Source: Arthrobacter sp. CDRTa11
GTDB taxonomy: Bacteria; Actinomycetota; Actinomycetes; Actinomycetales; Micrococcaceae
DNA: 64,000 bases
Reading direction: 5' to 3'
NCBI RefSeq assembly: GCF_026427775.1
Contig: NZ_CP044532.1
Span: forward strand, 1 to 64,000
Below the pieces are notes generated by a model. That model was not told the DNA's origin. It saw only the letters and a list, made by a program, of their open reading frames with translations, and did no database searches. The position numbers and the translations under genes are program-made. This document shows positions 1 through 64,000 of this stretch, piece by piece. The stretch's first letter is position 1, and every line of letters begins with the position of its first letter.

Positions 1-1422
1 ATGACAGTAGACGAAGCCAACCATGCCAATACTGTCGGAAGTTCCTGGCGCAGGGTTGTCAGCCTGCTGGAACAGGACGACCGTGTTTCACCACGGCAAA
101 GGGGCTTTGTCATCCTGGCGCAGGCCCAGGGCCTGATCGGTTCCACCCTCCTGGTGGCGGTGCCCAATGAACTCACCCGCGAAGTCCTCCAGACGCAGGT
201 CAAAGACGCGCTGGATGATGCACTGCACAACGTCTTCTCCGAAGACATCCGCTGCGCCATCGATGTGGACACCGATCTGGTGCCGATCCATGTAGAGCCT
301 GAACCCGTCGTCGAGCCGTCCTTTGCATCGGACCAGCTGATCGAACAGAAGCCGCAGCCCATGCTGCCCAGCACCTCACACGAATTTGGCCGGCTGAACC
401 CCAAGTACGTTTTTGACACCTTTGTGATCGGCTCCTCCAACCGGTTTGCCCATGCCGCGGCTGTGGCCGTGGCTGAAGCGCCGGCCAAGGCATACAACCC
501 GCTGTTCATCTACGGCGATTCCGGGCTCGGCAAGACTCACCTGCTCCACGCGATCGGCCACTATGCCCGCCGCCTCTACAGCGGGATCCGCGTCCGATAC
601 GTGAACTCCGAGGAATTCACCAACGACTTCATCAACTCCATCCGTGACGACGAAGGCGCCAGCTTCAAAACCACGTACCGCAACGTGGATGTGCTGCTGA
701 TTGACGACATCCAGTTCCTGGCCGGCAAGGACCGGACACTGGAGGAGTTCTTCCACACGTTCAACTCCCTGCATAACAACAACAAGCAGGTAGTGATCAC
801 CTCGGACCAGCCGCCCAAGCTGCTGGCCGGCTTTGAGGACCGGATGAAGTCCCGCTTCGAATGGGGCCTGCTGACGGATATCCAGCCGCCGGAACTCGAA
901 ACCCGTATCGCCATCCTGCGGAAGAAGGCCCTCAGTGAGGGTCTTTCGGCGCCCGATGATGCGCTTGAGTACATCGCCTCCAAGATTTCCAGCAACATCA
1001 GGGAACTTGAGGGTGCCCTCATCCGGGTCACCGCGTTCGCCAGCCTCAACCGGCAGCCCGTTGACGTTGCCTTGGCCGAGATGGTCCTGAAGGACCTCAT
1101 CACGGACGACGGCGCCCAGGAAATCACCTCAAGCCAGATCCTCACGCAGACGGCCGACTACTTCAAGCTCAGCATGGAGGAGCTCTGCAGCAAGTCCCGC
1201 ACCAGGACCCTGGTCACCGCACGGCAAATCGCAATGTACCTGTGCCGTGAGCTGACGGACATGTCGCTTCCCAAGATCGGCCAGGAGCTCGGCGGCCGCG
1301 ATCACACCACCGTCATCCACGCGGACCGCAAAATTCGTGAGCTGATGGCCGAGCGCCGTGTGATCTACAACCAGGTCACCGAGCTCACCAACAGGATCAA
1401 ACAGCAACAGCGCGACTCCTGA
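1..1422 (+). CDS. dnaA: Chromosomal replication initiator protein DnaA
   Basis: Binds DnaA boxes at oriC, opens the duplex and recruits the replicative helicase. The 473-residue protein has an N-terminal interaction domain, a variable linker (about residues 85-130), and an AAA+ ATPase with Walker A GDSGLGKT at 172-179 and Walker B LLIDD near 232-236. The C-terminal domain IV carries the DNA-binding signature ending GGRDHTTVIHA. Length is normal for actinobacterial DnaA, including the acidic, proline-containing linker. The window starts exactly at the ATG, so the promoter lies outside. The oriC region follows directly and dnaN is next on the same strand, the standard arrangement. I see nothing unusual in the coding sequence. 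Confidence 0.98.
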   Translation: MTVDEANHANTVGSSWRRVVSLLEQDDRVSPRQRGFVILAQAQGLIGSTLLVAVPNELTREVLQTQVKDALDDALHNVFSEDIRCAIDVDTDLVPIHVEPEPVVEPSFASDQLIEQKPQPMLPSTSHEFGRLNPKYVFDTFVIGSSNRFAHAAAVAVAEAPAKAYNPLFIYGDSGLGKTHLLHAIGHYARRLYSGIRVRYVNSEEFTNDFINSIRDDEGASFKTTYRNVDVLLIDDIQFLAGKDRTLEEFFHTFNSLHNNNKQVVITSDQPPKLLAGFEDRMKSRFEWGLLTDIQPPELETRIAILRKKALSEGLSAPDDALEYIASKISSNIRELEGALIRVTAFASLNRQPVDVALAEMVLKDLITDDGAQEITSSQILTQTADYFKLSMEELCSKSRTRTLVTARQIAMYLCRELTDMSLPKIGQELGGRDHTTVIHADRKIRELMAERRVIYNQVTELTNRIKQQQRDS

Positions 1423-1992
1423 ACCCACGCACTCTTACCTTATTAACAGGCACGTGTGGATAAGCCTGTGGATAGTTAAGGGGACAACCGCGCTTAATGG
1501 GCTTAAAACCCTTAAGGCATCTGTGGATCAGCGAAAACGCCAAAATGGTTATCCCCATCCACACCCTGTTTAAAACCTGCTCAACCCACAATCCATGAAC
1601 AGGGCTTAACCGCTGGATCCTGCGGCGAAACCGAGTTATCCACAGTTTCCACAGCAGTTATTAACACTACTAATCCCAAAAAATTGAATTCCCTCAAACA
1701 ACAATCCCGATCCGCACGCCGCCCAACGGGAGTGGAGCAGAGGTCCAGAGCCAGCCGAACGGCCGCCCCACGGGCGGTCCGGGCGGACCGGCCTTCTCCG
1801 GATCCCTGCCGGGGATGGGTTAATCCCCAAACTTCCGGCTAAGCTGTCAGCAGCGCTCCCATCCTTGGGTTTCTTTGTGGTTCAGCACGCCTGGACCATG
1901 CAGGTTCAGGAGTTTGGGGCATCACTTTTGAAACTCCCTGATGGAGATTCCGGTTCAGATATGGCAGCAGCAATGAAAGGCGGCACCCTTCC
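1423..1992. other. oriC: Replication origin oriC (dnaA-dnaN intergenic region)
   Basis: This 570-base gap has no plausible gene. Exact TTATCCACA boxes lie at 1636-1644 (plus) and 1455-1463 (minus, read as TGTGGATAA). Near-matches are at 1467-1475 and 1522-1530 (minus) and at 1549-1557, 1555-1563 and 1645-1653 (plus). After the tandem boxes at 1636-1653 comes an AT-rich stretch to about 1700, the likely unwinding element. The 3' part, from about 1700, is GC-rich and should contain the dnaN promoter, which I could not pin down. Location, box density and the AT-rich element make the oriC call secure. The exact opening site is inferred. Confidence 0.93.
1636..1672 (+). promoter_or_regulatory. Tandem DnaA boxes plus DnaA-trio-like element
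   Basis: TTATCCACA (1636-1644) abuts GTTTCCACA (1645-1653). A GCAG spacer follows, then the triplets TTA, TTA, ACA, CTA, CTA (1658-1672). On the complementary strand four of the five read 3'-[G/A]AT-5', the published form of the DnaA-trio that guides DnaA filament growth on single-stranded DNA in Bacillus and other bacteria. The triplet order is seen directly. Its role as the basal unwinding site is inferred. Confidence 0.6.
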
Positions 1993-3117
1993 GTGAAGTT
2001 CAGAGTCGAACGGGACGTCCTGGCAGAAGCCGTCACCTGGACAGCCCGGTCGCTGTCTCCGCGGCCGCCGGTACCCGTGCTCTCAGGCCTGCTCCTCAAG
2101 GCTGAAGCAGGCACCGTTAGCCTTTCGAGCTTTGACTACGAGACCTCGGCGCGGCTGGAAATCACCGCGGACATCGCTGTTGAAGGCACCATGCTTGTCT
2201 CCGGGCGGCTCCTCGCTGACATTTGCCGCAGCCTTCCCTCCGCACCGGTGGATGTAGAAACCGACGGAAACAAAGTCACGCTCACCTGCCGCCGCAGCAG
2301 TTTCCACCTGGCCACCATGCCGGAAGCCGAGTACCCGCCCCTGCCTGCGCTGCCCACCATCAGCGGTACAGTCCCCGGCGATGCTTTCGCCCAGGCTGTG
2401 TCCCAGGTGATCATCGCCGCCAGCAAGGACGACACCCTGCCGATTCTTACCGGTGTCCGGATGGAAATCGAGGACGACCTCATCACCCTCCTGGCCACCG
2501 ACCGCTACCGGCTCGCCATGCGTGAAGTGCCGTGGAAGCCGGTAACCCCGGGCATTTCCACCAGCGCACTGGTCAAGGCAAAAACCCTCAACGAGGTGGC
2601 CAAGACCCTGGGCAACAGCGGTGACATCAACCTCGCCCTCGCAGATGACGAGAGCCGGCTCATCGGCTTCGAAAGCGGCGGACGAACCACCACCTCGTTG
2701 CTGGTTGACGGCGACTACCCCAAGATCCGCTCACTTTTCCCGGATTCCACACCCATCCACGCAACGGTTCAGACCCAAGAACTGGTCGAAGCCGTGCGCC
2801 GTGTGTCCCTGGTGGCCGAGCGCAATACCCCGGTCCGGCTCGCGTTTACCGAGGGCCAGCTGCACCTCGACGCCGGCACCGGCGAAGATGCCCAGGCTTC
2901 CGAAGAACTCGAAGCACAGCTTTCCGGCGAAGACATCACGGTGGCATTCAACCCGCACTACCTGGTGGAGGGCCTGAGCGTGATTGAAACCAAGTTCGTC
3001 AGGTTCTCATTCACTACGGCTCCCAAGCCGGCCATGATCACCGCCCAGGCAGAAGCTGACGGCGAAGACCAGGATGATTACCGTTACCTGGTCATGCCTG
3101 TCCGCCTCCCCAACTAA
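1993..3117 (+). CDS. dnaN: DNA polymerase III sliding clamp (beta subunit)
   Basis: The ring-shaped beta clamp tethers polymerase III to DNA and loads many repair enzymes. The 374-residue protein has the usual length and three-fold domain layout, and opens with MKFRVERDVLAEAV, typical of actinobacterial DnaN. It ends in MPVRLPN, matching the conserved M-P-[VM]-R-L C-terminus of the family. The start is a GTG at 1993, preceded by a weak AAAGG-like ribosome site. It lies downstream of oriC and is followed at 181 bases by gnd. No motif is missing. Confidence 0.97.
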   Translation: MKFRVERDVLAEAVTWTARSLSPRPPVPVLSGLLLKAEAGTVSLSSFDYETSARLEITADIAVEGTMLVSGRLLADICRSLPSAPVDVETDGNKVTLTCRRSSFHLATMPEAEYPPLPALPTISGTVPGDAFAQAVSQVIIAASKDDTLPILTGVRMEIEDDLITLLATDRYRLAMREVPWKPVTPGISTSALVKAKTLNEVAKTLGNSGDINLALADDESRLIGFESGGRTTTSLLVDGDYPKIRSLFPDSTPIHATVQTQELVEAVRRVSLVAERNTPVRLAFTEGQLHLDAGTGEDAQASEELEAQLSGEDITVAFNPHYLVEGLSVIETKFVRFSFTTAPKPAMITAQAEADGEDQDDYRYLVMPVRLPN

Positions 3118-3298
3118 TCCCCACCGCCACCCTCGCCTCGCAAGTCCCCATCGGCTCCCAACCTTCGCAAGCTCAGGCAGGGCCCCTCGCCGATGGGGCT
3201 CCACGGCCAGGGAACCCTGGCGGCGTGGGCCCAGACCGTGGTTGTCGTTCTGGCCCAAAACGACAACCGACACCCAATGCAGAAAGAGAACCCGCATC

Positions 3299-4183
3299 GT
3301 GCATATCGGACTGATCGGCCTTGGCAAGATGGGTTTCAACATGCGCGAACGCCTGCGCAAGGGCGGGGTTGAGGTCACCGGCTTCGACCGCAATCCGGAC
3401 GTCACGGATGTCTCATCGCTGGACGAACTGATTGCAGCCGTCCCGTCACCCCGGATTATCTGGGTCATGGTTCCGGCCGGCGACATCACCAACGCGGTCA
3501 TCACCGAACTTGGCGACAAGCTGGATGCCGGCGACCTGGTAATCGACGGCGGAAACTCACGCTTCACCGAAGACCAGAAACACGGTGCAGCGCTGACCGA
3601 AAAAGGCATCCGCTTTGCCGACTGCGGTGTTTCCGGCGGTGTGTGGGGCCTGCAGAACGGTTACGGGCTGATGGCCGGCGGCGATGCCGCAGATATCGAG
3701 CGGGCCCTGCCGGTCTTTGATGCGCTGCGCCCAGACGGTGAACGGGCTGACAGCTTTGTGCATGTGGGAGGCGTCGGCGCTGGCCATTACGCCAAAATGG
3801 TCCACAACGGCATCGAATACGGCCTGATGCAGGCTTACGCCGAGGGCTACCAACTGCTTGCTTCCAAGGACATCATCAACGATTTGCCAGGCACATTCCG
3901 CGCGTGGCAAAAAGGTACGGTGGTCCGGTCGTGGCTCTTGGACCTGCTGGTCAAGGCGCTCGATGAGGATCCCGGGCTGCAGAACATCGATGACTACGTC
4001 GAGGATTCGGGTGAGGGGCGGTGGACCGTTGAAGAGGCGATTGCCAACGCAATTCCTGCGCCGGCCATAACGGCAGCTTTGTTTGCGCGCTTCGAGTCCC
4101 GCGAGGACAGCTCCCCGGCCATGAAGATGGTTTCAGCGTTACGCCACCAGTTCGGCGGGCATGCCACCCGCCCCGCCAAATAG
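3299..4183 (+). CDS. gnd: 6-phosphogluconate dehydrogenase, decarboxylating (short form)
   Basis: Oxidatively decarboxylates 6-phosphogluconate to ribulose 5-phosphate in the pentose phosphate pathway. The GTG at 3299 gives 294 residues starting VHIGLIGLGKMGFNM, a Rossmann dinucleotide loop. Catalytic-region motifs follow: DGGNSRF, then GAGHYAKMVHNGIEYG with the active-site lysine. A longer frame upstream reads through low-complexity sequence with no family similarity, so GTG 3299 is preferred. About 300 residues marks the short GntZ/YqeC-like class, often NAD-preferring, as against the 470-residue form; cofactor choice is inferred. Its place between dnaN and recF is common in actinobacteria. 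Confidence 0.93.
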   Translation: MHIGLIGLGKMGFNMRERLRKGGVEVTGFDRNPDVTDVSSLDELIAAVPSPRIIWVMVPAGDITNAVITELGDKLDAGDLVIDGGNSRFTEDQKHGAALTEKGIRFADCGVSGGVWGLQNGYGLMAGGDAADIERALPVFDALRPDGERADSFVHVGGVGAGHYAKMVHNGIEYGLMQAYAEGYQLLASKDIINDLPGTFRAWQKGTVVRSWLLDLLVKALDEDPGLQNIDDYVEDSGEGRWTVEEAIANAIPAPAITAALFARFESREDSSPAMKMVSALRHQFGGHATRPAK

Positions 4184-4228
4184 CACCAACCGCCGGGGCC
4201 CGCTGGTTCCGAGAATCCTGAAGACCGC

Positions 4229-5431
4229 GTGTACCTACAGCACCTCTCACTGACTGACTTCCGCAGTTACGCCCAGGTGGACCTTGCCCTGGAGCCCGGC
4301 GTCACCGTGCTGGTGGGCGCCAACGGTATTGGCAAGACCAACCTCATGGAGGCCATTGGTTACCTTGCCACGCTGAGCTCGCACCGCGTCAGTTCAGACG
4401 CTCCGCTGCTGCGGTTCGGTATGGACCGTGCCCTGGTCCGGGCACGGCTTGTCCGGGGCGGCCAGATTACTGTGCTGGAACTGGAAATCAATGCGGCCAG
4501 GGCAAACCGCGGCCGGATCAACCGCAGTAATCCTGTCCGGGCCCGGGATCTCCTGGGAATTTGCCAGACGGTCCTTTTTGCTCCGGAGGACCTCGCCCTG
4601 GTCAAGGGTGACCCGTCCAACCGGCGCCGCTTCCTCGATGAACTCCTGGTGAGCCTGGTTCCCCGCCATTCGGCGACGCGCGGCGATTATGACCGTGTCC
4701 TGAAACAGCGCAATGCACTCCTGAAATCGGCACGGGCCGGGAAATTCACTTCCGCGCACGAGGCCACCCTGGATGTGTGGGATCAGCACATGGCCCGGGC
4801 GGGGGCAGAGCTCCTGCATGCGCGCCTGGAACTGGTGGACCGGCTCCGTCCACATCTGGCGAAAGCATATTCACAGCTCACCGATGGCACCAAGGACGCC
4901 GGCGCTGTCTACCGCTCCACCCTTCAAAACCACATGGACGACGACGGCGCTCCGGCTTTTAGTGCCGGTGCTGCGCCTGCCGTTCCGGCAGATGCAGGCC
5001 AGGAAGACCTCCGGCAATTTTCCGTTGAAGAACTCACCGAGCTCTACATCCGGGCATTCGCGGCGTCCCGCCGAAAGGAACTGGAACGCGGCATTTCCCT
5101 CGTGGGCCCGCACCGGGACGAACTGGATCTCATCCTCGGTGAGGCTCCGGCAAAGGGGTACGCTTCGCACGGCGAAACCTGGTCCATGTGCTTGTCGCTC
5201 CGGCTTGCTTCCTACTACGTGATGCTGGACGACGCGCGCACCGGTGGGTCTGCTCCAATTCTTATCCTCGACGACGTTTTTGCCGAGCTGGATGTCCAGC
5301 GGCGGCGTAAACTTGCGGCAATAGTCTCCGGCGCGGAACAGGTCCTGGTGACCGCCGCCGTCGACGCCGATATTCCGGAAGAGTTGTCCGGCCGGCGGGT
5401 GAAGGTTATTCCGGGAGGAATTGATGAGTAG
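4229..5431 (+). CDS. recF: DNA replication and repair protein RecF
   Basis: SMC-like ATPase that helps load RecA at single-strand gaps, acting with RecO and RecR. The 400-residue protein starts at GTG 4229 with the typical YLQHLSLTDFRSY. It has Walker A GANGIGKTN, the family motif VGPHRDEL, and the C-terminal Walker B/D-loop ILDDVFAELD. A central insertion of about 20 residues rich in Ala and Pro (near residues 245-262) is extra compared with compact homologues and is probably a surface loop. Its stop overlaps the start of dciA by 8 bases, so the two are likely translationally coupled. Confidence 0.96.
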   Translation: MYLQHLSLTDFRSYAQVDLALEPGVTVLVGANGIGKTNLMEAIGYLATLSSHRVSSDAPLLRFGMDRALVRARLVRGGQITVLELEINAARANRGRINRSNPVRARDLLGICQTVLFAPEDLALVKGDPSNRRRFLDELLVSLVPRHSATRGDYDRVLKQRNALLKSARAGKFTSAHEATLDVWDQHMARAGAELLHARLELVDRLRPHLAKAYSQLTDGTKDAGAVYRSTLQNHMDDDGAPAFSAGAAPAVPADAGQEDLRQFSVEELTELYIRAFAASRRKELERGISLVGPHRDELDLILGEAPAKGYASHGETWSMCLSLRLASYYVMLDDARTGGSAPILILDDVFAELDVQRRRKLAAIVSGAEQVLVTAAVDADIPEELSGRRVKVIPGGIDE

Positions 5432-5981
5432 GGACGACAGAAGCGGCCTTCAGCCCGGCCGGGAACCCGACGATATCGATGCACCGCAGGCAGCACTTAA
5501 CCGAATGCGTGAGGCGGCGGCTGCACGCGGAGAAATCCGCCGTAAAGCCCCTAAGCCCGGCGGAACGCCAAAGGCCAAACGGGGAATCAGTGATACCCGC
5601 GGGTTCAGCCAGTTCCACTCCACGGGGCGGGACCCGCTGGGGCTGGGCAAAGTGGTGGGCCGGCTGGTGGCAGAGCGGGGCTGGACCTCTCCGGTGGCGG
5701 TCGGATCCGTGATGGCTGAGTGGGCAACCCTGGTGGGACCGGAGATCTCGGCACATTGCACACCGGAGAGCTTCACCGATACAACGCTCCACGTACGGTG
5801 CGATTCGACCGCCTGGGCCACCCAGCTTCGGCTTCTGAGCATCAGCCTGCTGGAGAAGTTCCGCACCGAACTTGGAGACGGCGTTGTCACCAGCATCCAG
5901 GTGCTTGGGCCGTCCGCACCAAGCTGGCGCAAGGGCGGCCGCACTGTTAATGGACGCGGGCCACGCGATACTTACGGATAG
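5424..5981 (+). CDS. dciA: DciA-family protein (DUF721), putative helicase loader
   Basis: DciA is the ancestral bacterial loader of the replicative helicase DnaB in species lacking DnaC. The 185-residue protein has a charged, poorly conserved N-terminus (residues 1-60) and then the DUF721 domain, from about GLGKVVGRLVAERGW through a hydrophobic core that ends near VTSIQVLGP. ATG 5424 is chosen because GGGAGGA at 5413-5419 sits four bases upstream; an in-frame TTG lies directly before it. It overlaps recF by 8 bases, the classic recF-dciA-gyrB context. The family assignment is firm. The helicase-loading role is known from mycobacterial and other homologues. Confidence 0.9.
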   Translation: MSRDDRSGLQPGREPDDIDAPQAALNRMREAAAARGEIRRKAPKPGGTPKAKRGISDTRGFSQFHSTGRDPLGLGKVVGRLVAERGWTSPVAVGSVMAEWATLVGPEISAHCTPESFTDTTLHVRCDSTAWATQLRLLSISLLEKFRTELGDGVVTSIQVLGPSAPSWRKGGRTVNGRGPRDTYG

Positions 5982-8447
<2,466 letters not shown>

Positions 8448-8506
8448 GGGCTTACTGCCCGACTGATATTCCACACCTGACATATACCTGAAACGGAAAA
8501 TAGACT

Positions 8507-11182
8507 ATGAGTGACGAAACACCCGAGAACCCGGCGGAATCCGCCGGCATTCCGGACGCCCTGCTTGAAGGCGATGTGCTGGTGGACCGCGTGGAGCAGG
8601 TTGATCTGCAAACGGAGATGCAGCGCTCCTACCTGGACTACGCCATGGCCGTCATCGTTGGCCGGGCCCTGCCGGATGTCCGCGATGGACTGAAGCCCGT
8701 GCACCGCCGTGTGCTCTATGCGATGTTCGACGGCGGCTACCGGCCGGACCGTTCGTTCAACAAATGCGCCCGTGTGGTGGGCGAAGTCATGGGCCAGTAC
8801 CACCCCCACGGCGACACGGCGATCTACGATGCGCTGGTCCGCCTGATCCAGGATTGGACCATGCGCTACCCGCTCGCCCTGGGACAGGGAAACTTCGGGT
8901 CACCCGGAAATGACGGCGCAGCCGCCCCGCGGTACACCGAAACGAAGATGGCGCCGCTGGCCATGGAAATGGTCCGCGACATCGACGAGGAAACCGTCGA
9001 CTTCCAGGACAACTACGACGGCAAGAACCAGGAGCCCACCATCCTGCCGGCGCGGTTCCCCAACCTGCTGGTCAACGGCTCGTCCGGGATCGCCGTCGGC
9101 ATGGCCACCAATATTCCGCCGCACAATCTGCGGGAGGTGGCCGACGGTGTCCAGTGGTATCTGTCCAACCCGACAGCCAGCCGCGAGGAACTGCTCGAAG
9201 AACTGCTGCTCCGGATCAAGGGGCCGGACTTCCCCACGGGTGCCACCATCCTTGGTCACAAGGGCATTGAAGACGCTTACCGGACCGGCCGCGGCTCCGT
9301 CACCATGCGCGCTGTGGTCAACGTTGAGGAACTCCAGGGGCGCACCTGCCTGGTGGTCACCGAACTGCCGTACCAGGCCAACCCCGACAACCTGGCCATC
9401 AAGATCGCCGAACTGGTCAAGGACGGCAAGATCTCCGGGATTGCCGACCTCCGGGACGAGACCTCGGGCCGAACGGGCCAGCGCCTGGTCATCGTGCTCA
9501 AGCGCGATGCCGTAGCCAAGGTGGTGCTGAACAACCTTTACAAGCACACAGAGCTGCAGAGCAACTTCTCCGCGAACATGCTTGCCATCGTGGACGGTGT
9601 TCCGCGGACGCTCAGCCTGGATGCGTTTATCCGTCACTGGGTAACGCACCAGATGGACGTCATTGCCCGCCGGACACGCTACCGTCTGCGCAAGGCGGAA
9701 GAAGAGGCGCACATCCTGCGCGCCCTCCTCAAGGCCTTGGACATGCTTGACGAGGTTATTGCCCTCATCCGGGCCTCCAACACCACGGAGGCTGCCCGCG
9801 ACGGCCTGATGCAGCTGCTGGACATCGACGAACTGCAGGCCCGGGCCATCCTGGACATGCAGCTCCGCCGGCTCGCCGCCCTGGAACGCCAAAAGATCCA
9901 GGACCGGCACTCGGAACTGGAAGCCCTGATCACCGAGTACAACAGCATCCTGGGCTCCGAGGAACGCCAGCGCGAGATCATCAGCAACGAACTCGGCGAG
10001 ATTGTGGCCAAGCACGGCGATGACCGCCGGACCAAGATCCTGATGGGTTTCGACGGCGACATGTCCATGGAGGACCTGATCCCCGAAGAGGAGATGGTGG
10101 TCACCATCACCCGCGGCGGCTACGTCAAGCGGACACGCAGCGACAACTACCGCTCGCAGCAGCGCGGCGGCAAGGGCATCAAGGGTGCACAGCTGCGCGG
10201 GGACGACGTCGTGGAGCACTTCTTTGTGACAACCACCCACCACTGGCTGCTGTTCTTCACCAACCTGGGCCGCGTCTACCGCGCAAAGGCTTACGAACTG
10301 GTGGAGGCAGGCCGGGACGCCAAGGGCCAGCACGTGGCCAACCTGATGGCGTTCCAGCCTGACGAACACATTGCCCAGGTACTGGACCTCAAGGACTACC
10401 AGCACTCGCCCTACCTCGTCCTCGCCACCAAGCGGGGCCTGGTGAAGAAGACACGCCTGGAGGACTACGACACCAACCGCTCCGCGGGCGTTATTGCCAT
10501 CAACCTGCGCGATGAGGATGAGCTGGTGTCCGCGCAGTTGGTCTCCGAAACGGATGACCTCCTGCTGGTGTCCCGCAAGGGCCAGTCCATCCGCTTCACG
10601 GCTACCGATGATGCCCTCCGCCCGATGGGCCGGGCAACCTCCGGTGTGACGGGGATGAAGTTCCGCGAGGACGACGAATTGCTGGCAGCCAATGTTGTCA
10701 CTGATGGGTCATTTGTGTTCATCGTGACCGAGGGCGGCTATGCCAAGCGCACGGCAGTGGAAGAGTACCGGCTCCAAGGCCGTGGCGGCTTGGGAATCAA
10801 GGTTGCCAAGCTTGCAGAAGAGCGCGGTGACCTTGTGGGTGCGCTGATCGTCCAGGAAGAAGATGAAGTCCTGGTGGTCATGGAAGGCGGCAAGGTGGTC
10901 CGTTCCTCGGTGGCCGGCGTTCCGGCAAAGGGACGCGACACCATGGGCGTCATCTTTGCCAAGCCGGATAAAAATGACCGGATTATCGAGGTGGCACGGA
11001 ACAGCGAACGCGGGCTCGAGGGCGATGAATCCCTGGAGGATGACGTAACGTTGGCTGATGAGGCTGGATCCCCCGAGGGATCCGCGGAATCAGAGGCATT
11101 GGCAGAAACACCGGCCGTTGAGTCAGAGGACGCCTCCGGCGACGCTGAGCCGAACGAAGACTACACCGGAGGTAACGAGTGA
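8507..11182 (+). CDS. gyrA: DNA gyrase subunit A
   Basis: Breaks and rejoins DNA for strand passage, with GyrB. The 891-residue protein has the winged-helix/tower domain with catalytic Tyr143 in AAPRYTE. The quinolone-determining loop reads [10 protein letters not shown], with Thr104 and Asp108 at the positions equivalent to E. coli Ser83 and Asp87. The coiled coil and the six-bladed C-terminal wrapping domain follow, with GyrA-box QQRGGKG near residue 546. The tail from about residue 830 is acidic, repetitive and probably disordered. The stop overlaps the next gene by 4 bases. Thr104 is probably the native residue; no resistance claim is made. Confidence 0.97.
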
Positions 11183-11835
11183 GTAATCCCGACTCATATC
11201 CCACACCGAGCACGAATGGTCCTGGCGGAACACGCCAACCAGCGACAGCTCCCCGGGTGAACGCCCCCGTTCGTCCCCAGCAGCGGCCGGCAGCTGCCGC
11301 CGCTCCGGGCCAGAGGCCCGCAGTCCCCGGCCAGCGGCCTGCCCAGGGTCCCGTTCAGGGCCAGCCGGGTTCCGGCCAGCGGCCCGCGGCTCCGGGACAG
11401 CGGCCAGCCACTCCGGGCCAGCGGCCCCAGCAGGGCGCTCCCGGGCTGGTTAAACCGGCACCCAAAGCCAAGGTACGGCGTGCCCGGCTGCTTGTCAGCA
11501 AGGTGGACCCATGGTCGGTCCTCAAAATGGCATTCCTCCTTTCGGTGGCGTTGGGAATCGTTACCGTGGTCGCCGCCATCGTGCTCTGGACGGTCCTGGA
11601 CCTCACCGGAATCTTTGACCAGGTGGACAGCCTCCTGGGAACCCTTGCCGGTGCTGAAGGCGGCGGGTTCGAACTGAAGAAGGTCGCATCCCTGGGGCAG
11701 GTGGCCTCGTTTGCCACCATCATCGCCGTGGTGAACGTTGTACTCCTGACAGCCCTGTCCATGCTGTCCGCCGTGCTCTACAACCTGTCGGCGGCGCTTG
11801 TCGGCGGCATCGGCGTCACTCTTACGGACGACTAA
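11179..11835 (+). CDS. DUF3566 domain membrane protein
   Basis: Function unknown. The 218-residue protein has a long Pro/Gly/Gln/Arg-rich N-terminus (residues 1-95) with repeats of PGQRP type, which looks disordered and cytoplasmic. The DUF3566 domain follows: two transmembrane helices, near residues 113-138 and 172-198, separated by an extracellular segment. The GTG start overlaps the gyrA stop as GTGA, indicating translational coupling. A DUF3566 protein directly after gyrA is conserved in actinobacteria, for example Rv0007 in Mycobacterium tuberculosis, so a link to division or the envelope is often suspected. The repeats are likely lineage-specific. Confidence 0.85.
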
Positions 11836-11878
11836 GAACCCGAAATTTTCCGGCTGTTTGCCGGCGAAATGCCTCGAT

Positions 11879-11908
11879 TTGAGATCGGGCCGGGATGTGC
11901 TGTAAAGT
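11879..11908 (+). promoter_or_regulatory. Probable tRNA-Ile promoter
   Basis: TTGAGA (11879-11884) and TAAAGT (11903-11908) are separated by 18 bases and end 25 bases before the tRNA. Spacing and similarity fit a housekeeping-sigma promoter. The small inverted repeat CCGGC-GCCGG just upstream may end gyrA operon transcription, but lacks a T-run. Confidence 0.55.
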
Positions 11909-11933
11909 CATATCTCGGCCCGATGAGGCATCG

Positions 11934-12007
11934 GGGCGTATAGCTCAGGCGGTTAGAGCGCTTCGCTGATAACGAAGAGGTCCCAGGTTCAAGTCCTGGT
12001 ACGCCCA
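11934..12007 (+). tRNA. tRNA-Ile (anticodon GAT)
   Basis: A 74-base cloverleaf. Acceptor GGGCGTA pairs with TACGCCC. The D arm contains TAGCTCAGGCGGTTAGAGC, the anticodon loop has GAT at 11968-11970, and the T arm is standard, with GTTCAAG. The discriminator is A and CCA is not encoded. tRNA-Ile and tRNA-Ala close to gyrA is a common actinobacterial arrangement. Confidence 0.97.
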
Positions 12008-12076
12008 CGGAACCTGTGCAGGTTCAAGTGGAGGTTTGGTGACATTCAGGTGTCGCGGAACCGGAACGGGGTGCAT

Positions 12077-12193
12077 GTGAAGAAGTTGCTGGTACTTGCA
12101 GCTGCGATCGCAGGCGTCCTTCTTTATAAGAAGGCACAGGAATCCGAGGCCCGGAAAACGGTCTGGAGTGAGTCAACCGACACGGTTGATTAG
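12077..12193 (+). CDS. DLW-39 family microprotein
   Basis: A 38-residue protein between two tRNA genes, starting VKKLLVLAAAIAGVLLYKK. It has one hydrophobic helix (residues 4-17), a lysine pair, then a charged tail with a single tryptophan, KTVWSE. This matches the DLW-39 family, very short actinobacterial membrane-anchored proteins of unknown function found near the gyrA/tRNA region and named for a D-L-W motif, here seen as TVW. GTG 12077 is chosen; an in-frame GTG at 12071 would add two residues. The ribosome site (GAACGGGG) is weak. Family membership is by recognition of size, context and pattern. Confidence 0.7.
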   Translation: MKKLLVLAAAIAGVLLYKKAQESEARKTVWSESTDTVD

Positions 12194-12265
12194 CCTGGAT
12201 TCCCGGACCGGGAGCTGGCAAAAGGCTCTTTGGTTCTAGGGTATGATTGACGGGTTGCTTCTTAT

Positions 12266-12341
12266 GGGGGCATGGCGCAATTGGTAGCGCACCTGCTTTG
12301 CAAGCAGGGGGTTCGGGGTTCGAGTCCCCGTGCCTCCACCA
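12266..12341 (+). tRNA. tRNA-Ala (anticodon TGC), CCA encoded
   Basis: Acceptor GGGGGCA pairs with TGCCTCC, with one G-T wobble. The anticodon TGC is at 12299-12301 in loop TTTGCAA, and the T arm is GGGGTTCGAGTCCCC. The discriminator A is followed by an encoded CCA, unlike the neighbouring tRNA-Ile. TATGAT at 12242-12247 is a likely -10 element. Confidence 0.97.
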
Positions 12342-12345
12342 TAAG

Positions 12346-12386
12346 AAAGTCCCGGACAGTGTCAAACTGTCCGGGACTTTTGTTTT
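12346..12386 (+). terminator. Rho-independent terminator after tRNA-Ala
   Basis: A perfect 15-base stem (12346-12360 with 12366-12380) around loop GTCAA is followed by TGTTTTC. It lies five bases past the tRNA CCA end. This is among the clearest terminators in the window. Confidence 0.9.
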
Positions 12387-12479
12387 CTCCGGAAGCTCCC
12401 GGGGTACACAATTCCGGACTGCGGCCTCCAGCGCTGCGGGCAACAGGCCGGCGGCTATCCTGCCCAGTAGGGTTGGAAG

Positions 12480-13430
12480 GTGAACTTCTTCATCGCGGCG
12501 CTTGGCGTGCTGGGTGTGGCATCGTCAGGTCCGCTGATTGCCGCCACCCTGGGCGCCACCAGTGCGAGTGCGCTGGCCATAGCCTTCTGGCGCAACGCCA
12601 TCGGGGCGGCTGTCATGGCAACGCCAACCCTGATCCGTGAGCCCCGGCAGTTCGGCCACGTCAGCCGGCGGGAGTTCCGTTGGTCGCTGTTGGCGGCAGT
12701 GGCCCTCGCCCTGCATTTTGCGTGCTTCATCACCTCGCTTCAACTGACATCCGTAGCTGCCGCCACCGCACTGGTCTGCCTCCAGTCCGCGTGGATTGCC
12801 GTCTTCCAGCTGTTCCGCGGAACCAGGCACCGCTGGCAGGTGCTCGCCGGACTGGGGATCGCTTTTGGCGGCGTTGTGGCCATCACCGGCTTTGATATGG
12901 GGTCCTCTCCCAGCGCCCTGCTCGGGGATCTCCTGGCGATCGCCGGAGGGGCCCTTGCCGGGCTCTACACCTTGGCGGGCGGCAAGGCGCGGCAGAGCAT
13001 GACCACGGGAACCTACACCACCCTGTGCTACGGGATGTGCGCCGCGGTGGTGGCGCTGCTGGCGCTCTTCACCAACCAGCGCCTGACGGGGTTCGAGGCC
13101 GCGGGGTGGCTGGGCATCGTGGCGATCACGGTGTGCGCACAACTGGTGGGCCATACAGCGTTCAACCACCTGCTGGCCAAGATGAGCCCGCTGCTGGTCT
13201 CAATGATCATCCTGCTGGAGATCCCGGGCGCTGCCCTGCTGGCCGCTGTCTTCCTGCAGGAGACCCTCCCTGCCGGCACCTACGCGGGGCTGGGACTCAT
13301 CCTGCTGGGACTGGCGGTGGTGGTCCTGGGACAAAAGAGAGGCGCTGCAGCCCGCCGCAGCCGGGCAGGCAGCGCCGGCCGGGGCGAACCGCCGTCGGAC
13401 CAGTCCCTGGCCGAGCTGGGAACTGACTAG
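12480..13430 (+). CDS. EamA-family drug/metabolite (DMT) permease
   Basis: A 316-residue inner-membrane protein with about ten hydrophobic helices arranged as two EamA repeats (about residues 1-135 and 145-290). Repeat boundaries are marked by ALVCLQSAWIAVF and by HLLAKMSPLLVSMIILLEIPGAALLA, typical of this family. The tail (about 290-316) is short, basic and Ser/Gly-rich, and should be cytoplasmic. The substrate cannot be told; DMT members export amino acids, metabolites or drugs. The start is GTG 12480. It stands alone after the tRNA terminator and converges with the glycosyltransferase gene 21 bases downstream. Confidence 0.85.
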   Translation: MNFFIAALGVLGVASSGPLIAATLGATSASALAIAFWRNAIGAAVMATPTLIREPRQFGHVSRREFRWSLLAAVALALHFACFITSLQLTSVAAATALVCLQSAWIAVFQLFRGTRHRWQVLAGLGIAFGGVVAITGFDMGSSPSALLGDLLAIAGGALAGLYTLAGGKARQSMTTGTYTTLCYGMCAAVVALLALFTNQRLTGFEAAGWLGIVAITVCAQLVGHTAFNHLLAKMSPLLVSMIILLEIPGAALLAAVFLQETLPAGTYAGLGLILLGLAVVVLGQKRGAAARRSRAGSAGRGEPPSDQSLAELGTD

Positions 13431-13451
13431 CCCGTCAGGCCAGCCACGCGA

Positions 13452-14327
13452 CTACTGGCCGCCGCGGCGGACCGGCTGGGTTGTGTTTACGGTGTGGATG
13501 GCGCGCAGGAGCTTGGCCGGGAAGTACACCGAGAAGAAGACCACCATGGGAGCCTTGAGCGCCATTTTCTTGACGTTGTGTGCCTTGTACGTGCGGTCGA
13601 AACGGGTTACGTAATAGCGGTAGTCCCGGGGTGAATCCTCAAGCCGGCGCGCTGACATGCCGGAGACCATTTGAGGCCAATACTGCACCTTCAGGTCGTG
13701 GTCGGCCAGATGCAGCGAGAGGTCGATGTCCTCGTGCATCTCGTCCTTTTCATCGCGGCAGGTTTCGTCGCGAATGGTCTCCCAGGCAGAGGCACGCACG
13801 GCCATGTTGGAGCCGAACAGGAAATGGTACTGGTGCTTGGCGAGCTTCAGCATCAGCTGGCGCATCTTGTCGTCGGCCTTCAAACCGAACCGGCGCATGG
13901 GCATGTCGTAATAGACCACGGGCCCGGTGGCCGCCTGCACGGAGTCGTCCAGGAATGCCTTTTGTACCTGCTCCACCCAGTCCGGCTCCACAACTGAATC
14001 CGCGTCAATGCGCCCCAGGATATCGCCGGTGGCGTGGTTCAGGCCGTAGTTGCGGGTGGGAATCAGGCCTTGGTCCTCATGCTGGCTCAGCAGGATAACC
14101 GGGCTCTCGGGATATTCCTGCTGCATTTGCTGCACGATGGCTGCGGTGCGGTCCGTGGAGCGGTTGTCCACCACGATGATTTCGTGGGCCGGAACCGATT
14201 GGTAGATGGCAGCGATAAGACACTGCCTGATAACGCTCTCCTCGTTGTAGGCCGGGATAACGATGGACACGCTGGGCAGCTGTGCTGCGTCGTTCAAGGC
14301 ATCCCCAGAGGATTTATCGGCTGACAT
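13452..14327 (-). CDS. Family 2 glycosyltransferase
   Basis: Inverting nucleotide-sugar transferase of GT-A fold, probably acting on cell-surface glycans. The 291-residue protein starts MSADKSS at 14327. Motifs in order are VSIVIPAYNEE (near 20-30), VVDNRSTDRT, and GRIDADSVV carrying the metal-binding D-x-D. A further acidic block, EMHEDIDLSLHLADH, occupies the place of the ED catalytic region. C-terminal hydrophobic and basic residues (about 260-282) may make a membrane-association segment rather than full channel helices. In-frame sequence upstream of MSADKSS looks unconserved. Donor and acceptor sugars are unknown. It follows the terminator of the repeat-protein gene. Confidence 0.85.
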   Translation of the reverse strand: MSADKSSGDALNDAAQLPSVSIVIPAYNEESVIRQCLIAAIYQSVPAHEIIVVDNRSTDRTAAIVQQMQQEYPESPVILLSQHEDQGLIPTRNYGLNHATGDILGRIDADSVVEPDWVEQVQKAFLDDSVQAATGPVVYYDMPMRRFGLKADDKMRQLMLKLAKHQYHFLFGSNMAVRASAWETIRDETCRDEKDEMHEDIDLSLHLADHDLKVQYWPQMVSGMSARRLEDSPRDYRYYVTRFDRTYKAHNVKKMALKAPMVVFFSVYFPAKLLRAIHTVNTTQPVRRGGQ

Positions 14328-14406
14328 CAGGTCAAATTTAGCACCGATCGGCCGCCCTTCCCTCCGGTGACAGGGCAAACAGTGGGCAAAGACCAGCAGA
14401 AGACTA

Positions 14407-14434
14407 AAGGGGCCCCGCCGGTGGCGGAACCCCT
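14407..14434 (-). terminator. Hairpin terminator of the 11-residue-repeat protein gene
   Basis: AAGGGG pairs with CCCCTT, and inside it CCGCC pairs with GGCGG around loop GGT. On the minus strand the stem is followed by TTTAGTCTT, a fair U-tract. It separates the repeat-protein gene from the glycosyltransferase gene. Confidence 0.65.
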
Positions 14435-14465
14435 TCAGTGCATGCCGCGTGGCGGCTGGTGCGTG

Positions 14466-15422
14466 TTAGCTGGTGCCCTTGTCCGCGGAACCGTTCATGT
14501 TGGACGCGATGTTCTTCATGGCGCTCTTCGCATCGGTGGAGGCTTTTGCAGCGGCGTCAGTGGCCTCATCAGCTACATGCTTGGCCTTGTCTGCTGCGTC
14601 CTGGTCAGCGTCCTCCGTGGTGGCTGACGTTGTGCCTGTCAACGTAGCGGCTGCGGCACTGTCCGTCCCTGCAGCTGCGGACTCCTGCCCCTCCGTCACT
14701 GTGGCGGCGGGAACCGGGGCCGGGGTTGGGGTAACGGGAGACGGTGTCTTCCAGGGGTCCTCCACAGGCTTGGAGGCCTTCCAGGCTGCCACCCCTGCGG
14801 CCACTGCCGCAGCGATGACACCGAAGACCAGCCAGCCGCGCTTCTTTGGCTTTTCGGGCTGGGCGAGCTGAACGCCTACCGCCTTGCCGGCTTCAGCTGC
14901 CGCGGCCTTGATCTGCGTGCCTGCGGTCTGCGCCTGTTCCTGCAGGGCATGCACGATGCCGACGTCGCCGAGCTTCTGCGCCACAGCGTCAACGTGGGCC
15001 GGCGCGTTCTCCAGAGTACGGTGCACGGCGTCGGATGCATGGCCGATCTGGTCAGAGAGGCGCGGGAGGTATTCCACCACCACGCGGTCCCGTGCGTTCA
15101 GGATCACCGGAGTGGCCTTGTCCAGCGCTTCGTGGAGGCGCGGGGTGGTGCCTTCCACCGCGTCATGGATTTTGGGGGCGAGGTGGGCCAGGCCGTCCTG
15201 GATCCGGGGCGTTACCGTTGCAACGCCGTCGGCCAGGTTGTACGCGGCGGTCTTCAGCCCCTCCTGGATCTTGGGAGATGCGGTATCCAGGCCATGCTGC
15301 AGACGGGGAACAGCCCAGTCCACTGCTGCTTCCACACGGGGGGTTGCCCAATCCTTGGCGTTCTCTACTGCAGTGCTGACAGACTGCTCAAGGTCACGGG
15401 CAATACGATCCGATTTCTTCAC
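14466..15422 (-). CDS. Membrane-anchored protein with tandem 11-residue amphipathic repeats
   Basis: Not a family I recognise. The 318-residue protein begins with a long helical region in which prolines fall at residues 28, 39, 50, 72, 83, 94 and 105, exactly 11 apart, with Tyr61 filling the missing step. Each unit reads roughly [TSAV]-P-[RK]-[ILV]-x-x-[GA]-[LV]-x-x-[AV], giving eight clear units over 27-114. Similar 11-mers build lipid-binding helices in apolipoproteins and synucleins. A basic patch, KPKKRG, precedes one transmembrane helix (about 200-216). After it come a Pro/Thr-rich linker and an Ala/Asp/Lys-rich helical tail. By the positive-inside rule the repeats are cytoplasmic. It is transcribed alone, divergently from the cyclophilin gene. 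Confidence 0.7.
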   Translation of the reverse strand: MKKSDRIARDLEQSVSTAVENAKDWATPRVEAAVDWAVPRLQHGLDTASPKIQEGLKTAAYNLADGVATVTPRIQDGLAHLAPKIHDAVEGTTPRLHEALDKATPVILNARDRVVVEYLPRLSDQIGHASDAVHRTLENAPAHVDAVAQKLGDVGIVHALQEQAQTAGTQIKAAAAEAGKAVGVQLAQPEKPKKRGWLVFGVIAAAVAAGVAAWKASKPVEDPWKTPSPVTPTPAPVPAATVTEGQESAAAGTDSAAAATLTGTTSATTEDADQDAADKAKHVADEATDAAAKASTDAKSAMKNIASNMNGSADKGTS

Positions 15423-15577
15423 AACTACCTCCCAATTAATGTGACGGTTCTGGTGTTAGCCTACGTGGATTGACCTCCACCGGCTATTCTTCCCGCGGAA
15501 TTCCGGCTGATTTCACCCAGCGCGGAACTCCGCTTCCAGCCGCATCCGCGTTGACCCGGCGTGGAAGAATGGGGCTT

Positions 15578-16123
15578 ATGACTGCCATCGCAACTGCAAA
15601 AGCAACCATCCACACAAGCCTCGGCGACATCGCCGTTAACCTCTTCGGCAACCACGCGCCCAAGACGGTCAAGAACTTCATCGGACTCGCCACGGGCGAG
15701 CAGGCCTGGACCCACCCGGAGACGGGCGAGGACAAGACTGGCACGCCGCTGTACAACGGCACCATCTTCCACCGGATCATCAAAGACTTCATGATCCAGG
15801 CAGGCGATCCCCTGGGCCGCGGCGTCGGCGGACCCGGCTACAAATTCGACGACGAGATCCACCCGGAGCTCAGCTTCAACCAGCCGTACAAGCTGGCCAT
15901 GGCCAACGCGGGCATCCAGATGGGCAAGGGCACCAACGGCTCGCAGTTCTTCATCACCACCATCCCCACCGACTGGCTCCAGGGCAAGCACACCATCTTC
16001 GGCGAAGTGGCCGACGACGAATCCAAGAAGGTCGTTGACGCCATTGAAGGCGTCCGCACCGGTATGGGCGACCGCCCGGTTGAGGATGTCACCATCAACA
16101 GCATTGATATTGAACAGCTCTAG
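15578..16123 (+). CDS. Cyclophilin-type peptidyl-prolyl cis-trans isomerase
   Basis: Catalyses proline isomerisation to speed protein folding. From ATG 15578 the protein has 181 residues and no signal peptide, so it is cytosolic. Cyclophilin landmarks are present: FHRIIKDFMIQAGDP with the catalytic arginine, then MANAG, GSQFFITT, and the W-L-x-G-K-H-T-I-F-G-E-V block with the cyclosporin-contact tryptophan. A frame extension to 15470 has no family similarity and would overlap the promoter of the divergent repeat-protein gene, so it is rejected. The rhomboid gene begins nine bases after its stop, so the two form a short operon ending in the hairpin at 17052-17101. Confidence 0.94.
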   Translation: MTAIATAKATIHTSLGDIAVNLFGNHAPKTVKNFIGLATGEQAWTHPETGEDKTGTPLYNGTIFHRIIKDFMIQAGDPLGRGVGGPGYKFDDEIHPELSFNQPYKLAMANAGIQMGKGTNGSQFFITTIPTDWLQGKHTIFGEVADDESKKVVDAIEGVRTGMGDRPVEDVTINSIDIEQL

Positions 16124-16132
16124 TTTTCCCGC

Positions 16133-17014
16133 ATGAGTTACGGAATCCCGTCGGTCGAGCCGTCCGCGCAGGTCCCGGTCTGCCCCAGGCACCCGGACCG
16201 GCCCTCTTATGTGCGCTGCCAGCGCTGCGGGCGCCCCGCGTGCCCCGATTGCCAGCGGGCGGCCGCCGTCGGGTTCCAATGCATTGACTGTGTTAACGAG
16301 ACAAAACGGACGACGCCGGCAGTCCGGACGGTCTACGGCGGCGCCGTAGCAACCGGCAAACCACTGGTGACGTTTGGAATTATCGCCGCGTGTGCGGTGA
16401 TGTACGTTCTTCAATGGATTGTTCCCGGCGAGTGGATCTTCCAGAACCTGGCGTTCGCCAATGGATTCGTCACTCCCGACTCTGGCGAGTTCGAACCGTG
16501 GCGGATGCTGACGGCGGCTTTCCTGCACTCCCAGGGCTTCATCCTCCACATTGTGCTGAACATGTACATGCTGTGGATTTTTGGACAGGCACTCGAACCG
16601 CTCCTGGGCTGGGTCCGCTTCCTGGCCGTATATCTCATCTCCGCTATCGGAGGGTCCGTGGGCTACCTGCTGCTGACCCCCGGCTACGTGCCCGGAGTGC
16701 CCCAGGCCGGCGTAGTAGGCGCCTCGGGTGCCATCTTCGGGCTTTTCGGGGCCATGCTCCTGGTTCAACGGCACCGTGGCGGGGATACGCGGCAACTGTG
16801 GGTACTCATCGCCATCAACGGCGTGATCGGGTTTGTGATCCCACAGATCGCCTGGCAGGCGCACCTCGGCGGGCTCATTACGGGCGGGCTGTGCGCGGCG
16901 GTGATCGCCTACACTCCCCGTGGGCCACGGCAGGCGCTGCTGCAGGCCTGCGGCCTGGCAGCAGTTGTCATCCTGCTCTTTCTGGTGAGCTGGCTCCGGG
17001 TAACCGCTGGCTAG
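16133..17014 (+). CDS. Rhomboid-family intramembrane serine protease with N-terminal zinc ribbon
   Basis: Cleaves transmembrane helices within the lipid bilayer. The 293-residue protein has the catalytic Ser198 in GASGAIFG and His244 in HLGG. A histidine-to-asparagine pair, H139-x3-N143, supports the oxyanion site. Six or seven hydrophobic helices lie between residues 78 and 290. The N-terminus carries eight putative metal ligands: Cys17, His20, Cys29, Cys32, Cys37, Cys40, Cys50 and Cys53, a B-box or zinc-ribbon-like fold facing the cytoplasm. This fusion is known in actinobacterial rhomboids, but its function is unclear. It is co-directional with the cyclophilin gene nine bases upstream. Substrate unknown. 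Confidence 0.92.
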   Translation: MSYGIPSVEPSAQVPVCPRHPDRPSYVRCQRCGRPACPDCQRAAAVGFQCIDCVNETKRTTPAVRTVYGGAVATGKPLVTFGIIAACAVMYVLQWIVPGEWIFQNLAFANGFVTPDSGEFEPWRMLTAAFLHSQGFILHIVLNMYMLWIFGQALEPLLGWVRFLAVYLISAIGGSVGYLLLTPGYVPGVPQAGVVGASGAIFGLFGAMLLVQRHRGGDTRQLWVLIAINGVIGFVIPQIAWQAHLGGLITGGLCAAVIAYTPRGPRQALLQACGLAAVVILLFLVSWLRVTAG

Positions 17015-17051
17015 TCCGGTGACGCGGCCGCCACGGGCGGTTCCCTTCCTT

Positions 17052-17101
17052 ACTAATGACAAGACCCGGTGTCCCCAGGAACACCGGGTCTTGTCATTAG
17101 T
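17052..17101 (+). terminator. Long perfect hairpin terminator after rhomboid gene
   Basis: Twenty-one bases (17052-17072) pair perfectly with 17081-17101 around loop CCCCAGGA. No T-run follows on the plus strand, but the stem is unusually long and GC-rich in the centre. It can act on transcripts from either side and marks the boundary with the DnaA-box region. Confidence 0.75.
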
Positions 17102-17191
17102 TGGGGTTAAGCGGGCCGCCGTCCATTGCCGGCCGCCGCTCCCTCTTCCCTTGATACCCAAGGCCTGGATGTCCTTTCCGGCCTCCCGTAG

Positions 17192-17571
17192 TTTTCCACA
17201 GCACTTATCCACAAGTGTTGGTAACTTACATGGCTGTAGTTCACACCTGAGGGGCTCCAGTTCCTTACAGACAGGCAGGTTATGGCAGGAAGCGGCGCTT
17301 TTTTCCACAATTGTGCACAACTCCGAAGCCTGTCCCTGTGGGTAAGTGGACAACTTCCGTATTTCTGCCCACCCTGTGGAAAAGCTCGATTCAGGAGCAC
17401 TTTCAGCGCTGATTCCCATCAAGTTCCGCAGGATCTCCACAGTTTATTCACACCACTAATAACTACAGCTTTGTAGTTATTAGTGGCGTTTTGGCGGCAA
17501 CGCACGGCTCGGGGCCGGCAGTACTCGAGTAATCCCCCCGTTTTCCACACCTGTGGATAAGTTGTGGGTAG
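17192..17571. other. DnaA-box cluster 1, putative DnaA-titration locus
   Basis: A gene-free stretch packed with boxes. Exact TTATCCACA occurs at 17205-17213 (plus) and 17552-17560 (minus). TTTTCCACA occurs four times: 17192-17200, 17301-17309 and 17541-17549 (plus) and 17375-17383 (minus). Further relatives are TTGTGCACA 17311-17319, TTACCCACA 17337-17345 (minus), TTGTCCACT 17345-17353 (minus), ATCTCCACA 17433-17441, TTATTCACA 17444-17452 and CTACCCACA 17563-17571 (minus). Many are paired at 0-4 base spacing, which favours cooperative binding. Short open frames here have no family similarity. Off-origin clusters that titrate DnaA are known in E. coli (datA), Bacillus and Streptomyces. That role here is inferred. 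Confidence 0.7.
17453..17486. repeat. AT-rich perfect palindrome inside DnaA-box cluster 1
   Basis: Fifteen-base arms, CCACTAATAACTACA (17453-17467) and its complement (17472-17486), surround loop GCTT. It directly follows two DnaA-like boxes. No gene ends here, so it is not an obvious terminator. It could form a cruciform, bind a dimeric protein, or serve as an unwinding element. Confidence 0.6.
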
Positions 17572-17756
17572 TCGAGTGTTAGTAAGTGCACAACCCCCTT
17601 TGCATGGTTCTACGCGACACAGGGATGAAGCAGTCCGGGCCTCCGAGGTGGGCAAAAGCTCCGTGGCTGCATGAAAGGCTGGAAGCAACACAGCAAAACC
17701 CTCTGCCGTCGGTGGGCGACCACCCCCACCGCAGAGGCTTTCCAGCAGGAGGATCC

Positions 17757-18227
17757 ATGAGCGCCGCCACCACCCAGCACATTTTCCTGGACAAACAGCA
17801 CCCCGCCATCTGGCGGGCTTTGAACGGCTTGGGACTGAAAGTCCGTGAGGCTGCTGCCGAGACCGGGATCGACAATACAATCATCGATCTCCTCTATGTT
17901 CGGATCTCCCAACTCAACGGTTGCGCGTACTGCCTGGACATGCACGTAAGGGAAGCTGTGGACAACGGTGAAACTCCGCAGCGTCTGGCCGTGCTGCCGG
18001 CGTGGCGGGAGACAGCTCTCTTCACCGACAGGGAGCGGGCTTCCCTGGCCCTTGCAGAATGCATCACGGAGCTGCCGGATTACCGGTCCCGGGAGCACGA
18101 GGAGGGATATGCCCGTGAACACCTCAGTGCGGAGGAATTCTCGGTGGTCAGCTGGCTGGCGATCACAATGAACGCCTTCAACCGGGTATCAATCACCAGC
18201 CATCATCCGGTGCGCAGGGATCGGTAA
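17757..18227 (+). CDS. Carboxymuconolactone decarboxylase / AhpD-like protein
   Basis: The 156-residue protein has an AhpD-type redox centre: the CxxC of LNGCAYCLDMHVREA near residues 57-60 with the nearby histidine. Members act as alkylhydroperoxidases or thiol-dependent reductases. The exact substrate is unknown. ATG 17757 is chosen because AGGAGG at 17747-17752 lies four bases upstream. An in-frame extension to 17586 would run toward the DnaA boxes and looks unconserved. The gene stands alone, flanked on both sides by DnaA-box clusters, so DnaA could affect its transcription. The catalytic glutamate and relay histidine typical of true AhpD are partly seen (TITELPDYRSREHEEGYA region), so the activity call is moderate. 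Confidence 0.85.
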   Translation: MSAATTQHIFLDKQHPAIWRALNGLGLKVREAAAETGIDNTIIDLLYVRISQLNGCAYCLDMHVREAVDNGETPQRLAVLPAWRETALFTDRERASLALAECITELPDYRSREHEEGYAREHLSAEEFSVVSWLAITMNAFNRVSITSHHPVRRDR

Positions 18228-18295
18228 CGCCGGAAGGGCCAGCCCGTCGCGGTTTCCGCCGCCGCTCTCATCCACTGCACTGTTGGTTGCCGCTG

Positions 18296-18424
18296 TTATC
18301 CACAGGGTATTCCACAGTGTTAATAAGTGGTGTGAAACATGCCAATTTCCCTGAAGCGGCCCGCTGGCCCCTCCTGCTCCTGCCACCGGTCCTCAACGCG
18401 CCAGGTTATACACATTGTGGATAA
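18296..18424. other. DnaA-box cluster 2
   Basis: Between the AhpD-like gene and tag are TTATCCACA at 18296-18304 (plus), TATTCCACA at 18308-18316 (plus), TTATACACA at 18406-18414 (plus) and an exact TTATCCACA on the minus strand at 18416-18424. The last two face each other one base apart, forming a near-palindrome of 19 bases. The stretch 18228-18456 has no gene. Together with cluster 1 this gives two arrays within 1.3 kb. Confidence 0.6.
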
Positions 18425-18456
18425 CCTTCCCAACAGCTGGGGAAAACGGTGGCGGG

Positions 18457-19071
18457 TCAGGGAACTGCCCGCGGCCACACGCCCGATGAGCCGCGCCGGT
18501 GGCTGTCCACCAAGTGGGTGTCAATCATGCCGATTGCTTCCATCAGGGCAAACATGGTGGTGGGTCCAACAAAGGAAAACCCTTGCTTGCGCAGGGCTTT
18601 GGACAACGCAACGGACTCCGGGGACTGGGTGGGAATGTCCGCGTGGGACATGGGGTGTGGTGTTGTTTCCGGCTGGAACCGCCAGACGAAGTCCACCAGG
18701 CCACCCTGATCACGCAGGGCCAGTGTTGCCCGGGCATTGGTGATGGCCGCCCGGATCTTGAGCCGGTTCCGGACGATGCCTGGGTCCTGGAGGAGGCGCT
18801 CCACGTCAGCCTCCGTGAAGGCTGCAACGGTGTCCGGCTGGAAATTGTGGAACGCTTCCCGGAAGGCGGGGCGTTTTCGCAGGATAGTCGCCCAGGACAG
18901 CCCAGCCTGAAAGCCCTCGAGGCAGATCCGCTCGTAGAGTCCCTGCTCGTCGCGGACAGGGAGGCCCCACTCGGTGTCGTAGTACTCCCGCAGGAGGGGA
19001 TCAGCGGAGGCCCACGGCGGCCGGGCCAGTCCGTCGTCTCCGATCACGGAGCCGTTGCTGCCGGGGGCCAT
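18457..19071 (-). CDS. tag: DNA-3-methyladenine glycosylase I (Tag family)
   Basis: Removes 3-methyladenine from alkylated DNA, starting base excision repair. The 204-residue protein follows E. coli Tag closely in its core: YYDTEWGLP, LFE-like YERICLEGFQAGLSW with the key tryptophan, then ALRKQGFSFVGPTTMFALMEAIGMIDTH. The start is ATG 19071; the frame runs further upstream without conserved sequence. The usual zinc snap is altered: the N-terminal Cys is replaced (RPPWA where others have R-C-x-W) and the C-terminal His/Cys pair reads HLVDSH. It shares the minus strand with crgA, whose stop lies 41 bases upstream of this start. Confidence 0.9.
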   Translation of the reverse strand: MAPGSNGSVIGDDGLARPPWASADPLLREYYDTEWGLPVRDEQGLYERICLEGFQAGLSWATILRKRPAFREAFHNFQPDTVAAFTEADVERLLQDPGIVRNRLKIRAAITNARATLALRDQGGLVDFVWRFQPETTPHPMSHADIPTQSPESVALSKALRKQGFSFVGPTTMFALMEAIGMIDTHLVDSHRRGSSGVWPRAVP

Positions 19072-19112
19072 GCGCTGATCAACGTCCGTTTCGTGGCCGG
19101 GCGGGGTAACCG

Positions 19113-19367
19113 CTAGGAACGCCAGCGGGTGGTCATCAGGAAGCCGATGATGGCGATCCCGAAGCCCGCGACGATGTTCCATGACTCCCAGGCCTGGACC
19201 GGAAGCCGGCCTTCACTGATGTAGAAGGTGATAATCCAGAGCAGGCCGATAATCATTAGGCCGAACATCACAGGCTTAAACCAGATGGGGTTTGGCTTGT
19301 ATGCCTGGGTTGAGGAAGATGCCGGCACAGCGCTGGAAGTCTTCTTGCGTGGCTTTGACTCTGGCAC
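19113..19367 (-). CDS. crgA: Cell division protein CrgA
   Basis: Small septum protein that helps coordinate FtsZ-ring assembly with peptidoglycan synthesis in actinobacteria. GTG 19367 gives 84 residues starting VPESKPRKK. AAGGAG six bases upstream decides the start over the longer frame reaching 19460. After a basic Ser-rich N-terminus come two transmembrane helices (about 33-53 and 62-80), separated by a short loop, SEGRLPVQAWESWN, with the typical W-N pair, and the tail ends in TTRWRS. Position next to the pknAB cluster and a sortase gene is the standard crgA context. It is divergent from the sortase gene. Confidence 0.93.
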   Translation of the reverse strand: MPESKPRKKTSSAVPASSSTQAYKPNPIWFKPVMFGLMIIGLLWIITFYISEGRLPVQAWESWNIVAGFGIAIIGFLMTTRWRS

Positions 19368-19541
19368 GTGTGCTCCTTGACGGACTGAGGCAAGCTCGGC
19401 GACCCAGGCTTGATATCCTGCAAGAAGGAAATTGCCAGCGGTCTGCGCGATCTTGGTCAAATTGGATTCTTACTAGCAGCCAATTCTAGCCGTAGTTCAG
19501 GGGCCACAACGCCCCATGGCGAACGCCCCGGAGGAGAACGC

Positions 19542-20330
19542 GTGGTATTGCAGGAAAAGGCGAGGCAGGCCGCTGTGCCGGCTCCCGGCGTCGTCCTTCT
19601 GCGCGGGACGGTCCAGGTGCTGGGTGAACTGCTCATCACCGCAGGCATCGTCCTGCTGCTCTTTGTGGCGTGGCAGCTGTGGTGGACAAACGTGGAATCG
19701 GACGCCAAGCAGAGCGAGGTCATCAAGGAGTTCGCCCAGGGCTTTGGCGGTGAGACACCGGCCGCACCGGCCTCCCCAGACCAAGGGGCAGCGCCGGTGG
19801 ACTACGGCGCTCCGGTGGTATCGGCGGCCCCGGGGCATGCTGGAACCATCGGCATCATCTACATCCCCCGGTTTGGCGAGAGCTACACCCGGCCCATCGT
19901 CCAAGGGACCACTGGCGACGTGCTGGACACACTGGGGCTGGGCCACTACAGCAATACAGCCATGCCGGGAGCCGTGGGAAACTTTGCGGTGGCTGGACAC
20001 CGCCAGACCCATGGCGCCGTTCTGGACAACATCCACACGCTGGTACCCGGGGACAGGATTTATGTCCAGACCAAGGACGGCTACTACGTCTATGTTTTCC
20101 GCAACAACCAGATAGTGCTGCCTTCCAGGACGGATGTACTGGAACCGGTGCCCACCCGGCCCGGTGTGGCCCCGACCGAAAGCTTCCTCACCATGACCAG
20201 CTGCAACCCGCGCTTTGGCTCGCAGGAACGCATTATTGCCTACGCACTGCTGGAGAGCTGGCGGCCTGCCTCTGCGGGTCCTCCAGCTGAGATCGCCGCG
20301 CAGGTGGCTGCCGCCATAGGGAAGGGCTGA
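19542..20330 (+). CDS. srtE: Class E sortase
   Basis: Membrane-anchored transpeptidase that attaches surface proteins to the wall, preferring LAXTG-type signals in characterised class E enzymes. The protein has 262 residues from GTG 19542, with a GGAGGAG ribosome site about six bases upstream. One transmembrane helix is at about 30-48. The catalytic triad is His153 (VAGHRQTHG), Cys221 (TMTSCNP) and Arg230 (GSQER). A Pro/Ala-rich linker (70-95) spaces the domain from the membrane. It is followed after three bases by a 56-residue membrane protein gene and then trpG/pabA, apparently one operon. No substrate with a sorting signal is encoded nearby. Confidence 0.9.
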   Translation: MVLQEKARQAAVPAPGVVLLRGTVQVLGELLITAGIVLLLFVAWQLWWTNVESDAKQSEVIKEFAQGFGGETPAAPASPDQGAAPVDYGAPVVSAAPGHAGTIGIIYIPRFGESYTRPIVQGTTGDVLDTLGLGHYSNTAMPGAVGNFAVAGHRQTHGAVLDNIHTLVPGDRIYVQTKDGYYVYVFRNNQIVLPSRTDVLEPVPTRPGVAPTESFLTMTSCNPRFGSQERIIAYALLESWRPASAGPPAEIAAQVAAAIGKG

Positions 20331-20333
20331 CCA

Positions 20334-20504
20334 ATGTACGCATGGATCTTCCGCCACCTCCCCGGACCCCTGTGGCTCCGGATCCTGACTTCGCTGGTCC
20401 TGATCTCCGTAGCCCTGGTTTTGATGGTCCAGTTCCTTTTCCCCTGGATGTCCCAATTCACCCAATTCACCGACTCAACGATTGGTTCACTAAGCCAGCC
20501 ATGA
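20334..20504 (+). CDS. 56-residue single-pass membrane protein
   Basis: No family name recognised. Starts ATG 20334 with MYAWIFRHLPGPLWLRIL and has one strong transmembrane helix (about residues 17-37) ending FPWM, then a polar tail rich in Ser, Thr and Gln. It begins three bases after the sortase stop and its TGA overlaps the trpG/pabA start as ATGA, so it is almost certainly translated. The pattern of an aromatic amphipathic N-terminus, R-H-L-P-G-P, a helix and F-P-W looks conserved-type rather than random. From its place it may assist sortase, but that is only inferred. Confidence 0.75.
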   Translation: MYAWIFRHLPGPLWLRILTSLVLISVALVLMVQFLFPWMSQFTQFTDSTIGSLSQP

Positions 20505-21142
20505 CCACAACCAAGATCCTGGTCGTAGACAACTACGACAGCTTTGTTTACACCCTGGTGGGTTACCTCCAGGAGCTCGGCGCCGAAACCACCGTGGTGC
20601 GCAATGACGATGTCACCCTGGCCGAAGCGATCGAGATGGCCGAAACCCGCGACGGCGTGCTCATCTCACCGGGCCCCGGCAACCCCGCTGAGGCCGGCGT
20701 CTGCATCGAGCTGATCAAATGGTGCGGCGGGAACATCAAACCGATGTTTGGCGTCTGCCTGGGGCACCAGGCATTGGCCGAAGCCTACGGCGGCAAGGTC
20801 ACCCATGCTCCGGAGCTGATGCATGGCAAGACGTCCCTTGTGGAGCACAACGGCACCAGCGTTTTTGTGGGGCTCCCCTCCCCCGTCACGGCCACCCGCT
20901 ACCACTCGCTCGCAGCGGTCCGGGAAACCATCCCCGACGTCCTGGAAATCACGGCGGAAACATCATCGGGAGTGGTGATGGGCCTCCAGCACCGTACGGC
21001 ACCGCTCTGCGGTGTGCAGTTCCACCCCGAGTCTGTGCTGACCGAGGGCGGCTATCAGATGCTGGGCAACTGGCTGGAGTCACTCGGCATGGCTGGAGCG
21101 GCGTCGCGGGCTGCGAAGCTGAGCCCGCTCATCCAGCACTGA
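20501..21142 (+). CDS. pabA: Glutamine amidotransferase of anthranilate / aminodeoxychorismate synthase
   Basis: Supplies ammonia from glutamine to the large subunit, for tryptophan (TrpG) or folate (PabA) synthesis. The 213-residue class I amidotransferase has nucleophile Cys86 in FGVCLGHQA and the His-Glu pair in QFHPESVL. It begins ILVVDNYDSFVYTLVGYL. ATG 20501 overlaps the preceding small ORF. In Mycobacterium tuberculosis the gene in this place is annotated trpG (Rv0013), while in others it is pabA. No large subunit is nearby, so it may serve both pathways. It converges with pknB 48 bases downstream. Confidence 0.93.
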   Translation: MTTTKILVVDNYDSFVYTLVGYLQELGAETTVVRNDDVTLAEAIEMAETRDGVLISPGPGNPAEAGVCIELIKWCGGNIKPMFGVCLGHQALAEAYGGKVTHAPELMHGKTSLVEHNGTSVFVGLPSPVTATRYHSLAAVRETIPDVLEITAETSSGVVMGLQHRTAPLCGVQFHPESVLTEGGYQMLGNWLESLGMAGAASRAAKLSPLIQH

Positions 21143-21190
21143 CGCCTGCATAACAGGACATTATTGACCCGTAAGCGGCGATTGCCTGCG

Positions 21191-23149
21191 TCACCCGCCG
21201 AGTAGTTCCTTTTTGGTGGCCGTGGGTGTGGGCGTCGGTGTGGGGGTCGCCGGCGGGGGCGGTGGCGCCTTGGCGACTACGAGGTTGATGACCTTGCCCT
21301 GAGGGACAGCGGTGTTGACGGCGTCGCTCTGATCCGTCACCCTCCCTGCCTCCACCTGGGAATTTTCGACTTCCGCGACGTTGGGAACCAGGCCGAGCTC
21401 CTTCAGGGCAGCCTCCGCTTCCGCCCGGGTCCGGCCACGGAGTTCAGGCATGGAGACCTTGCCGGTGGAAACAACAATCTCCACAGTGCTGCCGACGGCC
21501 ACCATCTGGCCAGGCGCCGGGCTGGTGGTGATCACCTTGCCCGCCGGCACGGTGGCGCTGTTCGCCTCTGTGGTGGAGGCGGCACCTACCAGGCCACCCT
21601 GCCGGAGGATGTCGCGGGCGGCAGCCTCGGTCTGGCCGGGGATGTTCTCAGGAATCTTCACAGCTGTGGGGCCGTCGGAGATGTTCAGAACCACTTCCGA
21701 GTTCGGGTCCAGCATGGTTCCAGCGGCCGGATCTGTGCCGATGGCTGTCCCCTTGGGCACGGTGTCGTGCTGGAGACGCTTGATCTGGGGGCGCAGGTTG
21801 TCGCCGTAGAGTTCCTGGAGGGCAGCAGATTCCGTCAGTGAGGCCACGGACGGGATCTCCACCTTGGGAGGGGCGGGAGGCGGCTGGTTCACAATGCTGT
21901 AGACCCAGAGTCCTCCCCCTGCCAGGACCAGCAGGGTGAAAATCACCAAGGTGGCGGTCCAGGCACGACGCCGGGACTTCTGCCGCGGAGTCCGCTCACG
22001 TTCCGCTGAGAAAGCCAAGGGCAGCGCATCCGCTTCGGAGGGCTGGTAGTCGTCGGCAGCAGTCCGGACAGCAGGGCTCTCCTCTGCCAGGGCATTGCTG
22101 CTGGCCCGCAGCCTGCCCGTGGGGGCATCGTCCAGGAAGCTGGCGCCGGTGTAAGCGAAAGCTTCCGTGGCCGGGGCGCGTTCGGGGGCGGGGACGTGGT
22201 CGTTGGGATCTGTGGGGGCTTCTGTCGCCGGAAGCTCGGGAACTGGAACCCCTGCCCGGGCCGCGCGGAGTGCACGCCGAAAAGCAGCGGCATCCTGGAA
22301 GCGATCGGCCCTGTTCTTCTGGAGGGCCTTGGCCAGGACAGAGTCCAGGGCCGCGGAAACCTCCGGATTCACGCTGCTGGCGGGCTCGGGAATCTCACGG
22401 ACGTGCTGGTAGGCGACGGACACGGGGCTGTCGCCGATAAAGGGCGGCCGGCCGGTGAGCATTTCGTAAAGCAGGCACGCCGCCGAGTAGAGGTCGCTGC
22501 GTGCGTCCACGGTTTCCCCGCGTGCCTGCTCCGGCGAAAGGTACTGGGCCGTTCCCACGACCGCCTGCGTCTGCGTCATGGTGGCAGAGGAGTCTGCGAT
22601 GGCCCGGGCAATCCCGAAGTCCATGACTTTGACGGAATTGGATCCGTCGCAGAACATCACGTTGGCCGGCTTGATGTCCCGGTGCACGATCCCGGCTTTG
22701 TGGCTGTACTCGAGCGCGGACAGCACCCCGAGGCAGTAGTCAATGGCCTGATCGATGCTCACTTCCCTGGCCCGGATCAGGTCCCGGAGAGTCTGGCCCT
22801 CGACGAACTCCATGACAATGTAGGGAACCCTGACATTGTCCTCAGAGCCGTCAGGAACCGTGTGTTCGCCGGTGTCGTAGATGGCAACGATCGATGGATG
22901 GTTGAGCGCCGCAACCGACTGCGCCTCACGTTTGAAACGGGCCTGGAACTGCGGATCACGGGCCATGTCCGGGCGCAGTAACTTGATCGCGACTGTCCTG
23001 CCCAGACGGGTGTCCACTCCCCGGTGAACGTCCGCCATGCCCCCACGGCCAAGGAGTCCACCCAGCTCATAGCGGCCGTTCAGGACACGCTGATGGTCCA
23101 CCTGGAGGCTGTCCTCCCGGTGTGATGGGGTACGAGGCGAGTCAGTCAC
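21191..23149 (-). CDS. pknB: Serine/threonine protein kinase PknB with PASTA repeats
   Basis: Membrane sensor kinase that responds to cell-wall fragments and controls growth and division. The 652-residue protein has kinase motifs GRGGMADV (35-42), Lys56, HRDIKPAN (156-163) and DFG (177-179). The activation loop has Thr residues in SSATMTQTQAVVGT. A Pro/Ala-rich juxtamembrane stretch precedes one transmembrane helix (about 405-428). Outside are three PASTA domains (about 433-635), compared with four in the mycobacterial enzyme, and a Pro/Thr tail. It is the last gene of the fhaA-fhaB-pstP-rodA-pbpA-pknA-pknB operon, 15 bases after pknA. Confidence 0.95.
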   Translation of the reverse strand: MTDSPRTPSHREDSLQVDHQRVLNGRYELGGLLGRGGMADVHRGVDTRLGRTVAIKLLRPDMARDPQFQARFKREAQSVAALNHPSIVAIYDTGEHTVPDGSEDNVRVPYIVMEFVEGQTLRDLIRAREVSIDQAIDYCLGVLSALEYSHKAGIVHRDIKPANVMFCDGSNSVKVMDFGIARAIADSSATMTQTQAVVGTAQYLSPEQARGETVDARSDLYSAACLLYEMLTGRPPFIGDSPVSVAYQHVREIPEPASSVNPEVSAALDSVLAKALQKNRADRFQDAAAFRRALRAARAGVPVPELPATEAPTDPNDHVPAPERAPATEAFAYTGASFLDDAPTGRLRASSNALAEESPAVRTAADDYQPSEADALPLAFSAERERTPRQKSRRRAWTATLVIFTLLVLAGGGLWVYSIVNQPPPAPPKVEIPSVASLTESAALQELYGDNLRPQIKRLQHDTVPKGTAIGTDPAAGTMLDPNSEVVLNISDGPTAVKIPENIPGQTEAAARDILRQGGLVGAASTTEANSATVPAGKVITTSPAPGQMVAVGSTVEIVVSTGKVSMPELRGRTRAEAEAALKELGLVPNVAEVENSQVEAGRVTDQSDAVNTAVPQGKVINLVVAKAPPPPPATPTPTPTPTATKKELLGG

Positions 23150-23164
23150 TGGCAGTCCCGGTGG

Positions 23165-24889
23165 TTACGGCTTGCAGGTGGGAGGCACACCCGGCAGTTG
23201 GCCGGTGGTGCAGTCGGGAAGGGGGTCTGTGCCTGACGTGGCTGCCGGGCTGGACGGTGAGGCCGGCGGCGTCGAGGGGGGCGGCGGTGCCGGGAGGGGA
23301 ACAGCGTAGATAACTGTCACCAGCGTACCCTTCGGGACCGTACCGGTCGGGTTGACCTGGAGCACGGTGCCGGCCGTGTCCGCGCTCTGCTGCGGCAGAA
23401 CCGTGACCGACAGGCCAAGCTGCTCCAGGGCAGACTGGACCTGGCGATAGTCCTTACCCAAATACGCCGTGGAAATGATGTTGACCGTCTCCGGCGTGGG
23501 CGTCGGAGTTGGCGTGGATGCCGGTGTGCTCCGGGTGGCGGTGGGCGACGCTGACGTGGTGGTGGGGCTGGCTTTGGTGGAGGCTGGGCTGCTGGCCGCC
23601 GAACTGGTGGTTTCGGTTGAGGGGAAGAGGATTCCCTGCTGGGAGAGGAAGAAGCCCACCAAGGCAAACAGCACCAGCAGGATCAGGGCGATAAGTGGCC
23701 AGGTCCAGGGGCTGCGGCCGCGGCGCTCCGGCTCATCGGCAGGTTCGTCGTCGTATATTTCCTCTTCCTGGTCCCACGTGCGCTCGGCAGCCAATGCGTC
23801 AGCACGGGAAAGTGTGCTCCCCATACCGGTCCCTGGGCCGGAACCGCCGCCGTCGGCGTTCGCCGCGGCCGCCCCGGCGGCGAGGCCCGCTCCAGCACCC
23901 GCAGCTCCGGCGCCCAGCAGGGGCAGGGCGGAGGTCGACGTCGTCGAAGTGTCCTTCTGCCCGCTGATAACGCCCGTGGGCGCGGTGGCAACATCCACCG
24001 GAGCCGTGATGGGTCCGGTGGCTGCATCGAAGAGCAGCATGCCGGGCACTGCCGCGTGGGCAGCGTTGATGTCTCCGCGGCGGATGGCTTCCGCGGCCTC
24101 TGCCAGCTTGATGGCATTGGCAGGGCGGTTCTTCGGATCCTTCGCCAGCATGGACATCAGGAGGGCGCGGATCGGCTTGGGCAGTGTTTCCGGCAGTGGT
24201 GGCGGAGCGTCGTTCACCTGGGCAAGCGCAATGGCGATCTGCGACTCGCCGGAGAACGGCCGGCGTCCGCTGAGGCACTCGTACCCGATCACGCCAAGGG
24301 AGTAGATGTCCGAGGCTCCGGTGGCGGTCTGCCCTGTGGCCTGTTCCGGTGCGAGGTACTGGGCGGTGCCCATTACCTGTCCGGTCTGCGTGAGCGGAAC
24401 CTGGTCGGCCAGGCGCGCAATGCCGAAGTCGGTCACCTTGACGCGGCCGTCGGGCATGATCAGCAGGTTGCCCGGCTTGATGTCGCGGTGCACCAGGCCC
24501 TGGGCGTGGGCGATGGACAGGGCGCGGGCGGTCTGGGCAATCATGGACAGCGTGCGGTCCGGTGACAGCACCCGCTCATGTTCAATGATGCTGCTCAGCG
24601 GCTGGCCTGGAACCAGTTCCATCACCAGGTAGGCGGAGCCTTCTTCCTCGCCGTAGTCGAAAACGTTGGCGATGCCCTCGTGGTTCAGGAGCGCAGTGTG
24701 GCGTGCCTCGGCGCGGAACCGCTGGAGGAATCCGGGGTCGCCGGTGTACTCCTCCTTCAGCACCTTGATGGCGACTATCCGGCCCAGGATGAGGTCCTTG
24801 GCCCTCCAGACCTCGCCCATGCCGCCGATCGCAATCCGGGTGGTCAGCTGGAATCTGCCGCCGAGGGTGATTCCCGTTGTAGGCCTCAC
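23165..24889 (-). CDS. pknA: Serine/threonine protein kinase, PknA-like, with C-terminal PASTA domain
   Basis: Essential-type kinase regulating cell shape and division. The 574-residue protein has glycine-rich loop IGGMGEVW (21-28), Lys42, HRDIKPGN (134-141) and DFG (154-156), with activation-loop Thr in [12 protein letters not shown] long Ala/Gly/Thr-rich juxtamembrane region is followed by one transmembrane helix (about 396-416), a Ser/Thr/Pro-rich stalk (about 425-468) and a single PASTA-like domain (about 470-535), then a Pro/Ser tail with two Cys that may form a disulfide. Mycobacterial PknA lacks an outer PASTA domain, so this version may sense ligand directly. The start overlaps the pbpA stop by 4 bases. 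Confidence 0.92.
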
Positions 24890-26343
24890 TTATTCAACAC
24901 CGCCTCAAAAATCTTCTTCGCGTTAGGACTGGTTAGCTGTGCGCCGGTGGTGATGTCTACGCCCTCCATGACGATGGTGACACCCACCTGCGGGTTGTTT
25001 GCCGGGGCGAACCCGGTAAACCAAGAGTTGTTCAGGCCGTTGCCGAGCTCCGCCGTGCCGGTCTTGCCAGCTACCTGGACACCCTGGACGCCGGCGTTGC
25101 GGGCAATGCCGTCGGTCACCGCGCTGGTCATCCACTGGGTGATCTGCTGGGCGATTTCCGGTGTGGTGGAGGTGCGCAGGATCTTCGGCTGAGGCTCGTC
25201 AACTACCCGAAGGTCAGGCGAACGGACGGTCTTGACGAGGTTGGGGCTCATCTGAACACCGCCGTTGGCGATGGCCGCCGTCATCAGGGCAACCTGCAGC
25301 GGAGTGGCGCGGACATCCTTCTGGCCGATCGCCGACTGCGCCAGTCCCGGGCCGTCCAGGCTGTCAGGGAAGCCGTTGCCCGGCGCGTAGTTAAGCTTCA
25401 GCTGGTCGCCAAGATCCGCGCCGAATCCGAACTTTTCAGCCTGCTGCGCAATGGCATCCCGTCCCAGGTCCAGGGCAATGCTGGCGAACGGAGTGTTGCA
25501 GGACTGCTGCAGGGCGAAGGCGAACGAAGCCGTGTCGCGGGTGTAGCAGTTGCCGCCCGCATAGTTGGGCAGCTTGTACTGGATCCCCTCGAACGGCATT
25601 TCCGCGGGATTGGGCAACACGCTGTCCTTGTTGTATTTGCCGGAATTGAGCGCGGCCGCAGTATCCACGAGCTTGTAGACGGACCCGGGCGCCAGCAGGT
25701 TGCCCGTGGGCCCGCTGACGTTCTGGTTCAGGTTGATGCCGGGGACCTTAAGCAGCTCGTTGATGTTTGCTGCTTCTGCCGCCGGATCCTGGGTGGCGAT
25801 GAGGTTGGGATTGTAGGAAGGCTTGGACACCATGGCCAGGATGGCGCCTGTCCTGGGGTTGGTCACCACAATGGACCCGCGCTGGCCATCCGGGATCAGG
25901 CTGTAGGCGAGCTGCTGGAGTTCTGGATCAATGGTGAGTTCCACCGAGGCACCCTTGGGCTGGTTGCCCAGGAACAGCTGGCCGATCCGGTCCAGGAACA
26001 GCTGGTCCGAGCTGCCCGCAAGCTGCTCGCCCATGGTCTGCTCCAGCCCCGTCGCACCATAATTTTGCGAGAAGTAGCCGGTGATCCCGGCGTACAGCTC
26101 CGGCTGCGTGTAGGTCCGCTGGAACTTGCACTGTTCAGAACCTTCCACGGACTCCGCCACAGGAGTTCCGCCAACGATGATGGCTCCGCGGTCGTTGCAG
26201 TAGTTCTGGAGGATGGCACGCTTGTTCCAGGCGTTGTCCTTGAGTTCATCGGCCCCTACAACCTGGACATAGCTCAGGGCGCCGAAGATCAGGGCGAACA
26301 TGGCGACAGCAGCCACCCACGAGTTCCTTATTGCCTGGTTCAC
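24886..26343 (-). CDS. pbpA: Class B penicillin-binding protein (PbpA-type transpeptidase)
   Basis: Cross-links peptidoglycan peptides, probably with the SEDS glycosyltransferase encoded just upstream. The 485-residue protein has an N-terminal membrane anchor (about 9-29), a dimerisation region, then transpeptidase motifs: S221-x-x-K224 (PGSVYK), S281-C-N283 (QQSCN) and KTGT in GKTGTAELG. The segment WFTGFAP downstream is typical of class B. Its ends overlap the neighbours by 4 bases on both sides, indicating strong translational coupling within the operon. In Mycobacterium PbpA is needed for septation and is a PknB target; the same role is inferred. Confidence 0.95.
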
Positions 26344-27737
26344 AGCGGCTTCACCGCCTCGGTAGGAGTGTCAATGCCTGCGGCTTCAGCCACCTGGGCC
26401 GGCGCCAGCGGCGTGGTGTCCACCGGGCCACGCGCAGCATGCGAAATCATCAGCAGCAGGCCAACGATGATCCAGTTGGCGAGCAGGGAGGAACCACCGG
26501 CGGCGAGGAAGGGGGTGGTCAGGCCCGTGAGCGGGATGAGGCGGGTGACGCCGCCGATGACAACGAAGCACTGCAGGGCAATGGCGAAGGACAGTCCGCA
26601 GGCCAGCAGTTTGCCGAAGGCGTCCCGCGTCCCCAGGGCCGCCCGGAAGCCGCGCGTGAACAGCAGCAGGAACATCATGACGATGGCGAACAGGCCAATC
26701 AGCCCCAGCTCTTCACCGAAGGAGGCGATGATCATGTCGCTGTTGGAGAAGGGCACGAGGTTGGGTCGGCCCTGGCCAAGGCCTGTTCCCACCAGTCCGC
26801 CGTTGGCCATCCCGAACAGCCCTTCCACAATTTGGAAGCTGCCGCCGTACTGGCGTCCGTAGACCTCATCGGTAAAGGCGTTCAGCCAGCCGTCGATACG
26901 CAGCCCCACATGGGAGAACACCCTGGAGGCAACGAAGCCGCCGCCGAGCAGGAGGCCCACGCCGATCACAACCCAGCTGATCCGGCTCGTGGCCACGTAA
27001 ATCATGACGATGAAGAGGCCGAAGAACAGGACTGAGGATCCGAGGTCACGCTGGAAGATCAGCACACCGATGCTGACCAGCCAGGCGGTGATCATGGGGC
27101 CCATGTCCTTGAAGCGGGGGAACTGGAGAGGGCCGATTTTGCGGCCGGCCAGCAGGATCAGGTCCCGGTTCGAGGAAAGATACCCGGCGAAGAATATGGC
27201 GAGCGTGATCTTGGCTACCTCGCCCGGCTGGAACGTCATGGGGCCAAGCCGGATCCATACGCGGGCGCCCAGGATTTCGCCGGCGGAGATGCCGGGGATA
27301 AGGGGCAGGATGAGAAGAAATGCACTGACGGCAAGGGAAATGTAAGTGAAGCGGCGCAGGATGCGGTGGTCCTTGAGGAACCAGATCACAGCGATGGCGA
27401 CGGCCATGGCGATCAGGGTCCAGCGCAGCTGATTGTTCCCGGTGTCGTCGCCGGGCGCGTCGAGCCGGTGGATCATGGCCAGGCCCAGTCCGTTCAGCGC
27501 CACCACCAGTGGAAGTATTACCGGATCAGCATATTTGGCCCGGATGCGCAGCACGGCGTGAAAGGCGAGGGCGGCGACGGCCAGCAGGCTGGACTGGAAC
27601 CAGAAGTCCGAATCAAAAGCCTTTTCCTGGTCCACTCCCACCAGCATGTTGGCGCCGATGCCGACCGCCAGCGCCAGCAGGAGCAGCAGCAACTCGGTGT
27701 TGCGCCGCGGTTTAAGGATGGTACTGAGCTGGCTCAT
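26340..27737 (-). CDS. rodA: SEDS-family peptidoglycan glycosyltransferase (RodA/FtsW)
   Basis: Polymerises lipid II into glycan strands in partnership with PbpA. The 465-residue protein has about 12 transmembrane helices. SEDS signatures include ARVWIRLGPMTFQPGEVAKI and QRDLGSSVLFFGLF, the latter with the essential aspartate, then FSNSDMIIASFGEELGLIG and PLTGLTTPFLAAGGSS. MSQLST at 27737 is chosen because its ATG overlaps the pstP stop as ATGA. A longer frame to 27914 only reads antisense-like, low-complexity sequence. By operon position it is the RodA paralogue rather than the dcw-cluster FtsW. Confidence 0.95.
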   Translation of the reverse strand: MSQLSTILKPRRNTELLLLLLALAVGIGANMLVGVDQEKAFDSDFWFQSSLLAVAALAFHAVLRIRAKYADPVILPLVVALNGLGLAMIHRLDAPGDDTGNNQLRWTLIAMAVAIAVIWFLKDHRILRRFTYISLAVSAFLLILPLIPGISAGEILGARVWIRLGPMTFQPGEVAKITLAIFFAGYLSSNRDLILLAGRKIGPLQFPRFKDMGPMITAWLVSIGVLIFQRDLGSSVLFFGLFIVMIYVATSRISWVVIGVGLLLGGGFVASRVFSHVGLRIDGWLNAFTDEVYGRQYGGSFQIVEGLFGMANGGLVGTGLGQGRPNLVPFSNSDMIIASFGEELGLIGLFAIVMMFLLLFTRGFRAALGTRDAFGKLLACGLSFAIALQCFVVIGGVTRLIPLTGLTTPFLAAGGSSLLANWIIVGLLLMISHAARGPVDTTPLAPAQVAEAAGIDTPTEAVKPL

Positions 27738-29587
27738 TGGCCCCCCTCGCAGATGGCAGTGGGACTGGAAGTAGCTGTTGGCGCGGGCGTCACAGGCGGA
27801 GCCGCCGGATCCGGCGCTACTGGAGCCGGCGTTGCGGCCGGCGCGGCGGGATCGGCCGGCGGCGCTGTGGCGGCAGCCGTGGTGGTTCCGGGAGTCGGAG
27901 ACGGCGTCACGCACTCATCAGCCGGGGACGTTGTTCCGGTGAGTTCAAGGTTCTTGACGATCCGTTGGGCATCGTAAAGGTCGCGGGCGGGGACGGTCTG
28001 GCGGACACGCTGCTGCGAAAACTGGGGAAGCGAATCCATCCGGATCTCCGTTTCAGCTTCCAGGGTGGAGAGCTGGATGGGCCCCAAGCGCTGGGATACA
28101 CCGTTGTAGATGGCAACCTTGGAATTGTATTCGCCCACGTAATAGCGCGTTTGGGTCCAGGCGTATCCCAGCCAGAGCCCGACTGTCAGGGCAATCACCA
28201 CAGCGGCGGCGATGGACAGGGTCACCCACCTGCGGGGCCGGGGCTGTCCGAGGAACTCCTCGTAGTCTCCGGCCGGCTGCTCGGCTTTGTGGGTGAGGAC
28301 AGTGGCGGCGCGTCGGGCAACGGCGCGGCCGGCGATGGTTGGAATGGAGCCTGACTCCGCAGCCGAGGCCGCCGCTCCCACGAGTTCGTGTGGCCGCGAA
28401 GCCAGCTCTTCCTTCAGGACTTCGGCGGTGAGGTGCTCGCCCAGTTGCGGGTCCGTGGAGGAGGCTTGGTCTTCGGTGCCGGTGTCCTCTGGTGTGCCGC
28501 CATCCGAGCCGGCGGAAACCGCCGCGGGACCGCCGGATGCAGCTTCCGCGGCATCTGCGGGAGGAACTGCCCGGGTGGAACCGGCGCCTCCTGCTGCGCT
28601 GGTCTGTGAACCGGTCTGTGCGCCCTCAGCTGATTCCCCGGAAGTAGAGCCCTTGGCCGGCCCGGCCGCTCCTGGCGACGGGAGGGCCGGGGCTGCCTCA
28701 TGCGGCCCTGAACCGGATTTACCGGCGGGACCTGGTGCCGCAATGTTGGATGATCCGGCGGCTCCGGCTGCCACCGCGGGAGGGACGAGGTCGACGGCGG
28801 CAGTGTTGACGTCGTCGGGCGTTTCCTCGGCGATCTCCACCATCACCACGGTGACATTGTCCGGCGAGCCGGCCTCGAGGGTCAGGTCAACAAGGGTCTC
28901 GACGCACTCGCGCAGATCCTTTGTCTCGCGGACTGTCCGCTCCACCACATGGCCGGCAACGTAGTTCAGTCCGTCGGAACAGAGCAGCCAGCGTTCGCCG
29001 GGTCTGACGTCCAGGACGGCGAGGTCCAGCTCGGGGCTTGCATCCACATCTCCCAGGACGCGCATCAGGACGTTCTTGTGCGGGTGGGTTTCAGCCTCTT
29101 CGGGGCGGAGCCTGCCTTCATCGATCAGGCGCTGGACAAACGTATGGTCCACGCTGACTTGTTCAAAGATGCCATCGCGCAGGCGGTAGGCGCGGGAGTC
29201 ACCGATGTGGGCGAAGTGCAGCTTGCCCTCAGCCAGGAGCAAGGCGGTGACTGTGGTCCCCATGCCGGCGAGCTTCGGATTGATGTGCACCAGTTCGGAC
29301 AGCAGCGAGTTTGCTGTCTGGATCTCGTCCGCCAGGACAGTGGCGGCGTCGCCGTCGTAATCCCCGTGGTCAAGGTGCAGCATGTCCAGGACGGTGGCCG
29401 CCGAAGCAACATCGCCGCCTGCGTGCCCGCCCATGCCGTCCGCCACGACCGCCAGGTGGCGTCCCACGTAGGCGGAGTCGTCATTCTTGGCGCGGATGCG
29501 GCCCACATCCGAGCGCGCTGCGTAGCGCATGATGAGGGGCCGCTGCACGGGCTTGGCCTCGTGTGCGGAAATGTCAGGGGCGGCCAT
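27734..29587 (-). CDS. pstP: PP2C-family serine/threonine phosphatase PstP
   Basis: Removes phosphate from PknA/PknB and their targets. The 617-residue protein has the metal-dependent PP2C domain (about 15-250) with SDVGRIRAKNDD, VVADGMGGHAGGD, and GDSRAYRL, and the later aspartate motif GSPDNVTVVMV. A very long Ala/Gly/Ser/Pro linker (about 255-440) precedes one transmembrane helix (about 460-482), then an extracellular domain (about 485-560) and a Pro/Ala/Thr tail. The linker is much longer than in mycobacterial PstP (about 514 residues total). The stop overlaps rodA. fhaB ends three bases upstream. Confidence 0.95.
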   Translation of the reverse strand: MAAPDISAHEAKPVQRPLIMRYAARSDVGRIRAKNDDSAYVGRHLAVVADGMGGHAGGDVASAATVLDMLHLDHGDYDGDAATVLADEIQTANSLLSELVHINPKLAGMGTTVTALLLAEGKLHFAHIGDSRAYRLRDGIFEQVSVDHTFVQRLIDEGRLRPEEAETHPHKNVLMRVLGDVDASPELDLAVLDVRPGERWLLCSDGLNYVAGHVVERTVRETKDLRECVETLVDLTLEAGSPDNVTVVMVEIAEETPDDVNTAAVDLVPPAVAAGAAGSSNIAAPGPAGKSGSGPHEAAPALPSPGAAGPAKGSTSGESAEGAQTGSQTSAAGGAGSTRAVPPADAAEAASGGPAAVSAGSDGGTPEDTGTEDQASSTDPQLGEHLTAEVLKEELASRPHELVGAAASAAESGSIPTIAGRAVARRAATVLTHKAEQPAGDYEEFLGQPRPRRWVTLSIAAAVVIALTVGLWLGYAWTQTRYYVGEYNSKVAIYNGVSQRLGPIQLSTLEAETEIRMDSLPQFSQQRVRQTVPARDLYDAQRIVKNLELTGTTSPADECVTPSPTPGTTTAAATAPPADPAAPAATPAPVAPDPAAPPVTPAPTATSSPTAICEGGQ

Positions 29588-29590
29588 GGC

Positions 29591-30073
29591 TTATGGCCTC
29601 AATTCGATGACCGTCTTGCCGATTCTCACGGGTACGCCAGGCTCAACGGGCAGGGCACGGGTAAGTTGCTGATCGGCAAGATAAGTGCCGTTGGTGGATC
29701 CGAGGTCTTCGATGAACCACCGGCTGCCCTGCGGGAAAAGCCTGGCGTGGCGGCCTGAAGCGTAATCGTCTTCCAGCACAAGGGTGGCTTCCTGGGCCCT
29801 GCCGAGCAGAATGGGGCTGGCCGCCAGCGGAAGGGTGGTCCCCTTGAGCGGGCCCTCGGTGACCACAAGTTGCCGCGCCTGCTGTTTCACCGGCTGGGGC
29901 GGTCCTTCGGCCAGTTCAGGATTCCTGCGGACCTGGCGCGCTGTGGGAGTTCCGACGGCGGCCTTGCGGCCCACCATCAGGTCGCGGCGCATGGCCGAGA
30001 CGATGCTGAAGATGAGGACCCAGAGCAGAAGCAGGAATCCAAACCGCAGCGCCGTAATGGTCAGTTCGCTCAT
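29591..30073 (-). CDS. fhaB: FHA-domain protein FhaB (FipA-like)
   Basis: Phosphothreonine-binding adaptor in the kinase pathway. The 160-residue protein has an N-terminal transmembrane helix (about 9-27), a basic Pro/Gln linker, and a C-terminal FHA domain (about 75-160). The conserved FHA residues are seen in LLGRAQEATLVLEDDYASGRHARL and LGSTNGTYL, including the Gly-Arg, Ser-x-x-His and Asn positions that hold the phosphothreonine. In mycobacteria FhaB/FipA links division proteins to PknA. It overlaps fhaA by 4 bases and lies three bases upstream of pstP. Confidence 0.93.
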   Translation of the reverse strand: MSELTITALRFGFLLLLWVLIFSIVSAMRRDLMVGRKAAVGTPTARQVRRNPELAEGPPQPVKQQARQLVVTEGPLKGTTLPLAASPILLGRAQEATLVLEDDYASGRHARLFPQGSRWFIEDLGSTNGTYLADQQLTRALPVEPGVPVRIGKTVIELRP

Positions 30074-30813
30074 GGGCGGCCACCGGTATTGGCGGGCAGC
30101 AGGCGGAAGATGATCTTTGTCCGTCCCATCGTGATGGTGGAGCCGTCAGTGAGTTCGGTGCTTCCGGACACCTTGTGCCCGTTGACGTAGCTGCCGTTGG
30201 TGGAACCCATGTCCACCGCGCTGGTCACACCGTTTTGCGTACGGATTTCGAGGTGTTTGCGTGAGACGCCGGTATCGTCAACCAGGATATCGGCCTCTGA
30301 GGACCGTCCCAGCACAATGGATGGCGCGTTAAGCGAGTACCGCTGGCCATCGATGTCCAGGACGGGCTGGAGGCGGATGGGCGCGCGGCTCGGCGCAGCC
30401 GGCATGTTGGGCCGCGGTGACGGCCTGCCCGGGGCGGCCGCCGAATTTTCGGTGGAGGACTTGATCTCAAAGTCACCGGCCCGAAGCTCCTCCGCACGGC
30501 GGAAGGAAATACGGACGGAACCCTTCAGCGTGTACCCCTGGCTGCGGACATGATTGATCACCACATCGCAAAGTTCCTCGGCCAGCGGGGTGCCCCAGTC
30601 CTGGGCGCGCCTGAAGTCGTCATCGCTGAGCTGGACGTCGAAGATGTTGGGCGCCAGCGTGCGTCCGGCTGCGATGGTAATGGCCTTGTTGTCCACTTCG
30701 CGGCGGAGGCGGCTGGCAATCTCCACGGGCTCCACCTGCGCTTTTGAACCGGTGGAGAAGACACCGCGGACGGCTTTCTCGATGCCACGCTCGACCTTGT
30801 CCAGCAATCCCAT
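30070..30813 (-). CDS. fhaA: FHA-domain protein FhaA (DUF3662)
   Basis: First gene of the cell-wall signalling operon. The 247-residue protein has the N-terminal DUF3662 domain (about 1-118), starting MGLLDKVERGIEKAV, and a C-terminal FHA domain (about 158-242). The FHA core is LGRSSEADILVDDTGVSRKHLEI and MGSTNGSYVNG, with all phosphothreonine contacts present. A Pro/Ala/Arg linker joins the two. ATG 30813 is chosen over the longer frame because GGAGAAGG lies just upstream. In mycobacteria FhaA binds phosphorylated MviN (lipid II flippase) and PknB; that role is inferred here. The operon promoter should lie in 30814-31100. Confidence 0.93.
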   Translation of the reverse strand: MGLLDKVERGIEKAVRGVFSTGSKAQVEPVEIASRLRREVDNKAITIAAGRTLAPNIFDVQLSDDDFRRAQDWGTPLAEELCDVVINHVRSQGYTLKGSVRISFRRAEELRAGDFEIKSSTENSAAAPGRPSPRPNMPAAPSRAPIRLQPVLDIDGQRYSLNAPSIVLGRSSEADILVDDTGVSRKHLEIRTQNGVTSAVDMGSTNGSYVNGHKVSGSTELTDGSTITMGRTKIIFRLLPANTGGRP

Positions 30814-31201
30814 GGTCCTTCTCCTTTCCCCCCGGCAGCGGGGCAGTTCTCTTTCCAAACGTGATCAGCTACAGAGTCCATGACCTGGCCGCGAGCTTGC
30901 CGGCGGCAGGCTCCACTACATCAGATACTACTGGGCAGGCCTATGAATGACCTTAATCAACAACGGCCGGGCCGCACGAAAAGTTCAATCCGTGATGCCG
31001 GCTGATACCCGCTGGCGGGGCGTTTTGGTGCCAACACTCCCGCCTCCCACGGCTGCGCCGTGCCTTGGGACGTGGCCGCCCGCTGGGCACGTCCGAGGGC
31101 CAATTGGTGTTTTGCCGCGGATGTCCGTTATGCTTGATCTCGCTGCTTTTACAAGGTTGCGGTTCCGGGAAACCGGCCGTGATTCGTGGAAAAGAAGTTG
31201 C
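30814..31201. promoter_or_regulatory. Divergent control region, fhaA operon and tRNA-Leu
   Basis: No gene is supported in these 388 bases; an open frame across it runs into the tRNA and is a chance reading. TATGCT at 31129-31134 is a possible -10 for tRNA-Leu, with TTGGTG at 31104-31109 a distant -35. The minus-strand fhaA promoter could not be located with confidence. Confidence 0.35.
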
Positions 31202-31284
31202 GCGCGAGTGGCGGAACGGCAGACGCGCTGGCTTCAGGTGCCAGTGTCCGAAAGGGCGTGGGGGTTCAAATCCCCCCTCGCGCA
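31202..31284 (+). tRNA. tRNA-Leu (anticodon CAG)
   Basis: An 83-base class II tRNA. Acceptor GCGCGAG pairs with CTCGCGC. The anticodon CAG is at 31235-31237 between CTGGC and GCCAG, a long variable arm follows, and the T arm is GGGGGTTCAAATCCCCC. The discriminator is A and CCA is not encoded. It sits at the left edge of the catabolic island. Confidence 0.96.
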
Positions 31285-31292
31285 CGCATATT

Positions 31293-31336
31293 GCAAAGGA
31301 ACCCCGGTCTTCGGACCGGGGTTCCTTTGCTTTAAC
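31293..31336 (+). terminator. Rho-independent terminator after tRNA-Leu
   Basis: A perfect 17-base stem (31293-31309 with 31314-31330) closes on a TTCG tetraloop flanked by C and G, the very stable C(UUCG)G form. TTTAAC follows. On the other strand it can also stop transcripts leaving the UspA gene. Confidence 0.9.
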
Positions 31337-31369
31337 TGCTGGTGGCTAAGTTGGCCTGTGGAGTGAGGC

Positions 31370-31762
31370 TTAGGCAACGGGTCCGACGTCGGCCTTGACC
31401 GCCGTGACAGGGCAGCCCGCCTCCAGGATCACCCGCTGCGCTGTACTGCCCAGGAACAGCTTGCCGACAGGAGAGCGCCGGCGCACGCCGATGACAATCA
31501 ACTCAACGTCCTCCTCATAGGAGGCGTCGATCATGATATCCGCGGGGTCCAAGCCCTCATGACGGCGCAGCGTGGCTCTGACGCCGAGGGACGCTGCGGC
31601 CTGGATCGCCTCCTTGATGTCCAGGTCTGAAGCCGTGGATTCTTCCGCCACTGCGGGCCCCAGGATCTGCAGCGTTGTGGCCCTCAGAGCTGCCTCATTG
31701 ATGGCGGCATGCAGTGCAGCCCGCCCTTCCTTACTGGATGCGTACCCAACCGCGACGCTCAT
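31370..31762 (-). CDS. Universal stress protein (UspA family), left-end copy
   Basis: A single-domain 130-residue UspA fold. The nucleotide-binding signature is G-x-x-x-L-G-S-x-A-Q-R, seen as VGKLFLGSTAQRVI, preceded by ELIVIGVRRRSP. It begins MSVAVGYASSKEGRAAL. These proteins bind ATP or AMP and adjust stress or metabolic responses; the direct role is unknown. Its ATG overlaps the stop of the upstream hydroxyacid dehydrogenase gene by 4 bases, so both form one operon. It resembles the UspA gene at 53982-54386 at the island's other end (LGSxAQR core and the closing V-K-A-D). Confidence 0.88.
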   Translation of the reverse strand: MSVAVGYASSKEGRAALHAAINEAALRATTLQILGPAVAEESTASDLDIKEAIQAAASLGVRATLRRHEGLDPADIMIDASYEEDVELIVIGVRRRSPVGKLFLGSTAQRVILEAGCPVTAVKADVGPVA

Positions 31763-32709
31763 ACGGTGACGGCTGTCAGGACGGACCCCGTTGCCAGGAA
31801 TGACCTGAGGTTTGCCAGGGTGAGCTCGGCCATGGCGGCCCTGGTTTCGTGCGTACCGCTGCCCAGGTGCGGCAGCAGGACCACGTTGTCCAGGGCCAGG
31901 AGATCCTCGGGAACCTTTGGCTCGTCCGCAAAGACATCCAGCCCGGCGCCGGCAAGCCGCCCGGCCAACAGGGCGGAAACCAGAGCTTCCTGGTCCACCA
32001 CTGAACCCCGCGCGATGTTGATGAGATAGCCCTTGGCACCGAGGGCGGCAATGACGTCCGCGTCCACCAGCCCCGCCGATTCCGGACCGCCGGCGGCAGC
32101 GATGATCAGCACATCGCAGCCCTCGGCGAGTTCCCGGGGGGACGCGGCGTACTCATAACTGACCCCGGCTACCCTGCTGCGGTTGTGGTAGCTGATAGTG
32201 CAGTCGAACGCTTCAAGCCGCCGCGCAATGACCTGTCCTATCCGGCCAAGCCCCAGGATGCCAACCCGTTTTCCGCTTGCCTTGGTGGCAAGCGGAAAGT
32301 TTCCCTTGTCAACCCAATCCCCACGGCGCACATAGCGGTCCGCGGCGCTGGTTTTGCGCAGGACGTCGAGATAGAGCGCCATCGCAGTATCCGCCACGCA
32401 ATCGTTAAGGACATCGGGCGTGTTGCTGACGGTGATGCCCCGTTGGACAGCCTGGGCAACGTCCGTGGTGTCATAGCCAACGCCGAAATTGACCACCGCG
32501 CGGAGGTTGGGCAAGGCGCGCATCAGCTCGGTGCCCACCCCGATTTTTCCGGAGGTGACCGCGACGCCGAAGGACTCCCCATGCCTTCGCAGGAATTCCT
32601 CCTGGTCCGGAACTGAATCGGGGAGCCGCAGGGCTCCGTAGTCGCCAACGATGGCGTCTTGGACCAAAGGCATAAGGGGCCCCACCTGCAGGACGGCTGT
32701 GTTGTTCAT
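31759..32709 (-). CDS. D-2-hydroxyacid dehydrogenase (NAD(P)-dependent)
   Basis: Reduces or oxidises a 2-hydroxyacid such as glyoxylate, hydroxypyruvate or a sugar-acid derivative. The 316-residue protein has Rossmann motif GILGLGRIGQ (about 151-160), catalytic Arg in NIARGSVVD, catalytic Glu in DVFADEP, and catalytic His in LPHLGSGT. All three catalytic residues are present. It is nearest in general pattern to hydroxypyruvate/glyoxylate reductases. It reads away from the ABC importer across a 308-base control region and is translationally coupled to the UspA gene. Confidence 0.88.
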   Translation of the reverse strand: MNNTAVLQVGPLMPLVQDAIVGDYGALRLPDSVPDQEEFLRRHGESFGVAVTSGKIGVGTELMRALPNLRAVVNFGVGYDTTDVAQAVQRGITVSNTPDVLNDCVADTAMALYLDVLRKTSAADRYVRRGDWVDKGNFPLATKASGKRVGILGLGRIGQVIARRLEAFDCTISYHNRSRVAGVSYEYAASPRELAEGCDVLIIAAAGGPESAGLVDADVIAALGAKGYLINIARGSVVDQEALVSALLAGRLAGAGLDVFADEPKVPEDLLALDNVVLLPHLGSGTHETRAAMAELTLANLRSFLATGSVLTAVTV

Positions 32710-33017
32710 ACCTGCACCCTAGGTTTTCGGATCGATACGCGTCCAACATGCAATTGGCATTGATCGATTCCCGAAGTGGATTGATACCCCTCCTCCGGCG
32801 GAACGGCGCGGTTTTCGGGGATGCGTGGTGGCCGTCACACCGCGCCTCGGGCTCCGGTGCCGGACTCTTCCCCCGCCGAAGCCCGTGCATCTGCCTTGTG
32901 AAGCATTTGGAGCTCAACTAGCTTGAGTCCAGCGCGGCCCCAGCACCTTCTGTTCAAGCCCAGGTTTGCAGTGTGGGAGCTGCCCGCCGCCGCAAGCATC
33001 CAAACCGGAGGAACCCA
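32710..33017. promoter_or_regulatory. Divergent control region, hydroxyacid dehydrogenase and ABC importer operons
   Basis: No gene is supported in these 308 bases. Repeated half-sites of the type GATCGATAC (32730-32738), ATTGATCGATTC (32759-32770) and GATTGATAC (near 32780) cluster close to the dehydrogenase start and look like a regulator-binding region. ATTGATC recurs at 41842-41848 upstream of the LysR gene. GGAGG near 33007-33011 is the ribosome site of the binding-protein gene. Confidence 0.45.
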
Positions 33018-34577
33018 ATGACGCCTTCTTCAAAGCATCCTTTTCACCCCGCCCTGCTCACGTGGCCGGCCCTGGCCTCTGCGGGGCTTCTGGCACTCAG
33101 CGGCTGCTCAGTGGCCAATTCCGACGGCGGCACAGCCGCCGCAAGCACCGTCCGCGTGGTGCTGGGCCAGGAACCCCCCACCCTGGAAGCGTGTGAATCC
33201 AACCTGACGTCTACCGGGGTTGTGGTCCGCTCCAACGTCACCGAACCCCTGATCGAGCGGAACCCCCAGACAGGCGAACTCGAACCCAAGCTCGCCACCG
33301 AATGGAAAGCCACCTCTGGTACTGAATGGACGCTGAAGCTGCGCGAGGGCGTCACGTTCCAGGACGGCACTCCGTTCAACGCTGAAGCCGCCGCTTTCAC
33401 CATCGATCGGGCGGTTAACTCCAAACTCGGCTGCAATGTTGAAGGCTATGTCTTTGGCGACGCCGACCTGCAGGTTAAGGCGGTGGATGCCACCACCCTG
33501 ACAGTCACCACACCCGAACCGGATCCGATCCTCCCGCTGCGCCTTTCGTTCCTGGAAGTTGTTCCGGTTTCAACATCCACCACCGAGAAGGTCCGCGAAC
33601 CGATCGGCACCGGCCCCTACAAAATCGAGAAGTGGGACGCCGGCCAGAAGATCTCCCTGACCAGCTGGGACGGCTACTGGGGCGACAAGCCCGCCTACGC
33701 CAAAGCCGAATACCAGTGGCGCTCGGAAAGCTCGGTGCGTGCCGCGATGATCACCAGTGGCGAAGCGGACGTGGCCATGGGCCTGAGCCCGGACGACAAC
33801 ATGGGCGACCTCGGGATCGACTACCCCAACAACGAAACCGTGGCATTGAGGCTCGACGCCAACGAGGCCCCGCTGAACGACATCCGGGTCCGGCAGGCCA
33901 TCAACTTCGCGATCGACAAAGAGGGAATCGTCAATTCGCTCTACCAGGGCAAACACCAGGTGGCCGCCCAGCTGGTTCCGGAAGGCATCGTTGGTCACAA
34001 CCCTGAGCTGAAGGGCTGGGCTTTCGACCTGGACAAGGCCAAGGACCTGGTTTCCCAGGCCAAGGCAGACGGCGTGGATACCTCCGCCCAGATCTCCCTC
34101 GTTGTCCGCAGCGCACAGTTCCCCAAGATCACCGAACTGGCGCAGGTCCTGCAGGAACAGCTGAGCCAGGCCGGACTGAACGTCAAACTGAAGATGCTTG
34201 AGACAAGCCAGCACCTGACGTACCAGGTCCGTCCCTTCGCCGACGACGAAGGCGCTGTGGCCCTGATGACCCAGCACGGCAACCAGGCAGGCGACGCAGC
34301 GTTCACCGTTGACCAGTACATGCTGTCCACCGGTGCCCAGAGCTACTTCGGCACTCCTGAGTTTGACGCCATGATCAAGAAGGCTGATGCCGCTTCGGGC
34401 GACGAGCGGAAGAAGGACTTTGAGGAGATCTTCGCGTACCAGAATGACAAGGTTGTCCAGTTCGCGCACATCTCCCACCAGACCGGCATCATCGGCAAGG
34501 CAAAGTCCGTGAACTACACACCGAACTCCTCAAGCGGCGATGAACTGCGCGTTTCGGAAATGACCCCGGCCAGCTAG
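33018..34577 (+). CDS. Peptide/nickel-type ABC transporter substrate-binding lipoprotein
   Basis: Solute-binding protein family 5 (OppA/DppA type), anchored outside the membrane. The 519-residue protein has a lipoprotein signal with lipobox L-S-G-C and Cys30 as the lipidated residue. Family landmarks are SNVTEPLIERNPQTGELEPKLATEW, YKIEKWDAGQ, and the late block IRVRQAINFAIDKEGIVNSLYQGKHQVAAQLVP. ATG 33018 follows GGAGG by about six bases. First gene of a five-gene importer operon. Ligand is unknown. The family binds peptides, but also nickel, oligosaccharides and sugar acids. The island context suggests an acid or glycoside rather than a peptide. Confidence 0.9.
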   Translation: MTPSSKHPFHPALLTWPALASAGLLALSGCSVANSDGGTAAASTVRVVLGQEPPTLEACESNLTSTGVVVRSNVTEPLIERNPQTGELEPKLATEWKATSGTEWTLKLREGVTFQDGTPFNAEAAAFTIDRAVNSKLGCNVEGYVFGDADLQVKAVDATTLTVTTPEPDPILPLRLSFLEVVPVSTSTTEKVREPIGTGPYKIEKWDAGQKISLTSWDGYWGDKPAYAKAEYQWRSESSVRAAMITSGEADVAMGLSPDDNMGDLGIDYPNNETVALRLDANEAPLNDIRVRQAINFAIDKEGIVNSLYQGKHQVAAQLVPEGIVGHNPELKGWAFDLDKAKDLVSQAKADGVDTSAQISLVVRSAQFPKITELAQVLQEQLSQAGLNVKLKMLETSQHLTYQVRPFADDEGAVALMTQHGNQAGDAAFTVDQYMLSTGAQSYFGTPEFDAMIKKADAASGDERKKDFEEIFAYQNDKVVQFAHISHQTGIIGKAKSVNYTPNSSSGDELRVSEMTPAS

Positions 34578-34605
34578 CCCGGATCTCCGGAGAAGAAGGA
34601 CACCC

Positions 34606-35535
34606 ATGCTGATCTACTTGAGAAAGCGCATTCTTTCCAGCGCACTTCCGTTGGTAGTGGTAATCGTCGGTGTATTTGCACTGGCCAGGATGACGGGCAA
34701 TCCCGCCAGCCTGTACCTGCCGCTGAACGCCACCCAACAGATGCGGGACGAGTTCACCGCACGCAACGGTTTCGACCAGCCGCTGCTGGTTCAGATGGCC
34801 GATTATTTTGGCGGCGTGCTCCGCCTGGACTTTGGCCAGTCCCTGCGGACCGGACAGGACGCGGCAGCCATGGCTTTGCGCGCCTTTCCTGCCACCCTGC
34901 AGCTCGCCGCCACCACCATGGTGCTGGCCGTCCTGCTGGCGCTGGTGGTGGGTTGCTGGGCCGCGCTGAAACCGAACGGCATCGCCGACCGGATCTCAAG
35001 TTTTGTCTCCATGGCTGCGGCTTCCATCCCGGACTTCTGGCTGGCCATCGTGGGCATCTGGGTCTTCGCCATTACCCTGGGCTGGCTTCCGACATCCGGG
35101 GTGTCGGGAGCCAGCGCCTGGGTGCTGCCCATTGCAACCCTGCTGTTGCGGCCCTTCGGCGTGCTGGTCCAGATCGTCCGCGGCTCCATGGTGTCCGCGC
35201 TGTCGGAGCCGTACATTAAGCTGGCCCGCAGCCGCGGCGCCGGCGAGCTGCGGGTGGTGACCCATCACGCACTGCGGAATGCCGCAGCACCTGCCCTCAC
35301 CGTGGCAGGTGACCTGACAGTAGGCCTGGTCAACGGTGCCGTTGTGGTGGAGACCATCTTCGGCTGGCCCGGGATCGGAAAGCTGATGATTGATTCGATC
35401 CTGCAGCGCGACTTTGCCGTCCTGCAGGCGGCGGTGCTGCTTACCGCCGTCGCAATCTTCGCCCTGAACATCCTCATCGACATGGGCTACGCGCTGCTGG
35501 ACGCACGCGTCCGCCCGGTCACGGCAAGGGCATAG
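34606..35535 (+). CDS. ABC transporter permease, DppB type
   Basis: Inner-membrane channel subunit with six predicted helices. The 309-residue protein begins MLIYLRKRILSSALPLVVVIVGVFALARM, has the periplasmic FDQPLLVQMADYFGGVLRLDFGQSL segment, and the EAA loop region around LARSRGAGELRVVTHHALRNA that docks on the ATPases. Length is normal. It begins 28 bases after the binding protein and ends eight bases before the second permease. Confidence 0.93.
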   Translation: MLIYLRKRILSSALPLVVVIVGVFALARMTGNPASLYLPLNATQQMRDEFTARNGFDQPLLVQMADYFGGVLRLDFGQSLRTGQDAAAMALRAFPATLQLAATTMVLAVLLALVVGCWAALKPNGIADRISSFVSMAAASIPDFWLAIVGIWVFAITLGWLPTSGVSGASAWVLPIATLLLRPFGVLVQIVRGSMVSALSEPYIKLARSRGAGELRVVTHHALRNAAAPALTVAGDLTVGLVNGAVVVETIFGWPGIGKLMIDSILQRDFAVLQAAVLLTAVAIFALNILIDMGYALLDARVRPVTARA

Positions 35536-35543
35536 GAGTAGCC

Positions 35544-36554
35544 ATGAACAGTCCAATAACTGAACCGGCAGCGCAGGAGCTGCCGGCAAGCGATCATGCA
35601 GCCGCTGTTAAGGGCTCCGCTGTTAAAGGCACGGAAAAGCAGGACGGAAAGCTGAGCCTCTTCCGCCTCTTGTTAAAGGACCGGTTCGCCACGGTATCCG
35701 CTGTCCTCCTGGTCCTGATCGGCCTAACCGCCCTCATAGGGCCGGCCTTAATGGGTGACCTGGCCACAAAACAGAACCTGCTGTTTGCCAACAAGGCTCC
35801 CTTTAGCTTCGCTTACGGGTGGGAGTACATCCTGGGCAGCGACTCGCTGGGCCGGAGCATGCTTGCCCGGCTGGTGGTGGCCAGCCGGACCACCTTCTCG
35901 GTGGCCTTGCCTGCCGTGGCGGCGGCGCTGCTGATTGGTTCGCTGTGGGGAGTCTGGGCCGGTTATCACCGCGGCTGGCGCGAGAACGTGTCCATGCGCA
36001 TAGCCGACGTCATCATGAGCTTCCCCTCCCTGCTGCTCGCCGTGGTTGTCCTGTACGTCTTTAGCCCCAGCGCCGGCAACATCGTGCTGATCCTGGCCCT
36101 CACCCGGATCCCTATTTACCTCCGCACCGCACGCGCGGAATCAGCCGAACTGCAGAGCAGGACCTTCGTGGATGCGGCCCGGACCTTTGGCGCCAGACCC
36201 AACGCGATCATCGGAAGGCACGTCATCCCCGTGGTGTTGCCCACCCTCCTGACGCTGGCAACGCTGGAGTTCTGCTACGTCATGCTCGCCGAATCGTCCC
36301 TGAGTTTCCTTGGCATCGGCATCCAGCCGCCGGACGTGAGCTGGGGCCTGATGGTGTCGCAGGGGCGTCAATACCTGCAGACGGCCTGGTGGCTGTCCAT
36401 CTTTCCCGGCGTCGCCATCGTTATCACCACCATCGCCGCCAACGTGCTGGCCGCCTGGCTGCGGATCGCGACAGATCCGGCCCAGCGCTGGCGCCTGGCC
36501 CTTCCCCGCAAGCGGCTGATTGCCCGCATTCCAGTCAAGGAGGCACAGCCGTGA
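35544..36554 (+). CDS. ABC transporter permease, DppC type
   Basis: Second channel subunit. The 336-residue protein has a cytoplasmic N-terminal extension of about 45 residues, then a helix, the periplasmic HILGSDSLGRSMLARLV-like block (here YILGSDSLGRS), and the EAA loop DAARTFGARPNAIIGRHVIPVV. The motif SLSFLGIGIQPPDVSWGLMV is diagnostic of DppC/OppC. The TGA overlaps the GTG of the first ATPase gene. Confidence 0.93.
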   Translation: MNSPITEPAAQELPASDHAAAVKGSAVKGTEKQDGKLSLFRLLLKDRFATVSAVLLVLIGLTALIGPALMGDLATKQNLLFANKAPFSFAYGWEYILGSDSLGRSMLARLVVASRTTFSVALPAVAAALLIGSLWGVWAGYHRGWRENVSMRIADVIMSFPSLLLAVVVLYVFSPSAGNIVLILALTRIPIYLRTARAESAELQSRTFVDAARTFGARPNAIIGRHVIPVVLPTLLTLATLEFCYVMLAESSLSFLGIGIQPPDVSWGLMVSQGRQYLQTAWWLSIFPGVAIVITTIAANVLAAWLRIATDPAQRWRLALPRKRLIARIPVKEAQP

Positions 36555-37681
36555 GAACAGCTGCAGAACAAGCTCCCGCCCCACGCACCAGGACCGCAGT
36601 AAATCCGCGCAAAGAGGCCACGGCGCATGACGTTGTCCTGCAGGTCAGGGACCTGGCCGTGGACATCCGCACCCACCGGGGTACGGTCCGCGCTGTCAAC
36701 AGCGTGGCCTTCGAGGCCCGTGCCGGAGAAACCCTGGCCCTGCTGGGCGAATCCGGCTGCGGCAAGTCCATGACAGCGAAGGCCCTTGCCGGAATCATGG
36801 ATCCGGTCTGTGACCTGGCCGGCGGAGAGATCATCCTCAATGGGACCGACCTCGCGCCGCTGACTCCCAAGGAAAGGCTTAAGTTCGCCGGACCGGAACT
36901 GGGCATCGTCTTCCAGGACGCACTCACGGCCCTGAATCCCGTTTATACCGTGGGCACCCAGTTGGGGGAGGCATTCCGGATCCACCGTGGCCTCAACGCA
37001 AAGCAGGCCCGGGTTGAGGCAGTGGAGCTGATGAAGCGTGTGGGAATTCCGGAGCCCGAGTCCAGAATCAATTCCTACCCCCATCAGTTTTCGGGGGGCA
37101 TGCGCCAGCGCATCCTGATCGCCATGGCCGTGGCCCTGAACCCGCGGCTGCTGATTGCCGATGAGCCCACCACCGCCCTGGACGTCACGGTCCAGGCGCA
37201 GATCATGCAGCTGCTGCGGACCCTCCGCGAAGAGGGCCAAATGGCCGTTGTGCTGATCACCCATGACCTGGCTGTGGTTGCTGAGGAAGCCGATTCGGTG
37301 GCCGTCATGTACGCGGGCAACGTGGTGGAGAGCGGTCCGGTCTCCGAGGTCTTCTCTGATCCACGCCACCCCTATACCAAAGGCCTCCTGGAGTCGGTGC
37401 CGGTGCATTTGGAACGCGGCGCCCAGCTGAAGTCCATCGCGGGCAGCCCGCCGGAACTTCATGACATCCCCTCCGGCTGCGTCTACCAGTCACGGTGTCC
37501 GCTGGTGCAGGACGTCTGCCGGGCTGAGCGCCCCGTACTGCGTCCGGTGCGTCCGCTGACGCAATCTGGCACCCCTGACCAACCCTTGTCTGAAACCCAT
37601 TCCGGAACCCAGTCCGGCAGCCAGGAACAGCCGGTACGCGCCGCCGCCTGCCACTTCAGTGAGGAGCTGAACAATGTCTGA
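36551..37681 (+). CDS. ABC transporter ATPase, DppD type
   Basis: Powers the importer by ATP hydrolysis. The 376-residue protein has Walker A GESGCGKS, signature FSGGMRQRI, and Walker [13 protein letters not shown]. The C-terminal oligopeptide-transporter extension has the Cys-containing [14 protein letters not shown] block (an iron-sulfur-type motif in the family), then a Thr/Pro/Ser-rich stretch before ACHF. GTG 36551 overlaps the permease stop as GTGA. The N-terminal 30 residues are Ala/Arg/Thr-rich and poorly conserved. Confidence 0.92.
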
Positions 37682-38699
37682 GCCCCTGCTGAAAATCGAC
37701 GGCCTCTCCAAGACCTTCCACGTAGCCAGGAGCGCCAGCGGCAACACCCGGCTGAAGGCCCTGGACGGGATCAGCCTGACCGTGGGCCGCGGCGAGACAC
37801 TGGGCCTGGTGGGGGAGTCGGGGTGTGGAAAGTCCACGCTGGCCAGGACCCTGATGATGCTGGAGACGCCGGACGAAGGGACGGTCAGTTTTGAAGGAAC
37901 CAACCCCTTCGGCCTGCGCGGAAAGGAACTCCTCACCTGGCGGCGGCGGGTCCAGATGGTCTTCCAGGACCCCTTTGCCTCCCTGAACGCGCGCATGAAC
38001 GCCGGCGACATCGTCTCCGAACCATGGGCCACACACCGCAGCCTCTACCCGTCGTCGAAGGAGCGCGAGGCCAGGGTCCGCGAACTGCTGCACATGGTGG
38101 GACTGCGTCCGTCCGACGCCCGTAAGTCTCCGCAGGAGTTCTCCGGTGGCCAGCGGCAGCGCCTGGGCATTGCCCGTGCGTTGGCGCTGAACCCTGACGT
38201 CATCATCCTGGACGAACCAGTCTCCGCCCTTGACCTCTCCGTGCAGGCGCAGGTCCTGAACCTGCTCAATGACCTTCAAAAGGAACTCGGAGTGTCCTAC
38301 ATCTTCATCTCCCATGACCTCACGGTGGTCAGGCATGTGGCAGACAGGGTGGCAGTGATGTACCTGGGCAGGATCATCGAAACGGGAGCCACTGAAGAGG
38401 TCTTTGACCATCCCCGGCACCCCTACACTGCTGCCCTGATGTCGGCGTCGCCGAAGCTGGACGTCAGCGGGGCGAAGCGGGACAGGATTGTCCTCAAAGG
38501 TGAGCTGCCCTCTCCGCTGGATCCGCCGTCGGGCTGCCGCTTCCGAACCCGGTGCTGGCAGGCGCAGGACATCTGCGCCAAGGTGGCACCGGAGCCGCAG
38601 GTGCTGGCTGCCCCCGACGGCACCCGGCACGTGGCGGAATGCCACTTTCCCCTGGAGACCATCAAGGGACTGACAGGCGCCGCGGCTTCGGCCGGATGA
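37674..38699 (+). CDS. ABC transporter ATPase, DppF type
   Basis: Second ATPase of the importer. The 341-residue protein has Walker [10 protein letters not shown], signature FSGGQRQRLG, Walker B VIILDEPVSALD, and the C-terminal CRFRTRCWQAQDIC block shared by Opp/Dpp ATPases. The ATG at 37674 overlaps the DppD-type gene by 8 bases. Its stop overlaps the next gene, a TSUP permease, by 4 bases. Confidence 0.92.
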   Translation: MSEPLLKIDGLSKTFHVARSASGNTRLKALDGISLTVGRGETLGLVGESGCGKSTLARTLMMLETPDEGTVSFEGTNPFGLRGKELLTWRRRVQMVFQDPFASLNARMNAGDIVSEPWATHRSLYPSSKEREARVRELLHMVGLRPSDARKSPQEFSGGQRQRLGIARALALNPDVIILDEPVSALDLSVQAQVLNLLNDLQKELGVSYIFISHDLTVVRHVADRVAVMYLGRIIETGATEEVFDHPRHPYTAALMSASPKLDVSGAKRDRIVLKGELPSPLDPPSGCRFRTRCWQAQDICAKVAPEPQVLAAPDGTRHVAECHFPLETIKGLTGAAASAG

Positions 38700-39427
38700 A
38701 CGGCTGGGAATATGCGGTCATCGCCGGCGTGATCTTCCTGGCGGCCTGCCTTCAGGCGTCGACAGGTTTCGGCATGGGAATGCTGGCCGCGCCGGTGATC
38801 GCGATGATGGAGCCGGAACTGCTGCCCGCTACGCTGATTCTCCTTGCCCTGCTGGTGACCATCCTGGTCACCGTGCGGGAGCGCCAGAGCCTCGACCTGC
38901 GCGGCACAGGCTGGGCACTGGTGGGCCGGGTCCCCGGAAGCATTGCGGGCGCGTTCCTGGTGGCGGCCCTGTCCAAGGAGGGCCTGGCGTGGGCCGTTGC
39001 CATCGTGGTGCTGGCAGGCCTGGTACTGGCTGTCAAGGGATGGGCGCCCCCGCCGGTCAGGGTAAACCTGATCGCGGCGGGGGCGGCCTCCGGGATCATG
39101 GGCACGGCCACATCCATCGGCGGGCCGCCCATGGCACTTATCTGGCAGGGGCACCACGGCCCGCAGCTTCGGGGCACCATGAGTGCGTTCTTTATGGCGG
39201 GTTCCGCGATGTCCCTGGTGTCGCTGGGGCTCGCGGGTGCCGTTACACCGGGGATGCTGATGCTCGCGCTGTGGATGGTCCCTGCCGTGGTGGCCGGCTA
39301 CGCGGCGTCGCGGTGGGTGAACCGCTTCCTCAACCCCCCACGCCTGAAGCTGTTGGCGCTTGGCGCCTCGGCGCTGGGAAGCGTGCTGCTGATCGGCCAG
39401 CTCACGCTGGCAGCGATGGCGTCCTGA
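38696..39427 (+). CDS. TSUP-family membrane permease
   Basis: Sulfite-exporter TauE/SafE-type transporter. The 243-residue protein has about eight hydrophobic helices in two repeats; the repeat motif appears as LQASTGFGMGMLAAPV near the N-terminus and GIMGTATSIGGPPMALI in the middle. Family members move organosulfonates, sulfite or organic acids. The ATG overlaps the DppF-type stop as ATGA, so it is translated with the peptide-type importer, an unusual pairing. Its 3' end overlaps the convergent hydroxyacid dehydrogenase gene by 26 bases. The substrate is unknown; export of a by-product of the imported ligand is one possibility. Confidence 0.85.
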   Translation: MNGWEYAVIAGVIFLAACLQASTGFGMGMLAAPVIAMMEPELLPATLILLALLVTILVTVRERQSLDLRGTGWALVGRVPGSIAGAFLVAALSKEGLAWAVAIVVLAGLVLAVKGWAPPPVRVNLIAAGAASGIMGTATSIGGPPMALIWQGHHGPQLRGTMSAFFMAGSAMSLVSLGLAGAVTPGMLMLALWMVPAVVAGYAASRWVNRFLNPPRLKLLALGASALGSVLLIGQLTLAAMAS

Positions 39428-40469
39428 CCGTTCCCGGCATAGGCGTCCTGGGCACGATGTTCATCAGTTCCAAACCCTCCGAGAGCCTGCGGATGTTGGC
39501 GGCAATGTCGTCCGCCCGGCGTTCGAAGGTGATCCTGGCATGTCCGGAATGGTGCGGCGTCAGCACGGTGTTGTCCAGCGAGGCGAAGGGAAACGCTGCC
39601 GGCGGGACAGCGCCGTCGGCCGGTGATCCCCACCAGACGTCGATGCCGGCACCGGCGATCCGCTGGTCTTTAAGGGCCGAATACAACGCAGCCTGATCCA
39701 CCACCGGCCCGCGCGAGACGTTAATAAGGAGCGCCGACTGCTTCATCGCCGCCAATTCGGTAGCTCCCACCAGCCCTTGTGTCGAGGAATCCAAGGGAAC
39801 GGTGACCACCACAACGTCGGACGCGGCCAGGAGCACGGAAAGTTCATCGTTCCCGCCCACCCAGTCCAGCGTCACGCCGTCGGGAACTGACGCTGTGGGT
39901 GTGCGGCGGACAGCCCTGACCTTCATTCCCAGCTGCCCGGCCAGGCGTGCCACCTCGGCCCCGATGGAACCCAGTCCCAGCAGCCCCACCGTCAGGTCAG
40001 CCAGGGAGGGGTGGAAGGGAACGGTATTGTCCGTGGCGATGGTGCGCCACTGCCCGTTCCGGACGGCTTGGTCGGCGGCGGCAACGTTCCGGGAAAGCAT
40101 CAGGGTGACCATAAGGACGTGTTCGGCAATGGGCCGTGCATGATGGAACGTGTTGGCGACTGCCGCCTCCGGCGCCAGCTCCGGGAACGAAATTTTGTCA
40201 TAGCCGGCGCCCGTCACATGCACCAGCCGCACCTTTCCTGCGCCCGCCGCCTGCGCGGGGTTGAGGGAAGAGCAGACGACGACGTCGGCACCCGCCAGCG
40301 CCTCCAGCTGGCGTTCCGGTGTCCAAGCCGCCGCCATGTCCCAATGGTGACGGCCGCCGTCGTGCCTTAAGCGGTTCTGGAAACGGCTGATGATCGGATC
40401 GGTGACCACGATCCTCAGTGCTTCGGGTGGTGAAGACAGGCGGTGCGGGGAAGCTGCTGCGGCACTCAC
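39402..40469 (-). CDS. D-2-hydroxyacid dehydrogenase-family protein, atypical active site
   Basis: The 355-residue protein has Rossmann motif GLLGLGSIGAEV, the substrate-binding VTGAGYDKI, catalytic Arg in NVSRGPVVD, and catalytic His in LTPHHSGH. The glutamate that normally lies in D-V-x-x-x-E-P is absent; the segment reads DVWWGSP. Subgroups with D-V-W-[WY] exist, so it may be a working variant with a different acid residue. GTG 40469 is chosen because it overlaps the stop of the upstream dehydratase gene as GTGA. The open frame runs on to 40931 but that part is antisense-like reading of the dehydratase. It is co-transcribed with the dehydratase. Confidence 0.8.
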   Translation of the reverse strand: MSAAAASPHRLSSPPEALRIVVTDPIISRFQNRLRHDGGRHHWDMAAAWTPERQLEALAGADVVVCSSLNPAQAAGAGKVRLVHVTGAGYDKISFPELAPEAAVANTFHHARPIAEHVLMVTLMLSRNVAAADQAVRNGQWRTIATDNTVPFHPSLADLTVGLLGLGSIGAEVARLAGQLGMKVRAVRRTPTASVPDGVTLDWVGGNDELSVLLAASDVVVVTVPLDSSTQGLVGATELAAMKQSALLINVSRGPVVDQAALYSALKDQRIAGAGIDVWWGSPADGAVPPAAFPFASLDNTVLTPHHSGHARITFERRADDIAANIRRLSEGLELMNIVPRTPMPGTVRTPSLPA

Positions 40470-41767
40470 CAGCGCGGACTCTGGAGCTGGTAGGAGGGGT
40501 GGAGGCGTTGCATGTAACCGGTGTCGTCCCGGCTCCGCAGCCCGGAATCCAGGTACTGACGGTGCAGGCGTGCCAGGGCGTCGCGGTCCAATTCCACCCC
40601 CAGCCCGGGTCCGGTGGGGACCGTGACGGCGCCGCCCTCGAACGTGAACTGGCCCGGGGCAATGACGTCTTCCGCCGGGTCCTTCCATGGCCAGTGCGTG
40701 TCGCAGGCATAGTCGAGGTTGGGGGTGGCGGCGGCGAGATGGACCATGGCAGCCAGGCTGATGCCCAAATGGGAATTCGAATGCATGGACAGGCCCAGGC
40801 CAAACGTTTCGGTGATGCCGGCCAGGAATTGGGTCCGGCGCAGGCCGCCCCAGAAGTGGTGATCGGAGAGGATGACGTCCACGGCGCCTGCAGCCACTGC
40901 CGGGGCAACGTCGGCAAAGCTGACCACGCACATGTTCGTTGCCAGCGGCATGCCCACCTCCCTGCGGACTGCTGCCATGCCCTCGATGCCGGGGGTCGGA
41001 TCCTCCAGGTACTCAAGGATGCCGTCCAGTTCCTTCCCCACCCGGATGGAGGTCTCCACGGTCCAGGCGCCGTTGGGATCGATGCGCAGCTTCACTCCGG
41101 GGAACTCGGCAGCCAGGGCCTTGATGGCCGCTGCTTCCTCCTCCGGCGGGAATACGCCAGCCTTCAGCTTGAGCGCCTGGAAGCCGTACTGGTCCACCAT
41201 GGCCCGGGCCTGGCGGACGATCCCGGTCGGGTCCAGGGCCGCGCCCCACGCGTCGTCCTCCTGGCCGGGGTGGCCGGCCCACTTGTAGAACAGGTATCCG
41301 CTGAACTGCACCGAGTCCCTGACGGCGCCGCCGAGCAGGTCGCTGACAGGGCGGCCCAGGAGCTTTCCCTGGATGTCCAAGGCCGCCACGTCGAACGCGG
41401 AGAGGACCCTGTCAGTGGTGCTGGATCCTGTGACCATGCCGCTCATGCCGTGGCCGCCCCGGATGGTGTCCTGCTGCAGGGACACGGCAATCCGGCTGCG
41501 CAGTTCGTTGATGTTGAAGGCGTCTGCACCCGTTACCGCGCGCGCCGCCAGTTCGAGGCGGGCGATGTGGCCGGCGTCGCCATAGGTTTCGCCCAGCCCA
41601 GAGATGCCGGAGTCCGTGTGAACCTCCATGACTGCACGCAGGGCGAACGGTTCGTGCACGCCCACGGTGTTCAGCAGCGGCGGATCCTTGAACGCTACCG
41701 GCGTGATGGATACGTCCGTGATTCTGACCTGGTTGAGATGCTGTGCAGGTTGGTACGCCTGGTTCAC
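40466..41767 (-). CDS. Enolase-superfamily sugar-acid dehydratase (glucarate dehydratase-like)
   Basis: Removes water from an acid sugar by abstracting the alpha proton. The 433-residue protein has the K-x-K motif Lys200-Leu-Lys202, metal ligands Asp230 (RIDPNGAW) and Glu255, Asn278, Asp302 and the catalytic His329 (MHSNSHLGI). This set matches the glucarate dehydratase subgroup, which has Asn at the third ligand. The true GudD-like paralogue in this window, at 45792-47120, is clearly different in sequence, so this one may prefer another diacid or be a GudX-type companion. It heads the operon with the atypical hydroxyacid dehydrogenase and is divergent from the LysR gene. Confidence 0.85.
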   Translation of the reverse strand: MNQAYQPAQHLNQVRITDVSITPVAFKDPPLLNTVGVHEPFALRAVMEVHTDSGISGLGETYGDAGHIARLELAARAVTGADAFNINELRSRIAVSLQQDTIRGGHGMSGMVTGSSTTDRVLSAFDVAALDIQGKLLGRPVSDLLGGAVRDSVQFSGYLFYKWAGHPGQEDDAWGAALDPTGIVRQARAMVDQYGFQALKLKAGVFPPEEEAAAIKALAAEFPGVKLRIDPNGAWTVETSIRVGKELDGILEYLEDPTPGIEGMAAVRREVGMPLATNMCVVSFADVAPAVAAGAVDVILSDHHFWGGLRRTQFLAGITETFGLGLSMHSNSHLGISLAAMVHLAAATPNLDYACDTHWPWKDPAEDVIAPGQFTFEGGAVTVPTGPGLGVELDRDALARLHRQYLDSGLRSRDDTGYMQRLHPSYQLQSPRW

Positions 41768-41893
41768 TTCGCTGGGCTCCTTGGGATGGGCGGGCGTGGG
41801 GTTGTTTCCCCTTCCCCGTCAACCGACCATAATGGGAGCAATTGATCCAAGTCCAAGCTAATTTATGCACTCAACAATCCAGTAAAGGTATCG

Positions 41894-42805
41894 ATGTTTT
41901 CCTTACCCCAGCTTGAGGCCTTTGTTGCCGTCGCCGAGGAACTGCACTTTGGTGCGGCCGCCGAAAGGCTCAATATGACCCAGCCTCCGCTCAGCCGGCA
42001 GATCCAGATGCTGGAGAAGAAACTCGGGACGCAGCTTTTTGGCAGAACCAGCAGGAAGGTGGAGTTGACCGCGGCCGGCGCCACCCTGCTTCCGCGGGCA
42101 CGGCAAATCCTGGACATGTGCATCAAGACCGACCTGGATGTCCGGCGGGTCTCCTCCGGCGAAGCGGGCGCCATCACCGTGGGGTACACCGCCATCGCCG
42201 GCCAGAGCGCACTGCCGTTGATGTTGCGGCGTGCCGCCGAGAGCATGCCCGGTGTGTCCTTTGTGCTGCGGGAGCTGGTCTCCACTGACCAGATGGACGG
42301 CCTGGTCAAGGGCAGTGTGGATATCGGCCTGCTGCGGCCCATTGTGGGCCGGCCGGGCGTGGTGTCCCGGCCGCTGATGAAGGACCGCCTGGTGGTGGCG
42401 CTGCCCGAGGGCAGCTCCCTGCTGGGCAACATGGCGGCACCGGCGGGTGAGCCGTTGCCGCTGGGCTCCCTGGACAGGCTGCCCCTGCTGATGTACTCCA
42501 CCAAGGAAGCACGGTACTTCCATGACCTGGTGCTTCGCCTGTTCGCCAGCGCCGGCGCGCACGCTAATGTCACCCAATACGCCAGTCAGGTGCCGGCCCT
42601 GCTGGCATTCGTTCAGGCGGGGCTTGGAGTGACGCTGGTGCCTGCTTCGGCCATGGCCTTTGCCCCTGCCGGGGTGGAATTCCACGAGATCGACGGCCGG
42701 CACGGCATTCAGGAGCTGAACCGGGTGGACCTTGAGCTGGCGTGGAATGAGGAGACGGCCAACCCGGCGGTGCTGAGGCTGCTTGACCTGATCGAATCCC
42801 CCTGA
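41894..42805 (+). CDS. LysR-family transcriptional regulator 1
   Basis: The 303-residue protein has an N-terminal winged helix-turn-helix (residues 1-60) starting MFSLPQLEAFVAVAEELHFGAAAERLNMTQPPLSRQI, and a two-lobed effector domain (about 90-300). It is divergent from the glucarate dehydratase-like gene across a 126-base gap. That gap has AATTGATC at 41841-41848, possibly part of its site. It probably activates that operon with a sugar acid as effector; both points are inferred from context. It ends 48 bases before the convergent GntR gene. Confidence 0.92.
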   Translation: MFSLPQLEAFVAVAEELHFGAAAERLNMTQPPLSRQIQMLEKKLGTQLFGRTSRKVELTAAGATLLPRARQILDMCIKTDLDVRRVSSGEAGAITVGYTAIAGQSALPLMLRRAAESMPGVSFVLRELVSTDQMDGLVKGSVDIGLLRPIVGRPGVVSRPLMKDRLVVALPEGSSLLGNMAAPAGEPLPLGSLDRLPLLMYSTKEARYFHDLVLRLFASAGAHANVTQYASQVPALLAFVQAGLGVTLVPASAMAFAPAGVEFHEIDGRHGIQELNRVDLELAWNEETANPAVLRLLDLIESP

Positions 42806-42853
42806 CCCCGGCACCCAACCTGAAAAACTCCGGGGAGGGGTGGGTGGCTTCGG

Positions 42854-43549
42854 TTATTGGCGGGAGGCGCGCAGCCGCCGTCGCGAATTGGCCAGGTGGC
42901 TGCGCATCGCGGCCGCGGCGGAGGCCTCGTCGCGGTCCGCGATGGCAGCAAGGATGGAGCGGTGCTCATGCACCACCTGGTCGAAGTTGTCCCGCGCGTA
43001 ATGCTCGACGCCGGTCATCAGCCGGGTGCGCGGCATCGCGATCATGGTCTGGCCCAGGGCCGTCAGGCAGTCGGAATAGAAGGGATTGCCGGAGGCGGCA
43101 GCAATGGCCCGGTGGAACTCGTAGTCGGACTTCATGGCGTGCGCGGGATGGTCCGCGCTGGCTGTGAACTCCTCGAGGGCTTTATCCACTGCCCTGAGTT
43201 GGCGGTCCGTGTGGTTGCGGGCGGCCAGTGCCGCGGCCTCCGCCTCCACCCCCATCCGGAACTCCAGCAGGTGGAGGCGGTCCTCCATTGTTACCACCGG
43301 CCGGCTGCCGGGTCCGGCAGGGGTCCCCTCCGCGGGAGGGGTCAGTGCGAAGCTGCCCCGCCCGCGCTCGGTTTCCACCAGCCCCTCAGCCTGGAGCCGG
43401 GTCAGGGCGGAGCGGACCACCGTCCGGCTGACGCCGAATTCGCCGATCAGGGTGTTTTCGCTCGGGAGTTTCTCCCCGGGCTGGATCACGCCGTCCACAA
43501 TGCGGGTGCGAAGGTCGGCGGCGAGATCCGCGGTCAGGTTCCGGCTCAT
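42854..43549 (-). CDS. FCD-type GntR transcriptional regulator
   Basis: The 231-residue protein has an N-terminal GntR winged helix (about 8-72) containing GEKLPSENTLIGEFGVSRTVVRSALTRLQAEGLVETERGRGSF, and a C-terminal FCD ligand domain (about 95-225) with the metal-ligand histidines expected near FHRAIAAASGN and VVHEHRSILAAI. ATG 43549 is chosen over the longer frame. It lies ten bases downstream of the talarate/galactarate dehydratase gene on the same strand, so it is probably co-transcribed and represses its own operon. The palindrome at 44740-44766 upstream of the dehydratase is a fitting GT-N3-AC-type operator. Confidence 0.92.
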   Translation of the reverse strand: MSRNLTADLAADLRTRIVDGVIQPGEKLPSENTLIGEFGVSRTVVRSALTRLQAEGLVETERGRGSFALTPPAEGTPAGPGSRPVVTMEDRLHLLEFRMGVEAEAAALAARNHTDRQLRAVDKALEEFTASADHPAHAMKSDYEFHRAIAAASGNPFYSDCLTALGQTMIAMPRTRLMTGVEHYARDNFDQVVHEHRSILAAIADRDEASAAAAMRSHLANSRRRLRASRQ

Positions 43550-43559
43550 GGCTTCAAGA

Positions 43560-44687
43560 TTACGCGCCGAATTCCACACTCTCGGTGGTCCAGGCGCGCG
43601 CCTGGTCGCTGAGGGTGACACCCAGGCCTGGACGGTCCGGAACCAGCATCCGGCCGTTCTTGGTTTCGAGGCGTTCGTTGAAGAGCGGATCCAGCCAGTC
43701 GAAGTGCTCCACCCACGGCTCGCGGGGGTATGCGGCGGCGAGGTGGAGGTGGATTTCCATGGCGAAGTGCGGGGCCAGGCCCAGTCCGCGCTCGTCTGCC
43801 AGGGCGGCGAGGCGCAGGAACTGGGTGATGCCGCCGACGCGGGGTGCGTCAGGCTGGATGATGTCGCAGCCGTTGGCGCTGATCAGGCCCTTGTGCTCTG
43901 CTACGGACGCCAGCATCTCACCGGTGGCAATGGGCGTATCCAGCACATTGGCCAAGTGGGCGTGGCCTTCAAAGTCGTAGGCATCCAGCGGTTCTTCGAT
44001 CCAAACGAGGTTGAATTCCTCCAGCTGGCGCCCCATGCGCAATGCGGTGGCCCGGTCCCACTGCTGGTTGGCATCCACCATCAGCGGGACATCCCAGCCG
44101 ATGTGCTCGCGAATGCCTGCCACCCGGCGCAGGTCCTCTGCGGTATCTGGCAGGCCCACCTTGATCTTGATGCCGCCGATGCCTTCAATCAGGAGCTCGG
44201 TGGCCCTGGCTTTGACCTCGTCGAGGGAGGCGTTGAGGAACCCTCCGGAGGTGTTGTAGGTCTGTACTGAATCACGGTAGGAGCCCAGGAACTTGGCCAG
44301 GGGGAGTCCGGCGCGCTTGGCCTTGAGGTCGTAGAGGGCGATGTCGATGGCAGCCAATGCCTGGGTGGCAACGCCGGACCGGCCCACGGAGGCGCCGGCC
44401 CAGAGGAGCTTGGTGTAGAGCTTGCCGATGTCGTTGGGGTCCTCGCCGATGATTCCTTCGGCCACTTCCTTGGCGTGCGCGTACTGGGCCGGGCCCCCGG
44501 CGCGCTTGGAGTAACTGAAGCCGACGCCGCTGTGGCCCTGCTCCGTGGTGATTTCAGCGAAGAGGAAGACCACCTCGGTCATGGGCTTTTGCCGGCCGGT
44601 GAAGACCTTGGCGTCACTGATCGGGACAGCGAGCGGAAGCCTCGCGGTGGAAAGTTTTACGTGACGGATGACGTCTACGGTGCTCAT
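43560..44687 (-). CDS. L-talarate/galactarate dehydratase-type enolase-superfamily enzyme
   Basis: Dehydrates galactarate or L-talarate to 5-dehydro-4-deoxy-D-glucarate. The 375-residue protein is of mandelate-racemase type: K-x-K Lys174-Ile-Lys176, metal ligands Asp205 (VDANQQWD), Glu231 and Glu257, then Asp280 and His307 (LAPHFAME) forming the catalytic dyad. This arrangement and VDANQQWD match the Salmonella talarate/galactarate dehydratase. D-galactonate or other dehydratases of the same subgroup are possible alternatives. It forms an operon with the GntR gene ten bases downstream. The product would feed KdgD encoded 4 kb away. Confidence 0.82.
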   Translation of the reverse strand: MSTVDVIRHVKLSTARLPLAVPISDAKVFTGRQKPMTEVVFLFAEITTEQGHSGVGFSYSKRAGGPAQYAHAKEVAEGIIGEDPNDIGKLYTKLLWAGASVGRSGVATQALAAIDIALYDLKAKRAGLPLAKFLGSYRDSVQTYNTSGGFLNASLDEVKARATELLIEGIGGIKIKVGLPDTAEDLRRVAGIREHIGWDVPLMVDANQQWDRATALRMGRQLEEFNLVWIEEPLDAYDFEGHAHLANVLDTPIATGEMLASVAEHKGLISANGCDIIQPDAPRVGGITQFLRLAALADERGLGLAPHFAMEIHLHLAAAYPREPWVEHFDWLDPLFNERLETKNGRMLVPDRPGLGVTLSDQARAWTTESVEFGA

Positions 44688-44739
44688 GGATGCTCCTCTA
44701 AAGCAGGCTGGACGGGCCGCATTGCCCTCCTACTTAGAG

Positions 44740-44766
44740 TACAAGTATCTAACTTGTATTACAAGT
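44740..44766. promoter_or_regulatory. GntR-type operator with three alternating half-sites
   Basis: ACAAGT (44741-44746), ACTTGT (44752-44757) and ACAAGT (44761-44766) alternate, giving two overlapping palindromes that share the middle half-site. ACTTGT-ATT-ACAAGT is a perfect 15-base palindrome with the G-T-N3-A-C core typical of FadR-subfamily regulators. It lies 53-79 bases upstream of the talarate/galactarate dehydratase start and nine bases before the AEC carrier gene's stop codon region. Confidence 0.7.
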
Positions 44767-44775
44767 GATCCTCGG

Positions 44776-45693
44776 TTAGACCAGCCACGCCACCGCCAGG
44801 AGCGCGCCGACGCTGAGCACTGTGGTGCACAGGATGACATCGCGGGCTACCGTCATTCCCCGGCCATAGGGGGAGGCAAAGAGGAAGACGTTTTGGGCAG
44901 TGGGCAGCGCGGCCATGATGACGCTGGCGAGCAGGTGCTGCCCGTCCAGGCCAAAAACGAAGCGGCCCAGGGCCCAGACAACGAGCGGCATTCCGGCAAT
45001 TTTGAGGAACGTGGCCACGAGCGTTTCCACGCGGCCGTCGCCCTTTTGCAGGGGCGCCCTGCCCGCTAGGGAGAGGCCGAAGGCCAGCAGCACCATTGGC
45101 ACGGCGCCTCCGGCGAGCATGTCGACGGGCTTTTGCAGCAGGTCCGGCGCGGTCCAGCCGGTGAGGGCAACGACGACACCCAGTCCGGAGGCGATGATCA
45201 TGGGATTGGCGAACGGCTGGAGCAGCACCTTCCGCCACGAGATCCTGGAGCCTGAGACCAGCCCCAGGACGGTGAGGTAGAACGGCGCCAGCACCAGGAG
45301 CTGGACCAGGAGCACGGGTGCCACATGCTGCGCGGTCCCCACTGCGTAGAGGGAGACGGGGATGCCAATATTGTTGGCGTTCGCGTAGCTGCTCGCCATG
45401 GCCCCGACGGCGGTCTCCGCCACCGGACGCCGGAAGAACAGGAAACTCGCCAGCCAATACAGAAGCCCCACTATCGCTGCCGAGAGCAGCGCGAGCGGGG
45501 CGTCGGTTCCGAGTGCAGCGCGGATGTCGCTTCCGGCGACGACCGTAAACAGCAGCGCCGGGTTGGTGATGTAGAAAGCAGTGCGGGTCAGGGCACCCTG
45601 GACTTCGGGTCCGAGGATCCGCAGCCGGGCGGCGAAATAGCCGACGGCGATGACAGTGGAGACGATGAGTATTCCGGAGACAACGCCGCCCAA
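44776..45693 (-). CDS. AEC-family (auxin efflux carrier) membrane transporter
   Basis: A 305-residue membrane protein with about ten hydrophobic helices, including GYFAARLRILGPEVQGALTRTAFYITNPALLFTVVA at the N-terminus, a pattern typical of AEC permeases. Bacterial members take up malate, malonate and other organic acids, so a sugar-diacid substrate fits the context. Its promoter is not obvious. Upstream is a strong hairpin ending the gudD operon, so it is probably transcribed alone. It reads toward the GntR operator and the dehydratase gene, and could also be partly co-transcribed with them. Confidence 0.87.
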   Translation of the reverse strand: MGGVVSGILIVSTVIAVGYFAARLRILGPEVQGALTRTAFYITNPALLFTVVAGSDIRAALGTDAPLALLSAAIVGLLYWLASFLFFRRPVAETAVGAMASSYANANNIGIPVSLYAVGTAQHVAPVLLVQLLVLAPFYLTVLGLVSGSRISWRKVLLQPFANPMIIASGLGVVVALTGWTAPDLLQKPVDMLAGGAVPMVLLAFGLSLAGRAPLQKGDGRVETLVATFLKIAGMPLVVWALGRFVFGLDGQHLLASVIMAALPTAQNVFLFASPYGRGMTVARDVILCTTVLSVGALLAVAWLV

Positions 45694-45730
45694 AGTGCGC
45701 CCTTCTATTTAGCTGTCTGGCTGTGAGACT

Positions 45731-45772
45731 CCGGACGGCCGTCTCCTGTTGCGGGAGGAGGCGGTCGTCCGG
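45731..45772 (-). terminator. Hairpin terminator of the gudD operon
   Basis: Seventeen bases (45731-45747) pair with 45756-45772 with two G-T wobbles, around loop GTTGCGGG. There is no T-run, as often in actinobacteria. It lies 20 bases past the gudD stop and 38 bases upstream of the AEC carrier start. Confidence 0.65.
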
Positions 45773-45791
45773 AAGCTGTGGTCGAACGTCC

Positions 45792-47120
45792 TTACCGGAC
45801 CAGGCAGGGCCGTTTCGGGTCGAAGGACCAGCCGTCGATGTAGTACTGCATGCCGATGCTGTCGTCGCGGGCGTCGAGGCCGTGCTGCAGGTACAGCTCG
45901 TGTGCCTTGTCGAGCGCCTCGCGGTCCAGTTCGATGCCCAGGCCCGGAACGTCCGGAACGTCGATGGCGCCGTCGCGGATCTGCAGCGGGTTCTTGGTCA
46001 GCCCCTGCCCGTCCTGCCAGATCCAGTGCGTGTCCAGCGCCGTGATCTCACCCGGAGCCGCGGCACCCGTGTGGGTGAACATGGCCAGGGAAATGTCGAA
46101 GTGGTTGTTCGAGTGTGATCCCCAGGTGAGGCCGAACTCGTTGCACAGCTGCGCCACGCGGACGGAGCCGGACATGGTCCAGAAGTGCGGGTCCGCCAGC
46201 GGGATGTCGACGGCGTTGCTGCGGATGGCGTGAGACATTTCCCGCCAGTCCGTGGCGATCATGTTGGTGGCGGTCTTCAGGCCGGTGGCACGGCGGAACT
46301 CAGCCATCACCTCGCGCCCGGAGAAACGCCCTTCAGCGCCGCACGGGTCCTCCGCATAAGCCACGACGCCCTGCATCCGTTTGCCGAGGCGGATGGCTTC
46401 CTCAAGGAGCCAGCCGCCGTTCGGATCAAGGGTCACCCGCGCCTCGGGGAAGCGCTTGGCGAGGGCGGTGACCACATCCACCTCGTCGTCCCCGGACAGC
46501 ACACCGCCCTTGAGCTTGAAGTCGCTGAAGCCGTAGCGTTCCTGGGCCGCTTCCGCCAGGGCCACCACGGCCTCCGGTGTCATGGCTTCCTGGCGGCGCA
46601 GCTTCTCCCAGCGGTCCGACGGCGAGTCCTCCACCAGGTAGGGAAGATCGGTCCGCTTGTGGTCGCCAACAAAGAAAAGGTACCCAAGCATCGGCACCGA
46701 CGTGCGCTGCTGGCCGTCACCGAGCAGTTCAGCGACGGGGACGCCGAGGAACTGGCCGTGCAAATCCAGGAGGGCGGATTCGACGGCGGTAACAGCATGC
46801 ACGGTGGTGCGCAGGTCGAAGGTCTGCAGGCCGCGCCCTCCGGCGTCGCGGTCGGCGAACTCCGCCCCGACTTCCCGCAGCAGGGAGCGGTAGCGCGCCA
46901 CCGGCTGGCCGGTGATGAGCGTTCCGGCTTCTTCGATGGTGGCCTTGATCTTCTCGCCGCCGGGCACCTCGCCGAGGCCGGAGCGTCCGTCCGAATCGGT
47001 GATGATGACCACGTTGCGGGTAAAGAAGGGTCCGTGGGCGCCGCTGAGGTTCATCAGCATGCTGTCGTGGCCGGCGACCGGGACGACCTCAATCCTGGCG
47101 ATGGTCGGCTGGGTGCTCAT
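45792..47120 (-). CDS. gudD: Glucarate dehydratase
   Basis: Converts D-glucarate (and L-idarate) to 5-dehydro-4-deoxy-D-glucarate. The 442-residue protein has Lys202-Leu-Lys204, Asp232 (LDPNGGW), Asn286 (ATNMIATDW), Asp310 and His336 ([10 protein letters not shown]), the full glucarate dehydratase set, and the family's [15 protein letters not shown] insert. ATG 47120 is chosen because it overlaps the aldehyde dehydrogenase stop as ATGA. The open frame to 47729 upstream is low-complexity antisense reading. Last gene of the kdgD-aldehyde dehydrogenase-gudD operon. Confidence 0.94.
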
Positions 47121-48724
47121 ACGTTGACCTCTGCATCTGCCGCGACCACGGTGCCGTCGATCCGCCGGTTGAGGTGCCAGGGGTTCTGGTCCTGCAGCGG
47201 GGCCGGGAGGAGTTCCGGGGGGAGGTTTTGGTATGCGACGGGGCGGAGGAAACGGTTGATGGCGAGGGTGCCGACGGAGGTGGTGCGTGAATCGGAGGTG
47301 GCGGGGAAGGGTCCGCCGTGGACCATGGCGTGGCCTACTTCGACGCCGGTGGGCCAGCCGTTGACGATGATGCGGCCCACTTTCTGTTCGAGGGCCGGGA
47401 TCAGGGGCGCCGCCGTCGGGTAGTCCGCTGCGGTGAGCTGCAGGGTGGCGGTGAGCTGGCCTTCGAGCCGGTTGATGGCGTCCAGGAGGTCCTCGGTGTT
47501 GGAGTAGCGGATCACCAGGGACGCTGCGCCGAAGATCTCCTGGTGCAGCACCTCGTTGGTGACGAAGTCCCTGACCTGGGTGCCGAAAATGGTGGGTGCC
47601 GGGGCGTTTTCGGTGGGGCCGGTGGTGCCCTGTCCGACGACGGTGACGCCGTCTGCGGCGCCGAGGGCTTCCGCGCCGGCGTTCCAGGACCCGGCAATGC
47701 CTTCGGTCAGCATGGTCTGTCCCGCACACGCGGAAGCGGCGCGGCCGACGGCGGCAGCGAGTCTGTCCCCGAGCTCGCCCGCGGGGGCGAACAGCAGGCC
47801 CGGGGACGTGCAGAGCTGGCCTGAACTGCCGGTGACGGCCGTGACGTAGGCAGCGGCGAGGGAGTCAATGTCTTCGGCGGAGCCGTTGAGCGCGCCGTCA
47901 AAGACAAAGACCGGGTTCAGCGAGGACATTTCGGCGTAGACGGGGATCGGTTCGGGCCGGGCGGCCGCGGTGCGCATCAGCGAGATGCCGGCGGCCTGGG
48001 AGCCGGTGAAGCCCACGGCCTTGATCGCCGGATCCGCCACCAGGGCCTGGCCGATGCTGCTGCCGGGGCCGTAGACCAGGGAAAACACGCCCGGGTGCAG
48101 GCCGAAGTCCCTGACGGCCTTGGCCACTGCCTGGCCCACGAGTTCGCCGGTGCCCGGGTGGGCGTTGTGGGCCTTGAAGACCACCGGGCACCCCGCGGCG
48201 AGGGCCGAGGCGGTGTCGCCGCCCGCCGTCGAGAACGCCAGCGGGAAGTTGCTGGCACCGAACACGGCCACGGGGCCGAGCGGGATCTGCCGCTGGCGGA
48301 TGTCCGCGCGCGGCAGCGGTGTGCGGTCCGGGAGGGCCGGGTCGATGCGGACGCCGCGGAAGTCGCCCTGGCGGACCACGTTGGCGAAGAGCCGCAGCTG
48401 GCCCGTGGTGCGGGCGCGTTCGCCCTGCAGCCGGGCCGCGGGCAGCCCGGTTTCCTGGCCGGCTCGGATGACCAGTTCCTCGCCGATGGCCTCGATGTTG
48501 AACGCGATCGCATCCAGGAATGCCGCGTGGGTTTCCGGATCCAGCGTGGAGAACGAGGGGTAGGCAGCAGCGGCGGCGGAGGTCGCCGTCGTCAACTGAT
48601 CTTCGGTGATCAGCGAATAAGCGGGCTGAAGCTGTTCATTCGTGGCGGGGTTGAAGCCAAAAGCGGTCTTGCCTTCGCCGACGACGGGCTGCCCGGCGAT
48701 GAGGGAATGTCCGGTGAGTGTCAC
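47117..48724 (-). CDS. 2-oxoglutarate semialdehyde dehydrogenase (NADP-type aldehyde dehydrogenase)
   Basis: Oxidises 2,5-dioxopentanoate to 2-oxoglutarate, last step of the glucarate/galactarate route. The 535-residue protein has catalytic Cys305 (SGQLCTSPG) and Glu265 (YAEMSSLNP), the oxyanion/cofactor motif [16 protein letters not shown] and KAHNAHPGT, all typical of the type III semialdehyde dehydrogenase clade rather than general aldehyde dehydrogenases. It overlaps gudD by 4 bases and follows kdgD after 40 bases. Product entry into the citric acid cycle is standard for this pathway. Confidence 0.92.
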
Positions 48725-48764
48725 TGTTGTTGCTCCTAGGGAGAGGTGGTCAGGAGACGGTTGT

Positions 48765-49679
48765 TCAGGAGACGGTGGCGATGAGGGCTTTGAGGTCCGC
48801 GAGATCCTGGGGTGCCAGGTTCTGCAGCGGCGGGCGGACGCCGCCGGCCGAGCGGCCGATCGCGTCCAGGCCCCCCTTGACGATGGAGACGGAGTAACCC
48901 TTGACCCGGTCGCGGATGTCCAGGTAAGGGATGACGAAGTCGTTGAGCTTCTTGTTGACGGCCACCCGGTCCTGGTTGCGGACGTCCTGGTAGAAATCCA
49001 GCGCGAACTGCGGAACGAAGTTGTACATGGCGGAAGAGTAGGTGCTCATGCCGAGCTGGAGCAGCGGAAGGGCAAAGGTTTCCGCGGTGGGAAGCCCGCC
49101 GAGGTAGAAGAGGCGGTCACCGAGCTTGGCGTAAACGCGGGCATCATGTTCGAGGTCGCCCACTCCGTCCTTGAATCCGATGAGGTTCTCGTGGCGGTCA
49201 GCCAGCGTGGCCACGGTGGTGTCCTTGTAAATCGCGTTGGCGCGGTTGTAGATGATCACACCCAGCGAGGTGGCGCTGCAGATGGCGCTGACGTGCTCCG
49301 TCAGGCCGCCCTGGTCAGCCTCGGTGAGGTACGGGGGGAGCAGCAGGAGGCCATCGGCGCCTGCCGCCTCGGCAGCCTTGGCGTTCTCGATGGCTTGGGC
49401 CGTGGATCCCCCGGCGGATGCCAGCACCGGCACCTGCTTGCCTACCTCGTCAACGGCGGTGCGGACCACGCGCTCTGATTCAGCAGGCGTAAGGGAGAAC
49501 CCCTCGCCGGTGCCGCCTGCTGCGAAGAGCCCGGCCACCGGAAAGCTCGCCTGCCAGGCGAGGTGCTTGCGGTAGTTTTCCTCATTGAACTGCAGCTCGG
49601 CGTTGAAGGAGGTCACCGGGAAGGACAGCAGGCCTTCCTTGAGGGTGTCTGCCAGTTCATTGGGGGTGTACTTTGCCAC
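48765..49679 (-). CDS. kdgD: 5-dehydro-4-deoxyglucarate dehydratase
   Basis: Decarboxylates and dehydrates 5-dehydro-4-deoxyglucarate to 2,5-dioxopentanoate. A DapA-superfamily barrel of 304 residues with Schiff-base Lys170 (NLIGFKDG) and Tyr144 (VIIYNRAN), plus the carboxylate-binding motif GGTGEG at 55-60. Those residues and the pathway neighbours separate it from dihydrodipicolinate synthase. First gene of its operon. A 14-base motif shared with the tctC promoter lies 72-85 bases upstream of its start. Confidence 0.93.
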
Positions 49680-49750
49680 GATGTGTCCTCTGTGTGAATG
49701 CCGCTGCCGGCCGGGGGTGTTGGTTCCCGACCAGAGTAGGCAGGCTAGGT

Positions 49751-49764
49751 GATGCGTGTCTAAG
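49751..49764 (+). promoter_or_regulatory. Candidate LysR site upstream of kdgD
   Basis: GATGCGTGTCTAAG matches the motif GATGCATGTCTAAG on the minus strand at 50749-50762 in 13 of 14 positions. Relative to the genes they precede, both copies have the same orientation and lie 70-110 bases upstream. A nearby CGCATC (49794-49799) makes a weak inverted partner. Confidence 0.55.
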
Positions 49765-49825
49765 TGCCTTTTCGTATTGATTGATACCTAAACCGCATCG
49801 CCAGCAGATCCCCGCGCAGTGGACG

Positions 49826-50713
49826 CTACTCCGTTCCGAATTCCAGGCTCTCCAGGAGCCTTCGCAGTGCCGGGTTGGCGACCTTGCGGTTCCAGATGGC
49901 ATGCAGTTCCACCGGATCTTGGCTGCTGGTGCCGGCCAGCGGCAGGAACTCAACCCCCTTAATGGCGAGGAGTGTGGCCGAATGCGGGACAAATGCCACG
50001 CCCCGGCGGGCCGCGACCAGCGAAACCATGGTGAGGATCTGGCTCACGGTATGGATGACGTTCCCGTGCTGGATGGTGTGCAGGCGGATCACCAGGTCGT
50101 AGAAGTATGCGGCTTTGGTGGGAGAGTGCATGATGAGGGGTTCGTCCTGGAGATCCGCGTCCCCGATGGGGCGGGAGAGGTCCGCCAGCCGGTGGCCCGT
50201 TGGTACGGCCAGCACCATGGACTCCCGGTACAGCAGGTGCGAGTCAAAAACATCCCGGTCAAAGGGCGGACGGGCAAGGCCCAGGTCCAGCTCGCCGGTG
50301 AGCAGGCCTTGGATCTGTTCACCGGTGACAAGCTCCTGGAGTTCAATGTCCACCTCGGGAAGAATGGCGGCGATTTCCTCCAGGAGCGGTCCCAGGATGC
50401 TGAATCCACTGGCTGCAGTGAACCCGACCCGCAGCACACCTGAGCGTCCCGTAGCGATCCGGCGGGCGGTGATGGGCGCCCGGTTGGCGAGGGCCATGAG
50501 TCTCCTGGCCTCATCCAGGAACGCGGTTCCGGCCGGAGTGAGTTGGACTTTTCGGTTGTCTCTTTCCAGCAGTTCCGTACCGATGCTCTTTTCGAGTTTT
50601 TGGATCTGGCGGCTGAGCGGCGGCTGGGTCATGTTCAGCCGTTCCGCGGCCCGTCCGAAGTGGAGTTCTTCGGCGACGGCGATGAATCCGGTCAGTTGGT
50701 CGAGAGTAAACAT
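49826..50713 (-). CDS. LysR-family transcriptional regulator 2
   Basis: The 295-residue protein has the winged helix-turn-helix at residues 1-60 (MFTLDQLTGFIAVAEELHFGRAAERLNMTQPPLSRQI) and a LysR effector domain. The N-terminus is highly similar to that of LysR regulator 1, so the two are paralogues with related sites. It stands between kdgD (same strand, 146 bases downstream of its stop) and tctC (divergent, 144-base gap). Shared motifs in both gaps suggest it controls both operons. Confidence 0.92.
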   Translation of the reverse strand: MFTLDQLTGFIAVAEELHFGRAAERLNMTQPPLSRQIQKLEKSIGTELLERDNRKVQLTPAGTAFLDEARRLMALANRAPITARRIATGRSGVLRVGFTAASGFSILGPLLEEIAAILPEVDIELQELVTGEQIQGLLTGELDLGLARPPFDRDVFDSHLLYRESMVLAVPTGHRLADLSRPIGDADLQDEPLIMHSPTKAAYFYDLVIRLHTIQHGNVIHTVSQILTMVSLVAARRGVAFVPHSATLLAIKGVEFLPLAGTSSQDPVELHAIWNRKVANPALRRLLESLEFGTE

Positions 50714-50748
50714 GATGCCTTTCCGGTATTACCCGATGCATTTTGGGG

Positions 50749-50762
50749 CTTAGACATGCATC
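50749..50762 (-). promoter_or_regulatory. Candidate LysR site in the LysR2/tctC gap
   Basis: Reads GATGCATGTCTAAG on the minus strand. It is part of an inverted repeat, GATGCAT (50735-50741) with ATGCATC (50756-50762). The 21-base centre-to-centre spacing is two helical turns, typical of LysR dimer pairs. It lies 36-49 bases from the LysR2 start and 96-109 from tctC. Confidence 0.6.
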
Positions 50763-50857
50763 ATAGTCGCTCTCTATAGTCGTTTTAGCGAGCCGGCGTG
50801 ATTCGGTTCACAGCATCATCCAGGATCCCGGCCCGGGGTTTTCTATGAGGAGTTCCA

Positions 50858-51859
50858 ATGAAGCACTTCCCCACCCGCCGCACAATTCTCGGTGCGGCCG
50901 CCGTCAGCCTGCTGGCGCTGACCGCCTGCGGCAATGTCGCCGGCGGCGGTACCGCCGATGCGGCCAAATACCCTACCGGCCCCGTCAGCCTCTCCGTGGG
51001 CCAGGCTGCCGGCGGCAGCACTGACCTGATCGCGAGGGCCCTCGCCGAAGGGGCCGCCAAGACCCTCGGCCAGCCGATGCCGGTGGTGAACAAGCCCGGC
51101 GCCAACGGCGCACTTGCCACCAAGGAGGTGGCCGGTAAGCCGGCCGACGGGCACGAACTGGTCCTGCTCAACGCGTCCCTGATCACCATCACACCGTTGG
51201 CAGTCACCGCCGATGAAGCCGTGAACATTGATGACCTGGACGTCATCGCCGGCTTGTCCCAGGACGATTACGTCCTCGTGGCCAGCACGGAGTCCGGCTT
51301 CAAGACGTTCGACGACGTCACCGCCGCAGGGCGCAACGTCACCTTTGGTACCACGGGTGTTGGCACCGGAAGCCAGCTGGCCCAGACCGTTCTCTTCAAG
51401 CAGGCCAAGGTCCAGGGAACCGACATCCCCTTTGACAGCGGCAAGCCTGCCCTGACGGCAGTCCTTGGCAACCAGGTTGAGCTCGCCACCATCCAGCTTG
51501 GTGAGGCGATGCCGCAGATCGAGGCCGGGAAGGTGACGCCGCTGCTGGTCTTCTCGGAGGAGCGCACCAGCTTCCTCCCCGATACCCCCACGGCCAAGGA
51601 AGCCGGCTACGACGTTCCGGTTGCGCAGTACCGCGCAGTGGCCGCCCCGAAGGGCACCCCGCAGGAAGTCAAGGACAAGCTGCTCGCTGCCTTCCAGGAG
51701 GCCTTCAAATCGGACGCCTACAAGGAGTTCAACAAGAAGAACTCGCTGACGCCGAAGGAGATCTCCGGCGAGGAGGTTGTCACGGAGTGGAAGGAATACG
51801 CCGCGAAGTACAAGCAGTTGGTGGAGAAGTACGGCATCAGCCTGAGCGGAAATAAGTGA
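50858..51859 (+). CDS. tctC: Tripartite tricarboxylate transporter substrate-binding lipoprotein (TctC)
   Basis: Captures a carboxylate outside the cell and delivers it to TctAB. The 333-residue protein has a Tat-like RR pair followed by a lipobox L-T-A-C, with Cys24 lipidated. Bug/TctC family blocks are present: VGQAAGGSTDLIARALAEGAAKTLGQPMPVVNKPGANGALA and the later TGVGTGSQLAQTVLFKQA. Ligand is unknown; the gudD/kdgD context suggests glucarate, galactarate or a related diacid instead of citrate. First gene of tctCBA-uspA. It starts with a good AGGAG site. Confidence 0.92.
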   Translation: MKHFPTRRTILGAAAVSLLALTACGNVAGGGTADAAKYPTGPVSLSVGQAAGGSTDLIARALAEGAAKTLGQPMPVVNKPGANGALATKEVAGKPADGHELVLLNASLITITPLAVTADEAVNIDDLDVIAGLSQDDYVLVASTESGFKTFDDVTAAGRNVTFGTTGVGTGSQLAQTVLFKQAKVQGTDIPFDSGKPALTAVLGNQVELATIQLGEAMPQIEAGKVTPLLVFSEERTSFLPDTPTAKEAGYDVPVAQYRAVAAPKGTPQEVKDKLLAAFQEAFKSDAYKEFNKKNSLTPKEISGEEVVTEWKEYAAKYKQLVEKYGISLSGNK

Positions 51860-52446
51860 GTCCTGTGAAAGGAACACCCGCAGTTCCCGCCGGAGGCAGC
51901 GAGTCGGCTGCCTCCGGCGGGGAAACCCCCGGTACCCGCCCCGGCGAGGTCTTGGACGACCTGACGCCGGAGCAGCTCGCAGCCCAGTGGGAGGAGGAGA
52001 AGCCTCCCGCGGCGGGAGCCCTGGCCAACGCCGCGTCATCCCTGGTCGTCATCGGCGTAGGCCTTGGCGCGGTGGTCCTGTCCATCATCATGGGACTGGG
52101 CACGCCGGCCACTCCGCAGCCTGGTCTCTGGCCGTTCATTATCAGCTGCGTCATGGTTGCCCTTGGGGTGTTCCAGCTCCTCGCCGGCCGGCACAACCGG
52201 GATGCCGAGAAGTTCACCCGCATGTCCACGGCGCCGCTGACCGGACTGGTGACCCTCGCCGCCATGGTGGCACTAATGCCGCTGATCGGCTTTGAGCTGC
52301 CGGCCCTCGTGCTGTGCATCATCTGGATGCGCTTCCTGGGCGGCGAAACGTGGCGCTCCACGCTGGTAGTCAGTGCCGCCGTCGTGATTGCGTTCTATGC
52401 CATCTTCGTCTTCGCGCTCAATACCTCCATTCCCCACCTTTTCTAG
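51856..52446 (+). CDS. tctB: Tripartite tricarboxylate transporter small membrane subunit (TctB)
   Basis: The 196-residue protein has a soluble Gly/Pro/Ala-rich N-terminus (about 1-55) and four predicted transmembrane helices (about 57-80, 88-105, 125-145 and 170-192), typical of TctB apart from the longer N-terminus. GTG 51856 overlaps the tctC stop by 4 bases; translation could also start at GTG 51862, three residues in. It pairs with TctA next to it. Confidence 0.87.
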   Translation: MSPVKGTPAVPAGGSESAASGGETPGTRPGEVLDDLTPEQLAAQWEEEKPPAAGALANAASSLVVIGVGLGAVVLSIIMGLGTPATPQPGLWPFIISCVMVALGVFQLLAGRHNRDAEKFTRMSTAPLTGLVTLAAMVALMPLIGFELPALVLCIIWMRFLGGETWRSTLVVSAAVVIAFYAIFVFALNTSIPHLF

Positions 52447-52455
52447 GAGACCACC

Positions 52456-53985
52456 GTGGATTTTCTGAATCCCGTTATCAACGGATTTGCGGTTGTCCTG
52501 GAGCCGACAAACCTCCTGTACTGCCTGATCGGCGTCGTGATCGGCATGCTGATCGGCGTGCTGCCCGGCTTGGGGCCCGCGGCAACCATCGCCATCCTGC
52601 TTCCCCTTACGTACAACGTGGAGCCTGTTACTGCCATCATCATGCTGGCCGGCATTTTCTACGGTGCGCAGTACGGCGGCACCATTACCTCCGTGCTCCT
52701 GCGGCTTCCAGGCGAAGCGTCCTCGGTGGTCACGGTGTTCGATGGCTACCAGATGGCAAAACAGGGCAGGGCCGGCACGGCGCTGGGCCTGGCCTCGATC
52801 GGATCGTTTGTCGGAGGCACCGCCGCCATCATCGGCCTGACATTCCTCGCACCCATCGTGGCCAGTTTCGCCCTGGACTTCGGTGCACCCGAGTACACCG
52901 CCCTGGCCATGCTCGGAATCCTCCTCGTGGCCACGATCAGCAGCGGATCGAAGGCCAAAGCACTCATCGCCGCCGCCCTGGGACTCCTGCTCGCCACCGT
53001 AGGCCGTGACATCTTCACCGGTGAAAGCCGCTTCACCTTCGGCAGCCTGCAGCTCGCCGACGGCATCGATTTTGTGCCGATCGCCATGGGCATCTTCGGC
53101 CTCGGTGAAATCCTCTACAACCTCGAGGAACGCCACCGGGCCGCCAAAGCACCGTCGAAGGTGACCAACGTCTGGCCCTCGCGCAAGGACCTTAAGCAGG
53201 CTTCCGGAGCCATCGGCCGCGGATCAGTGTTGGGCTTCTTCCTGGGAATCCTCCCCGGCGGCGGTGCCACCATCGCCTCCATGGCGTCCTACGCCATGGA
53301 AAAGAAGCGGGCCAAGCAGCCCGAGCGCTTTGGCAAGGGAGCCCCCGAGGGCGTCGCCGGACCGGAAACCGCCAACAACGCCGCCGCCACATCGTCCTTC
53401 ATCCCGCTGCTGACGCTTGGCATCCCGGCCAACGCCACCATGGCCTTGATGTTCGGTGCATTGCTGATCCAGGGTGTCACCCCCGGGCCGCAGCTCGTGG
53501 AACAGAACCCGGAGCTCTTCTGGGGCGTGGTCAACTCCATGTACATCGGCAACATCCTGCTGCTGATCATGAGCCTGCCACTGGTGGGCATCTTCGTGAA
53601 GATCCTCCGCGTCAGGGCCGCCATCCTGGCTCCCGTCACGGCACTCATCACGCTGCTGGGTGCCTACACCATCAACAACAGCATGTTCGACGTCACCCTG
53701 GTGGTTGTCTTCGGCATTGTCGGCTACCTGATGAAGAAGTTTGGCTTCGAACCGGGCCCCCTGGTGCTGGCGTTCGTGCTCGGTGAACTGCTGGAAAGCT
53801 CCATGCGCCGTTCCCTGCTGATGTTCGGCGGCGATCCGGTGGGCTTCTTCGGCCGCCCGATCTCGGCGACCCTTCTGCTGGTCTTTGTCCTGGTAGCCGT
53901 GCTCCCGGCCATCCGCAGCACCATCGCCAAGCGCAAAATATCCGCCACCACGGCCGTCACGCCGGACATCAAGGAGAAGGTATGA
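52456..53985 (+). CDS. tctA: Tripartite tricarboxylate transporter large membrane subunit (TctA)
   Basis: Main transport channel. The 509-residue protein has about 12 transmembrane helices. Family motifs are GMLIGVLPGLGPAATIAILLPLTY near the N-terminus and GFFLGILPGGGATIASMASYAMEK in the centre, the two re-entrant P-G-x-G loops. GTG 52456 lies nine bases after tctB. Its stop overlaps the uspA start by 4 bases. Confidence 0.94.
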   Translation: MDFLNPVINGFAVVLEPTNLLYCLIGVVIGMLIGVLPGLGPAATIAILLPLTYNVEPVTAIIMLAGIFYGAQYGGTITSVLLRLPGEASSVVTVFDGYQMAKQGRAGTALGLASIGSFVGGTAAIIGLTFLAPIVASFALDFGAPEYTALAMLGILLVATISSGSKAKALIAAALGLLLATVGRDIFTGESRFTFGSLQLADGIDFVPIAMGIFGLGEILYNLEERHRAAKAPSKVTNVWPSRKDLKQASGAIGRGSVLGFFLGILPGGGATIASMASYAMEKKRAKQPERFGKGAPEGVAGPETANNAAATSSFIPLLTLGIPANATMALMFGALLIQGVTPGPQLVEQNPELFWGVVNSMYIGNILLLIMSLPLVGIFVKILRVRAAILAPVTALITLLGAYTINNSMFDVTLVVVFGIVGYLMKKFGFEPGPLVLAFVLGELLESSMRRSLLMFGGDPVGFFGRPISATLLLVFVLVAVLPAIRSTIAKRKISATTAVTPDIKEKV

Positions 53986-54386
53986 GCATCATCGTCGGAT
54001 TTGTCCCCACTCCCGCAGGAGAAGCCGCGCTGACGGCAGGCATCGCGGAAGCCAAGCTCCGCAACGAGGACCTGGTGATCGTCAACTCGGCCCGGGAAGG
54101 CGCCCTCGTGGACAAATCCGTGGCACCCGACGACGTGCTGGCCCGGGCCGCCCGCCGTGCAGCCGACGCCGGGGTGAACGCAAGCGTGGTTCAGCCTCCC
54201 TACCAGCACGATCTTGCTGACGAGTTCCTCGACGTCGCCCGCGAAGCGGACGCATCGCTGATCGTCATCGGGCTCCGGCACCGTACCCAGGTGGGCAAGT
54301 TCATCCTGGGAAGCCATGCACAGCGGATCCTTATGCAGGCCGACCGCCCCGTCCTCGCCGTCAAGGCGGACGGAGCCGGTTTCTAA
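53982..54386 (+). CDS. Universal stress protein (UspA family), right-end copy
   Basis: A 134-residue single UspA domain, starting MSIIVGFVPTPAGEAAL. Nucleotide-binding residues are in VGKFILGSHAQRIL, preceded by SLIVIGLRHRTQ, and the protein ends V-K-A-D-G-A-G-F. It overlaps tctA by 4 bases, so it is made with the transporter. UspA proteins coupled to TRAP/TTT transporters are known in other bacteria (for example TeaD, which moderates TeaABC in Halomonas), so regulation of uptake is a good guess. It is a relative of the left-end copy at 31370-31762. Confidence 0.88.
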   Translation: MSIIVGFVPTPAGEAALTAGIAEAKLRNEDLVIVNSAREGALVDKSVAPDDVLARAARRAADAGVNASVVQPPYQHDLADEFLDVAREADASLIVIGLRHRTQVGKFILGSHAQRILMQADRPVLAVKADGAGF

Positions 54387-54530
54387 CTCCGTTGATGGGG
54401 GCAGCTGGCCAACGCTGCTGCACAGGACGGCAGGTGGTGTCCACGGGCGCCGCCTGCCTTCCGCTGTTTCTGCACATCAGCACACCGGCATATCAGGGCG
54501 TGCCCATCCAGCCCCGTGAGTCCCGCCGTC

Positions 54531-54602
54531 GTGGGGCACTTTGGGGAACAAAACGCGGGGACCGGGCCCAAACAACGGCGTGTCCGTGTCGAAGTGCCCC
54601 AC
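54531..54602. repeat. Interleaved inverted repeats between uspA and tetR
   Basis: GTGGGGCACTT (54531-54541) pairs with AAGTGCCCCAC (54592-54602), an 11-base perfect pair around 50 bases. A second pair, GGGCCC with AACG (about 54563-54576) and CGTT with GGGCCC (about 54606-54617), interleaves with it. This could fold as a pseudoknot-like RNA or serve as a transcription end of tctCBA-uspA and tetR, which converge here. No gene is supported between 54387 and 54617. Confidence 0.45.
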
Positions 54603-54617
54603 CTTCGTTCGGGCCCG

Positions 54618-55319
54618 TCACCCCCGCAGCGCTCCAAGGCCTGTGATAAGGGCCTCCAGCCCCAAGCCAAAGGCAACATCCGCCGGCTTGTGGTGCCCCT
54701 GGGCGGCCAGGCTCTGCACCGCCCCGGTGAAATGCGGGGTGGCGCCGGCCATGCTGCCGGCGTCGAAAATGTCAGCGGGTGCGGTCACGTCATACGCCGA
54801 GCCGAAAATGAACGATTCCAGCGCCACGATCGCGGAGACAATCCGCTCCTGCGGGAAGCCGGCGGCCAGGAAAGCGGCACTGACGGTCTCGTACATGGCG
54901 AGGGTCTGCGGTGCATCCGTCACGGGCAGGACTGCTATCACCGGGATCAGGGGAGTGTGCTGGGCGAAGACATCCCGGTAACTCCACGCCCATGTCCGGA
55001 CGGCGTCTTCCCAGGGTTCCACGCCGAAGCCGGACACATCCACCAGGGCCGTAAGGTGGTCCTCCACCAGCAGGAGGACGTCCCGTTTGGACGCCACATG
55101 GTTATAAAGGGCCGACGGCGCCACGTCGAGGAGGCGGGCCAGTCCGGCCATGGTGAGGCCGTCGTAGCCCTTCTTGCCGATGAGGTCCAGGGCGGCGGCC
55201 GTGATGCCAGCCTTGTCCAGGACGGCGGCTGACGGGCGCCCGGCGCGCCGCCGTGCTGTGGTGGAGGCATTGCCGGCTGCTCCGGTTCTGCTTCCTGATG
55301 CGGCTGATACTGCCGGCAT
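54618..55319 (-). CDS. TetR-family transcriptional regulator
   Basis: The 233-residue protein has a basic, Ala/Arg-rich N-terminal extension (about 1-30), then the TetR helix-turn-helix (about 32-80) with ALDLIGKKGYDGLTMAGLARLLDVAPSALYNHVASKRDVL. The ligand domain (about 100-230) is of the TetR_C_7/11 kind, with alanine-rich helices. It is divergent from the flavin amine oxidase gene across 137 bases containing a perfect palindrome, the likely operator. An amine or its aldehyde may be the inducer (inference). Confidence 0.92.
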   Translation of the reverse strand: MPAVSAASGSRTGAAGNASTTARRRAGRPSAAVLDKAGITAAALDLIGKKGYDGLTMAGLARLLDVAPSALYNHVASKRDVLLLVEDHLTALVDVSGFGVEPWEDAVRTWAWSYRDVFAQHTPLIPVIAVLPVTDAPQTLAMYETVSAAFLAAGFPQERIVSAIVALESFIFGSAYDVTAPADIFDAGSMAGATPHFTGAVQSLAAQGHHKPADVAFGLGLEALITGLGALRG

Positions 55320-55386
55320 TACTGGCCTTTCGGTGGGTTCTCCAGCATTATTCCACCCGCCTCTTCCGGAGCATGGCGCGAACCGC

Positions 55387-55418
55387 TATAGTTCTAATAA
55401 ATGAATGGCATTCATTTA
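55387..55418 (+). promoter_or_regulatory. Amine oxidase promoter overlapped by TetR operator
   Basis: The palindrome has 10-base arms, TAAATGAATG (55398-55407) and its complement (55409-55418), around a central G. A -10 element TATAGT (55387-55392), with a weak TTCCGG (55364-55369) 17 bases before it, puts the start of transcription near 55399, inside the palindrome. A bound TetR dimer would block the promoter. Confidence 0.7.
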
Positions 55419-55456
55419 GTGGTCCGCATCACTAGCGTGGCCACAGAGAGGAAACC

Positions 55457-56860
55457 ATGCTGAACCTTAACCGCGACGTTGTGGTCGTGGGAGCCGGGCC
55501 CTCCGGCCTGACCGCCGCCCGCGAACTGAAGAAGGCCGGCCTGAGCGTTGCCGTGCTGGAAGCCCGTGACAGGGTGGGTGGCCGCACCTGGACCGATACC
55601 GTGGACGGCGCTGTGCTGGAAATCGGCGGCCAATGGGTCTCGCCGGACCAGACCGTGCTGCTGGAACTGCTGGAGGAACTGGGGCTGAAGACCTATTCGC
55701 GGTACCGCTCCGGCGAGTCGGTCTACATCGGTGCCGACGGCATCCCCGTCCGCTACTCCGGCGACTCCTTCCCCGTGGACGCGGCCACCGCCGTCGAGAT
55801 GGACAAGCTGATTGCCCTGCTGGACGGGCTGGCCGCCGAAATCGGCGCCACCGAGCCCTGGGCGCACCCCAAGGCCCGGGAACTGGACACCATTTCCTTC
55901 CACCACTGGCTGCGGGCCAATTCGGACAACGAGGAAGCCTGCAACAACATCGGCCTGTTCATCGCCGGCGGCATGCTCACCAAGCCCGCCCACGCCTTCT
56001 CCACACTGCAGGCCGTGCTGATGGCGGCCTCCGCCGGTTCCTTCACCCACCTCACGGATGAGGACTTCATCCTGGACAAGCGGGTGATCGGCGGAATGCA
56101 GCAGGTTTCGCTGCTGCAGGCGCAGGAGCTGGGGGACGACGTCGTCCTTAACAGTCCCGTGCGCACCATTAACTGGAGCGCGGATCCCGACGGCGGCAGC
56201 GGGGACCGCTACCGGGTCACCGCCGTTTCCGAGCGGGCAACTGTCAACGCGCGGTTTGTGATCATGGCGGTCCCGCCGAACCTGTACTCGCGGGTCTCGT
56301 TCAACCCGCCGCTCCCGCGACGGCAGCACCAGATGCACCAGCACCAGTCGCTGGGCCTGGTCATTAAGGTGCACGCCGTCTACAGCACGCCGTTCTGGCG
56401 CGAGCAGGGGCTGTCGGGGACGGGCTTTGGCGCGGGCTCCCTCGTCCAGGAGGTCTACGACAACACCAACCACGGCGATTCCCGCGGCACGCTGGTGGGG
56501 TTCATTTCCGACGAAAAGGCCGACGCCGTCTTCGAGTTGAGTGCCGAGGACCGCAAGCGGGCAGTTCTTGAGTCGATCGCCGGGTTCCTGGGGGACAAGG
56601 CCCTGGAACCGGAGGTCTACTACGAGTCGGACTGGGGCTCGGAGGAATGGACGCGCGGCGCCTACGCCTCCAGCTATGACCTGGGTGGCCTGCATCGCTA
56701 CGGCAAGGACCAGCACGCGCCGGTGGGGCCCATCTACTGGTCCTCCTCAGACCTGGCTGCCGAGGGGTACCAGCACGTGGACGGCGCCATCCGCATGGGC
56801 AGAAGCACTGCAGCCCGTATCTGCGAGATTGCCCGCGTGGCAGCGCCGGCCGGGGTCTGA
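55457..56860 (+). CDS. Flavin monoamine oxidase-family protein
   Basis: FAD-dependent enzyme oxidising a primary amine to aldehyde, ammonia and peroxide, or a related reaction. The 467-residue protein has the dinucleotide motif VVVGAGPSGLTAARELKKAGLSVAVLEARDRVGGRTWT (about 8-45), the RxGG motif, an active-site region EIGGQWVSPDQT and the C-terminal FAD block WSSSDLAAEGYQHVDGAIRMGRSTA. Putrescine and aromatic amine oxidases share this plan; substrate is unknown. ATG 55457 follows GAGAGGA. The terminator at 56908-56947 follows. No signal peptide. Confidence 0.9.
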   Translation: MLNLNRDVVVVGAGPSGLTAARELKKAGLSVAVLEARDRVGGRTWTDTVDGAVLEIGGQWVSPDQTVLLELLEELGLKTYSRYRSGESVYIGADGIPVRYSGDSFPVDAATAVEMDKLIALLDGLAAEIGATEPWAHPKARELDTISFHHWLRANSDNEEACNNIGLFIAGGMLTKPAHAFSTLQAVLMAASAGSFTHLTDEDFILDKRVIGGMQQVSLLQAQELGDDVVLNSPVRTINWSADPDGGSGDRYRVTAVSERATVNARFVIMAVPPNLYSRVSFNPPLPRRQHQMHQHQSLGLVIKVHAVYSTPFWREQGLSGTGFGAGSLVQEVYDNTNHGDSRGTLVGFISDEKADAVFELSAEDRKRAVLESIAGFLGDKALEPEVYYESDWGSEEWTRGAYASSYDLGGLHRYGKDQHAPVGPIYWSSSDLAAEGYQHVDGAIRMGRSTAARICEIARVAAPAGV

Positions 56861-56907
56861 CCGCCGACTGCCGGCGGAATTTGTAGAACTCTGATGAACC
56901 AAAAGTT

Positions 56908-56947
56908 CGAGGGCCTCAGTACGGGCGATTCCGTACTGAGGCCCTCG
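56908..56947 (+). terminator. Hairpin terminator after amine oxidase gene
   Basis: Seventeen bases (56908-56924) pair perfectly with 56931-56947 around loop GCGATT. A TTTT-type run lies on the minus-strand side only, so it works on either strand by stem strength. Confidence 0.8.
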
Positions 56948-56972
56948 AGGCAGACATCATATGTTCCCGGTG

Positions 56973-57070
56973 CTGTTCGCGAACAGAACCGCTACACCTC
57001 GCTGAGAGAGTCTCTTGACAGGCTCCAGATTGGCCGTAACATCGGATGTATTCGCGTGACTTGTTCACGC
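56973..57070 (+). promoter_or_regulatory. Fucosidase-gene promoter with two palindromes
   Basis: TTGACA (57015-57020) and TAACAT (57037-57042) are 16 bases apart, a good housekeeping-sigma promoter. CTGTTCGCGAACAG (56973-56986) is a perfect 14-base palindrome upstream. GCGTGA (57054-57059) with TCACGC (57065-57070) straddles the expected start of transcription. The second has the position of a repressor site; no regulator gene lies next to it. Confidence 0.6.
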
Positions 57071-57112
57071 TAACAGCCCTGGCCGGTCCCCTCATCAACG
57101 TGGAGCTAAGAA

Positions 57113-59047
57113 TTGACGTCACCAGATTTTGACCGCTGGCACCTTCTTGGCTCTAGTGGAGCGGCAACAACAGCCAAAGCGGACACAGTGGCTCCAGATC
57201 AGGCCGGATGGGACACCCAGGCTCTCCTGCAAAAGCTGGTTGATATGCGCTTTGGCATTTTCAACCACTTCAACCTCGGCACGTTCACGGACGAGGAGTG
57301 GGCCGCTCCGAACCAGGACCCCGGAATCTTCGCACCGCCTTCCGTGGACACGGACCAGTGGGCGGATGCCGCCCTGGCGGCGGGCATGAGCTACGGCGTG
57401 CTGACCACTAAACACCATGATGGATTCGCACTGTGGCCGACCAAGTACGGCACGCAAAACGTCATGGACTCCGGGTACAGGCGCGACGTCGTCAGGCAGT
57501 ATGTTGACTCGTTCCGCTCCCGGGGTCTGAAGGTGGGCTTTTATTTCTCCATTTGGGACCGGACGTATCCTGTGCAGGCTACCGGCGGCTACCATGTGAG
57601 CGATCCGGGCGCGGGTGTAGACCCGCCCCAGATCGAGTATGTGCTGAATCAGCTCACCGAACTGCTCACGGGCTACGGCGAGATCGAAGTCCTGATGCTC
57701 GATGGCTACGCGTGGCAGATGGGCCACCAGCAGGTTCCGTTGCAGCGGGTCCGCGATCTGGTCAAAACGCTGCAGCCCGATTGCGTCATGATCGATATCT
57801 GCGCGGTCCTGACCCCTTGGCTGGGCGACGCGATCTTTTGGGAGGAGCCTTTCGGGATCACCGTGCCGGCCGGGAACACGTGGGCAGGGCTTCAGGGCCA
57901 GACCATCAGTGAGGGGTGGTTCTGGCACCCGTCCACACCCACTGAACCGTTGATGTCCACGGACGACATCATCACTCACCTGACCGAGCTTGAAGCGGGG
58001 TGGACGTCCTTTATTCTCAACTGCGCTCCCAACCGGGAGGGCAGGTTGGATCCCAACGTGGTGACCCGTCTCGCCGAAGTCGGCGCGGCCTGGACGCCCA
58101 ATAGGCAACGCGGTCCACTGCCGGTGCAGCCCGTTCGCGCCGAGTACGTGGTTACTCCGGTCGCCGCCTACGCTTCCGCATTCCATGAGCCCGAACCGCC
58201 GTACCTAGCGATCGACGGCCGTGCCGACAATAAACTGCAGAGCTGCTGGTCCACGTGGCCCGGCACCGGGGAGCTGGCGATGCCGGTGTCCATCACCCTG
58301 GATCTGGGAGGGGTCTACAGCGGCATCACAACGCTGGAGTATCTTCCGAAGCAATGGTTCCGCGAGAACGGGACCGACGGGGACGTGACTTCGTTCGAGG
58401 TGTCGGCCAGTGCCGACGGCGTGGGCTTCACAACCGTTGCGTCCGGGGACTGGGTCACGGGCCCCAGCCCAAAAATGGCGGAGTGGGCCCCGGTTCCCGC
58501 CGGGTTCATCCGGTTTACCGCCACTGAGGGATCGGGCGGCTACACCAACGTGTCCGGCCTCCGGGTGGGCGGCCGCATCACAAAGCCCATACGGCAGTCA
58601 TTCGCCGTCGCCCCTGACCGCGTTTATAAGATCATCCATGCCGCCAGCGGCAGGGCCCTGACCGTCCTGGACGGTTCCACGAGGGACGGAGCCGCTGTTG
58701 TTCTGGCCCCCGATACCAACTCAGCCCACCAGCGCTGGAACCTGAGCGCCGACGCCGACGGCTTCTACAAACTCAAGGACACCAACAGCGGAATGCTCCT
58801 CAAGATAGGTTTCCGCTCACGGACGATCGGCGAGAAGGCAGCGATCCGGTCAGACGCCGACGTCGTGCAGCAGCAATGGGCGGTGACACCCGTTGGCGCG
58901 GGAAAAGTGGTCCTCACCAACCGTTTCTCCAACCACGCACTTGGCTTAAGCGCCGAAGCAACGACGGACGGAACCACCACGGAGCAACAGCCGTACCGAG
59001 GCGCCGCCCACCAGCACTGGACGCTCACGGACGTCACCGGTACCTAA
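57113..59047 (+). CDS. GH29 alpha-L-fucosidase with discoidin-like and ricin-type lectin domains
   Basis: Hydrolyses terminal alpha-L-fucose. The 644-residue protein has a GH29 barrel (about 40-340) with MRFGIFNHFNLGTF, TTKHHDGFALW (98-108) and the likely nucleophile Asp197 in VLMLDGYAW. A F5/8 type C (discoidin-like) domain follows (about 355-495), then a ricin-type beta-trefoil domain (about 510-640) with Q-x-W-type repeats HQRWNL, QQQWAV and HQHWTL. TTG 57113 is the start: GGAG at 57102-57105 precedes it and an in-frame TAA at 57107-57109 rules out extension. No signal peptide is seen, so the enzyme may be cytosolic or exported unconventionally. Confidence 0.85.
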   Translation: MTSPDFDRWHLLGSSGAATTAKADTVAPDQAGWDTQALLQKLVDMRFGIFNHFNLGTFTDEEWAAPNQDPGIFAPPSVDTDQWADAALAAGMSYGVLTTKHHDGFALWPTKYGTQNVMDSGYRRDVVRQYVDSFRSRGLKVGFYFSIWDRTYPVQATGGYHVSDPGAGVDPPQIEYVLNQLTELLTGYGEIEVLMLDGYAWQMGHQQVPLQRVRDLVKTLQPDCVMIDICAVLTPWLGDAIFWEEPFGITVPAGNTWAGLQGQTISEGWFWHPSTPTEPLMSTDDIITHLTELEAGWTSFILNCAPNREGRLDPNVVTRLAEVGAAWTPNRQRGPLPVQPVRAEYVVTPVAAYASAFHEPEPPYLAIDGRADNKLQSCWSTWPGTGELAMPVSITLDLGGVYSGITTLEYLPKQWFRENGTDGDVTSFEVSASADGVGFTTVASGDWVTGPSPKMAEWAPVPAGFIRFTATEGSGGYTNVSGLRVGGRITKPIRQSFAVAPDRVYKIIHAASGRALTVLDGSTRDGAAVVLAPDTNSAHQRWNLSADADGFYKLKDTNSGMLLKIGFRSRTIGEKAAIRSDADVVQQQWAVTPVGAGKVVLTNRFSNHALGLSAEATTDGTTTEQQPYRGAAHQHWTLTDVTGT

Positions 59048-59165
59048 ATCGATCACCTCCTGACGCAAGCAGTGCAGGCACGTTCCTGTCGCCCATGACG
59101 GACCCGCAGGAACCTAGATAGGATAATCTGGATCACTTTGAATCGATGCAATCCTGAGGATTTTC

Positions 59166-60479
59166 ATGACTGACGCTCCCATCCTCCTCAACAACAACGG
59201 CGCCTGGTGCTGGTTCCAGGACGAGCGGGCGCTGATCGATTCTGGGAACAACACCCTCCTGGTGGGCTCGGTGGCCGCACCCGAGGGCGCCGGAGGTCCA
59301 GGCAGGGGCGGAAATATCGAGGTTGCCGTGCTGGACCTGGGCACAGGAGAGCGGCGGGTGCACGTACTCCATGAGCGGCTGGAATCGGATGACCACAACG
59401 CCCCGGCGCTTCTGATCCGGCCGGACGGGCGCTACCTCGCCATGTACGCCAAGCACAAAACAGACAATTACTCCCGCTGGCGGGTGTCCGTCCGGCCGCA
59501 TGATGCCAGCGAGTGGAGTCCGGAACAGATCTTTGACTGGACGGAGCTCGCGGACGGCCGGGGTGCCACCTACTCCAACCTGCACCGGCTGTCCGCGGAG
59601 GCGCTGACCTACAACTTTGTCCGGGCCATCAACGATGATCCCACCATGATGGTGTCAGACGACGACGGCAGCACCTGGAGCTACGGCGGCAAGCTTTTCA
59701 CCCGGCCCAAAGTGGGTTACGTCAACGGGTACACCCGGTATTCCTCCAACGGCACGGACCGGATCGACCTGATCACCACCGACCACCATCCCCGCGATTT
59801 CAACAACAACATCTACCACGGCTACCTCCACGGCAACACGCTGCATGACACCACCGGCCGGGTGGTCAGCAAACCCGTAATCGGCTCTTCCGGCGTTTCG
59901 CAGACCGAACTCACCACCATTTTCGCCGCCGGAACCCAGATCGACGGCGACGTCCTCACCCACGGCTGGACAGCCGATCTCCGAAGGAACGGCCGGCAGC
60001 TCGCGGCGATCATCACCTGCCGGGCCAACGACGTCAACGGCCCCCTCGAGCGGAACCAGCAGCTCGACGTCGACGATCACCGCCTGCTCTACGCCCGCTT
60101 TGACGGTTCCAGCTGGGCGCTTCATCCGCTTGCCGTGGCCGGCCCCGGGCTCCTCCCGCACGAGCAGGACTACACAGGGCTGGGCAGCGTGGACCCCTAC
60201 GACCTGGACCACGTTTACATCTCGGCCCCGGTGGATCCGCGCTCCGGCCGCGCCACCGAACACTACGAGATCTACTCCGGGCGTACGTCCGACGGCGGCG
60301 CCGGCTTTGTGTGGGAGGCCGTCACCGAAAGGTCCGCCGTCGACAACCTCCGGCCGATGGTGGTTCCGGGAGACCCCGCCGTGCACGCGCTCTGCTGGTT
60401 CAGGGGATCCATGACGTCATCACAGGCGTTTGAGACAGAGATCGTCGCGTTGGTGAAGCCCGGGGGAACCAGTCGATAG
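59166..60479 (+). CDS. BNR-repeat (beta-propeller) protein
   Basis: The 437-residue protein starts MTDAPILLNNNGAWCWFQDERA, with a pattern like the BNR_4 family of seven-bladed propellers, some of which are polysaccharide lyases (PL24/PL25-like). An Asp-box-like element, SDDDGSTWSYGG, is near residue 160, with DHHP, HGYLHG and other His/Arg/Tyr clusters that could be catalytic. No signal peptide is seen. It is 118 bases after the fucosidase gene on the same strand, so a joint role in plant or algal glycan breakdown is likely. A lyase activity is not proved by sequence. Confidence 0.7.
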   Translation: MTDAPILLNNNGAWCWFQDERALIDSGNNTLLVGSVAAPEGAGGPGRGGNIEVAVLDLGTGERRVHVLHERLESDDHNAPALLIRPDGRYLAMYAKHKTDNYSRWRVSVRPHDASEWSPEQIFDWTELADGRGATYSNLHRLSAEALTYNFVRAINDDPTMMVSDDDGSTWSYGGKLFTRPKVGYVNGYTRYSSNGTDRIDLITTDHHPRDFNNNIYHGYLHGNTLHDTTGRVVSKPVIGSSGVSQTELTTIFAAGTQIDGDVLTHGWTADLRRNGRQLAAIITCRANDVNGPLERNQQLDVDDHRLLYARFDGSSWALHPLAVAGPGLLPHEQDYTGLGSVDPYDLDHVYISAPVDPRSGRATEHYEIYSGRTSDGGAGFVWEAVTERSAVDNLRPMVVPGDPAVHALCWFRGSMTSSQAFETEIVALVKPGGTSR

Positions 60480-60513
60480 GGGCCGGCGTGTCCGCGGGAA
60501 ATGAAAATCGCTG

Positions 60514-61116
60514 TTACTGACCGGGCGCCAGTGCGGAAAGCACCGCGGGCAGCAGAACATCGCTCCTGCCCCACACCGGATCCAGGATCTCCACGTACCA
60601 GGAATCGGCCAGCAGGAGTGCCAGGGTTTCGTTGGTCTCATCCGCCCAGCCCCGGATCTGTTCCTCGCTGACCGGGTTCTCGCTGGTGCCCAGCACCGTG
60701 ACCACCTCGGACCCAGACAGCGTGACAGGGATGGCCGCGCTGCTGGCCTCGCCGGGTGCGTGCACCACTGTGACCAGATCGGACCGCGTGGACAGGGCCA
60801 GGAGTTGGGCTGCTGCGTCAGCGCTGCAGAAGCCCGTGACGTACTCGCGCTGGACGTGTGCTCCGGACCGCAGGCCCGGCTGGGACTCCTTGGTGAACAG
60901 CCCGTTCCGGTTGAGCGCGGCCAGCGCCAAAGCTATGCGGCGGGTTTCGTCGTCGTAGCGGGCTGTAAACGTGGCCGCCTGATACTCGCTGCCGCCTTCC
61001 AGCCACCGGGCGGTCAGCTCGCCGGCCGCCTCCAGGGTGATCGCCTGGCGCCACACTTCACGGTCCGCCAGCAGCCTGCCGAACTCATCACGGGTTTTCG
61101 TTTCTGTTGGCTCCAT
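60514..61116 (-). CDS. DUF6919-like protein of unknown function
   Basis: The 200-residue soluble protein has the pattern DREVWRQAITLEAAGELTARWLEGGSEYQ and LAALNRNGLFTKESQPGL, which I associate with DUF6919 proteins of actinobacteria. No catalytic motif or membrane segment is seen. It converges with the BNR gene 34 bases away and stands between it and the XRE regulator gene. The cellular role is unknown. Confidence 0.65.
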   Translation of the reverse strand: MEPTETKTRDEFGRLLADREVWRQAITLEAAGELTARWLEGGSEYQAATFTARYDDETRRIALALAALNRNGLFTKESQPGLRSGAHVQREYVTGFCSADAAAQLLALSTRSDLVTVVHAPGEASSAAIPVTLSGSEVVTVLGTSENPVSEEQIRGWADETNETLALLLADSWYVEILDPVWGRSDVLLPAVLSALAPGQ

Positions 61117-61187
61117 CTTCGGATGCTACCGCCGGCCGGGCAACCGCTCCACCGCGGAGACACAGCGCTTAACGTCAGCTGCAGCCG

Positions 61188-62141
61188 TCAGACAGCCGGG
61201 TTTTGCCTGCTGCCCGGCTCCGCGGCTTCTGCGACCGCCGCTGCTTCAGCCGCTGTTGTTGCTTCGACGGCAGTTGTTGCCGCCCAACTGGTCAGGACCT
61301 TGATGCGCTCTTCATTGGTGGTTCCCGGCTCGGCTGTATAGACGCTGAGTCCATGCATGTCCCGGGGGAGGCTCGACAGGGAGAAGGACTGGTAGGTCAG
61401 CTCCAGGTCGCCCACCACGGGGTGACGCAGCCTTTTGATTCCCTCGTGGCGGAAGCGGATGTCGTGCAAGGCCCACAGCGTGCGGAACTCTGGGCTCAGT
61501 GTGGACAATTCGCCCACCAGTGCTCGAAGGGAGGAGTCGTTGGGATCACGTCCGGCTTCGGCGCGCAGCATGGCAGCGGTGGCGGCAGCGCCACCCTCCC
61601 AATCCGCGTAGAAGTCCCGGGCGGCGGGGTCCAGGAAGTGGAAGCGGGCGAAGTTCGCGTGGCCGTGGGCAGCCGTGGTGCTGCTGGCGAACATCGGCGC
61701 ATGAAGTGCACGCCCCAACGCGTTGCTGGCCACAATGTCGAGGCTGCCATTGCGAAGGAACGCGGCCGACATCGTCATGGAGTCGAGCAGCCATTGGACC
61801 GGTGCCGCGACGTCGGCCTCCTTACGGCGCGAACTTGGGCGCCGGGCCGGGTTGGCAGCGCGGGCCAGCTCGAAAAGATACAGGCATTCCTCATCGGTCA
61901 GGTGCAGTGCGCGGGCCACTGCCTTCAGGACGTCCTCAGACACACCCCTGATATGGCCCTTTTCAAGGCGGGCATACCACTCTGTGCTGACACCGGCGAG
62001 AACAGCCACCTCTTCGCGGCGGAGCCCGGGAACGCGCCGTCTGGTGCCTGCCGGCAGCCCCACATCCTCGGGGCGGATTTTGGCGCGCCTGCTGGCCAGG
62101 AAGTCCCGAATGTCGGCACGGTTGTGGGGCTGGTTATCCAT
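61188..62141 (-). CDS. XRE-family regulator with MmyB-like ligand domain
   Basis: The 317-residue protein has an N-terminal helix-turn-helix (about 10-75), with RRRVPGLRREEVAVLAGVSTEWYARLEKGHIRGVSEDVL, and a C-terminal MmyB-like ligand-binding domain (about 100-285). The tail is Ala/Thr/Glu-rich. ATG 62141 is chosen over a longer frame. It is divergent from the alcohol dehydrogenase gene across 124 bases. Such pairs are common in actinobacteria, with the regulator repressing the oxidoreductase gene. A G-run/C-run inverted repeat (62174-62179 with 62190-62195) next to TATAAA (62195-62200) is a possible operator and promoter. Confidence 0.9.
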   Translation of the reverse strand: MDNQPHNRADIRDFLASRRAKIRPEDVGLPAGTRRRVPGLRREEVAVLAGVSTEWYARLEKGHIRGVSEDVLKAVARALHLTDEECLYLFELARAANPARRPSSRRKEADVAAPVQWLLDSMTMSAAFLRNGSLDIVASNALGRALHAPMFASSTTAAHGHANFARFHFLDPAARDFYADWEGGAAATAAMLRAEAGRDPNDSSLRALVGELSTLSPEFRTLWALHDIRFRHEGIKRLRHPVVGDLELTYQSFSLSSLPRDMHGLSVYTAEPGTTNEERIKVLTSWAATTAVEATTAAEAAAVAEAAEPGSRQNPAV

Positions 62142-62265
62142 AAATCCACGATAGCCCCGGTTCACGCGGATAAAGGGGGGAGAGCTTGTCCCCCTATAAA
62201 CGCAGCCTTCTTCGGGCGCCGGAAACCGGGTGAGATGGAATGAGGCCAACCACAACAGGAGAATC

Positions 62266-63309
62266 ATGCTTTCCGTTAATGCTTACGCAGCCCCGTCCGC
62301 CACCGGTGACCTGGTCCCCACCACCATCGAACGCCGCGACGTTGGGCCCCATGACGTACTGATCGAAATCAAGTACGCGGGCATCTGCCACTCTGACATC
62401 CACACGGTGCGCGGAGACTGGGGACCCCAGCAGTACCCGTTGGCCCCCGGGCATGAGATCGCAGGGATCGTCACCGAGGTGGGCGCTGAGGTAACAAAGC
62501 ACGCCATAGGAGACCGCGTGGGGGTCGGCTGCATGGTCAACTCGTGCCGTGAGTGCGCCAACTGCCTGAAGGGCGAGGAGCAGTACTGCCTCAACGGCAT
62601 GATCGGCACCTACGGAGCCGAAGACCGCGACGGAACCGTCACCCAGGGCGGCTACTCCACCCATGTGGTGGTCACCGAAGACTTCGTGGTGCGTATCCCG
62701 GAGGGGCTGGACCTCGCCGCTGCGGCGCCGCTGCTCTGCGCAGGGATCACCACCTTCTCCCCGCTCCGCCGCTGGGGTGCCGGACCCGGCAAGAAGGTTG
62801 CCGTCGTCGGACTCGGCGGACTGGGGCACATGGCCGTCAAGCTCGCGTCCGCCATGGGCGCCGAGGTGACCGTCCTCTCCCAGTCCCTGAAAAAGCAGGA
62901 GGACGGGCTGCGCCTGGGCGCCGACAGCTACTACGCCACCAACGATCCCGCCACGTTTGAACTGCTCGCCGGGACGTTTGAGCTGATCATCAACACGGTC
63001 AGCGCTTCGATCGACATCAGCGCCTACCTCCAGCTGCTGACCCTCGACGGCGCCCTGGTGAACGTGGGCGCCCCCGCCGAGCCGCTCCCGGTCAACGCCT
63101 TCGCCCTCATCATGGGCCGGCGCTCGTTTGCCGGTTCCATGATTGGCGGCATCCGTGAAACCCAGGAGATGCTGGACTTCTGTGCCGAACACGGACTCGG
63201 AGCGGAAATTGAAGTCATCCCTGCCAGCAAGATCAATGACGCCTACGAACGCGTCCTGGCCTCCGACGTGCGCTACCGCTTTGTCATCGACACCTCCACC
63301 CTGAGCTAG
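62266..63309 (+). CDS. Zinc-dependent NAD(P) alcohol dehydrogenase (CAD-like)
   Basis: The 347-residue medium-chain dehydrogenase has catalytic zinc ligands Cys41 (GICHSD) and His63 (GHEIAG), structural-zinc cysteines 94, 97, 100 and 108 ([15 protein letters not shown]), and nucleotide motif GLGGLGH. This is the pattern of cinnamyl-alcohol dehydrogenase/YahK-type broad aldehyde reductases, usually NADPH-dependent. ATG 62266 follows AGGAGAATC. Substrate is unknown. Controlled probably by the divergent XRE gene. Confidence 0.92.
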
Positions 63310-63345
63310 GCCGGGCACTACGCCCTCGACGCCGGCCCTTCCGGT

Positions 63346-63957
63346 TTATGCGGAGGCGGCCTCCCATTCGAACCCGTCCGGATCGGTGAAGGGGCCGGCG
63401 TGGCTGCCGATCGCCAGCCGGTGCGATCCGGTGCCGTCGGGAGAGACGCCCGCGTCCTTGGCGAGGGCGCGGCGTCCGTAGAGCCCCAGCTGGACCGGGC
63501 TGGACGGCATGGCGAACTCGACATACTTGCCGAAGCTCTTCCCGACGGCGAGCCCGCGGTCAACATAGAACCGCTTGCTGGCACCAACGTCCGCGGCCGC
63601 CATAAGGAGCACGATTTTCTCGACCTGCCGCGTTGCCGGTCCGGTTTCCTTCCTCGCGGACGTCGCCACCTTCCAGATGGCGCCGTCGGGAGCCTGAACC
63701 ACGCCGCCGTAACCCCAGATCGACTTCTGGACGGGCTTTAGTGGGGTGGCGCCGGCCTCCACCGCGGTGCCGATCAGGCTGCTGACGGTGGACGGCTGCG
63801 ACACGATCAGCGACACCGTGAACCCGCGGAAGCCCGTCGTCGCGGCATCCGAGGGCCGCGTCCGCACACGGCTGCCCAGTCCAAAGGCGGCGTCGTAGAA
63901 AGCGGCGGCCGCTGCGGGGTCGGGCACTTCGAGGGTGATGAATTCAATGGAGGTCAT
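63346..63957 (-). CDS. VOC-superfamily (glyoxalase-like) protein
   Basis: The 203-residue protein has two VOC half-modules (about 1-95 and 110-203). The first starts MTSIEFITLEVPDPAAAAAFYDAAFGLG; the second has KIVLLMAAADVGASKRFYVDRG and ends FTDPDGFEWEAAS. Members include dioxygenases, glyoxalases and resistance proteins. Metal-ligand His/Glu positions are partly absent (no clear histidine in the first beta strand), so it may be a binding protein and not an enzyme. It converges with the alcohol dehydrogenase gene. The last 43 bases of the window hold nothing I can assign. Confidence 0.8.
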   Translation of the reverse strand: MTSIEFITLEVPDPAAAAAFYDAAFGLGSRVRTRPSDAATTGFRGFTVSLIVSQPSTVSSLIGTAVEAGATPLKPVQKSIWGYGGVVQAPDGAIWKVATSARKETGPATRQVEKIVLLMAAADVGASKRFYVDRGLAVGKSFGKYVEFAMPSSPVQLGLYGRRALAKDAGVSPDGTGSHRLAIGSHAGPFTDPDGFEWEAASA

Positions 63958-64000
63958 GGCAGGTCCTTCGCGAGTGGGCGGATGGTTATGCTCCTGACTC

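Follow-up and report, generated by a model that had tools for sequence, protein, structure and literature searches.

The DNA described here carries a non-coding cluster of DnaA boxes 15.5 kb from the right-hand box of oriC. Because many related bacteria have this element with the same genes as neighbors, it is probably a replication control site that has been overlooked. It lies in a window of 64 kb, by which we mean the whole stretch of DNA analyzed. Our preferred explanation, held with somewhat better than even confidence, is that the cluster is a selected locus near oriC that would act with a partner protein to sequester or inactivate DnaA, in the manner of datA. Little is known of how actinobacteria, mycobacteria and Streptomyces among them, limit initiation, and we know of no actinobacterial equivalents of the Hda- and SeqA-type controls of E. 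coli. A DnaA locus of modular build that keeps its position across many families of the class would be a directly testable control element, and the dyad in its modules, which recurs beside dnaA in some lineages, could serve as DNA bait for a new replication regulator. No description of the module, of the dyad or of its recurrence at dnaA was found in the literature we searched.

Anatomy of the box cluster

An earlier note on this DNA had claimed a dense DnaA-box cluster at 17192..17571, and our counts bear it out. Eight boxes with at most one mismatch to TTATCCACA fall in 17150-17620, all of them in 17192-17560, against a mean of 0.11 and a maximum of 2 in 500 first-order Markov simulations. 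Allowing two mismatches gave 14 boxes, two of which are both strands of one palindrome (Markov mean 1.4, maximum 6 in 500 simulations). The two exact and four variant boxes that the note had counted are present: TTATCCACA occurs at 17205(+) and 17552(-), and TTTTCCACA at 17192(+), 17301(+), 17375(-) and 17541(+). The cluster also holds more boxes than oriC, as had been proposed (8 versus 5 with at most one mismatch, 14 versus 11 with at most two, the 11 being counted over 1420-2000). Of the 23 sites in the window with at most one mismatch to TTATCCACA, 8 are in 17192-17560 and 3 in 18296-18424; oriC accounts for 5, the CMD gene for 1, and the remaining 6 lie elsewhere. Exact TTWTCCACA occurs 70 times in the genome (20 for a reversed-pattern control). 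Eight of these copies lie within 17192-18424 (1.24 kb) and two in oriC, and the sole other pair less than 1 kb apart is at 5152082 and 5152426. We built a sequence model of the core, R1, on 47 sequences from the window and its relatives. At E ≤ 0.01 it matched two places in the whole genome, 17191 and 18295, both in the cluster locus, and all matches listed for three other genomes of the genus likewise fell within that one locus.

An alignment of 42 sequences from the genus, 18 of which were re-aligned, resolved the cluster into one module present in two to three copies. The left half of the module consists of tandem boxes 13 bp apart (TTnTCCACAGnnnTTATCCACA), a weak reversed box (TGTTRRTAA) and a dyad, AACTTACA-N4-TGTAGTT. 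Between the two halves comes a spacer of about 75 nt, variable in sequence and almost constant in length. In the right half a convergent pair, TTnTCCACA-nn-TGTGGATAA, with its boxes 10-11 bp apart, is followed by more weak boxes. Spacing was measured in the loci of 80 relatives together with the window. Same-strand boxes peak at a spacing of 13 bp (73 pairs) and plus-to-minus boxes at 10 and 11 bp (40 and 74 pairs, 114 in all), and divergent minus-to-plus pairs less than 40 bp apart number only 6. The distance from the tandem boxes to the minus box is 120-124 in 60 of 92 cases counted, with a second peak at 143-146 in 24 of 92. The earlier account had recognized the box cluster but missed the module repeat, the conserved dyad and a conservation that reaches deeper than the genus.

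The left border of the cluster in the window is a perfect 21-bp inverted repeat (17052..17101), probably the terminator of the rhomboid gene, and the CMD gene (PF02627, AhpD-like by family match; 17757..18227, plus strand) lies on the other side, which agrees with the placement between a terminator and a redox gene given in the earlier note. Module A begins with the tandem boxes TTTTCCACA (17192) and TTATCCACA (17205), 13 bp apart on the plus strand (17192..17213). Next come a weak box-like 9-mer on the minus strand, TGTTGGTAA (17216..17224; mean majority fraction 0.93 in the genus alignment), and the dyad AACTTACA-N4-TGTAGTTC (17223..17242), the putative site of a second protein. The right half of module A (17301..17353) contains a box at 17301(+), TTGTGCACAA at 17311-17320, and boxes at 17337(-) and 17345(-). 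TTGTGCACAA is a degenerate convergent partner; relatives usually have an intact TGTGGATAA 11 bp from the plus box. By box scan and alignment, a single minus-strand TTTTCCACA box (17375..17383) stands between modules A and B, and the left boxes of module B are ATCTCCACA (17433) and TTATTCACA (17444), both on the plus strand (17433..17452). The module B dyad, AACTACA-GCTT-TGTAGTT, is contained in a perfect 15-bp palindrome whose loop has 4 bases (17453..17486). The right half of module B (17541..17594) has the convergent pair 17541(+)/17552(-), with a 2-nt gap, and weaker boxes from 17563.

The cluster stands as the earlier note had marked it, but the feature continues beyond that extent, with a third module past the CMD gene. 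Module C (18296..18446) lies between the CMD gene and tag and has boxes at 18296(+), 18308(+), 18318(-), 18406(+), 18416(-) and 18438(-) and no dyad. It could be aligned in all 39 genus loci examined for it, and in most of these module C has the box pairs and no dyad. The CMD gene splits modules that adjoin elsewhere, because relatives in the genus without a CMD match (e.g., L035, L036 and L045) hold all modules inside a single gap. One TTGTCCACA box occurs inside the CMD gene itself, at 17957-17965(-).

We rejected an RNA element, for which the Rfam matches were far under gathering scores; the best, where the gathering score is 42, reached 26.6 bits and fell on the terminator hairpin. A phage origin was likewise rejected, on one scan of viral contigs that gave 0 matches.

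Conservation of the element

The neighboring marker gene crgA is present in 119 of 120 genomes of the family (32 genera) and in 80 of 81 genomes of the genus. We compared 80 crgA loci, 45 from the genus and 35 from 14 other genera, which sample 15 of the 32 family genera and were chosen among the better crgA matches with the motif disregarded. A profile of the left half, seeded with 31 sequences from these same 80 loci, matched 74 of them at E ≤ 1e-4. The six loci that it missed (L020, L052, L059, L064, L067 and L073) have no rhomboid match in the stretch compared. In all 71 family loci that contain a rhomboid match, the left half follows the rhomboid gene, at a median distance of 180 bp from its end in the genus and 142 bp in the other genera (one at 2465). 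Conservation of the boxes at the same gene order, the check that the earlier note had proposed, was found in these 71 loci, where both the boxes and their spacing are kept. Of these loci, 30 have crgA(-) as the next mapped gene, 20 have tag(-) and 21 have CMD(+). In 22 loci with no CMD match, the gap between rhomboid(+) and the tag or crgA(-) gene that faces it is 1.1 kb or less. The element therefore lies after both gene ends wherever an opposite-strand tag or crgA comes next, as it does in 50 of the 71 loci.

The boxes and the dyad are what has been kept. In all 74 motif-bearing loci, no other part of the stretch compared is as dense in boxes as the element. Boxes per 450 bp average 8.0 in the genus (range 5-12) and 5.4 in other genera (2-9), compared with 0.10 in 548 control windows taken from these loci. 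Within the genus the majority fraction per column is 0.90 for boxes, 0.95 for the first dyad and 0.75 for the second dyad, against 0.50 for other columns including the spacers, so the first dyad is conserved like the boxes; its core columns are invariant or nearly so among the 47 aligned sequences. A GTDB scan with the exact core pattern found at least 117 stretches, 109 of which are full-length and contain 2-12 boxes per 450 bp. The core is present in named records of Arthrobacter, Pseudarthrobacter, Paenarthrobacter, Glutamicibacter, Sinomonas and Psychromicrobium, and the 80 titles listed are all Micrococcaceae except one Vibrio cholerae record. That record (L227, titled Vibrio cholerae 35D) carries a Micrococcaceae core pattern and is probably a mislabeled or contaminated assembly. 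In two genomes of one family genus (G002 and G033; loci L109 and L110) the motif and crgA are more than 20 kb apart and neither a rhomboid nor a ppi match lies near the motif; here the element may have moved or the region may have been rearranged.

Beyond the family, R1 matched 82 of 149 order genomes at E ≤ 0.01, many of them partially. At E ≤ 1e-4 it matched 6 of 198 phylum genomes, namely our own, one congener and four of a family (f22) that looks like Mycobacteriales by gene content; both the order and phylum searches ran stricter filters that miss weak matches. Eighteen of the 24 stretches around R1 matches have both crgA and rhomboid/ppi, and the motif lies between them in 18 of 18, with a different gene orientation in one (L099). 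The other six (L101, L103, L106, L107, L109 and L110) lack a match to crgA, to rhomboid/ppi or to both. crgA was found in 103 of 108 class-level genomes searched, and we selected 20 of these crgA loci for reading. Within 400 bp downstream of crgA, 16 have at least two boxes and L133 has one; L122, L130 and L134 have none in that interval. The profile matched 7 of the 20 at E ≤ 0.001. Where the dyad occurs in deep lineages it is a cleaner palindrome, such as ATTACACGCGTGTAAT (L128) or ATCACACGCGTGTGAT (L113). Five loci of a putatively Streptomyces-like family, f21 (L115-L119), have at least four boxes between rhomboid and crgA, and the standard form of the dyad is absent from all five. Each of the five carries CGGCGTCAAC, preceded by GTCAYA-N, upstream of TTATCCACA; this block may be a dyad that has diverged. 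In 20 of 20 genomes with dnaA and the element on one contig, all picked as carriers of the element, the distance is 13.4-67 kb and the element is downstream of dnaA. In G315, dnaA and the element are on separate contigs.

Other copies of the dyad

The dyad is rare, and it is not confined to the cluster. A pattern search for it matched 59 of 61 genomes of the genus, against 1 control match in total, and its palindromic form occurs in 12 of 21 assorted genomes at one to three places each (control, 0). Exact TTACANNNNTGTRRTT occurs at four places in our genome: the cluster locus, 1500792, 2023298 and 5161045. With one mismatch there are 22 strand-matches, against 8 in the control. The copy at 5161045 is about 188 bp upstream of dnaA. 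All 11 same-genus stretches that reach this site, our own genome included, have a dyad (13 of 14 positions) that abuts a DnaA box, TTATCCACA, upstream of dnaA; the stretch L185 stops short of the site, and L183, from another genus, has no dyad upstream of dnaA. We also compared 22 dnaA stretches, from our genome and from 21 others belonging to other genera and families. Seven of them (our own genome, three of one genus and others) carry 8 dyads with at least 11 of 14 positions, where about 0.4 would be expected from single-base shuffles, and all 8 lie in the dnaA flanks, either upstream or in oriC. The other 15 have no dyad; they include every Mycobacteriales-like stretch and three from the same family. 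Just before the window begins, G000:C1:5160988-5161159 holds six boxes with at most one mismatch, within 245 bp of the dnaA start codon, and this box group with its abutting dyad is similar in the genus stretches that we read.

Several further copies lie near genes of other kinds. In four Mycobacteriales-like loci (L161, L162, L163 and L143) a copy lies upstream of a SepX/GlpR-type divisome gene, assigned in L162 by a match to NF045516 (E = 5e-98) and in the others by the same N-terminal sequence. The copy at 1500792 (L157-L160, L170; genomes of the genus) overlaps a promoter-like sequence, TTGACT-N18-TGTAAT, upstream of a small conserved ORF beside TIGR03089. The copy at 2023298 (L153-L156, four genomes of the genus) lies between tRNA-like sequences and a deformylase-like ORF. 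Three places that matched the dyad pattern were discounted by eye, L164 and L165 as terminator-stem-like and L168 as coding-like.

We considered MtrA and FtsR as partner proteins, which like the proposed factor are actinobacterial regulators linked to dnaA/oriC or to division genes. The published accounts give direct repeats as the binding sites of MtrA and the 25-bp repeat AACCCTAAAGTAAAGGTTGAGGGTA as the FtsR site. Neither motif resembles the dyad by eye, and both candidates were rejected. No regulator gene stood out as a partner candidate in the neighborhoods of the extra dyads in our own genome. Tentatively, and with somewhat less than even confidence, we propose an actinobacterial cell-cycle factor that binds the dyad. 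It would act with DnaA at an origin-proximal control locus found across the class; in several lineages it would also act at oriC or the dnaA promoter, and in some at genes for division or the cell wall, of which SepX/GlpR is an example. Such a factor would be the actinobacterial counterpart of IHF at datA and would also couple initiation to division.

Candidate functions

PMC5742627 and PMC4585315 describe E. coli datA as non-coding and origin-proximal, with a partner site between box groups and constrained spacing, and according to PMC10380432 and PMC5742627 its essential boxes all run in one direction. The cluster is like datA in that it is a non-coding, conserved set of boxes near oriC, in numbers above chance, and in its arrangement of box group, partner site and box group at a set spacing. 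It differs in that it mixes tandem and convergent boxes where datA has one-direction boxes and an IHF site, in that its modules are repeated two to three times, and in a dyad that looks unlike the IHF consensus. A locus of the datA type also binds DnaA and stimulates ATP hydrolysis, and extra initiations follow its deletion. The earlier note had proposed a DnaA-control locus of the datA, Bacillus or Streptomyces sort. By its boxes and its conservation this remains the best reading of the element, which would bind DnaA and titrate or inactivate it.

At such a locus, the head-to-tail and convergent boxes of each module would be bound by pairs of DnaA a fixed distance apart, and in modules A and B a second protein would occupy the dyad between them. 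By bending or bridging the DNA, this protein would probably bring the two DnaA groups together, in the way of IHF at E. coli datA. The locus would be duplicated soon after initiation and would then soak up DnaA or promote its inactivation, and holding or inactivating DnaA at that time would delay re-initiation. Several observations count against this explanation. The variable number of boxes argues against an exact titration count, and convergent pairs are more like DARS than like datA. Module C has no dyad. In the window, a degenerate box takes the place of one convergent partner, and drift has turned the second dyad into a perfect hairpin. Finally, most of the 22 dnaA stretches are free of the dyad, and in G002 and G033 the motif is not close to crgA.

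DnaA-box clusters near oriC that repress untimely initiation have already been described in B. subtilis and S. coelicolor (PMC4585315 and PMC5742627). The S. coelicolor clusters resemble ours in being actinobacterial, oriC-proximal and reportedly repressive, and the Streptomyces-like f21 copies differ in lacking the usual form of the dyad. The B. subtilis clusters also lie near oriC and are said to repress untimely initiation, but they belong to a different phylum from the host of our cluster, and we know of no module or partner dyad in them. Smulczyk-Krawczyszyn reportedly described the S. coelicolor DnaA-box clusters H69, H24 and D78 in 2006. We take cosmid H69 to carry crgA, and cluster H69 may be the same locus as the cluster here, which would make our cluster less new. 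We do not file the cluster as a member of either datA or DARS.

The main rival, because convergent pairs are DARS-like, is that the cluster reactivates DnaA: its head-to-head pairs would promote ADP release and raise active DnaA before initiation. Head-to-head boxes I and II are a hallmark of DARS and essential to it, and auxiliary-factor sites lie beside the boxes that reactivate DnaA (PMC10380432). The cluster and the loci of its relatives, with their 114 convergent pairs, share this orientation. So do TTATCCACT(+) and TGTGGATAA(-), which point toward each other at a spacing of 14 bp in the bioD-uvrB gap of E. coli, a gap that we take to be the place of DARS1. Spacing in the cluster is 10-11 bp rather than 14, each module also has a tandem pair and modules A and B a dyad at a fixed distance, the cluster lies near oriC, and no clear counterpart of the third-box layout or of the IHF and Fis sites of DARS was recognized. 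We regard reactivation as unlikely.

Slightly less probable still is a role in the architecture of the origin region, in which DnaA and the dyad protein would organize, position or segregate the new origin with no direct effect on DnaA activity. The fixed geometry of the module, its place downstream of dnaA in all 20 genomes measured and the dyads beside dnaA in some lineages would fit such a role. The window has no parS-like site (at most two mismatches), and the dyad is tied to no segregation protein.

Transcriptional control, with DnaA and a repressor regulating the neighboring CMD, crgA or rhomboid gene, seems to us distinctly improbable. Modules A and B do precede CMD, which is the next gene in 21 of 71 loci, and elsewhere the dyad occupies promoter-like positions, upstream of SepX/GlpR and, near TIGR03089, over TTGACT-N18-TGTAAT. 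The other 50 loci, however, have an opposite-strand tag or crgA as the next mapped gene, so the element does not lie upstream of a conserved gene, and we rejected promoter function for the locus as a whole. The argument of the earlier note that ordinary promoter function does not explain the cluster is right for loci without CMD; where CMD is present, the element could act on it. A promoter scan of 16950-18500 found 0, against 0.5 expected in shuffles, and says little.

A second or auxiliary origin is very improbable and was rejected. The boxes of the cluster do outnumber those of oriC, but oriC (1440..1700) has boxes at 1455(-), 1467(-), 1522(-), 1549(+) and 1636(+) followed by a DnaA-trio-like CTACTAA and an AT-rich tract, and the cluster has neither a DnaA-trio-like run nor such an unwinding tract. 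In cluster 1, the 30-mer with the highest AT content coincides with the palindrome. The oriC boxes between dnaA and dnaN are kept in the six relatives counted, and the DnaA-trio-like run in the oriC of three relatives reads CTACT in two and CTACG in one. GC skew over the first 30 kb shows no clean switch and was given no weight. A product of chance or drift without function is barely credible: it would account only for the tolerance of variable box number, and it is already refuted by a sequence and position conserved across families, in addition to the excess of boxes over the 0.1 expected.
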